A stretch of DNA of 38,783 bases, taken from contig JALGTU010000008.1 in assembly GCA_029821195.1 (NCBI GenBank), forward strand, positions 1 through 38,783. Direction: 5' to 3'. This DNA comes from Candidatus Zipacnadia bacterium. GTDB lineage: Bacteria; Armatimonadota; Zipacnadia; Zipacnadales; Zipacnadaceae. The position numbers and the translations under genes were made by a program. Each line of letters opens with the position of its first letter. Position 1 is the first letter of the stretch. The notes under the pieces are model-generated. The model was not told where the DNA came from. It did not search any database and was given only the letters and a program-made list of their open reading frames with translations. Of the stretch, positions 1 to 38,783 are shown in pieces.

Positions 1-728
1 ACCCACTATTGCACGCACTCCTTTGTGCTGGGCGGCGACGGCCCCGAAGACGTGCGGCCCGGGGGCTTCGCCGAGTATGTGCTGACCAAGGAATCCACCC
101 TGTTCGCCAAGCCGGAGGGACTCGCCTTTGATGTGGCGGCCATGACTGAGCCACTGGCCGGAGCCTGGAAGGGCGTGATCCAATATAGCGAGATGTCGCT
201 GGGCGATGACGTGGTGATCATCGGGGTGGGAGGCATCGGGCTGCTGTGTATGATGGTGGCCAAAGCCGCCGGAGCGGGGCGGCTGATCGCTATTGACATC
301 AGTGACTATGCTCTGGAGAATGCCCTCGAACTGGGCGCGACCCACATAGTAGACCCACGCACCGACAACGCCAAGGAACGCATCTACGAAATAATCCCGG
401 GCGGGCCGGACTTGATAGTGGAGGCGGCCGGACCGATTGAGGCAGTCAAGTTAATGGTGGAGCTGCGCCGGCGCGGGACGAGGTGGAACGTATTCGGCAT
501 CACCACCCACGAGACTTTTGAACTGGACGGGGGGCTGACCCACTTCCTGGAGGGGCGCATGGACGCCAGCTTCGGGACTACAACGCAGGCAATGGGCAAG
601 GCGATCGCGGTTTGATTGATGTGGAGAAGGTGATCTCGCACCGCTTCCCCCTCTCGCAGATCCATCAAGCTCTGGAAGTGATGAGTTCACCCGCACACAA
701 CAAGATAGTCATTAACCCGGGCGAATAG
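1..728 (+). pseudogene. Zinc-type alcohol/threonine dehydrogenase, 5'-partial and frameshifted
   Basis: This is the C-terminal two thirds of a medium-chain zinc-dependent dehydrogenase of the threonine/sorbitol dehydrogenase type. The reading frame is open from base 1, so the gene begins outside the window. Visible parts are GGFAEYV, the substrate-domain stretch AAMTEPLAGAWKGV, and the NAD-binding motif GVGGIG in VVIIGVGGIGLL, followed by an acidic residue in AIDIS. The frame stops at 613-615, directly after MGKAIAV. The normal family C-terminus continues in another frame from 609 (GLIDVEKVISHRFPLSQIHQ, then ALEVMSS and KIVINPGE) to the stop at 726-728. A small deletion near 600-610 therefore broke the gene and removed a few residues of the usual 'KAI-L-' segment. 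It is either a recent pseudogene or a sequencing or assembly error. Substrate cannot be told. prmA starts 18 bases downstream. Confidence 0.8.
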
Positions 729-745
729 TTTCAAGCGAGGCCACG

Positions 746-1660
746 GTGATCAGCGGAGTCAGCACCAGCGAATGGATGGTTCTCGAGGTTGAGGCGCCCG
801 GGTGGGCGGCCGAGAGTGTGGCCAGTGTGGTCACCGAGGTCACAGGGCGGGGAGTTAGTCTTGCCGAAGAGGACGAGAGGACCGTTATCACCGGCTATTG
901 GCGAAGCCACGAGGCGCAGGCCGGTGAGCAGAAACTGCGTACGGTGCTGGCGGCACTGGCGGCGAACCTGGGCATGGGCTCGTCGTTTCCTATGTCTGTG
1001 ACGAGTGTTGCCGAAGAAGACTGGGTGGGGGCGTGGCGGGACTCGTACCGGCCAGTGCGGGTGGGTAAGCGGCTGGTGGTGAAGCCTTCGTGGCATAGCT
1101 GGCCCCCGGCGGACGACTCCTTGCCGGCATTCGATGACGATATCGTCATCGAGATGGACCCGCAGATGGCCTTCGGCACCGGCAATCACCCGACGACGCA
1201 GTTGTGCATGGAGGCGCTGGAGGACTTAGTGCGGCCGGGGTGCGCGGTGGCAGATGTCGGCTGCGGGACGGGCATCCTGAGCATTGTGGCGGCGAGACTG
1301 GGAGCCGGAGAGGTCTGGGCGGTGGACAATGACCCGTTGGCAGTAGAGATAGCACGCGACAATATGGTGCAGAATTCGGTGGCCGAGCGCGTTGTGGTGA
1401 CGGTCGGGGAAGGGTTAAAAGGCGTGGAGCGGCGGTTTGACGTGATTGCAGCCAATATCAGTACGCCAGTGATTGCTGCGATGAGCAGCGACTTTGCGGG
1501 ACATCTGGCTAAAGATGGGGCTGTCGCGGTGTCCGGCATACCGACCGTGCGGTCACGACGGGTCGGCTCAGCACTGCGGCAGGCCGGACTGTGGGTTGAG
1601 CAGACGCGGATTATGGGAAGCTGGGTATGCGTGATCGCCCGGCGCCGAGGCGGGAGTTAA
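746..1660 (+). CDS. prmA: Ribosomal protein L11 methyltransferase
   Basis: PrmA uses S-adenosylmethionine to trimethylate amino groups of ribosomal protein L11 in the cytoplasm. The protein has 304 residues, the usual length. The N-terminal L11-recognition domain covers about residues 1-120 and includes DWVGAWRDSYRPVRVGKRLV. The family signature MDPQMAFGTGNHPTTQL lies at about 137-153. SAM-binding motif I (VADVGCGTGILS) is at about 168-179 and the acidic motif II is AVDND. The catalytic-loop motif NI is seen in VIAANIS. Translation starts at GTG 746, 18 bases after the broken dehydrogenase; GCGAGG upstream is a moderate ribosome binding site. About 100 bases separate it from kdsB, so it may be cotranscribed with the KDO genes. 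Nothing about it is unusual. Confidence 0.95.
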   Translation: MISGVSTSEWMVLEVEAPGWAAESVASVVTEVTGRGVSLAEEDERTVITGYWRSHEAQAGEQKLRTVLAALAANLGMGSSFPMSVTSVAEEDWVGAWRDSYRPVRVGKRLVVKPSWHSWPPADDSLPAFDDDIVIEMDPQMAFGTGNHPTTQLCMEALEDLVRPGCAVADVGCGTGILSIVAARLGAGEVWAVDNDPLAVEIARDNMVQNSVAERVVVTVGEGLKGVERRFDVIAANISTPVIAAMSSDFAGHLAKDGAVAVSGIPTVRSRRVGSALRQAGLWVEQTRIMGSWVCVIARRRGGS

Positions 1661-1761
1661 CGGCTGCCGGAGCTGCGCGACACGTCCGAACTGAGTATTG
1701 TCATCCTGTACGAAATTGGTGACCCGATGACCCCAAAGCAAGCAGAGGAGAGCGACGCGCA

Positions 1762-2532
1762 GTGAGGATAGTGGGCATGATTCCGGCACGCTACACCGCC
1801 ACGCGCCTGCCGGGTAAGGTGCTGGCGGATATCGCCGGCAAGCCGATGGTCCAGCACGTCTATGAGCGCGCCCGGCAGGCCGAGAGCCTGGACGAACTGC
1901 TGGTCGCGACCGACGATGAGCGCATCTTCGCAGTAGTGACAGGCTTTGGGGGGCGGGCAGTGATGACCTCGCCGGAGCACAAGTCGGGCACTGATCGGCT
2001 GGCGGAGGTAGCCGCGAGCATGGAGTGTGACGTGGTCGCAAATATCCAGGGCGACGAGCCGCTGGTTGAATCCGGCGCGATTGATGCGCTGGTTGAGCCG
2101 TTCCTCTCGGATCCTAACCTGCGAATGAGCACGCTGGCCGCGCGTCTGGAGAACTATGAGGAGCATATGGAGCCATCCGTGGTCAAAGTAGTCGTGGATA
2201 AGAAGGGCTTTGCGCTGTACTTCTCGCGCGCGCCCATTCCCTACTTCCGGCTTGACACGTCCGACCAGTGGTCGGATAATAAGCCCAAGCAACATCCGGT
2301 GTCGGGCATCTGGCCCCTGCGGCACGTCGGCCTGTACGCCTACACTCGCGAGATGCTGCTGTGGTTGTCTTCGCTGCCCCAGACCGCGCTGGAAATGACC
2401 GAGAATCTGGAGCAACTGCGCGCGCTGGAGAACGGCTGCCGGATCAAGGTCATTGAGGTGGCGTATGATGCGCTATCGGTGGATACACCGGAGGACCTGG
2501 AGCGGGTGCGGCTAATAATGGAGGCAGGATAG
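1762..2532 (+). CDS. kdsB: 3-deoxy-manno-octulosonate cytidylyltransferase (CMP-KDO synthetase)
   Basis: KdsB activates KDO with CTP to give CMP-KDO, the donor used by the KDO transferase for the lipid A core. The 256-residue protein has the nucleotide-binding signature IPARYTATRLPGKVL at about residues 7-21. It also has GKPMVQHVYERA, the metal-ligand region NIQGDEP, the active-site stretch YFSRAPIPY, and HVGLYAY near the C-terminus, all typical. The start is GTG 1762, preceded by the GAGGAG ribosome binding site at 1745-1750. The stop codon shares one base with the GTG start of kdsA (TAGTG), so the two are translationally coupled. The reaction is cytoplasmic. With kdsA and kdsD next to it, this is a dedicated KDO operon and strong evidence for a diderm envelope. 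Confidence 0.95.
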   Translation: MRIVGMIPARYTATRLPGKVLADIAGKPMVQHVYERARQAESLDELLVATDDERIFAVVTGFGGRAVMTSPEHKSGTDRLAEVAASMECDVVANIQGDEPLVESGAIDALVEPFLSDPNLRMSTLAARLENYEEHMEPSVVKVVVDKKGFALYFSRAPIPYFRLDTSDQWSDNKPKQHPVSGIWPLRHVGLYAYTREMLLWLSSLPQTALEMTENLEQLRALENGCRIKVIEVAYDALSVDTPEDLERVRLIMEAG

Positions 2533-3368
2533 TGGGGCTAAGCCCGGTAAGGGCGATCGAGACAGGAGATGGCAAGTTCCGCATCGGCGGCCCAGAATTG
2601 GCGCTGATTGCCGGGCCGTGCCTGGTGGAGGACTACGATACCACACTGGGCATCGCTAAGCGGCTGGCGAAGATGTGCGGGCGGCTCGAGATACCACTCG
2701 CGTTCAAGGCTTCTTATGACAAGGCGAACCGGACTGCCCTAGACTCAGCGCGGGGTCCGGGCTGGCGCAAAGGGCTGGCCATCCTGGCCGCGGTCAAGGA
2801 GACCAGTGGACTGCCGCTGCTGACCGATGTGCACGAGACCAGCCAGATTCCCGAGGTCGCCGACGTAGCGGATATTCTGCAAATCCCGGCGTTTCTGTCC
2901 CGGCAGACTGACCTGCTCGTGGCCGCGGGTAAGACCGGACGGCCCGTCAACATCAAAAAGGGGCAGTTCCTCTCCCCTACCGATATTCAGTACGCAATGG
3001 GCAAGGTCGCCTCGACGGGCAATGAGCAGATAATGATTACGGAGCGGGGCACCACGTTCGGATATAACAACCTGGTCGTGGATATGCGGGGGCTGGCGAT
3101 AATGCGGCAGTTCGGCTACCCGGTGGTCTTTGACGCCACCCACAGCGTGCAATTGCCCGGCGGCGCCGGTGGTGCTTCCGGCGGCCAGCGGGAATTTGTG
3201 GGGACACTGGCCCGAGCGGCGGTAGCCGCGGGTATTGACGGACTGTTCCTGGAGGTGCATCCGGATCCCGACCTGGCCCCCTGCGACGGGCCGAATATGC
3301 TGCCGCTGGACGAACTGGAGCCGCTGCTGGAGACACTACTAGCCATTCATGAGGCGGCGTGGGGATAG
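2532..3368 (+). CDS. kdsA: 3-deoxy-8-phosphooctulonate synthase (KDO-8-P synthase)
   Basis: KdsA condenses phosphoenolpyruvate with arabinose 5-phosphate to form KDO-8-phosphate. The protein has 278 residues, normal for the family, and carries AFKASYDKANRT at about 57-68, LPLLTDVHE, and FDATHSVQLPGG near the C-terminus. The early strand reads LIAGPCLVED with a cysteine at about residue 30. That position is Cys in the metal-dependent class (Aquifex type) and Asn in the metal-independent class (E. coli type), so I infer a metal-dependent enzyme. The GTG start overlaps the kdsB stop by one base. kdsD follows 10 bases after the stop. Its substrate arabinose 5-phosphate is supplied by the kdsD product. 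Confidence 0.95.
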   Translation: MGLSPVRAIETGDGKFRIGGPELALIAGPCLVEDYDTTLGIAKRLAKMCGRLEIPLAFKASYDKANRTALDSARGPGWRKGLAILAAVKETSGLPLLTDVHETSQIPEVADVADILQIPAFLSRQTDLLVAAGKTGRPVNIKKGQFLSPTDIQYAMGKVASTGNEQIMITERGTTFGYNNLVVDMRGLAIMRQFGYPVVFDATHSVQLPGGAGGASGGQREFVGTLARAAVAAGIDGLFLEVHPDPDLAPCDGPNMLPLDELEPLLETLLAIHEAAWG

Positions 3369-3378
3369 TCGAATTGCT

Positions 3379-4362
3379 ATGACTAAGCAAGAGATTCTGG
3401 AACAGGCGCGCAAGACACTTCAGATTGAAGCCGAGGCGGTAAGCTGCCTGGCCGAGCGCCTGGACGAGCAGTTTGTCAAGACGGTGGAGCTGCTGCTGAA
3501 TATGTCGGGCCGAGCGGTGGTATGCGGCATCGGCAAGTCCGGGGCAGTCGCGCGAAAACTGGCCGGCACGCTGGCCAGTACGGGTACGCCGGCGTTCTTT
3601 ATGCACCCGGCCGAGGCGCTCCACGGCGACCTGGGCATGGTCACGAGTCGCGATGTCGTCATAATGCTGTCTAACAGCGGAGAGACCGAGGAGATACTCA
3701 ACATCCTGCCCGCCATCAAGCGGTTGGGGACGCCAATAGTGAGCGTCTGCGGCCGGGCCAGCTCGACCCTGGCTCACGAGGCCGACGTGGCCCTGGACGG
3801 GTCGGTAGCCGAGGAGGCATGCCCCCTGGGGCTGTCGCCGACCGCCAGCACCACGGCGGCGATGGCGTTGGGAGATGCACTGGCGATGGCGACAATGGCG
3901 GCGCGTGGGTTCACCACCGAACAGTACGGCGCTACGCACCCGCAAGGGGTGCTGGGCCGCAAAGTCCTGCTGCGGGTTGCCGACCTGATGCACGCCGGCG
4001 AAGATAATCCGACCGTGACGACGTCGGCGACGGTGCTCGACGCGCTGCTGACGATGTCTAACGCGTCACTGCGGGGGGTGGTCAGTGTGGTGAACGAAGA
4101 GGGACATCTCCAGGGACTGTTCACCGATGGCGACTTCCGACGCTTGATGCCCAAGGTGGCAGACCGCAATGAGGTAATGGAGCAGCCCGTTGCCGAGGTT
4201 ATGACAGCCAATCCCACGACGGCGCGGGCGGATATGCTCGCGGCGGAAGCGGCTAAGATAATGGACGAGCACGAGTTCGATAACATTCCCGTCGTTGATG
4301 AGCAGGGGTATGCAGTGGGCATCCTGGACGTGCAGGATCTGATGAAGGCCGGCTTGCTGTGA
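3379..4362 (+). CDS. kdsD: Arabinose-5-phosphate isomerase (SIS + two CBS domains)
   Basis: KdsD interconverts ribulose 5-phosphate and arabinose 5-phosphate, the first committed step toward KDO. An N-terminal SIS sugar-phosphate domain shows VVCGIGKSGAVARKLAGTLA at about residues 48-67, the HPAEALHGDLG stretch, and the phosphate loop LSNSGET near 97-103. A tandem CBS pair fills residues from about 200 to the end, ending in VVDEQGYAVGILDVQDLMKA. I chose ATG 3379 (MTKQEILEQ) because the upstream in-frame ATG at 3349 would add a poorly conserved arginine-rich decapeptide inside the kdsA end. No strong ribosome binding site decides this. The typical partner kdsC (KDO-8-phosphate phosphatase, HAD family) does not follow; a calcineurin-like phosphoesterase does. 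Confidence 0.92.
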   Translation: MTKQEILEQARKTLQIEAEAVSCLAERLDEQFVKTVELLLNMSGRAVVCGIGKSGAVARKLAGTLASTGTPAFFMHPAEALHGDLGMVTSRDVVIMLSNSGETEEILNILPAIKRLGTPIVSVCGRASSTLAHEADVALDGSVAEEACPLGLSPTASTTAAMALGDALAMATMAARGFTTEQYGATHPQGVLGRKVLLRVADLMHAGEDNPTVTTSATVLDALLTMSNASLRGVVSVVNEEGHLQGLFTDGDFRRLMPKVADRNEVMEQPVAEVMTANPTTARADMLAAEAAKIMDEHEFDNIPVVDEQGYAVGILDVQDLMKAGLL

Positions 4363-4393
4363 GCATCCCCCCCTACCAGTGCAGTGAGTGTTG

Positions 4394-5122
4394 ATGGCAT
4401 CTCTGGTCCTGCTTCATACCGCAGATATGCATAACCGCCTCAGTGCAGCGGGGGCTCAACAGTTGGGTGAGTTGCGCGAGCAGAACGAGGCGCTGCTGCT
4501 GGACGCAGGCGATGCGGTCGGCGCGGGTAACGTTACGGTCCGGCGCACCGAGCGGATTATTGATTTGATGAATCGGGCGGGCTATGCGGCGATGGCGGTG
4601 GGCAACCGGGAGTACTTTTTCCGCAAGCGGGGCATGATCCGGAAGACCCAGGGGGCGGAATTTGCCGTGCTCAGCGCCAATCTGCGGCCAGTGCGTGGCG
4701 ATCTGGGCCATATCGAGCCGTGGACCATAGTCACCACTGCCGATGGCGCGAGGGTCGGGATATTTGGGCTGACCCCGACGATGATCCCCGCGGGGAGCTG
4801 GGCGGTGCTATTCTCCGATTCGCGCTTTGTTCCCTGGAAGAGAGCAACGCAACAGGTCGTGACGGCGCTTAACGGGCAAGTGGACTGGCTGGTAGCGTTG
4901 AGTCATCTGGGAGAAGAAGGCGATCGAGAACTAGTGGAGAGCTTCCCCGAGATTGACATCGTGTTGGGAGGGCATAGCCATCCGAAGGTGGCGCAGTTCG
5001 AGCACCTCACGCGGCGATTGGTCTGCCGGCCCGCGCCGTACGCCAAGGAAACGCTGCTGGTGACGATTTCGCAGACGCGAGGCAATAATCATTACGAGAC
5101 CAGCGTGATCGAACTACTATGA
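4394..5122 (+). CDS. Calcineurin-like metallophosphoesterase, 5'-nucleotidase type, altered GNHE motif
   Basis: The 242-residue protein corresponds to the N-terminal catalytic domain of UshA/CpdB-type 5'-nucleotidases, without the C-terminal substrate domain. Metal motifs visible are HTADMHNR (D-x-H), LLDAGDAVGAG (GD), LSHLGEEGD and LGGHSHPK. The third motif, normally GNHE, reads GNRE (bases 4603-4614), so the conserved transition-state histidine is arginine. No signal peptide is seen, so a cytoplasmic location is likely, unlike secreted UshA. Three possible starts stand in a row in frame (GTG 4388, TTG 4391, ATG 4394); I take the ATG. Its end overlaps coaX by four bases (ATGA), showing coupling. 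It sits directly after kdsD, where kdsC would often lie. Substrate unknown; KDO-8-phosphate is a guess from context only. Confidence 0.8.
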   Translation: MASLVLLHTADMHNRLSAAGAQQLGELREQNEALLLDAGDAVGAGNVTVRRTERIIDLMNRAGYAAMAVGNREYFFRKRGMIRKTQGAEFAVLSANLRPVRGDLGHIEPWTIVTTADGARVGIFGLTPTMIPAGSWAVLFSDSRFVPWKRATQQVVTALNGQVDWLVALSHLGEEGDRELVESFPEIDIVLGGHSHPKVAQFEHLTRRLVCRPAPYAKETLLVTISQTRGNNHYETSVIELL

Positions 5123-5910
5123 GCTGGAGCTGGTACGCGGACGTCGGTAACTGTACGGTGCACTGGGCCGCCTGGGCGCAGGACCGGTGGCAAGGTTCAG
5201 GACGGCTGGCAGTGGACTTGCTCGAACGTCCGGACTGGCAGGGGACGCTGTTGGCAGCACTGGAGGACGTCGGACTGGAGGCAGCGGATTGTGAGCAGGC
5301 TGTTTTGTGTGTGAGCTCGCCGCGGCAGCAGGCAAACATAGAACAGTTCGCGAGGCAGTCACTGGGCAGCAGTAGCCTCGTGGCGCGGGCTGATTTCCCG
5401 GTGGAGGTGGCGACCGATTACTACGATCCGGCCCAGATCGGCGCGGACCGGCTGCTGAATGTGCTGGGAGCAATGGTGAAAGTCGGTAAACCGTGCGTGG
5501 TGATAGACTTCGGGAGCTGCGTGACCTGCGATGCGGTGACGGCGGAGGGAGTGCTGACGGCAGGCGCGATTGCCGCTGGGCTGCCGGTGGTGCAAGCGGG
5601 ACTGCACAGCGCGGTGCCGCATCTGAGCAAGCAGCTTAACGAAGCTGTACAACTGGTTAGGAGTGCATCCGTGCCAGCGGGGCGCGCTACCGCTGAGGGT
5701 CTGGCGCTGGGAATATTGGCGGGCATCGCCGGGACTGCGGATCGGCTGATTGAGATTATGCGCCACAGGCTAAGGGCCCCCGCGCCGGTAGTAGCCACGG
5801 GCGGTGATGCAGAGCTATTCGCTGGGCATTGCGCAGTGGCGATGGTCACGGACGAAATGCTCACGCTCGACGGTCTGCGACTGGCGTATGAAAGAGCAAG
5901 AGGTCAGTGA
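5119..5910 (+). CDS. coaX: Type III pantothenate kinase, divergent
   Basis: CoaX phosphorylates pantothenate, the first step of coenzyme A synthesis. It is an ASKHA-fold enzyme. The 263-residue protein shows the N-terminal phosphate loop as YADVGNC (family DxGNT), the conserved IGADRLLNVLGA stretch, and the second phosphate motif as VVIDFGSCVTCDAV (family DFGTATTFD). The motif that is usually GGxIxPG is AGAIAAG here. The key aspartates (first D of DVGN, D of GADR, D of DFG) are kept, but two threonines of the phosphate motifs are cysteine or serine. Late motifs TAEGLALGILAGIAG and VVATGGDAE fit the family. Start ATG 5119 overlaps the phosphoesterase stop. I am fairly sure of the family and less sure of undiminished activity. 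Confidence 0.82.
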   Translation: MSWSWYADVGNCTVHWAAWAQDRWQGSGRLAVDLLERPDWQGTLLAALEDVGLEAADCEQAVLCVSSPRQQANIEQFARQSLGSSSLVARADFPVEVATDYYDPAQIGADRLLNVLGAMVKVGKPCVVIDFGSCVTCDAVTAEGVLTAGAIAAGLPVVQAGLHSAVPHLSKQLNEAVQLVRSASVPAGRATAEGLALGILAGIAGTADRLIEIMRHRLRAPAPVVATGGDAELFAGHCAVAMVTDEMLTLDGLRLAYERARGQ

Positions 5911-5935
5911 TTCTGGCAGCACAGAATAGTGTGGT

Positions 5936-6883
5936 ATGAAGCACATACTGAGCATCAGCCTGGGATCATCAACGCGGGACAAGAGCGTCGAGATAGATAC
6001 TCTGGGCGAGCGGTTCCTGTTGGAGCGGCGGGGCACAGACGGGGATCTCCAGCGGTTTGCGCAGTTCCTGAAGCAAAACGACGGTAAGGTAGACTGCCTG
6101 TGCCTTGGCGGAACTAACCTGGGACTGCACTGGGCCGGGCGCTTCTACCCCTTCCGGGATATTCAACGGGTCACCCGGGGAATCAAGCGCACGCCACTGG
6201 TAGACGGGGCCGGACTCAAAAACTCCCTGGAACGGGAAACGATAAGGCGGCTGCAGGATGAGGGCGTGATAGATTTTAGGCGGGCCAAGGTCCTGATTCC
6301 CTGTGCGACCGACCGGGTTGGGATGACTGAGGCGATCTGTGCGCTGTCGTCTGACTATATTCTCGGTGACTTGATGTTCAACCTGGGGGTGCCCATACCC
6401 CTACACTCCACACAGTCGCTGGATACTATGGTGCGGCTGCTGCTGCCGATCGTGCGGCGCCTGCCGTTCAAGTGGCTGTATCCCACCGGGAGCAAGCAAG
6501 AGGAGATCCGGCCTAAGTACCAGCGCTATTACCAGTGGGCGGATGTGATCGCCGGAGACTTCCCCATAATTCGGCGCCATCTTCCTGACCAGCTTGACCG
6601 GGGGATCATTATTACCAATACAACTACCGAAGAGGACGTCGAAGTGCTGGTGAGTCGCGGGGTGCACCTGCTGATAACTACAACGCCGGTCATCGAGGGC
6701 CGTAGCTTCGCCACCAATGTCATGGAAGGCGTCTTCGTGTGCCTCATGGACAAAGCGCCCGGGGAGGCCAGCGCCGAGGAGTATCTGGCTATGGCTGAGA
6801 AGATGGGTTGGGCGCCGACAATCAGAGAGTTGAATCCGCCCGAGGGGCGGTCAGTAGCCGGGGGTTATGTGAATAATGGCTAA
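5936..6883 (+). CDS. 'Quinate 5-dehydrogenase'-labelled family protein, function uncertain
   Basis: The 315-residue protein matches from memory a family found mainly in Firmicutes and thermophiles. It is labelled quinate 5-dehydrogenase in databases, as far as I recall without firm biochemistry. Hallmarks are SISLGSSTRDKSVEI at the N-terminus, RRGTDGDL, CLGGTNLGLH, TPLVDGAGLKNSLERE, GDLMFNLGVPIPLHS, LYPTGSKQEEI, VIAGDFPIIRRHLP, IITNTTTEEDV and VIEGRSFATNVMEGV. I do not see a classical glycine-rich Rossmann loop, so a dehydrogenase activity is not evident. No signal peptide or membrane segment is present. The last eight bases overlap the start of the next gene (ATGGCTAA), so the two proteins are made together and probably work together. 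That partner is an acyl-ACP-reductase-like dehydrogenase. Confidence 0.65.
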   Translation: MKHILSISLGSSTRDKSVEIDTLGERFLLERRGTDGDLQRFAQFLKQNDGKVDCLCLGGTNLGLHWAGRFYPFRDIQRVTRGIKRTPLVDGAGLKNSLERETIRRLQDEGVIDFRRAKVLIPCATDRVGMTEAICALSSDYILGDLMFNLGVPIPLHSTQSLDTMVRLLLPIVRRLPFKWLYPTGSKQEEIRPKYQRYYQWADVIAGDFPIIRRHLPDQLDRGIIITNTTTEEDVEVLVSRGVHLLITTTPVIEGRSFATNVMEGVFVCLMDKAPGEASAEEYLAMAEKMGWAPTIRELNPPEGRSVAGGYVNNG

Positions 6884-7943
6884 GTTCGCCTTCATACTCC
6901 ATCCGCTTACCGCCCGGGATGTGGCCCGCAAGTACCCGTGGACAGCATGGCTGCCGGAACGAGTGCTCGAATGGGTAATGACCAGGACGCCCGCGCAAAC
7001 GATCAGCGAGATCACTGGTATCCACTCGGCCACCGGTGCGGAGACAACCGGGTGGTTTGTCGGCTGCCCACTCACGGCTCGACAACTCATGGATGCGAAC
7101 CCCGAGCGGGGGCTGGAGAAGATCATCGAGGCCGGGCAGGTCGCCGTGCAACTTGGGGCGGATATCGTTGGGCTGGGGGCATTTACCGCAGTGGTCGGCG
7201 ATGCAGGGATAACTGTGGCGGAAAATCTGGACATTGCGGTGACCACCGGCAATAGCTACACCGTGGCGATTGCGGTGCGGGGGCTACTGGACGCGGGCCG
7301 TCGGCTGGATATTGATCCAGAACAGGCTCACGCCGTGGTGCTGGGCGCCAGTGGTTCGATTGGCCGGGTCTGCGCGCACCTGCTGGCAGGTGAGGTAAAC
7401 TCCCTGACCCTGGTCGGACGATCGGACGACCCTGTAGCCGAGGTGGCTGGTGAGCTCGCGGAGCAAAGTGCGACGGTCAGCACCACAACAGATGCAACTA
7501 GCGCGCTGCTCCAGGCCGACCTGGTGGTGACAGTGACCTCAGCGCTGGAGGCGATTGTTGAGCCGGAGATGCTCAAGCCGGGCGCGGTGATATGTGATGT
7601 GGCGCGGCCGCGCGACGTATCATGGCGTGTGGCCGAGGAGCGCGAAGATGTGCTGGTCATCGAAGGCGGCGCGGTCGAGGTACCGGGCCAGGTTGAGTTC
7701 AATCTTGACTTTGGATTTCCGCCGCGGACAGCTTATGCCTGCATGGCCGAGACCATGATACTAGCGCTGGAGAACCGCTGCGAGAGTTTCACGCTGGGCA
7801 GACGGCTGGAGGTGGATAAGGTGCGCGAGATCGAGCAGCTTGGCGACAAGCACGGCTTTCGGCTCGCCGGCTTTCGCTCATTCGAGCGGGTAGTCACCGA
7901 GGAGCAGATTGAGCGGGTTAGGCGGCTGGCCCCTCGTGCGTAG
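6876..7943 (+). CDS. Acyl-ACP reductase (AAR)-like dehydrogenase, COG5322 type
   Basis: The 355-residue protein resembles cyanobacterial long-chain acyl-ACP reductase along its length. It has an N-terminal domain with LGADIVGLGAFTAVVG and TTGNSYTVAIAVRGL. An NAD(P)-binding Rossmann loop VVLGASGSIGRVCAHLL spans about residues 154-170, followed by LTLVGRS. The C-terminal part has CDVARPRDVSW, VIEGGAVEVPG and TAYACMAETMILALE. The cysteine at about 289 lies where AAR has its acyl-thioester cysteine (family -ACFAEA-). Downstream LGRR-EVDKVREIEQLGDKHGF also parallels AAR. No aldehyde decarbonylase (ADO) gene is in the window, so the cyanobacterial alkane pathway is not implied. Its substrate might be an acyl thioester or an amino acid derivative. 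It is coupled to the preceding 'quinate dehydrogenase' homologue. Confidence 0.75.
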   Translation: MAKFAFILHPLTARDVARKYPWTAWLPERVLEWVMTRTPAQTISEITGIHSATGAETTGWFVGCPLTARQLMDANPERGLEKIIEAGQVAVQLGADIVGLGAFTAVVGDAGITVAENLDIAVTTGNSYTVAIAVRGLLDAGRRLDIDPEQAHAVVLGASGSIGRVCAHLLAGEVNSLTLVGRSDDPVAEVAGELAEQSATVSTTTDATSALLQADLVVTVTSALEAIVEPEMLKPGAVICDVARPRDVSWRVAEEREDVLVIEGGAVEVPGQVEFNLDFGFPPRTAYACMAETMILALENRCESFTLGRRLEVDKVREIEQLGDKHGFRLAGFRSFERVVTEEQIERVRRLAPRA

Positions 7944-7984
7944 TGACCTGGGGCAAAGGAGATCATCCAGCAAAGGAAGCGACC

Positions 7985-9457
7985 ATGTCCGAGCCGCGGG
8001 ATGAGTACCAGCGTAGACTGGCCAAACTGAGCCGACTGAAACGCCAGGGGCAGGACCCGTTCAGTCATCACAGCTACCGCCGCAGCCACGTAACGGCCCA
8101 GCTCCAGAGCAATTTCGCGGAGTGGGCAGGCCAGCAGGTGTCTGTGGCGGGGCGGATCGTGGCGGTGCGCGGGCACGGCAAGTCCATCTTTGTCGATCTG
8201 CAGGATGCCAGCGGAACTGTGCAGGTATACGCACAGGTAGACGTGCTGGGGGAGGAAGAGTACGCACGCTTTCAGGATCTCGACCTGGGTGACATAATCG
8301 GGGTGCAGGGCGAACTGTTTCGGACCCGGAGCGAGGAGGTGACGGTGCGCTGCGAGCAGTTCGAGCTGCTGGCCAAAGCACTGCGGCCGTTGCCGGAGAA
8401 GTTCCACGGGCTCCAGGACCAGGAACTGCGCTACCGACAGCGCTACGTTGACCTGCTGGCCAACGCGGAAGTGCGGAAGATCTTCGAGACGCGCAGCCGG
8501 ATCGTTCAGGTGGCGCGCGACCATCTGATTGAGCAGGGGTTCCTGGAAGTCGAGACGCCGGTGCTCCAGCCGCTGTACGGCGGGGCAGCAGCCCGCCCCT
8601 TTACCACCTACCACAACGCACTGGAAATGCAGCTCTATATGCGGATCGCGCCGGAGTTATACCTCAAGCGCCTGGTCATCGGGGGGCTGGAGCGGGTCTT
8701 CGAGATCGGGCGGGTGTTCCGCAACGAGAGTATAGACACGCGCCATAATCCCGAGTTCACTATCCTGGAAGCATACCAGGCTTACGCCGACTACGAAGCG
8801 ATGATGGCACTGACCGAAGGGCTGGTTGGTGCGATGTGCCAGGCAGTCCACGGCGGGCTGCAGTTCACCTACCAGGGCAACGAGATTGACCTCACACCGC
8901 CCTGGCGGCGCATTGCGCTGCTTGATGCCATCGAGCAGTACAGCGGCGTGACGCTGAGCGGCATCGCGGATGCCCAAACAGCCCGCGAGCAGGCGGTTGC
9001 CGCCGGCCTCCAAGCGGAGACGATAGAGGGGCAATCGCTGGGGTACATCATTGACAAGCTGGCGGACCGGTTCGTCGAGCCGGAGCTTGTGCAACCCACC
9101 TTTATCACCGATTACCCGGTGCAGATCTCACCGTTGGCCAAGCGCAAGGCCGATGCTCCGGAGCTTACCGCGCGCTTCGAGCCGTTTATCGGGGGTGAAG
9201 AGATCGGCAACGCCTTCAGCGAGCTAAACGATCCGCTGGACCAACGGGAGCGGTTCGAAGCCCAGGTGGCAGCTCGCGCCGCCGGCGATGAGGAGGCCCA
9301 TCCGCTCGACGAGGATTTTATCCGCGCGCTGGAATACGGCATGCCACCCACCGGCGGCCTGGGGATAGGGATTGACCGGCTGGTAATGCTGCTCGCCGAC
9401 CAGCCCAACCTGCGCGAGGTGATCTTCTTCCCGCTGCTGCGGCCCAGTGGCCAATAG
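7985..9457 (+). CDS. lysS: Lysyl-tRNA synthetase, class II
   Basis: LysS charges tRNA-Lys with lysine in the cytoplasm. The 490-residue protein has an N-terminal OB-fold anticodon-binding domain (VAGRIVAVRGHGKSIFVDLQ, about 50-70) and the class II catalytic core. Motif 1 lies in EQGFLEVETPVLQPLYGGA. Motif 2 is FRNESIDTRHNPEFTILEAY. Motif 3 is GGLGIGIDRLVMLL near the C-terminus. HPLDEDFIRALEYGMPP is also typical. The frame is open from GTG 7943, directly after the preceding gene. I chose ATG 7985 because AAGGAAGC stands just before it and MSEPRDEYQRRLAKL is the usual beginning. It follows the AAR-like gene by 41 bases and probably shares its transcript. Confidence 0.96.
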   Translation: MSEPRDEYQRRLAKLSRLKRQGQDPFSHHSYRRSHVTAQLQSNFAEWAGQQVSVAGRIVAVRGHGKSIFVDLQDASGTVQVYAQVDVLGEEEYARFQDLDLGDIIGVQGELFRTRSEEVTVRCEQFELLAKALRPLPEKFHGLQDQELRYRQRYVDLLANAEVRKIFETRSRIVQVARDHLIEQGFLEVETPVLQPLYGGAAARPFTTYHNALEMQLYMRIAPELYLKRLVIGGLERVFEIGRVFRNESIDTRHNPEFTILEAYQAYADYEAMMALTEGLVGAMCQAVHGGLQFTYQGNEIDLTPPWRRIALLDAIEQYSGVTLSGIADAQTAREQAVAAGLQAETIEGQSLGYIIDKLADRFVEPELVQPTFITDYPVQISPLAKRKADAPELTARFEPFIGGEEIGNAFSELNDPLDQRERFEAQVAARAAGDEEAHPLDEDFIRALEYGMPPTGGLGIGIDRLVMLLADQPNLREVIFFPLLRPSGQ

Positions 9458-9532
9458 CCCTCATAGGTCGCAAACAACTTGCATGACAAAATGCCGGCGA
9501 TTCGGCAACAAGAAGCGCAGGCTGGCGATTGC

Positions 9533-9538
9533 AGGAGG
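9533..9538 (+). promoter_or_regulatory. Ribosome binding site selecting TTG start of the UbiA-family gene
   Basis: AGGAGG lies six bases before TTG 9545. No comparable site stands before ATG 9578, so I prefer the TTG start. Confidence 0.65.
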
Positions 9539-9544
9539 CGGTCA

Positions 9545-10459
9545 TTGGCTGACACCAATCACGAGAGAAATCTGAATATGAATGTGTTCCTGGCCCTGCT
9601 GCGGGCGATGCGCCCGAAGCAATGGACGAAGAATCTGCTGGTCTTCGCCGCGTTGATCTTCGCGCAGCGCTTCGACGACCCCGCGGCAGTAGAGACCGCG
9701 GTCAGCGCCTTCATCATGTTCTGCTTGCTGTCCGGATCCGTCTACCTGGTAAATGATGTGGTAGATTGTGCTGAGGACCGCCAGCATCCCACCAAGCGCT
9801 ACCGCCCCATAGCCTCCGGGCAACTGCCCATACCGGTAGCGTTGGTCGCTGCTATCGTTCTGGCGCCGGTGAGTGTCATCGGGTGCTACTTGATAAACGC
9901 GCCCACCAGCTATGTCGCCGCCGCATACCTGGTTCTCACACTGGGGTACGCGTTTGTGCTCAAACACGTCGTCATCCTCGACGTTCTGGCGGTATCGCTA
10001 GGATATGTGCTGCGAGCCGCTGCGGGCGCGACGGCCGTCGGGGTAGTGATATCGGAGTGGCTGCTGATCTGTACGATTCTGCTGGCGCTGTTTCTGGTGC
10101 TCAGCAAGCGCCGCCAGGAACTGGTAGGATTGGAGGAGTGCGCGACCGCGCACCGGCCGATCCTTGGCGAGTACAGTTTGTGTCTGCTCGATCAGATGAT
10201 CGCAGTGGTTACGGCATCCACGGTGATGTCATACGCGCTGTACACCATCAGCGAGCGCACCGTGCGCGAAGTGGGGTCAAATCGGTTGATGTACACGATA
10301 CCGTTTGTGATCTACGGTATATTTCGGTACTTGTACTTGGTCCACCAAAGGGACGAAGGAGCAGCGCCGGATCAGGTGTTGTTAACCGATCTACCCCTCA
10401 TTGTCAACATTATCCTATACGGGATCGCTGTAGTAGTCATCCTGCACTTCAGCCCGTAG
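9545..10459 (+). CDS. UbiA-family prenyltransferase, decaprenyl-phosphate phosphoribosyltransferase type
   Basis: The protein resembles the UbiA-superfamily enzymes that join polyprenyl phosphate and phosphoribosyl pyrophosphate to make polyprenyl-phosphoryl-5-phosphoribose, the precursor of lipid-linked pentose donors. It has about 304 residues and is nearly all membrane helices. Early RAMRPKQWTKNLLVFAALIF is typical of this subgroup. The metal/pyrophosphate motif NDVVDCAEDRQHPTKRYRPI starts at about residue 70. ILDVLAVSLGYVLRAAAGA forms the second conserved region. I take TTG 9545 as the start because a perfect AGGAGG (9533-9538) lies six bases before it; ATG 9578 is the alternative. It converges on, and overlaps by 45 bp, an SMR transporter gene whose neighbours are a GT2 enzyme and a YfhO protein, which fits a lipid-linked sugar pathway. 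Confidence 0.8.
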   Translation: MADTNHERNLNMNVFLALLRAMRPKQWTKNLLVFAALIFAQRFDDPAAVETAVSAFIMFCLLSGSVYLVNDVVDCAEDRQHPTKRYRPIASGQLPIPVALVAAIVLAPVSVIGCYLINAPTSYVAAAYLVLTLGYAFVLKHVVILDVLAVSLGYVLRAAAGATAVGVVISEWLLICTILLALFLVLSKRRQELVGLEECATAHRPILGEYSLCLLDQMIAVVTASTVMSYALYTISERTVREVGSNRLMYTIPFVIYGIFRYLYLVHQRDEGAAPDQVLLTDLPLIVNIILYGIAVVVILHFSP

Positions 10460-10870
10460 CTGCGGAGAGCTGGCGGCGCCGTCGGGTGGCGTCTGCCGAG
10501 GGACGGATAGTGAGACAATGAAAATCCCCGCGATGACGATCGCTATCCCCAGAACGCGCACCACGCTGAGGTGCTCCCCGAACAATATTGCGGCGGCCAC
10601 CGTGACAATCACGAAAGCGCCGCTGATGAATATCGGGTAAGCAGCAGTAATGTCCATCATGCCGAGCACAGCCAGCCACATCAGCGCCGATATAATGTAG
10701 ACCACGCCACCCACTAGGATCTGCCACTTGGTGAATACCTTGGCGTAGTATTGCACAATACCCCCATCTGCCTCCGCGATACTGCCACATTCACTCATCC
10801 CCGACTTCAGGAGCAGGTTTCCGACCGGCGTAATGATGACACAAGTAATAAGCAAAGCGATTCGAATCAT
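10415..10870 (-). CDS. Small EamA/SMR-type membrane transporter (ArnE/ArnF-like)
   Basis: The 151-residue protein has four predicted membrane helices: residues about 3-20, 50-70, 75-97 and 102-122. The third contains MMDITAAYPIFISGAFVIV and the pattern LFGEHLSVVRVLGIAIVIAGI follows, characteristic of small multidrug-resistance and ArnE/ArnF-type half transporters. A hydrophilic tail of about 27 residues follows. Relatives flip lipid-linked sugars such as undecaprenyl-phosphate aminoarabinose, or export small cations. Here the neighbouring GT2 enzyme and YfhO protein make lipid-sugar flipping the better guess. The start shares one base with the stop of the GT2 gene. The 3' end overlaps the convergent prenyltransferase gene by 45 bp. 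Subunit partner unknown; a homodimer is possible. Confidence 0.8.
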   Translation of the reverse strand: MIRIALLITCVIITPVGNLLLKSGMSECGSIAEADGGIVQYYAKVFTKWQILVGGVVYIISALMWLAVLGMMDITAAYPIFISGAFVIVTVAAAILFGEHLSVVRVLGIAIVIAGIFIVSLSVPRQTPPDGAASSPQLRAEVQDDYYSDPV

Positions 10871-11586
10871 TAGAGGCTCTCCTTTGTGCTCCGGTGGCGT
10901 GGGCGGAACAGGTACTGGCGGAATTCGTGCAGGATCTTGAAGACTACTGCCGGCCGGGCCAGGGTGGACTCGCCCGCCTCCCGGGGTAAGAAGACCACGG
11001 GCACCTGCTCAATGCGGAAGCCGTGCCGGCGCGCCTCGCTGAGCATCTCTGCATCAATGAACGAACCCTCCGAACGCAGGTCCATCGCCGCGACGACCTC
11101 ACGCTTAAACAGTTTGAAGGGACAATTTACGTCCTGCACGCGCACGCCGAGCAGCAGGCGCACCAGTAGCCGATAGCCCCGCGTATACAGCCAGCGCAGC
11201 ACGCCCTCGTAGCGATTCGTCCGGTATCCGGCGAGTACGCCGGCCGCTTCAAACTTGGGGAGCGCCTCGTGGACGTGGGCCAGGTCGCAGGGAATGTCGG
11301 CATCCATATATATCACGATATCGCCCGTGGCGTGGGCAAAACCGGTGCGGATGCTGCCGCCTAGCGTACGGTTGACCTCGTGGTGGATCGGCTTGATGCG
11401 CGGGTCGGCAGCGGCGAGCTGGTCAGCGATCTCACCCGTGCGGTCGGTGCTGGCGTCATTGACGATGATAATCTCGTAATTCCCGTCGGTTGCCTTGCCC
11501 AGCTCGCGCTGGGCCATCTCCACCGCCCTGTGGATGTTTTCCTCCTCATTGTACATCGGATAGACGATTGATATCTTAAGCGCCAT
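10870..11586 (-). CDS. Family 2 glycosyltransferase, polyprenyl-phosphate sugar synthase-like
   Basis: A 238-residue GT-A-fold enzyme of the dolichol-phosphate mannose synthase/ArnC-like group. It moves a sugar from a nucleotide donor to a polyprenyl phosphate at the inner face of the membrane. Visible motifs are IVYPMYNEEENIHRAV at the N-terminus, IIVNDASTDRTGEIAD near 40-55, the metal-binding DAD in IYMDADIP at about 93-99, and NCPFKLFKREVVAAM, all typical. It lacks the C-terminal membrane helices of longer members. The start overlaps the end of the YfhO-type gene by 11 bases and the end touches the SMR transporter gene, so three genes are translationally coupled. Which sugar is moved cannot be told. 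Confidence 0.88.
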   Translation of the reverse strand: MALKISIVYPMYNEEENIHRAVEMAQRELGKATDGNYEIIIVNDASTDRTGEIADQLAAADPRIKPIHHEVNRTLGGSIRTGFAHATGDIVIYMDADIPCDLAHVHEALPKFEAAGVLAGYRTNRYEGVLRWLYTRGYRLLVRLLLGVRVQDVNCPFKLFKREVVAAMDLRSEGSFIDAEMLSEARRHGFRIEQVPVVFLPREAGESTLARPAVVFKILHEFRQYLFRPRHRSTKESL

Positions 11587-14116
11587 CCACTGCCTCCTGC
11601 CTGCGCTTGTGTCTACTCATTGCCGCCAGCAAGATGAGCGTAACCAGTGCGCTGACAAACGAAATGACCAGCCCCCACCGCAGGGGCTTTGATTCGTAGC
11701 GCACCGTGACTATGTGCTCTCCCCGGGGCACGGGCACCCCGCAGAGAATGTAGTTGGTGCGGTATATTGGTGCGGTCTTACCGTCCACGCGCGCGACCAG
11801 ATTGGGATGATAGGCTATGGAGAGCACGAGCAGGGCCATCCCCGCGCCCGCACCTATCTTCTGTTCACTCTGCGCAGAATTAGCACGTTCGCCGCCAACA
11901 ATCGGCGGAACCTGCGCCTCCACGGTCATCCCTCGTGGCTCGACAATGCTCGTGATGCGGCCCTCGTCAGGACTCGAAACCAGGTCCTCCTGCCGGCTTT
12001 CCACTGCTGTCTCCAAGGAGGGGTCGAAATGATACTCGAGAATGAAATCCCTGACCTCTTCCGAACTCCCACAGTACGTGAGGCCCTTTGCCAGCCACGC
12101 CAGCGGCATCGTGCGCTTGAGCCGGTACATCGTAAACCTCGCATCTGAATATGCTACCTCGAACTGGTCCACATCCAGCCCGCCCACGGTAAAGCAGTAG
12201 TCTTCTGGCTCAGGCCAGCCAATAAAGTACCTCACATTCAGCATCCGCAGCAGTTGAATCGGTTGGGCGCCGCCGGGCTTCCCAGCAAGGCCGTCAGGAA
12301 TATATTTCTCAAAGAGCTCGTACTGCCGGCTGGGCAGCAGCGCGTAGCGGTAGCCCTCAATCGCGTCAATATCATATAGGACAGCGCTATTGGCGTGCAA
12401 GATCTCGCGGGCCTCGACATACGGCTGCACATCGCCACCCTCAGCCCACCCGGGGTATTCTGGGGCAGTGAAATCCAGCGAATACAGGCGCGGGTCAGTG
12501 TACTGGCGACCGGGATTCGCGTCGGCGTGAATTAGCTGCGCTGTCCGGGGCGGGTCGGTGTAGAAGCTCGCCGGTGCGGTGCCGTTATAGGGCAGGCCGA
12601 AGGTAAGGAGCTGCCAGCCAAGCACTACCACAGATGCTGCGGCAACTGTGCGGTAGCCCCCGAGCCCGAGAGCCAACAGCAGCGCTGCTGTGCCGACCAG
12701 GGCTGAGCCGACCACCAGCGCCCGCCAATTGGGGTCAGCGAGGCTCAGCCGGTTGACGAAAAATGTGTACTTGTCCTGAGCTTTCTGAGATATTTCGTCG
12801 TGATGGGCACCAGCGTCGGCGTAGCTTGCGGCTATCTGGCCGCGAAGCACGGGGAGCGCCCTTGAGCGAAGCAGATTGGTGTTGAGTGCAATCATAGCGA
12901 CGCCAGCCACAACTAGCACCAAGATGCACAATTGGGCCAGCCGACGGGCCTGGAGCTTGCGGGCGGAGCCGGCCAGAGACTGGAGGCCCCCGCCGGCGAG
13001 TAACGCCAGGCCCAGCGTGGTGAGTAGCACGTAGCGACCGGGTGCGCGGAAGAAATTGAACCCCGGAACGCCCGGCAGTAGCTCGTAAAGTGGATTGTAT
13101 TTCGCCAGAGCCATAAACAGGCCGAATACGACCAGGAAGACGAAATACCAGCGGTATTTGGGCATAGGCTCGCGACCGGTGAGTGCGAGCAGGGCGAGAA
13201 TAAGCGTCAGGCCGCCGGCATAGCCGCAGACCTCGTAGTAGTGGTCGTGGCCGAAGTAGTTGTTCTCGGCATACGAGCCGAAAACGGTAGGATGCACGTA
13301 GTAGGCCAGATTATGGGCGCTCATGCCCAGAGAGCGCAAGTCGGCGGCGGTCACCTCGGCGCGCCGGTCGGCGAACTGGGCCAAAGCAGCGGTGGGCAGC
13401 AGTTGGAGCGCGGCCAAACCCACGCCGAGGCCGAAGACCAGAATCGCACCGCTAAAGCTCCGCACCAGGCGCGTCCCGAGCGGCTGGGGGCGACGGCCCA
13501 GCAGGTAAGCGAATATCAGCGCAATCGCGGCGAGTATCTCGTAGAAGACGATCTGGGGATGACCGCCGAGAATTGACAGACATAGCGCCACGGCCCCGCC
13601 GATGAAGTACCGAGAGTTGCCGCTTTCCAGCCCACTAATTACGAGGTAGAGAATCAGTGGTAGCCAGGCGCCGCTTTCTAGCACCGTGATGAAGAGCACC
13701 TTGCTGACGAAATACCCGGAGAAGCCGTAGACCAGCCCGGCCAAGGCGGCAGCGGCCCAGCCCAGTCTCAGCTTACGGCCCAGCAACGCGGCGAAAATCG
13801 CGCCCAGTAGGCAATGCAGGTAGACCATCAGCGAGTAAGTATGGTAATACGGCAAGCCCAGGTAGGCGATAAGGTGCAGCGGGTAGAAGGTCGCGGACTG
13901 GCCCTCGGCCAGAAGGGGAAAGCCACAGCCGATCTTCTGGGTCCACAGCGGCAGGAAGCCGTGCTGGATGGCGTCCTGAGCGAGCTTGCGCAGCGGCATA
14001 TAGGCGACGGTGACGTCATGCCAGAAAAAGACCTCACCCGCCACCAGCACCCGCCAGAATAGCAGCAGCCCGAAAGCAGCCAAAAACACAATTGCCAGGA
14101 AAGCGTTGCGCCGCAT
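11576..14116 (-). CDS. YfhO-family polytopic membrane protein, probable glycosyltransferase
   Basis: About 846 residues with many membrane helices in the N-terminal 500 residues, one more hydrophobic segment near the C-terminus, and a periplasmic-looking soluble region of roughly 250 residues between. The N-terminal loop has FFWHDVTVAYMPLRKLA and later GCGFPLLAEGQSATFYPLHL, which matches the GT-C-like YfhO family. Bacillus YfhO is linked to glycosylation of lipoteichoic acid using a lipid-linked sugar. The C-terminal GVPVPRGEHIVTVRYESKPL is also seen in this family. ATG 14116 begins a good membrane anchor (MRRNAFLAIVFLAAF). An in-frame TTG at 14188 would add 24 residues and has an AGGTAA before it, so the start is not certain. 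It is coupled to the GT2 gene by an 11-base overlap. Confidence 0.82.
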   Translation of the reverse strand: MRRNAFLAIVFLAAFGLLLFWRVLVAGEVFFWHDVTVAYMPLRKLAQDAIQHGFLPLWTQKIGCGFPLLAEGQSATFYPLHLIAYLGLPYYHTYSLMVYLHCLLGAIFAALLGRKLRLGWAAAALAGLVYGFSGYFVSKVLFITVLESGAWLPLILYLVISGLESGNSRYFIGGAVALCLSILGGHPQIVFYEILAAIALIFAYLLGRRPQPLGTRLVRSFSGAILVFGLGVGLAALQLLPTAALAQFADRRAEVTAADLRSLGMSAHNLAYYVHPTVFGSYAENNYFGHDHYYEVCGYAGGLTLILALLALTGREPMPKYRWYFVFLVVFGLFMALAKYNPLYELLPGVPGFNFFRAPGRYVLLTTLGLALLAGGGLQSLAGSARKLQARRLAQLCILVLVVAGVAMIALNTNLLRSRALPVLRGQIAASYADAGAHHDEISQKAQDKYTFFVNRLSLADPNWRALVVGSALVGTAALLLALGLGGYRTVAAASVVVLGWQLLTFGLPYNGTAPASFYTDPPRTAQLIHADANPGRQYTDPRLYSLDFTAPEYPGWAEGGDVQPYVEAREILHANSAVLYDIDAIEGYRYALLPSRQYELFEKYIPDGLAGKPGGAQPIQLLRMLNVRYFIGWPEPEDYCFTVGGLDVDQFEVAYSDARFTMYRLKRTMPLAWLAKGLTYCGSSEEVRDFILEYHFDPSLETAVESRQEDLVSSPDEGRITSIVEPRGMTVEAQVPPIVGGERANSAQSEQKIGAGAGMALLVLSIAYHPNLVARVDGKTAPIYRTNYILCGVPVPRGEHIVTVRYESKPLRWGLVISFVSALVTLILLAAMSRHKRRQEAVDGA

Positions 14117-14319
14117 CAGCCGTAGCCCAGCCCCAAGCCATAGGATATAACGGACATAATACCGGTAGGGACATTCCCTGCCCACCAAGAGGTTACCTGC
14201 CTTGTGGATACCGGGTGGCGATTAGGGGGGTGAGTCGTGGTGCCACGATGCCCAGGAAGTCAGCCAGACGCCGTCCAGCTGCTGTCGGTAGGGGGCTGGC
14301 TCGTCGCCAGGGACAGAGA
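14117..14319 (-). other. Spacer between gntR and the YfhO-type gene
   Basis: About 200 bases on the same strand between two genes read in the same direction. It holds a 14-base palindrome TCGTGGTGCCACGA at 14235-14248 and a second dyad AGGGACATTCCCT at 14168-14180. No T-rich terminator and no convincing promoter are visible, so read-through from gntR is possible. Confidence 0.4.
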
Positions 14320-15096
14320 TCAGGCCAGATAGTTGCAGCGCAGCCAGACCATGAAGTTAAACTCGGGCAGGCGGCGGTCAACGACGAACTCGATGGGATC
14401 GCCGCTGCCCAGGTACGAGGTGCGCTCGACCAGCAGGAGGGGCGCGTCCACCGAGACGCGCAGATACCGAGCGTCGCGGGGGGTGGCGGTGGTCGCAGTG
14501 ATCATCTGCCGGGAAGCAGTGATGATGATACCGAACTCATCGCGGATGACGTCGGAGAGCGCCTCGCGGGCGCCCAGGCCGCGTTCGATTATCCCTCCCA
14601 GTTTGCTGGCGGGGAAATAGCTGCCCTGAAACGCCAGGGGCTTACCATTCGCCTGACGGATGCGCTCGATGAAGACGAGGCTATCGTCGGCGCCCAACTC
14701 CAACTCCTGCGCCGCCTTGGGCATGTCGCGGACGGCAATCTGCTTGACGGCCAGGACGACAGAGGAGGCCTGGCGCCCGCTTTCGGTCATTTCGCGGGTA
14801 AAGCAGGGGATGCGCTCTTTTTCGATAAGCTCCTGGAAGAGGGGGGTGGTGTCGGTTACGTAGGTCCCGCGACCCTGGCGAGGGGATACAATCCCTCGCT
14901 TTTCTAACTCGCGCAGGGCTTGCTTTACCGGGGCCAGGCTAACCTGGAAGTGGTTGGCGAGCTCTTGCTGCGTGGGCAGCTTGTCACCGGGCTGCAAGTG
15001 GGCCGAGCGAATTTGCTCCTCCAGGACGCGCATTATCTGTGCGTATAGCGGCTCGCCATTATGCGGGAGTAGTTCGTTAAGATTGAGCTGGGCCAT
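14320..15096 (-). CDS. GntR-family transcriptional regulator, HutC/UTRA type
   Basis: A 258-residue repressor-type regulator. The N-terminal winged helix-turn-helix covers about residues 15-75: PLYAQIMRVLEEQIRSAHLQ, PGDKLPTQQELANHFQVSLA, and the wing RGIVSPRQGRGTYV. The C-terminal part, about 95-250, has UTRA features such as VFIERIRQANGKPLAFQGSY, GIIITASRQMI and LLLVERTSYLGSGDPIEFVV; UTRA domains bind small ligands, often sugar phosphates or amino acids. CAGGAG precedes the ATG. A strong promoter at 15160-15188 drives it, and three TATACT repeats overlap that promoter's -10, suggesting autoregulation. Genes downstream on the same strand are the YfhO, GT2 and SMR genes, the most likely regulated targets. 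Ligand unknown. Confidence 0.9.
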   Translation of the reverse strand: MAQLNLNELLPHNGEPLYAQIMRVLEEQIRSAHLQPGDKLPTQQELANHFQVSLAPVKQALRELEKRGIVSPRQGRGTYVTDTTPLFQELIEKERIPCFTREMTESGRQASSVVLAVKQIAVRDMPKAAQELELGADDSLVFIERIRQANGKPLAFQGSYFPASKLGGIIERGLGAREALSDVIRDEFGIIITASRQMITATTATPRDARYLRVSVDAPLLLVERTSYLGSGDPIEFVVDRRLPEFNFMVWLRCNYLA

Positions 15097-15143
15097 TGGT
15101 TCACTCCTGCTGGAGGGTGGAGGGAGAATATAGCATAAACTCT

Positions 15144-15167
15144 TATACTTACTATACTAAATATACT
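15144..15167. promoter_or_regulatory. Triple TATACT repeat, candidate GntR operator
   Basis: TATACT occurs three times with exact 9-bp spacing (15144-15149, 15153-15158, 15162-15167), overlapping the -10 box and start region of the gntR promoter. TTACTATACTAA in the middle (15149-15160) is an imperfect dyad. Position suggests a binding site for the GntR protein itself. This is inferred and not tested. Confidence 0.5.
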
Positions 15168-15188
15168 CTATGTGTTTCTGCTTGTCAA
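15160..15188 (-). promoter_or_regulatory. Sigma70-type promoter of gntR
   Basis: On the minus strand TTGACA (15183-15188) is followed after 17 bases by TATATT (15160-15165). This is near consensus and leaves a leader of about 55 bases before the gntR ATG. Confidence 0.75.
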
Positions 15189-15272
15189 GGCTGGGGTGAG
15201 AGGAGCTGTTCGGAGTTCTCAGTACAGCGCTGGGAACTCAACCAAAGTGCACCGGTGGCGGCCTCTTATTAC

Positions 15273-15372
15273 CGGTGGGAGCGACATTCTTGTCGCGATT
15301 CTATCAAGGCAGGAACAGCCCCCTACAGGCTTACAACTCTCTTCAGTCGCGACAAGAATGTCGCTTCTACCG
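15273..15372. repeat. 100-bp inverted-repeat element with GCGACA/TGTCGC arms
   Basis: Two 28-base arms (15273-15300 and 15345-15372) are reverse complements with three mismatches and flank a 44-base loop. The shared core is AGCGACATTCTTGTCGCGA. Each core is itself a small palindrome (GCGACA-TTCT-TGTCGC), so the element could form one long hairpin or two short ones. It codes for nothing. It looks like a dispersed REP- or MITE-like element, but no second copy occurs in this window. Confidence 0.75.
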
Positions 15373-15461
15373 TGGCGGGTTGTATTCTCAGAGCGATGCT
15401 CTTCGACCTCGCGACAACCCAACGACGGGTGGGTGTTGCTAATGCCCAGCAGCCTCCGCCC

Positions 15462-15490
15462 TTGACAGCTCTCCCCATCTGTTATATACT
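15462..15490 (+). promoter_or_regulatory. Sigma70-type promoter of the prepilin genes
   Basis: TTGACA (15462-15467), a 17-base spacer and TATACT (15485-15490). Transcription would start near 15497 and give a leader of roughly 115 bases before ATG 15614. Confidence 0.8.
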
Positions 15491-15613
15491 ATTATTGCGT
15501 GTTTAGACAGAGATAGAACAAGGAGGTGAGCAGCGCTCAGAGCAAGCCGATTGACAGGACTGCAGTTGAAAACTGTTGGTTAGAAGACCCGTTTTGAAAA
15601 AGGAGTGAAGAGA

Positions 15614-16471
15614 ATGGCAACCAGAAAGGGATTTACCCTAATAGAGTTGCTGGTGGTGATAGCGATCATTGCTATCCTCGCCGCGATTCTATTCCCCGTC
15701 TTCGCCCGGGCCAAGGCGAAGGCCCAGGAGACCCAGTGTCTCTCCAACGTCAAGCAGTTGGCCCTGGCGGTGCTGACCTACACTTCCGACTGGGACAATT
15801 ACACGCCCCTGCAGTGGAGTCAGCCGACCTCAAGTGACCCCATCCTGGACGTCTGGCAAACCCTGGCCCCGTATATCAAGACTGTGGATATCCTCCAGTG
15901 CCCCGTGGCCCCAAACACGGTGGATATGAGTGGGGCAATAACCAATGGGGAAGGGCTCTCGTCCACCAGCTACGCCATCAGTGGGCGGCAGCTCACCGTC
16001 AACGACTGGGCCCAGGCCGACGGCTTGTTCGGCTATTATGTAGCCGACATCATTAACACGCGGCCCCAGCCGTACTCGTCGCCCAGCTCATTTGACCTAG
16101 ACAACTTCGGCCATCCCCACGTGGGGAACAATTGTCCGTATAGTGACATCTGGGGGCCGGCGTCGGCATATATGCTGTGGGACGCAACACTGGAGGCCGA
16201 AGATGGTTCCACTCCCTCAGCTATCACTGACGTCCGTCAGCTCGCCATTGGCTACAATGGCACGCCCTGGTACAAGAACTCCTGTGCCTACAATATCTGG
16301 GGTGGCACGTACGCCAGTGGCGGAACCATCCAGCTCGTCCCCGATGCCCGGCACAACAACCGGATCAACTTTGCTTTTATGGACGGCCATGCCAAGAGCC
16401 TCAGCAAAGAGCTGAGCGAGAGTACGGGTACCTTGTGCGGGTGGGACTGGTCAGCCCGGCCGACGCCGTAA
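15614..16471 (+). CDS. Prepilin-like DUF1559 protein (type II/IV pseudopilin leader)
   Basis: A 285-residue exported protein with a class III leader: MATRKG then [19 protein letters not shown], with prepilin peptidase expected to cut after the glycine and methylate the phenylalanine. The hydrophobic helix continues into [20 protein letters not shown]. The rest is a soluble domain ending in [13 protein letters not shown], the DUF1559 hallmark (x-DGH). Such proteins are numerous in Planctomycetes, Verrucomicrobia, Lentisphaerae and Armatimonadota, and their roles are mostly unknown. The domain is rich in Trp, Tyr and Cys. ATG 15614 is chosen because AAAGGAG lies just before it and it gives the standard short leader; an in-frame GTG is at 15605. 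A related gene follows after 65 bases. Confidence 0.92.
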
Positions 16472-16536
16472 GGGCTACCGGCGCCGTTGTCGCGCCGAGC
16501 CTATAACAACAAACACCTCACAGGAGGTTGAGAACA

Positions 16537-17286
16537 ATGCTGACGAACCGAAGAGGCTTTACCCTCATAGAATTGCTGGTGGTGATAGCGATTATTGCTA
16601 TTCTCGCCGCAATTCTGTTTCCGGTCTTTGCGCGGGCGCGCGAGAAGGCCTACGAGACCCAGTGTATCAGCAATATCAAGAATAGTGCGCTGGCGTTCAA
16701 GATCTATTGCAGCGACTGGAAGGGATATTTCCCGGCCGACCACCACTGGTTCCAGTGGATATACCCAAGGTATGCCTCGGACTGTGAGTCGTTGACATGC
16801 CCCAAGCAGCCCAACCCCGGGTGCAGCAACCGCGACCAAGCTTACAACTTTCCCATCCGCGTTTATTATGGGAAGGACAATAAGCGTCCCAACTGGGCTG
16901 CCGGCTATGGAGGGTTGCTCTACCGGGGTAATTGCCAAAATCCGGCAGGCGATTGGGTATGGTATATTATCCCGGCACTGGAGACCTGGGTGGAGAATCC
17001 CTCCCAGACGGTCATGCTCACCGAGACCCAGTACTGGCCCGACAGGTATCCTGCGAACAGCGGGCGCGAGTATGCGCTAAACTGCACGTGCGGCCCCTGT
17101 TACCAGACAACCACATACGTCGCCTTCCCCCACAATGACGGGGTAAATGTGGCCTGGGTTGACGGACACGCCGAGCGCATCCAGAAAGGCACCGGGCTGT
17201 GCAACTGCGATCCGGACACGACCTGGTGGGACCTGGGGCCCAATACCAAAGAGCTCGAGGAACGGGCCCCTTGCGCGCCGCCCTAG
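16537..17286 (+). CDS. Second prepilin-like DUF1559 protein
   Basis: A 249-residue paralogue of the preceding gene with the leader MLTNRRG, then [19 protein letters not shown] and [17 protein letters not shown]. That last string is the form I associate with Armatimonadota. The globular part has several cysteines (for example [11 protein letters not shown] and LNCTCGPC) that may form disulfides outside the cell, and ends with [13 protein letters not shown], the DUF1559 motif. AGGAGG at 16523-16528 stands eight bases before the ATG. A strong terminator at 17332-17362 closes the two-gene unit. The two proteins are similar at the leader and DGH motif but differ between, so they are old rather than recent duplicates. 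Confidence 0.92.
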
Positions 17287-17331
17287 CGCAAAAACAGGGC
17301 CGGGGATTCCCCCCGGTCACGGAGATCACTC

Positions 17332-17362
17332 AGGGGAAGGCCAAGCGCCTTCCCCTTTTTTT
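17332..17362 (+). terminator. Intrinsic terminator after the prepilin genes
   Basis: A perfect stem AGGGGAAGGC/GCCTTCCCCT (17332-17341 with 17347-17356) and a five-base loop are followed by seven T (17356-17362). It lies 46 bases after the stop codon. Confidence 0.9.
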
Positions 17363-17405
17363 AGTTGGATGTATCGAGAGCCTGCTGTTGCGCGAAGCGG
17401 CTACC

Positions 17406-17435
17406 TTGACAGAGCACCGCCGCTTGGGTTTCAAT
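17406..17435 (+). promoter_or_regulatory. Possible promoter of the S55 protease gene
   Basis: TTGACA at 17406-17411 with a weak -10 TTCAAT at 17430-17435 (18-base spacer). If used, transcription starts near 17442, which favours ATG 17492 as the translation start. Confidence 0.4.
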
Positions 17436-17491
17436 TGTAGGTGAACCTAGCAATGACTGTGTCTTCGTCGTCCAGGAAGGATGGCTTGTTT

Positions 17492-20400
17492 ATGCGGTTT
17501 AGCCGGCCCGTGTTATTTGCGTACTTGGCCGTCGCGGCACTGGTGGTGCTGCTGGCGGTGCCCTGCCCGGCCGCGTCCCCGCTATTTGACAGCGCCACGA
17601 TGATGCCGGTGAGCAGCGTGCGCGCCGGGATGAAGGGCACCTGCCGGACGGTCTTCTCCGGCGTGGAGATTACCGAGTTCAACGTAGAGATCCTGGGGGT
17701 ACTGCCGAAGTTTCGCCAGGGCGCTGACGCTATTCTGGTGCGGATACTCGACGGTCCGATAGTAGAGGAGAACCTGGGCATATTCGGCGGGATGAGCGGC
17801 AGCCCGGTCTACGTCGGCGAGCGGTTGGTCGGGGCGGTATCTTTTGGCTGGCCCTTCGGCAAGCAGCCGATCGCGGGCGTAACCCCCATCGAAAGCATGC
17901 TGCGGGCCTTTGACAAAGAGGATGGTGCGGAGGCGGTGGAGACGGCAAGCTGTTGTCGAGACGACCATATCACACTGGCAGGGCGGCGCATAACGGGCGT
18001 GGCGGTGGTCGGTGCTGGCTGCAAAGACCCCTTTGTGGATGACCATACCCTCGCGCTGCAGCCGGTGACGACGCCGATGTTCTGCGCCGGGTTCTCCAAG
18101 CAGACAGTCCAGCGGCTGGCCGGTTTCTTCGAAAAGCACGGCCTCCGGGCGATAGCCGGGCCTGGGAATCTGCGGCGCAAGGTAGAGACTGAGCTGGCGC
18201 CGGGGGCAGCGGTGGGAGTCCAGTTGGTCGCCGGGGATTTCGATATCAACTCGGTGGGGACAGTGACCTACCGCAGCGGCGAGCGGCTCCTGGCATTCGG
18301 GCACCCGGCCATGAAGCTGGGCCAGACGCAGCTTCCGCTGACCACAGCCTGGGCGCACCACATCGTCTCCAGCCTGGATTTCTCATTCCGGATGGCGTCG
18401 GGCATAACCCCCGTTGGCACGCTAACCCAGGACAGTGCCTGGTCGGTAGCCGGACGGCTGGGCGAGGTGCCCGAGATGATCCCGGCGGTCTTTGAGATTC
18501 ACGACCAGGACAGCAATATCCACCGCACCTACCGCGTGCAAGTCTGCAACGACCCCGCCCTGCGCCGCCTATTGGTCCTGTCCTGCGCTTTTGATGCCAT
18601 TGCTGCCGGGTACGACGCCGGTGATGAGGGCACTGTGGAAGTCTCGTTCCGCGTGGAGGGCGATAAGGGCTCATCAATAAGCCGGAGCGATACTTTCGCC
18701 TATAGCACTGACCCGTCGGTGGACGCGATCTGGGATATGCTCTCGGCGATGACGCTGCTGGAGAAGAATCGGTTCAAGCCGCAGCGGGTCAGCAGCGTTA
18801 AACTGGTCGCCAAGCTGAAAAGGCAAAACCGTACGGCAACTATCGAGCGGGTGTGGGCCGAGGAGCAGGTGGCCCGAGCCGGTGAAGATGTCATGCTGCA
18901 CGTGCTCATCCGACCCAATGGCGGCCAGTTGGAAGACTCCACCGTCCGTTTGCGCATGCCCCTGGAGTTGCCCAAGGGCTACCTGCGGGTGGCGGTCAGC
19001 AGCGGCGCGTACGGCTGGCTACTGCGCCCGGTGATGCGTCTGCTTATGCCGGAGTTCAATAATCTGGAAACGGTCATCGAGCAGTATGAGAGCCAGGAGC
19101 AGACCACGCAGTTGCTCACGCTGGCGGCCATGCCCACGGTGGGCCTGCGCATCGGCGCGGCCCGCCTCAATAACATCCCCAACTACGTAGTGCCCATTCT
19201 GTCGGCTTCCACCCGCACTGATGTGGGGGTCGGCTATTCGGAACTCTCCAATATGGTGGATACGCCTTACGTGCTCGACGGTATGGCCATACTCATACTG
19301 CCCACCGAGGATCGCAGCGGCGAACGTGCAGCGCTGAAGATCCCCCTCCATGCGCTGCAGCGCGCGAGTGGCGCAGCGGGCGGGCCCTTCGCCGCCGGGG
19401 GTGCGGGCTGGGACGAGATGAGCTCAGGGCAGCGTATACCGGCTACGTTGTGGTGGGCGCAATCTGCCTTCGCGAAAGAGCACATCATTGCGCCCAAGTT
19501 CCCGCCGGAGATGGTGCCACTACAGCCGGAGATGCCGATTCCCGAGCGTCTCAAAGAGCTCTTGAAGGACGAAGATGTTGATGTGGACCTTAAAGCCGGC
19601 GAAGATGAGGAGGAAGAAGAGGAAGAGGAAGAAGTGGAAGGGGCGGTCATCCGTAAGCCCTCGTCCTGGCTGCACAATTCAGCGGAAGACTACGAGAAGG
19701 GCGAGTTGGAAGGTATTGGGGTGCGGGATGACGGCGTGTTGTTTGCGGTGCCCAGTTGGCATACCCCAGTCACTGTGCCGGGCGATATACTTTGGAGCAT
19801 GGCCGCTGATGCAGAAGGCAATGTATATGTGGGCGAGGCTACAAGCGGGCGTATCTCCCGGTACGATGGGCAAGAGCTCCAGCCCTACTTCAATACCGAG
19901 CAAGCTTCGGTGAGCGCGCTGCTGGTCGGTGCCGATGGCCGGCTATACGCGGGCACCTGCGGCTCAGGTAAAATCTTTACGGTCACGGGCCAGAATAAGG
20001 GTAAGGTCTTCTGTGATTTGCCCGCTGACTACGTCTGGGACCTGGCAGCCGCGCCCAACGGTGGCCTGTTCGCGGCGACGGGGCCCTACGGCGTGGTCTA
20101 TCTCGTGGACAAGCAGGGGAAGCATTCGGTCTACGCCGACGTCCCGCAGTCGCACGTGCTGTGCCTGGCCGTGCGCGAGGGCACCGTGTTCGCCGGCACG
20201 TCAACGCCGGGCGCGGTCTATCAAATCGGCACACAGCGGCAGATAACGGGCGTGCTGGACACCGAGGACCACGATGTGACTGCGCTGGTTCCCTGCAACG
20301 GTGACCTGTACGCCGCGACCGCTACATCCAGCAGCGAAGGCCACATCTACCGCATAAACTCCGTGGGGGTCGCGGATATCGTCTACGAGAACGACGAGGC

Positions 20401-21634
20401 GGGAGTCCCGGCGCTGCTTGCGGTGAATGGGCGCGTCTATGCTGCAACCGACTCGGAGAGCATGATCCTGGCGCTCGGTGACGACGACCACCACACCGTG
20501 GTCTACCGCACCAAGGACGACGGCTCGATCCTGTGTTTAGCGACGGACGGCAAGGGCAAGCTCTGGGCGGGCGGTGCGAATCCGGGGCGAATGCTGACCG
20601 CGGATGCGTCGCAGCTTGACAGCGGCACCTACACCTCGCCGGTGCTGGATGCGGAGCGTGTAAGCCAGTGGGGACAGGTGAAGTGGTGGCGACACGGAGA
20701 GAACACGGGGAGCATCATGGTGCAGTGCCGCTCGGGCAATACTGCGGACCGCGAGGAGGGCAGTTGGAGTGCGTGGTCGCGCGAGTACGATAACGGGGCG
20801 CAGATTGATGTTCCGGCGGCGCGTTATCTGCAGTATCGCGTGAAGATGTCAGCGAACGCATCCGGCAATGGCCCTACAGTACGGGCGATAAAGATCAGCT
20901 ACCTGCTGGCGAACCAGAAGCCCGAATTGAAAATAGACAGCCCGGCGGCAGGTGCGGCCCTGCACAATGAGACGGATATCAAGTGGTCGGTGGAGGATCC
21001 CGAGGAGGACACAATTGCGGCGACTGTACACCTGCGGCGCAGCGGCACGCACGAATGGCAGAAGATCGCCGGGCCGATCCAGGAAAGCTCCTACGAGCTC
21101 GATACTACGGAGCACCGGGACGGGAGCTATGAGCTACGGATCACAATTAGCGACGAGCCCAGCAATCCCGGCGCGGGACAGGAGGTCACGCAGACCATCA
21201 CCGGCGTGCGTATTGACAACGAAGTACCCCTGGTGTATCTGCAGCCGGCGGTCGGCGAAGAGGCGGACGCTGCGGTCGTGATCACCGGGTTCGCCCGCGA
21301 TGACCAGACCGCTATCGCCGCGGTCTCCTGGCAGTGCGAAGATAGCGAGGAGTGGTGGGCCGCGGAGCCATCCGACGGGGCGTATAACGAGCAGGTGGAG
21401 AGCTTCACCATCAACGCGTGCGATCTTCCCGAAGATGCCCAGCAGATCACCATCCGGGTGTGGGATGAAGCGGGAAACAACACCGAGCAGAAAGTACGCC
21501 TGCCCTGGGTATCGGAAGAGGAGATCAGCAAAGACGAGCAGGGCGCGGCAGAGGATCAGGAAGACGACTCCGGGGCAGATAAGGACGAGAAAGGCTCGGA
21601 GGATAGCTCTGCCAACGACGAAGCCAAGGGCTGA
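17492..21634 (+). CDS. Exported S55 (SpoIVB-like) protease with predicted beta-propeller and Ig-like modules
   Basis: A 1380-residue exported protein. A signal peptide (MRFSRPVLFAYLAVAALVVL, ending near PCPAAS) is followed by an S55 domain: MMPVSSVRAGMKGTCRTVF, FGGMSGSPVYVGERLVGAV with the likely catalytic Ser at about 102, and GTVTYRSGERLLAFGHP with the likely His at about 271. Ser therefore comes before His, as in the GMSGSP family I recall from Acidobacteria and myxobacteria. After a middle region comes an acidic run near residue 700 (EDEEEEEEEEEVEG). A repeated region of about residues 725-1040 follows, with YVGEATSGRISRYDG and LYAGTCGSGKIF, probably a beta-propeller. Then come a jelly-roll-like segment, two Ig-like segments (from NQKPELKIDSPAAG), and an acidic tail. 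Starts at 17441 or 17453 are possible; AGGTGA supports 17453. The end overlaps mtnA by 79 bp. Confidence 0.82.
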   Translation: MRFSRPVLFAYLAVAALVVLLAVPCPAASPLFDSATMMPVSSVRAGMKGTCRTVFSGVEITEFNVEILGVLPKFRQGADAILVRILDGPIVEENLGIFGGMSGSPVYVGERLVGAVSFGWPFGKQPIAGVTPIESMLRAFDKEDGAEAVETASCCRDDHITLAGRRITGVAVVGAGCKDPFVDDHTLALQPVTTPMFCAGFSKQTVQRLAGFFEKHGLRAIAGPGNLRRKVETELAPGAAVGVQLVAGDFDINSVGTVTYRSGERLLAFGHPAMKLGQTQLPLTTAWAHHIVSSLDFSFRMASGITPVGTLTQDSAWSVAGRLGEVPEMIPAVFEIHDQDSNIHRTYRVQVCNDPALRRLLVLSCAFDAIAAGYDAGDEGTVEVSFRVEGDKGSSISRSDTFAYSTDPSVDAIWDMLSAMTLLEKNRFKPQRVSSVKLVAKLKRQNRTATIERVWAEEQVARAGEDVMLHVLIRPNGGQLEDSTVRLRMPLELPKGYLRVAVSSGAYGWLLRPVMRLLMPEFNNLETVIEQYESQEQTTQLLTLAAMPTVGLRIGAARLNNIPNYVVPILSASTRTDVGVGYSELSNMVDTPYVLDGMAILILPTEDRSGERAALKIPLHALQRASGAAGGPFAAGGAGWDEMSSGQRIPATLWWAQSAFAKEHIIAPKFPPEMVPLQPEMPIPERLKELLKDEDVDVDLKAGEDEEEEEEEEEVEGAVIRKPSSWLHNSAEDYEKGELEGIGVRDDGVLFAVPSWHTPVTVPGDILWSMAADAEGNVYVGEATSGRISRYDGQELQPYFNTEQASVSALLVGADGRLYAGTCGSGKIFTVTGQNKGKVFCDLPADYVWDLAAAPNGGLFAATGPYGVVYLVDKQGKHSVYADVPQSHVLCLAVREGTVFAGTSTPGAVYQIGTQRQITGVLDTEDHDVTALVPCNGDLYAATATSSSEGHIYRINSVGVADIVYENDEAGVPALLAVNGRVYAATDSESMILALGDDDHHTVVYRTKDDGSILCLATDGKGKLWAGGANPGRMLTADASQLDSGTYTSPVLDAERVSQWGQVKWWRHGENTGSIMVQCRSGNTADREEGSWSAWSREYDNGAQIDVPAARYLQYRVKMSANASGNGPTVRAIKISYLLANQKPELKIDSPAAGAALHNETDIKWSVEDPEEDTIAATVHLRRSGTHEWQKIAGPIQESSYELDTTEHRDGSYELRITISDEPSNPGAGQEVTQTITGVRIDNEVPLVYLQPAVGEEADAAVVITGFARDDQTAIAAVSWQCEDSEEWWAAEPSDGAYNEQVESFTINACDLPEDAQQITIRVWDEAGNNTEQKVRLPWVSEEEISKDEQGAAEDQEDDSGADKDEKGSEDSSANDEAKG

Positions 21635-22662
21635 ACGGCCACACCGGCTTCAGTGATTATCGCGGTAATCAATTCGGCAGGCGTAACGTCGAACGCAGGA
21701 TTGAAGATATTGACCTCGGCGGGGCAGATGGGCTGGGCCAGCCGCCCCGCGATGTAGGTCACTTCCTCGGGCCCGCGCTCTTCGATAGGAATCTCGTCGC
21801 CAGAGGGCAGGGAGAAATCTACCGTCGAGCAGGGCGCGGCCACGTAGAAGGGCACTTGGTGGCGGCCGGCCGCTATCGCCACCGGGTAGGTGCCAATCTT
21901 GTTGGCGGTATCGCCGTTGGCCGCGATGCGATCCGCGCCGACGACCACGCAGTCCACCCTTCCGGCACGCATCAGCGAGGCCGCTGCGCTGTCACAGATC
22001 AAAGTACAGGCAATCCCCTCCTGCTGAAGCTCCCAGGCGGTCAACCGCGCGCCCTGCAGCAGGGGCCGCGTCTCGTCTACCCAGACGTGAATCTGCTTGC
22101 CCTGCTCGTGCGCGGCGCGAATGACCCCCAGCGCAGTACCGTAGCCCGCGGTGGCCAGCGCGCCAGCATTGCAGTGGGTGAGAACATTAGCACCATCGGG
22201 GATAAGCTCGGCGCCGTACTGGCCGATGCGCCGACAGCGTTCCAGGTCGTCGGCAACGACCTCCTCGGCTGCTTGAAGCAAAGCGGCGCGGAACTCATCA
22301 GGGCCGAAATCCGAGGACTGTTCTGCAACTTGCTGCATCCGTTCCAGCGCCCAGAAGAGATTCACCGCAGTGGGCCGAGTGGCAGCTAGCTCGCGAGCGG
22401 CGTGTCCTACAACATTTATGAGCTCCTCGGTCGTGTCCGCCACGCTGCGGTGTACCGCCAGAGCCACGGCCAGCGCTGCGGCACAGCCGATAGCCGGTGC
22501 CCCTCGCACGCGTAGGCTCCGAATGGCCTCGCAGACCTCGTCAAGCTGGCGGCAGTCCTTAATGACAAGCTGCCCGGGCAGGAGTGTCTGGTCAATCAGC
22601 CGGACGACGGGACCGGCTGCGGTCTCACTCCAGCAGACAGTACGCGGCATTGCTGCACTCAT
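21556..22662 (-). CDS. mtnA: S-methyl-5-thioribose-1-phosphate isomerase
   Basis: MtnA converts methylthioribose 1-phosphate to methylthioribulose 1-phosphate in the methionine salvage pathway; it is related to eIF2B subunits. The 368-residue protein shows IRSLRVRGAPAIGCAAALA at about 47-65, the catalytic cysteine in LTHCNAGALATAGYG (Cys about 164), and the catalytic aspartate in VVGADRIAANGDTANKIGTY (Asp about 244). PFYVAAPCSTVDF and FNPAFDVTPAELITAIITE also fit. The last 20 or so residues form a serine-rich tail (SSLAELSSEPFSSLSAPESS) beyond the usual family end. This tail is encoded opposite the acidic tail of the protease gene. It starts 17 bases after carB on the same strand. No other mtn genes are in the window. 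Confidence 0.93.
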   Translation of the reverse strand: MSAAMPRTVCWSETAAGPVVRLIDQTLLPGQLVIKDCRQLDEVCEAIRSLRVRGAPAIGCAAALAVALAVHRSVADTTEELINVVGHAARELAATRPTAVNLFWALERMQQVAEQSSDFGPDEFRAALLQAAEEVVADDLERCRRIGQYGAELIPDGANVLTHCNAGALATAGYGTALGVIRAAHEQGKQIHVWVDETRPLLQGARLTAWELQQEGIACTLICDSAAASLMRAGRVDCVVVGADRIAANGDTANKIGTYPVAIAAGRHQVPFYVAAPCSTVDFSLPSGDEIPIEERGPEEVTYIAGRLAQPICPAEVNIFNPAFDVTPAELITAIITEAGVAVQPLASSLAELSSEPFSSLSAPESSS

Positions 22663-22679
22663 CTGTGCCTCCGAGCCAG

Positions 22680-25955
<3,276 letters not shown>

Positions 25956-26100
25956 ACACTCTCCATCGCTGGTGAAATGGCCCAGAGTTCAGGTACCACA
26001 TACGGCCTCCGCCACGCCTGTGGATACTTCGAGGAGGCGGTTCTCTGCCGTTCTGAGGAACTAATTCGTCCACTGCACCAGATGTTCCTTCCTGGCGCGC

Positions 26101-26129
26101 AAAAACGCCGTCGCAGCGATGCGCAGGCG
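26101..26129 (-). terminator. Candidate intrinsic terminator after the GT4 gene
   Basis: On the minus strand a hairpin of CGCC/GGCG and CGCA/TGCG with a 2x2 internal loop (26106-26129) runs into five T (26101-26105), 31 bases past the stop codon. The stem is imperfect. Confidence 0.45.
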
Positions 26130-26160
26130 CGCGGACGATACTGGGCTGGTCGCGAGTGTG

Positions 26161-27330
26161 CTACAGGGGAAGCTCGGCACCCAAATCAATGGCCTGCTCG
26201 TAAATTTCCAGCAGCCGGTCGGTGACCGACTCAAGGTCAAAGCGCTGCGCCCACCGCCGGGCCTGCGTGCCCATCTGGGTGCGGCGGTCACCGTTGTTGA
26301 CCAGTTCCAGCATATTCTCGGCCAGCCCCCCAGCCCCATCCGGGACTTCGCTGAGCAGACCGTTGGCGCCGGGGTCAATCATATCTTCCGCGCCGGGCGC
26401 GCGCAACGCCACAACCGGAGTTCCGGCAGCCATGGCTTCGGTGTGGGCGAGGGGCTGAGTTTCACTGAGGCTGGCAGTGACCATTATGTCAATGGCCGCC
26501 TGGTAGGGTGGAATGTCAGGGTGAGGGAGGGCGCCCACAAGAAAGACCCGGTCCGAGGCACCCAGACGCGCCGCCCAGTTCCGGGCCACTTCCATCTCCG
26601 GCCCATCGCCGACGACGACAAAAGCAGCCTGGGGGGCCTGGTGAAGGACAGTGCCAACTGCCGTGAGCAAGACGTCGAGGTTCTTCTCGGGGGACAGTCG
26701 CCCGACAAATCCAATCAGAACGACTTCATCGTCCAGGCCCAGCCTCCGGCGAACCGACGCGCCGTCTGCCCGGGCAAATTCGGCTACGCGAATCGGGTTG
26801 GGCAGTATCTCTATGGGCACAGCAACGCCCTGCTCCTGCAGGCGGCGGCGCGTGGACTCAACAGCAGTTGTAACCACCTGACACTTGTTGCAGTAAGAGG
26901 CCACCCGTACGCGCAGGTACATTTCGACCAGCGGCGTGGGTAGGGGGACCAGGGGGGCGAACAGCTCGTACTCAGTGTGGACGGTACTAACCAGGGGAAG
27001 CTCGTTCCACCGGGCATACCAAGCGCCCCAAGCGCCCACCCAGACCGGGTGCTGGGTGTGGATGACGTCAAACTGCATACGCTGGAGGGCCTTGCGCACG
27101 GAACGGGAGTAGGGCATAGCGATGGGATAGTCCACGTCCATCGGCACCGGCACGGCCGGAAAGCGCAAGACATTTTCGGGGTCGCGGCGTCGGTCGTACT
27201 TGGTCGGAGCAGGGGCAAAGACAGTGACGTCCACCCCTCGCGCCAGCAGGCCCTCACGATAGGCGGCCACACAGTGGGCCACACCGTTGACCGTGGGATG
27301 GTATGTGTTGGTGAAGATGGCAACCCGCAT
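26161..27330 (-). CDS. Family 4 glycosyltransferase, diacylglycerol glucosyltransferase-like
   Basis: A 389-residue GT-B-fold enzyme. The N-terminal domain begins MRVAIFTNTYHPTVNGVA, a start shared with diacylglycerol- and phosphatidylinositol-type glycosyltransferases, and includes FDVIHTQHPVWVGAWG and VSTVHTEYELFAPLVP. The C-terminal donor domain has IGFVGRLSPEKNLDVLL, VVVGDGPE, and the EX7E motif in SETQPLAHTEAMAAGTPVVA. Members use a nucleotide sugar to glycosylate a membrane lipid at the cytoplasmic face. Acceptor and sugar cannot be read from sequence; a glycolipid is the best guess. It begins three bases after the preceding exported-protein gene and is followed by a candidate terminator, so it is probably the last gene of an hpt-rho operon. 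Confidence 0.9.
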   Translation of the reverse strand: MRVAIFTNTYHPTVNGVAHCVAAYREGLLARGVDVTVFAPAPTKYDRRRDPENVLRFPAVPVPMDVDYPIAMPYSRSVRKALQRMQFDVIHTQHPVWVGAWGAWYARWNELPLVSTVHTEYELFAPLVPLPTPLVEMYLRVRVASYCNKCQVVTTAVESTRRRLQEQGVAVPIEILPNPIRVAEFARADGASVRRRLGLDDEVVLIGFVGRLSPEKNLDVLLTAVGTVLHQAPQAAFVVVGDGPEMEVARNWAARLGASDRVFLVGALPHPDIPPYQAAIDIMVTASLSETQPLAHTEAMAAGTPVVALRAPGAEDMIDPGANGLLSEVPDGAGGLAENMLELVNNGDRRTQMGTQARRWAQRFDLESVTDRLLEIYEQAIDLGAELPL

Positions 27331-27333
27331 GGA

Positions 27334-28155
27334 CTACCCCGCTATCGCCTTCGCTTTGTCCTGGAGGATTTTGACCATCCCCGGACTTCTGAAGAACCCG
27401 ACCAGGGCGCGCTGCCCGGCTTCGGGAGTAGCCCCATATAGGGGGGCGATACGCTGGATGAACTGCTCCTGGGATGACTGGTATTCCTCCGCCGCCAGAT
27501 CTCGGGCCATGTCGAAATGCTTTCTCAGCGTCTGGGCATCGAGGCCCCGCTCCGGGCTGGCCAGGGCCTCGGCATAAGCCGTTGCCTCCTCTTCATAGTC
27601 AGAGGCGGGCATCTCGCGGAACCAGGCCAGCAGTTCCTCTGCCTGGCGATGGGCTTCATCCGCGCCCGTCAACACGCCCATCTGCGCTTCGGTAAGAATG
27701 CTCTGAATCTGGGCAAGCTCGCCCTCCTGGGCCGACGCTAGCTCTTCGCTGATCGAGCTCAGCTTTGCTTCGAGTCGAGCCAGGTGCCGCTCAAGTTGCC
27801 CGGATGGTGCGCCCCCTTCGACCAACACGCCCCGCTTTTCGACCAGCAGCGAACGCATCTGCTCTGTGACCGCCTGCTTGCGCTGTTCGTACGCGCTTGC
27901 CAGGTTCACCAGGCGGGTGACCGCGGGAATGAGCTGGTCAATCTGCTGGCCGGTCAGATCCAGGCGATTGACAGTTCCCAGCAGCCGAATCTCGGTCACG
28001 AGATCAGCTACCGTAGTGGCAGGGGGCGGAACCGGTCGTTGCGGCGGCGCAGGGCGATGCTCCGCACGACAGGAGATACCTACCAGCGCCGCGACTAGCC
28101 CAGCCACCAACAGCCAACCTAACAGGGAACGAGGCTGGCTACGCGGGCTTCCCAT
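27334..28155 (-). CDS. Exported helical protein with LTxxQ-like motifs, possible lipoprotein
   Basis: A 273-residue protein of unknown function. The N-terminus MGSPRSQPRSLLGWLLVAGL, then VAALVGISC, is an export signal. The cysteine could be lipidated, but the -3 residue is Gly rather than Leu, so the lipobox is imperfect. After a proline-rich linker the rest is predicted helical and rich in Glu, Gln, Leu and Ala. Two LTxxQ-type motifs appear, LTGQQIDQL and LTEAQMGVL, which recall Spy/CpxP-type periplasmic chaperones; the resemblance is short and may be chance. ATG 28155 is preferred over an in-frame start at 28200 because it gives a normal signal peptide. It lies between rho and the GT4 gene with a 3-base gap to the latter. 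Confidence 0.65.
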   Translation of the reverse strand: MGSPRSQPRSLLGWLLVAGLVAALVGISCRAEHRPAPPQRPVPPPATTVADLVTEIRLLGTVNRLDLTGQQIDQLIPAVTRLVNLASAYEQRKQAVTEQMRSLLVEKRGVLVEGGAPSGQLERHLARLEAKLSSISEELASAQEGELAQIQSILTEAQMGVLTGADEAHRQAEELLAWFREMPASDYEEEATAYAEALASPERGLDAQTLRKHFDMARDLAAEEYQSSQEQFIQRIAPLYGATPEAGQRALVGFFRSPGMVKILQDKAKAIAG

Positions 28156-28202
28156 AATCTGATCAGCTCCCCACCCGTTTGCGGCGTGTAGATGAGCCAA
28201 CG

Positions 28203-29465
28203 TTACCGGGCGAAAGATTCGGCAGCCATCGCCAGGAATTCGTGATTAGTCTTGGTCTTGCGAATGCCGGCCAGGAGCGTTTCGAGTGCCTCCGGGGGCT
28301 CCATCTTATGTAGGACGTTGCGAAGCTGCCAGATAGCCTGCATCTCCTCGTCAGTGAACAGTAGCTCCTGATGACGAGTGGAGGAGCGGGCGATGTCCAC
28401 GGCCGGGAATATACCCCGGTCGGCAAGCTGACGGGAGAGTACCAGGTCCATATTGCCGGTGGCCTTGAACTCCTCGAAGATCATATCGTCCATGCGGCTG
28501 CCCGTTTCGACCAGAATGGTGGCCAGGATGGTCAGGCTACCGCCGTCCTCGATGTTGCGGGCCGCGCCAAAGAAACGCTTGGGGCGATACAGTGCACTGG
28601 GGTCCAGCCCGCCGGAGAGGGTGCGGCCGCTGGGATCTATGGTAAGATTACTGGCGCGGGAAAGCCGCGTAATGCTGTCGAGCAGGATGACGACATCTTC
28701 GCCCTGCTCTACCAGGCGTTTGGCGCGAGCCAGAAGCAGCTCAGACACCTTCATATGGTTTTCGGGAAGTTCGTCGAAGGTTGAGCTGACTACTTCGCCC
28801 TCGACGGAGCGCGCGATATCGGTGACCTCCTCGGGACGCTCGTCCACCAGCAGAACCAGCAGGCGCAGGTCGTCGTAGTTGGCGGTCAGGCAGTTGGCGA
28901 GTTGTTTGATGACTGTCGTCTTACCCGCTTTGGGTGGGGAGACAATTAGCCCCCGCTGTCCGCGGCCAATTGGCGTGACGAGATCCAATACGCGCCCCTC
29001 GATATTGGTGGGATTATCTGTTTCCAAGTGCAGGCGCTGGTCGGGGTAAACCGGCGTGAGCTGCTCGAAGTCGGGCCGCCGTCCGACTTCCTCCGGCGCC
29101 AGAGCGTTAATCGTCTGGACGCGGAGCAGGGACCAGTAACGCTCGCTGTTCTTGGGCGGACGCACCGGGCCGCTGACCAAATCGCCGCTGCGCAGATCGA
29201 AGCGGCGAATCTGGCTGTCGGCGACGTAGACGTCATGGTTCGCACTGGGCCTGTAGCCGTCCACGCGCAGGTAGCCGCGGCCGTCGCCCATAACCTCCAG
29301 AACGCCGTAGCGGTACTTATTGCCATCCTGCTCGCTCTGGGCCATAAGTATCTTCATGCACAGGTCAGATTTCCTCAGCCCAGAGTAACCGGCAATCCCC
29401 ATCTCTCCGGCCATTTCGCGCAAATCATCTACGGTCTTTTCCTTCAGATCCGACAAGTCCAACAT
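28203..29465 (-). CDS. rho: Transcription termination factor Rho
   Basis: Rho is the hexameric RNA-dependent helicase that terminates transcription. The 420-residue protein has the N-terminal Rho helix bundle ([19 protein letters not shown]), the cold-shock-like RNA-binding domain with [14 protein letters not shown], and the RecA-like ATPase. The ATPase has Walker A PPKAGKTT at about 177-184, [15 protein letters not shown], Walker [17 protein letters not shown], the Q/R-loop regions and [11 protein letters not shown]-like C-terminus ([17 protein letters not shown]). No insertion in the N-terminal domain is present, so it is the compact form. It starts 26 bases after hpt and is followed by the exported helical protein gene. 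A rho-hpt link is not usual in well-studied bacteria. Confidence 0.97.
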
Positions 29466-29491
29466 GACGCACCTCTCGAGAACTTACTCCC

Positions 29492-30049
29492 CTACTCACG
29501 GTGAGTTAGCATCGCATCGTCTTTCAAAACGGCCACGAACGGCAGACTACGAAAGCGCTGGGCGTAGTCCAGGCCGTAGCCGACCACAAAGTAATCCGGG
29601 ATTTCAAAGCCGATGTAGTTAAGCTCCACAGCCAACTCGCGCCGCGCGGTCTTGCTCAGTAGCGTGCAGACCTTCACCGAAGCGGGCTGGCGGTCCTTGA
29701 CTACTTCGACAAGCTTGGCCACAGTGCGGCCACTATCAACAATGTCTTCGACCATCAGGACGTGCTTGCCGGTCACAGGCAAACTCAGATCCTTGAGAAT
29801 TGCTACCTCCCCGCTAGAGGTCATGTCGTCACCGTAGCTGGAAACATCGAAAAAGTCGACCTGACAACGGCGGGTAAGCTGGCGCATTAGATCGGCCAGA
29901 AACACAAAACTCCCGGTAAGAATACCTACCAAGACCAGTTCGCAGTCCTGGTAGTCGGCCGAGATATGCTCAGCAAGCTGCCCAACACGCTGGGCAATTT
30001 GCTCCTCGGTGAGGATTATTTCGGCAATGTCCTGCTCCCAGTATGCCAC
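29492..30049 (-). CDS. hpt: Hypoxanthine phosphoribosyltransferase
   Basis: Hpt salvages hypoxanthine and guanine to IMP and GMP using PRPP in the cytoplasm. The protein has 185 residues, a normal length. Visible are ILTEEQIAQRVGQLAEHIS, LVLVGILTGSFVFLADLMRQ, the flexible-loop region FFDVSSYGDDMTSSG, the PRPP motif VLMVEDIVDSGRTVAKLV, and IGFEIPDYFVVGYGLDYAQR near the end. The start is GTG 30049 because a perfect AGGAGG lies six bases before it. The frame stays open upstream to 30166, but that extension is not family-like. A consensus promoter at 30435-30463 would give a leader of about 380 bases. rho follows after 26 bases. Confidence 0.93.
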   Translation of the reverse strand: MAYWEQDIAEIILTEEQIAQRVGQLAEHISADYQDCELVLVGILTGSFVFLADLMRQLTRRCQVDFFDVSSYGDDMTSSGEVAILKDLSLPVTGKHVLMVEDIVDSGRTVAKLVEVVKDRQPASVKVCTLLSKTARRELAVELNYIGFEIPDYFVVGYGLDYAQRFRSLPFVAVLKDDAMLTHRE

Positions 30050-30428
30050 CAATGCCCTCCTCGCACAGCAACCTGCTACCTGAAGGCGGGTTCGACTGAA
30101 CGTGGACAGTCGTATACGAAGCTGACCCGTAGCGACCGTGGTCTCCCCTTGGTATATTGGCTGCAAATCCCCCGCTCTTCAATCCGCTGCCCGCTGATCC
30201 CGTCTCCGTCGGGTGCCGGAATAGGTCCCATTACATAAGCTCTCGACCTGACGAAATCGCTGGAAGAATCTGCTGAAGACGCTAATAATCCACGATACAT
30301 AAGACCAGTCATGCATATCTAGTCTACCTGGGAACAACCAGGAAAAGAGGAATTGTCGAAAGCTATGGTCGTACTGCGACCTATCGAATCCCGGAAAGGT
30401 GCAATCAACGGGGAAGTGTCACAATTCG
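30050..30428 (-). other. Long 5' leader of hpt, no known RNA family recognised
   Basis: About 380 bases lie between the expected transcription start and the hpt GTG. Small hairpins are visible: GGTCG/CGACC (30367-30381), CCTGG/CCAGG (30327-30342) and CCCG/CGGG near 30195-30215. I checked by eye for purine, c-di-GMP, tmRNA, RNase P and SRP core motifs and saw none. A 78-codon minus-strand frame (30076-30312) crosses it but resembles no protein. Confidence 0.45.
30056..30061 (-). promoter_or_regulatory. Ribosome binding site fixing the hpt start
   Basis: AGGAGG on the minus strand lies six bases before GTG 30049 and three before an in-frame TTG. It rules out the longer frame that starts near 30166. 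Confidence 0.7.
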
Positions 30429-30434
30429 TTAAGT

Positions 30435-30463
30435 ATTATAACCTTGGATAGCTTACTTGTCAA
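30435..30463 (-). promoter_or_regulatory. Consensus sigma70 promoter upstream of hpt
   Basis: On the minus strand TTGACA (30458-30463), a 17-base spacer and TATAAT (30435-30440) match consensus exactly. It reads toward hpt-rho and lies 32 bases past the end of the thymidylate synthase gene. Confidence 0.85.
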
Positions 30464-30495
30464 CTGTATTTGCCAAAATATCCAGGCCAGTGGGC

Positions 30496-31326
30496 TTACG
30501 GCGTCGAATTCTCCCGGGCTAGTGAAGCCGCAATTCGCTCCCGGGCCTCTTCGATCAGCGGGGCGATCTGCTCAGTAGTGAAGGTCCGTTGCGCCAGTGT
30601 TCGCCTCTCCAGCGACTGCAAGAAACCCTCAAACTCCTTGAAGTATGACCCATAGATGTGGAACGAGTCCACGATGTGATTATATTGCCCGACGCGGATG
30701 TCCCGGCCCAGCTTCTGCGCGAGCTGCTCGGCCAACATCTTCTGTAGCTCGGTGAACGCGTACATATTCATAAATGCGGCCTTGAACGCGTCGTTACTGC
30801 GGATATGGGCCGACATCACCAACTCGTCGCCAAATACCCGGCACCACAGCCGCTGCAGACAGGGCGGGTGCTCGTCGGTTTGGTCGGTACCCGGTTTCCA
30901 CAGGATAGCCTGGGCGCGGCGAGTGTGCGGGGCCTCAGCAAGCGCCTCCAGCATCAGTTCGAGCTGGTTGACCGACTCGCCCGCTGGGCATTTCGTATAT
31001 GCCGCCAGCCGCTCGTGGTACGTGTAGGACCACTTCCCCGCCTCCGGGTCAATCCAGTGATCGTGAATACCATCCACGACCTCCTGACGGTATACCTCCA
31101 GGTCGTAGATGCCTCCGGGCAGAGCACGGTGAATGCGTGGTTCGGCGAAGGGATCGCTGACGGAGAGCATCAGCGAGACATCGCGGCTGGGGGGATCGCC
31201 AGGCTTGTCGTACTGCGTGGGAATCCGGGCGCCGCGTTCCCAGGTATCAACAACCGCCTGCTCCCAGCCTTCGGCCAGGTTGTCAGCTTGCACACAGATT
31301 ACCGGCAGCGCCAGAGCAGATTTCAT
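30496..31326 (-). CDS. Thymidylate synthase ThyA-family protein, divergent
   Basis: The 276-residue protein has the ThyA catalytic layout. PPCLQRLWCRV carries the nucleophile Cys at about 156 (family PCH; here Leu follows). RSNDAFKAAFMNMYAF at about 176-191 matches RS-D-F---P-N-ASY, with the pyrimidine-binding Asn (about 187) kept, which argues for dUMP rather than dCMP. DSFHIYGSY matches the D-H-Y sugar-binding motif. The N-terminal part, including WSYTYHERLAAY, resembles archaeal-type ThyA more than E. coli ThyA. It would make dTMP using methylene-tetrahydrofolate. AGGTGA precedes ATG 31326 at some distance, and a promoter lies at 31395-31423. A hydroxymethylase role on another pyrimidine nucleotide cannot be excluded. 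Confidence 0.75.
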   Translation of the reverse strand: MKSALALPVICVQADNLAEGWEQAVVDTWERGARIPTQYDKPGDPPSRDVSLMLSVSDPFAEPRIHRALPGGIYDLEVYRQEVVDGIHDHWIDPEAGKWSYTYHERLAAYTKCPAGESVNQLELMLEALAEAPHTRRAQAILWKPGTDQTDEHPPCLQRLWCRVFGDELVMSAHIRSNDAFKAAFMNMYAFTELQKMLAEQLAQKLGRDIRVGQYNHIVDSFHIYGSYFKEFEGFLQSLERRTLAQRTFTTEQIAPLIEEARERIAASLARENSTP

Positions 31327-31394
31327 TTGAGGAACCTATCACCTTTGCGGTTCAAGCCACAATGGGTGTTATCGGAAGCTGGTCGTATGCCGTT

Positions 31395-31423
31395 AGAGTA
31401 GCCCGTCGCTCCGGCGGTGTCAA
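31395..31423 (-). promoter_or_regulatory. Promoter of the thymidylate synthase gene
   Basis: Minus strand TTGACA (31418-31423), 17 bases, TACTCT (31395-31400). It is divergent from the apgM promoter 36 bases away. Confidence 0.65.
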
Positions 31424-31459
31424 GGGGCAGAATGGAGATGCGCTGCAAACGGCCTTACC

Positions 31460-31488
31460 TTGACCAGGCCCGGCCGAATGCTTACAAT
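31460..31488 (+). promoter_or_regulatory. Promoter of the apgM operon
   Basis: TTGACC (31460-31465), 17 bases, TACAAT (31483-31488). It gives a leader of about 50 bases before the TTG start of apgM. Confidence 0.7.
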
Positions 31489-31547
31489 CTAATTGTACTA
31501 CAGTTAACTCACTGAGACGAATTAGCATTATTGGAGGTCAGGTTCAA

Positions 31548-32804
31548 TTGCATGACGACAGCACACAGATAATCTTTCTGGGCGACGGCATGGGCGGGCG
31601 CCCAGTACCCAGCCTGGACGGGCAAACCTGTATTGAGGCCCAGGAGACGCCCGCGATGGACGAAGTAGCGCGAGGCGGCGAATGCGGATATATGGACCCG
31701 ATCCGACCCGGCGTGGCGGTGGGCAGCGACACCGGCCACATGGTGATACTGGGCTACGACCCGTTCCAGTACTATACCGGGCGGGGGCCATTTGAAGCCA
31801 AGGGCGTGGGCATTGACGTGCAGCCCGGCGATCTCGCCTTCCGGTGTAACTTTGCAACTGTCGAGGAGAATCTTATTGCCGACCGCCGGGCCGGGCGTAT
31901 CACCGAGCGCACCGACGAACTATCCGCAGCGATCAACCACGCTTTCAGTAACGGCATAGATGGCGTAGAAGTCATCTTCAAGGAGTCGGTGGCTCATCGC
32001 GCGGCGCTGGTGCTGCGCGGAGATGACCTGGACCCGCGGGTTACCGATGTTGACCCGCACGAAGTAGGGGTGGCGGTACCGTTGTGTAGGCCGCTGCCGG
32101 AGACGGCGGACGATGCCCCTGCGCAAAGGACTGCGAAACTGGTCAACGAATTCGTGCAGCGTGTCCACGAGCTTCTCGAAGACCACGAAGTCAACCGCCA
32201 GCGCCGCGCTGACGGCCTGCCGCCGGCGAACATCGTGCTGCCTCGAGGAGTAGGCACGGCGCCGGACCTCAAGCCGTTCTCCGAGCAATACGGCCTGAAC
32301 GGTGCAATGATCGTAGAAGTGGACCTGGTACGAGGGTTGGGAATGTACCTCGGTATGTCTGTCATCAAGGTCCCTGGGGCAACCGGCGGGCCGGACACCG
32401 ACGAGCTGGCGATTGCGCAGGCGGTGGTCAACGCTGCCGCTGAACACGACTTCATCCTGTGCAATATCAAATGCCCCGATGTGGGTGGGCACGACGGTGA
32501 CGCGGAGCAGAAGATGGCGGCAATAGCCAAAGTGGACCGCGCCGTCGGCTACCTTCTGGATAACCTGAACTGGGATAGTACCGTGCTGATGCTCAGCGCG
32601 GATCACTGTACACCCGTCACTATTCAGGACCATAGCGGTGATGCGATACCGCTAGCTTTCTACGGACGTGGGGTGCGTCCCGACGACGTACGAAGCTACG
32701 GCGAGCGCGCCTGCGCTGGGGGCAGCGTGCACCGGATCCGCGGGCTGGACGTTATGAACATTATGGGCAACTATGCCGGAACTCTGCCTAAGTTTGGTGC
32801 CTGA
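31548..32804 (+). CDS. apgM: 2,3-bisphosphoglycerate-independent phosphoglycerate mutase, archaeal type
   Basis: ApgM interconverts 3- and 2-phosphoglycerate in glycolysis and gluconeogenesis without a bisphosphoglycerate cofactor. It belongs to the alkaline phosphatase superfamily. The 418-residue protein starts QIIFLGDGMGGRPVPSL (first metal aspartate). It has the catalytic serine in VGSDTGHMVILGYDP (Ser about 60), YYTGRGPFEAKGVGI, LPRGVGTAPDLKPF, KVPGATGGPDTD, CPDVGGHDGDAEQK, and the late metal site LMLSADHCTPV. The start is TTG 31548: GGAGGT lies 10 bases before it and the only nearby ATG (31552) is out of frame. The stop overlaps the next gene's ATG by one base. It is the first gene of a four-gene unit. 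Confidence 0.92.
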   Translation: MHDDSTQIIFLGDGMGGRPVPSLDGQTCIEAQETPAMDEVARGGECGYMDPIRPGVAVGSDTGHMVILGYDPFQYYTGRGPFEAKGVGIDVQPGDLAFRCNFATVEENLIADRRAGRITERTDELSAAINHAFSNGIDGVEVIFKESVAHRAALVLRGDDLDPRVTDVDPHEVGVAVPLCRPLPETADDAPAQRTAKLVNEFVQRVHELLEDHEVNRQRRADGLPPANIVLPRGVGTAPDLKPFSEQYGLNGAMIVEVDLVRGLGMYLGMSVIKVPGATGGPDTDELAIAQAVVNAAAEHDFILCNIKCPDVGGHDGDAEQKMAAIAKVDRAVGYLLDNLNWDSTVLMLSADHCTPVTIQDHSGDAIPLAFYGRGVRPDDVRSYGERACAGGSVHRIRGLDVMNIMGNYAGTLPKFGA

Positions 32805-33976
32805 TGAAACGCTGCGTGCTCTGTGCTATCGTCCTGGCGGCTTGCATCGCTGCAGGACAAGCTCAGGAAGAAGAGCTACGCATCCGCGTGGCCAACCGCC
32901 CGGCCGGCGCTATTGAAGTCAGTCGGGATGGCGGCGAGCAGTGGCGAGAGATCGGGCGGGTCACCTTGCCTGCTAATACCGTCAATCTGCACGCGTATAA
33001 CGCCAGCCGTTGGGTGCCCGATAGCACGGTCGCCGCCACTGCAGTCAATGCGATCCACATCAAGGTCAGGACAGACAATGACACCGGTTATGGGGTGACA
33101 TTCAGCATTGTCCCGGCAGGAGAAGTGCTGGGCGCGGCGGTGCGCGAGCAGAGCAGCGTGATCGAGACTAATCTGCCCGCAGGCTCAGGACTGTTTGGGG
33201 GCCTGGGGCCGACGGTGGGATCGCCGGTCTATCTGCAGGGAGCAGACGGCGATCTGCAGCCACTAGCCCGCGATTACCAGCCGGCAGCAGGCGACGTTAT
33301 GGTCATAGTCCGCCCGCACCCGGCGCGCCGAGTGCGATATATTGACCTGGCGAACGAGTTTGGCGGCGATGTAACGGTAACGTACGACGATGGCGGTCGC
33401 GAGATCATCGGGCAGGTGCTCCGGCCAGTGTGCGGGGTGGGACGTTTCGCAGGCACTAAGTACGCAGCGCCAGGGCGGCTGCGGGCGAACCATGCCGGAG
33501 TCATTGACATATCCACGTCTCCCGTGGGCTTGGTGGGGGGATTCCAGATCATACCGGCCCGGCACGCCAACGATGCCGAGCTGTGGTACATCAAAGCTAA
33601 TACCCAGTGGATGGTGGTCGGGCCGCGCGATAGAACGCAAAGCTGGGAAGGAGCTGCCCCCCTGTTCGCCGGGCATCTCTATCCCAGCTATCGAGACGAT
33701 GACATAACCGGCGGTCATAACAACTGGCTGGAGCGGACGCTGTCGCGCTGTCAGGTACTGGCGAAAATCGGAGAGAGTGACTGGGACCTGCTGCCGCGGA
33801 TTGCTCTCGATCCGGGCGCGCCGCCTCACCAAGAGCGACCCGAGGGCAACCGCTTGTGGCGAATCAAGACCAGCCCGGACGTGCGAAAGCCACTTCCGTC
33901 ACGGGCGCATACCGCGCTGATGCAGGTGCGGGCGATCAGGATCGTTCTGCCGCGCGCGGTATACTGGCCCGAGTAG
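32804..33976 (+). CDS. Secreted protein of unknown function
   Basis: A 390-residue protein that I do not recognise. It starts with a clear signal peptide, MKRCVLCAIVLAACIAAGQA, with cleavage expected after the AQA-like site. The mature part is rich in beta-strand-like stretches, for example LRIRVANRPAGAIEVSRDGG, NAIHIKVRTDNDTGYGVTFS and VTVTYDDGGREIIG, and suggests a beta-sandwich surface or periplasmic protein. GPTVGSPVYLQG faintly recalls the GMSGSPVY loop of the S55 protease family, but the catalytic serine context and a matching His are missing. PARHANDAELWYIKANTQWM may be a core motif. Its ATG overlaps the apgM stop by one base (TGATG), so expression is coupled to a glycolytic gene. Confidence 0.7.
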   Translation: MKRCVLCAIVLAACIAAGQAQEEELRIRVANRPAGAIEVSRDGGEQWREIGRVTLPANTVNLHAYNASRWVPDSTVAATAVNAIHIKVRTDNDTGYGVTFSIVPAGEVLGAAVREQSSVIETNLPAGSGLFGGLGPTVGSPVYLQGADGDLQPLARDYQPAAGDVMVIVRPHPARRVRYIDLANEFGGDVTVTYDDGGREIIGQVLRPVCGVGRFAGTKYAAPGRLRANHAGVIDISTSPVGLVGGFQIIPARHANDAELWYIKANTQWMVVGPRDRTQSWEGAAPLFAGHLYPSYRDDDITGGHNNWLERTLSRCQVLAKIGESDWDLLPRIALDPGAPPHQERPEGNRLWRIKTSPDVRKPLPSRAHTALMQVRAIRIVLPRAVYWPE

Positions 33977-34062
33977 GCCAGGCAGGTTGTGCTGAAGACA
34001 AGAGTCGGGGCAAGGGTGCCCCTCCCACAGCAGTGGCAGAGAGCAAGAAGTTGGCCAGATAG

Positions 34063-34821
34063 ATGACCGCGGAGCGCAGACAAACCGAGAAGATGCTTAG
34101 AGCAGGCAGGCTGCTGCTGGTGGTGAGTCTACCCCGCAACGAGCCAGAACTTGCCCGGGCGGCCCAGGCGGGTGGTGCGGATGTCCTGAAGGTGCATATC
34201 AACGTCCACCACCACGCCAGCAATACGCACTTTCACGGCCTTGCCGAGGAACGCCCCGCTCTCAAAGAGATATTGGATGTCGGGCTGCCGGTGGGGATTG
34301 TGCCGGGGGCGCATGAGGCCATGGCCAGCCGCCAGGATATACTCGAGCTGGACCAAATGGGTATTGACTTCTTTGACGCCTACGTCCACCAGATGCCTGC
34401 CTGGATGCTGCAGATGGAGACCAGGATGTCGCGGATGTTGGCGCTAAGCTGCCAGCAGCGGCACACGAACTTCTCACTGGGGCCGTGTGCAGCCCGGTGC
34501 GATCTTATCGAAGCATCAATCATCGAACCCGAGGGCTATGGCGAGCCGATGACGGTCGCGGACCTGTGTGACTATGGACGGATTTGCCGGAGTTATCCCG
34601 AGATACCCGTATTCGTGCCCACCCAGCGCCGCATTACGCCCGACGAATTGCCGATGTTGCAGGAGATGGGCGTGCGCGGTATAATCATCGGCGCAGTAGT
34701 GACCGGGCATGAAGCCCGGACCATCGAACAGGTGACACACGAATTTGCCGACATACTCCACCGATTGAGATCGAGCGCACAAAACACGGCGGACGTGACC
34801 GACGTCCGCGGGGGGGAGTAA
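34063..34821 (+). CDS. TIM-barrel-like protein of unknown function
   Basis: A 252-residue soluble protein whose repeating strand-helix pattern suggests a (beta/alpha)8 barrel. LLLVVSLPRNEPELARAAQA is followed by GGADVLKVHINVHHHASNTH, then VGLPVGIVPGAHEA, MGIDFFDAYVHQMPAWML and IPVFVPTQRRITPDELPMLQ. The end MGVRGIIIGAVVTG resembles the phosphate-binding loop region of NanE/ThiG-type barrels. KVHINVHHHASNTHFHG is histidine-rich and could bind a metal. No specific enzyme family is recognised. ATG 34063 is used; an in-frame ATG at 34093 is possible since neither has a good ribosome binding site. It sits between the secreted protein and a DUF4127 gene, 86 bases after the former and five bases before the latter. 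Confidence 0.7.
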   Translation: MTAERRQTEKMLRAGRLLLVVSLPRNEPELARAAQAGGADVLKVHINVHHHASNTHFHGLAEERPALKEILDVGLPVGIVPGAHEAMASRQDILELDQMGIDFFDAYVHQMPAWMLQMETRMSRMLALSCQQRHTNFSLGPCAARCDLIEASIIEPEGYGEPMTVADLCDYGRICRSYPEIPVFVPTQRRITPDELPMLQEMGVRGIIIGAVVTGHEARTIEQVTHEFADILHRLRSSAQNTADVTDVRGGE

Positions 34822-34826
34822 CGATC

Positions 34827-36476
34827 GTGACGCTTCGACACCGCTTACATCGTGTAATCTACGTGCCGCTAGACGACAGGCCAGTTAACGCACAGCGACC
34901 GCACTTGCTCGCCCAGATGGTGGATTATGAGCTGCTTACCCCGCCCCGGGCATTGTTGGGATGCTATCGCACGCCCGGTCGGCCGGACGAGATAGCCCAG
35001 TGGCTGGTGGCACAGGTCTCGGGGTCCCGCGTTGCTGACTGCTTGATTCTGAGCCTGGATATGCTCGTCTACGGTGGCCTGGTGGCTTCGCGCACCTCGG
35101 ATATCGCGCTGGGCGAGGCTGCCAACCGTCTGGAAATCGTGGCAGAAATCAAGAACACAGCCTCGGGCATTCCGATCTACGCGAGCAGCATGATCCTGCG
35201 GGCCGTTGGGGATACCAATAGCGCGCAGTGGCCTGATTCTCGGGCGAGGCTTGAGGAGTACTCACGCCTGGCGGCTGAGGCCGAGGCGACGGGGACAGAG
35301 AGTGATGAGCTGCACAAGCTGCGCAGCGATATGCCCGAGCCGCTCCTGCGCCGGTATCAGCAAGTCCGCCAACGTAATCACCAGGTCAACCTGCTGGCGA
35401 TTGACGAGCTGGCCGCGGGGCACATAGATTTCCTGGTACTGCCGCAGGACGATGCCGGACCCGAAGGGCTGCATAAGCTGGAGCAAGCTCGCCTCCAGGA
35501 GCGGATAGAGGAAGCAAGCGTTGGCGACCGCGCGATGATCTATCCGGGAGCGGACGAAGTCGGCATGACGCTCTTTGCGCGGTTCGTACACAAGCATATG
35601 GAGAAGCAGCCCGCCGTGAAGGTCGAATATGTAGACGCCGAGGCCCGCCGGCGAATCGCGCCCTATGAGGATCGCAGCGTGGAGGAGACAATTGCCGCAC
35701 AAATCGCGGTGGTCGGCGGGTCCGTCACCGAAGATGCCAATGATGCCGACCTCGTGCTCCTGGTTAACCCTCCGGCTGAACCAGGCGATGAACAGCGCGC
35801 CGAGCAGATCCGGAACTCGCTGGAAATGATCAAGGAGGTTGCCAGCCGCAAGGGCGTGGCAATATGTGACGTAGCAGACGCGAACGGGGCGGATGACGGC
35901 CTGGTCACCGCGCTGTTGGACAGCGGACTGGAGCCTGCTCAACTGCTGGCGTTTGCGGGCTGGAATACCGCAGCTAATTCGATCGGCTCCGCTCTGGCGC
36001 ATAGTACGCTGCGGCTGATCGCCCGGCAGGACAAAGGCGCCTTCGACCTGGCTCACCTGTTCACTAGCTTCGCGCCGATGCGCTATCTGCAACTGCTCAA
36101 TTCGTTGATCAATACCGAGCGGGCGCACGCCCAACTTCTATTTCTGAGCATGGTGGACGACTGGCTCTACCAGACCCGCCTGCGGCCGGAACTCAAACGG
36201 GAGCTGCAGGAAATGGTGGCCGGCGCCGAACTTGACCTATCTGAGCTTTACCCCTGCACCGAGGAAGTGGTCCGAGATCGGCTGGCCGAAGCTGCTGCTG
36301 ACCTGTGGATGAACCACTTCTGGGGGAAAAGGTGCGTGGAGGTCGGCAGCGGCGAGAACCGCAACAGCATCGTCCTGGCCGAACTGGAAGAGACACGCGT
36401 ACGCTTGCCCTGGCGACGACTGTTTGAGGTGAGTGTGGCCTTCAATATTAACGTGGAACTCGTCGCAGACAAGTAG
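34827..36476 (+). CDS. DUF4127 family protein
   Basis: A 549-residue protein of the uncharacterised DUF4127 family. It shows the family signatures YVPLDDRPVNAQRPHLLAQM near the N-terminus, LSLDMLVYGGLVASRT, LVLPQDDAGPEGLHKLE, MIYPGADEVGMTLFARFV and AFAGWNTAANSIGSALAHS. Conserved Asp, Arg and His clusters (DDRPVN, QDDAGP, GADE) suggest a hydrolase or sugar-binding enzyme; no activity is established to my knowledge. No signal peptide is visible. The GTG start follows a GGGGAG site and lies five bases after the TIM-barrel gene. The coding end GACAAGTAG forms half of an inverted repeat with the end of the convergent FAD gene. Confidence 0.88.
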   Translation: MTLRHRLHRVIYVPLDDRPVNAQRPHLLAQMVDYELLTPPRALLGCYRTPGRPDEIAQWLVAQVSGSRVADCLILSLDMLVYGGLVASRTSDIALGEAANRLEIVAEIKNTASGIPIYASSMILRAVGDTNSAQWPDSRARLEEYSRLAAEAEATGTESDELHKLRSDMPEPLLRRYQQVRQRNHQVNLLAIDELAAGHIDFLVLPQDDAGPEGLHKLEQARLQERIEEASVGDRAMIYPGADEVGMTLFARFVHKHMEKQPAVKVEYVDAEARRRIAPYEDRSVEETIAAQIAVVGGSVTEDANDADLVLLVNPPAEPGDEQRAEQIRNSLEMIKEVASRKGVAICDVADANGADDGLVTALLDSGLEPAQLLAFAGWNTAANSIGSALAHSTLRLIARQDKGAFDLAHLFTSFAPMRYLQLLNSLINTERAHAQLLFLSMVDDWLYQTRLRPELKRELQEMVAGAELDLSELYPCTEEVVRDRLAEAAADLWMNHFWGKRCVEVGSGENRNSIVLAELEETRVRLPWRRLFEVSVAFNINVELVADK

Positions 36477-36500
36477 CGAGAGCGTCTCCGGCTACTTGTC
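36468..36500. repeat. Inverted repeat spanning the convergent stop codons
   Basis: GACAAGTAGC (36468-36477) and GCTACTTGTC (36491-36500) are perfect reverse complements; inner GAGA/TCTC (36478-36488) can extend the stem. No T-run follows on either strand, so it is not a classical terminator, but it could protect both 3' ends. Both proteins end in Asp-Lys-stop, which explains the coding part of each arm. Confidence 0.65.
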
Positions 36501-38483
36501 GAAAACCTCGCCGAGCTGCCACTGGCGCCAGGTCGTCTCGAACCAGGGATCTTCGTCGGGAATCGGTCGTACCGCAGAGACACTCCTCTGAAAAGTACCG
36601 TCATCGGCCAGGCGGACCTCCAGAATCTCCTCGCGCATGGCCTCATTCTCGGCCCGGTGACGGAGCTGTGTGCCTTGCCTGGTGGTCACCTCGCACTCGC
36701 CCGCGGCATCGAGGATCAAATAGGAGCCCCGACTCCCCCCCCCACGCGCAACGTAGTCATCGAGCGCCTCCAGGAAGGCCAGTTGCGCCAGACATAATTC
36801 TTCATTCTCCACCGCGGCGAGCAATTGCGTGCCGCCGCTCACGCGCATGCCTTGCTCGTGAATCTGCCGGTACTGCCGCCACGCCTGCGCAAGCGCGTCC
36901 GAGATCTCCCCGGCTTCCCGCAGAAATCCAGCATACTGAGTCATCCGCTGCTGGATCTCGTGCCGCACCTGCCCCACCGCCGGTGCCGAGCCCGGGGCAC
37001 GGCGATATTGGTCAAGGCGGCCGGCGCACTGCTGTACGCGCGGGATCCCCACTGCAACGAATTCAGCAAGCGGCATCGGGCTGTCTGCGTAGCGATTGGC
37101 GATGTACTGAGCAGCGCGCAGACCGCCCACCTGACCCGCATTCAGCGCGCTGCCGCCGGGTCGCACCCCGTGAGTGCCGCAGACCTCACCGATGGCAAAT
37201 AGGTGCGGGACATCGGTCTCCCACCAGGTGTCGGCACGGACACCGCCGTTGCAATGCTGCGCGCATACCGCCACGGGCAGCGGCTTGCGCAGGTCCACGC
37301 CGTGGTCTTCGTATATCTGGATCGCGGCCGGGTTAATCTGGACCAGGCGCTCGTACGGCGTTGCAGCAGTGGCCCCGCACCGGAGGAGGTACTCCTGGGC
37401 CTCCTCGGCGAGAATATCCAGCGAGAAGGCATCTCCGCCAGGATTCTGCGTGAAGTCCATATATACCTTCAGGCCGCGCTGACGCTGCTGGTGCACGGCG
37501 ATGTCCACCAGCGAAGAGCCCATATTCCGGGCGCGCGCCGCGCTCACCGGCCACTGGTAGCCCTTCAGGAAGATATTGGTGGCCTGCTGGCCCAAGTCAA
37601 CGAAATAATCATCCAGGAAGTAGCTGCGCTCGCCCTCGGGTGAGTCAGCGGCGAAATAGGACGGCACCGCCTGCTGATAGGAGCCAGACAGGTTCCAGCG
37701 GAAGCCCACCGAGGCCAGTCCGAACTGCGACTCAGTCAGATTCTGGGCCACCGCGCCAGCGCGCAGGGCCAGGCCCAGGCTGCCCACCTGGCCCACCGGA
37801 TAGACGCTGTCGGCGTAGATCTCACCGGGCCCGCCGGTGGCCAGAACTACGTTCTGGGTGCTGAAGATGACCAGCCCGTAGTTGGACGTGTCCACTTCAG
37901 CTTTATTTATCGCGACCGCGCCAATTACGCGGCGACCAGATGCCTCATCAATCGTAAGAAGCTCAACTATTTTATACCCGTCAAATATTTGTGTACCGTT
38001 GCGGCGGATATTCTCCAGCGACTTCCCGACCATTAACCAGGAGGTCTTGGGGCCCGCCGAGGTGCCCCGGCGACGGGGATCGTGATCGGTCTTGTAACCA
38101 ATGTAAGCGCCGTAGCGATCGCAGGGGAAGGGCACGCCATTCTTGACGAGATGGAAGAACTCCTGGGCGGAGCAGGCGGCCTCGACGTAAGCAATATCGC
38201 CGTGGCACATCCCCCCCGCCGTGAGCGTACGAGCCAGGTCCATTGGGCTGTCGCCGGCGTCGCCGAAGACGCCGAGCTTGTAATAAGTCTGCTTGTCCGA
38301 GCCAGAGTTGTTGGAAGTCCCGGCGCCGAGTTGATCAGTAACTATCGCGATGTCCCGGCAGCCGTAGTCGTACAGGTGCTCGGCGCAATTAAGCCCGGCC
38401 GCGCCGCTGCCCACGATGATCGTATTCAACGAATACACCGGCACCGAACCGACGCCAGGAAGCTCCACAGTATCGCTAGTCAT
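36492..38483 (-). CDS. FAD-dependent oxidoreductase, fumarate reductase/aspartate oxidase-type flavoprotein
   Basis: A 663-residue flavoprotein related to succinate dehydrogenase/fumarate reductase and adenylylsulfate reductase flavoprotein subunits and to L-aspartate oxidase. The dinucleotide-binding start is TIIVGSGAAGLNCAEHLY (about 21-38), followed by GAGTSNNSGSDKQTYYKLG. VVLATGGPGEIYADSVYPVG is the second FAD motif. HCNGGVRADTWWETDVPHLF with AIGEVCGTHGVRPGGSALNA is the usual FAD-capping region at about 413-452. No iron-sulfur or membrane-anchor subunit gene is adjacent, so a soluble enzyme is likely. The electron donor and substrate cannot be inferred. GGGAG precedes ATG 38483. It follows the acetate kinase gene by 51 bases on the same strand. 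Confidence 0.85.
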   Translation of the reverse strand: MTSDTVELPGVGSVPVYSLNTIIVGSGAAGLNCAEHLYDYGCRDIAIVTDQLGAGTSNNSGSDKQTYYKLGVFGDAGDSPMDLARTLTAGGMCHGDIAYVEAACSAQEFFHLVKNGVPFPCDRYGAYIGYKTDHDPRRRGTSAGPKTSWLMVGKSLENIRRNGTQIFDGYKIVELLTIDEASGRRVIGAVAINKAEVDTSNYGLVIFSTQNVVLATGGPGEIYADSVYPVGQVGSLGLALRAGAVAQNLTESQFGLASVGFRWNLSGSYQQAVPSYFAADSPEGERSYFLDDYFVDLGQQATNIFLKGYQWPVSAARARNMGSSLVDIAVHQQRQRGLKVYMDFTQNPGGDAFSLDILAEEAQEYLLRCGATAATPYERLVQINPAAIQIYEDHGVDLRKPLPVAVCAQHCNGGVRADTWWETDVPHLFAIGEVCGTHGVRPGGSALNAGQVGGLRAAQYIANRYADSPMPLAEFVAVGIPRVQQCAGRLDQYRRAPGSAPAVGQVRHEIQQRMTQYAGFLREAGEISDALAQAWRQYRQIHEQGMRVSGGTQLLAAVENEELCLAQLAFLEALDDYVARGGGSRGSYLILDAAGECEVTTRQGTQLRHRAENEAMREEILEVRLADDGTFQRSVSAVRPIPDEDPWFETTWRQWQLGEVFDK

Positions 38484-38534
38484 TGCACTGCTCCCTATAC
38501 AAAACTATTGGCTGGCGGATGAGGACAGGTGACG

Positions 38535-38783
38535 TCACGCCCGCGCTTCGCGTACAACCTGGGCGGTATCGCGGGCGATCATCAGCTCCTCGTCGGTGGG
38601 GATTACCAGCAGGTAGCCGGGACTGTCATCCGTGCTAATCAGGGCAACCGATCCACCAGCAGGAATGCTCTGGTTCCTGTGTTCGTCCAGGCGCAGGCCC
38701 AGGAACTCGAGGCCCCGGACGCACTCCCGGCGAATGTCGGGGGCATTCTCCCCTATTCCCGCAGTGAAGACCACTGCATTCAC
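38535..38783 (-). CDS. ackA: Acetate kinase, C-terminal part
   Basis: Only the last 83 codons are in the window; the gene continues past base 38783. AckA interconverts acetate plus ATP with acetyl phosphate plus ADP, part of substrate-level phosphorylation or acetate uptake. The visible segment has AVVFTAGIGENAPDIRRECV, the family's conserved GIGEN loop near the nucleotide site, then LEFLGLRLDEHRN, ALISTDDSPGYLLVIPTDEE and LMIARDTAQVV, the standard C-terminus (VIPTNEEL-IA-D in relatives). No stop or frameshift is seen. It reads toward the FAD oxidoreductase gene and may share its transcript. Confidence 0.95.
   Translation of the reverse strand: MNAVVFTAGIGENAPDIRRECVRGLEFLGLRLDEHRNQSIPAGGSVALISTDDSPGYLLVIPTDEELMIARDTAQVVREARA

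Follow-up and report, generated by a model that had tools for sequence, protein, structure and literature searches.

In a window of 38,783 nucleotides (the whole stretch of DNA analysed here, contig JALGTU010000008.1 of a Candidatus Zipacnadia bacterium), two overlapping genes, in the following called P1 and P2, raise the question of which reaction their products carry out and whether they carry it out together. The preliminary description of this DNA had suggested that the pair may form an undescribed two-component aldehyde or reductase system, and it had doubted the label 'quinate 5-dehydrogenase' given to one of the partners. The 8-base gene overlap reported there is borne out (Table 1) and, at the level of the sequence, suggests a single transcript as well as coupled translation of P1 and P2.

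Table 1. Features of the P1-P2 locus and its flanks, in positions of the window
Feature	Position	Strand	Remarks
P1	5936..6883	+	315 aa; no modelled family; AAR-like fold in predicted model
P2	6876..7943	+	355 aa; putative stand-alone acyl-thioester reductase, AAR/PigE-TR superfamily
Overlap of P1 end and P2 start	6876..6883	+	8 bases
P2 dinucleotide loop GASGSIG, residues 157-163	7344..7364	+	corresponds to AAR 162-168
P2 Cys289	7740..7742	+	corresponds to nucleophile Cys294 of AAR
P1 Asp126-Arg127, invariant	6311..6316	+	loop that would hold the Gly motif in a Rossmann fold
P1 Asn261, invariant	6716..6718	+	opposite P2 Cys289 in a structure-aided, non-significant alignment
Type III pantothenate kinase (coaX)	5119..5910	+	context; frequent neighbour of the pair
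Lysine--tRNA ligase (lysS)	7943..9457	+	context; GTG start of ORF at 7943, first ATG at 7985

Judged by sequence and predicted structure, P2 is a member of the thioester-reductase superfamily of acyl-ACP reductase (AAR) and PigE. Its AlphaFold model (pLDDT 89.9) matches AAR structures over the full length, with TM-scores of 0.73-0.80 to seven AAR chains, which are at the same time its top seven PDB matches, the best one being AAR-NADPH-ADO (TM 0.80). By sequence, PDB chains 4ppm and 6jzq are matched over most of the P2 length. In residue-by-residue alignments, Cys289 of P2 falls on Cys294 of AAR and Cys296 of PigE and is invariant (73/73 sequences), and the loop GASGSIG falls on 162-GATGDIG-168 of AAR, with Gly157, Gly160 and Gly163, as well as Glu292, being invariant among the 73 sequences. 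The AAR likeness claimed earlier for the second protein thus holds for fold, loop and nucleophile alike, including the GASGSIG loop itself and the cysteine of YACMAET, which in the full alignment does take the place of the AAR nucleophile. This catalytic anatomy is directly supported. The best-scoring NCBIfam model is that of PigE (NF053554) with 228.8 bits at a curated cut-off of 850, and the model of cyanobacterial AAR (TIGR04058) reaches 116.8 bits at a curated cut-off of 449.7; the Pfam family 'Shikimate / quinate 5-dehydrogenase' (PF01488) is matched with 52.5 bits, above its cut-off of 24.3.

Regarding cofactor, partner and substrate contacts, R189 in the NADPH-phosphate pocket of AAR corresponds to R182 of P2 (kept in 69/73 sequences), the place of AAR R193 is taken by the variable position 186 (Pro in P2), and that of AAR R314 by position 309 (Arg or Lys in 70/73). 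The ADO-contacting AAR residues R73, R79, K80 and R118 correspond to N75, E81, K82 and E116, with Lys80 alone being kept. In line with the earlier remark that ADO is absent, a search for ADO (PF11266) gave no hit in any of 61 sampled Armatimonadota genomes, while the positive control Synechococcus elongatus was detected. Additionally, the invariant Arg244 of P2 occupies the place of the tunnel-lining Tyr247 in AAR, which makes a long-chain substrate uncertain.

P1 was assigned to no Pfam or NCBIfam family at E-values up to 1 and matched no PDB sequence at E-values up to 10; a search of PDB sequences with the P1 profile gave weak, chance-like matches only, mostly to GroEL, which were discarded. 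For its predicted model (pLDDT 92.2), the top Foldseek match in the PDB is AAR (6jzq_A, E 1.4e-6, TM 0.45). Carmabin TAD, which is P2's next-best PDB match behind AAR and on which nothing of use was found in the literature, is matched by P1 with TM 0.50-0.53 (Foldseek), and other Rossmann-type proteins gave E-values similar to that of AAR at TM-scores below 0.4. Sequence homology between P1 and P2 is not detectable by hhalign (E 0.14-0.2, with or without predicted secondary structure); in a structure-aided, non-significant alignment, N261 of P1 lies opposite Cys289 and E264 opposite E292. It is only through the fold of the model, at moderate TM-scores, that common descent of P1 and P2 is suggested.

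As already remarked for the first protein, a Gly-rich dinucleotide loop is absent in P1, the equivalent strand-loop-helix reading CATDRVGM, with SAVDRFGM as consensus at the would-be dinucleotide site. Its invariant residues include D90, K95, E99, D126, R127, D145, D208 and N261, and no conserved Cys was found across 116 sequences. P1 was rejected as a shikimate/quinate dehydrogenase, since it has neither a PF01488 or NCBIfam match nor a Gly-rich NAD loop. Hence, the earlier doubt about the 'quinate 5-dehydrogenase' label is justified insofar as P1 shows no sign of such an enzyme, but the PF01488 match sits in P2.

Among 201 Armatimonadota genomes, 192 have a relative of P1 (138 of the 140 good ones) and 190 a relative of P2 (136 of the good ones). 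Conservation of both genes in this phylum is far above chance, and the pair is found in nearly all Armatimonadota as well as in many Bacillota. No P1 homologue was found on plasmids. One scan of GTDB contigs yielded at least 575 P1 relatives, of which 80 loci were kept for neighbourhood analysis, mostly from Armatimonadota and thermophilic or anaerobic Bacillota, along with a single MAG each of Thermoflexia and Thermaceae. P2 directly follows P1 in 47 of these 80 loci (45 by script, and L064 and L085 by eye, where over-long ORFs had masked it). A hand count over those Armatimonadota genomes of G061-G211 with both genes listed (86 genomes) placed P1 and P2 on the same strand within about 400 bases, P1 first, in 52 cases, within 3 kb in 5 further ones, and apart in 29. 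Conserved adjacency in other genomes, on which the preliminary description had made its proposal depend, was therefore found: the pair is adjacent in about 60% of genomes, in the order P1 to P2, and the conserved pairing is a direct observation.

The usual gene order in Bacillota is coaX-dus-HTH-P1-P2-greA-lysS, and P1 and P2 are neighbours outside the coaX-dus-greA-lysS stretch too, e.g., in L119, L132, L134 and L139. In these four Armatimonadota loci, a 125-aa gene lies directly upstream of P1-P2; it looks RidA-like by eye in L132 and has an equal length in the other three. The HTH protein of about 180 aa with a C-terminal domain (L093:5448-5993 and 34 other loci) precedes P1 in most Bacillota loci and may regulate the pair; in Carboxydothermus it remains with P2 (L143), and P1 is located elsewhere. 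Two genomes carry a 37-residue P1 start just upstream of P2 (G004:C46:21479-21589 in L060; G006:C25:151792-151902 in L192) and, elsewhere, a full-length P1 that has diverged (about 48% identical), an apparent replacement of P1 in place. Some Bacillota (L206, L207, L208, L210, L211) have a second, more divergent P1 paralogue with a conserved neighbourhood of its own and without P2; no functional link was found in the neighbourhoods of these extra paralogues. In further Bacillota, of which two or more are Syntrophomonadaceae, a protein of about 300 aa occupies the P2 slot after P1 (L090:2816-3712, L114:1561-2469, L136:5243-6130, L137:2896-3852); not being recognised by the P2 profile, it was dismissed as a decayed P2. 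The Thermaceae MAG carrying P1 (L127) also encodes a 559-aa P2-like protein (L181:1453-3129), with the Cys motif present and the Gly loop altered.

Co-occurrence was assessed in 149 genomes of the Bacillota phylum of Thermoanaerobacter wiegelii. P1 is present in 117 of them, and an intact stand-alone P2, defined by a score over 400 bits, in 77, every one with P1, this number including a high-scoring P2 of genome G336 in which Cys is replaced by Ser (L173). Thus, 77 of 117 genomes with P1 have an intact P2, compared to 0 of 32 others (Fisher p 8e-13, shared ancestry ignored); by co-occurrence, P2 depends on P1. A fusion of a class III transaminase with a P2-like reductase occurs in 22 of the 149 genomes, 21 of these with P1. 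Among P1 genomes, 2 of the 77 that have an intact P2 carry the fusion, compared to 19 of the 40 that lack one (p 5e-9, shared ancestry ignored), leaving 21 of 117 with neither. All 18 transaminase-first fusion domains (18/18) fall into one clade in a quick tree.

Where a fusion is present, the stand-alone P2 is usually missing or without its catalytic Cys. In L159, L168 and L172, the P2 beside P1 reads YPWMAET, with Trp in place of Cys and a changed Gly loop, while the fusion in the same genomes retains both features. G336 shows the gene row HTH-P1-fusion (L155), and G302 has a separate transaminase before an intact P2 (L183), its P2 beside P1 being decayed (L223). From these sequences, P2 and the fusion look interchangeable, so that an aldehyde product is predicted for P2; the exchange is likewise an argument for P2 catalysing the reduction that the fusion carries out. 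In L163, L165 and L166, the fusions adjoin a DegV-like gene and a conserved gene of about 140 aa, both identified by eye. A PigE-like transaminase was also considered as a third component in the genome of the window, where the best match, G000:C10:5230-6432 (390.9 bits), scores higher as a putrescine aminotransferase (523 bits) than as PigE (416 bits) and was kept as a lead only.

We infer the following course, which extends to the contact between P1 and P2, to what P1 does, and to the acyl substrate and end product. Cys289 of P2 would be loaded with an acyl group delivered by acyl-ACP or acyl-CoA, as happens at Cys294 of AAR before reduction by NADPH (PMC7089970); NAD(P)H bound in the GASGSIG loop would then give the hydride, and the aldehyde would be released from P2. 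Related enzymes likewise convert thioesters to aldehydes (PMC7089970, PMC8341465 and PMC9594044). P1, probably from the same transcript, would be a dedicated partner with an AAR-like fold, in which cofactor loop and nucleophile have been swapped for other invariant polar residues; most likely it binds P2 and receives, guards or gates the reactive aldehyde as a stand-in for ADO. In a group of Bacillota, the fusion would have taken over the reductase step, with the aldehyde there probably being turned into an amine. The acyl group may be a fatty acyl, as the fusion relatives and the DegV-like neighbour (read by eye) suggest by analogy, or something more polar, as Arg244 suggests.

That P2 works as an NAD(P)H-dependent acyl-thioester reductase and P1 as the dedicated partner handling its aldehyde is a reading to which we give about even credence. 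It is favoured by the P1-P2 order being conserved across phyla, by AAR being the best PDB fold match of P1, and by the dependence of P2 on P1 and the loss of the P2 cysteine in fusion genomes, both directly supported, while the separation of the two genes in 29 of 86 Armatimonadota genomes, the lack of detectable P1-P2 homology, the moderate fold match of P1 (TM 0.45-0.53) and the 21 of 117 P1 genomes that have neither an intact P2 nor the fusion count against it. More tentative, and on the whole somewhat unlikely, is the wider proposal of P1 as a new family, namely a divergent AAR-fold relative in obligate complex with a stand-alone reductase, acting as aldehyde acceptor in place of ADO or a transaminase in a core pathway of Armatimonadota and Bacillota. 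Nearly equal in weight, if slightly more doubtful, is the idea that P1 is itself the enzyme of a two-step pathway, consuming the aldehyde or supplying the acyl group rather than serving as helper subunit. The many invariant charged or polar residues of P1 fit such a role, several of them lying in the model at strand ends, where Rossmann-type active sites are found, and its retention where both intact P2 and the fusion are missing implies that P1 may also act independently of them; but no known catalytic motif or family was found in it, and the fact that intact P2 never occurs without P1 suits a subunit equally.

It is unlikely that P2 acts on an acyl thioester that is small and polar, resembling malonyl or succinyl thioesters, e.g., on a route close to CoA metabolism that leads to beta-alanine or another amine. 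Arg244 in place of the tunnel Tyr, the frequent neighbour coaX and the exchange for a class III transaminase fusion would agree with it, but coaX-dus-greA-lysS resembles a plain housekeeping order in which adjacency may be meaningless, the DegV-like gene near some fusions hints at fatty acids, and related fusions work on fatty or polyketide chains (PMC9594044, PMC10829540). More improbable still is a functionally unrelated P1 and P2, kept as neighbours only by an old conserved housekeeping gene order. The position of the pair within that stretch and the separation of the genes in about a third of Armatimonadota speak for this; however, adjacency recurs beyond the stretch, intact P2 is never seen without P1 across 149 genomes, and the fusion, too, is found in a row with HTH and P1.

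If the reading of P2 as reductase and P1 as its aldehyde-handling partner is true, an aldehyde-forming acyl-thioester reductase that is not part of any known alkane or pigment pathway belongs to the core genome of an entire phylum, together with a partner family named by neither Pfam nor NCBIfam, and the pair would point to a widespread aldehyde-making step. The natural exchange of a P1-linked reductase for a transaminase fusion makes this chemistry directly testable, and the fusion genomes offer a rare series of catalytic Cys decay in a retained protein. Open-access papers yielded no literature on the P1-P2 pair, and no mention of P1 was found in the available parts of PMC9594044 and PMC10829540. 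As far as the searched libraries and open-access literature go, neither P1 nor its connection with P2 appears to have been described, while the reductase belongs to a known kind: as it is interchangeable in Bacillota with the published transaminase-AAR fusion class, the reductase half is not new chemistry. Overall, the preliminary description is correct in what it observed and partly correct in how it interpreted this.

Among known systems, AAR (TIGR04058; PDB 6JZQ, 6JZU, 6JZY, 6JZZ) shares with P2 the three-domain fold, the dinucleotide loop and the catalytic Cys, at about 31% identity over 308 aligned residues. P2 was nevertheless rejected as cyanobacterial AAR proper, because it misses the curated cut-off, no ADO gene occurs in the phylum sample and the ADO contacts are mostly lost; Arg in place of Tyr247 and the companion P1 set it further apart. 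PigE (PDB 4PPM; PMC8341465), a thioester reductase joined to a transaminase, provides the best NCBIfam model and an aligned nucleophile, but P2 is a stand-alone protein of 355 aa without the transaminase domain and scores far under the cut-off, and was thus not assigned to it. Published transaminase-AAR fusions include PtTamH, which converts C12-ACP to an amine (PMC9594044), PP_2782 (PMC10829540) and the homologues of PP_2782 in the thermophiles Thermaerobacter and Thermincola (PMC10829540); these have the same domain order as the Bacillota fusions that replace stand-alone P2, from which P2 differs in being a separate protein beside P1. Finally, glutamyl-tRNA reductase (HemA) follows a shared logic, in which a Cys thioester is formed, hydride is transferred and the aldehyde passes on to a PLP enzyme (PMC8341465), while the match of P2 to it is limited to the dinucleotide-binding part (TIGR01035, 40.7 bits vs a cut-off of 209.55).
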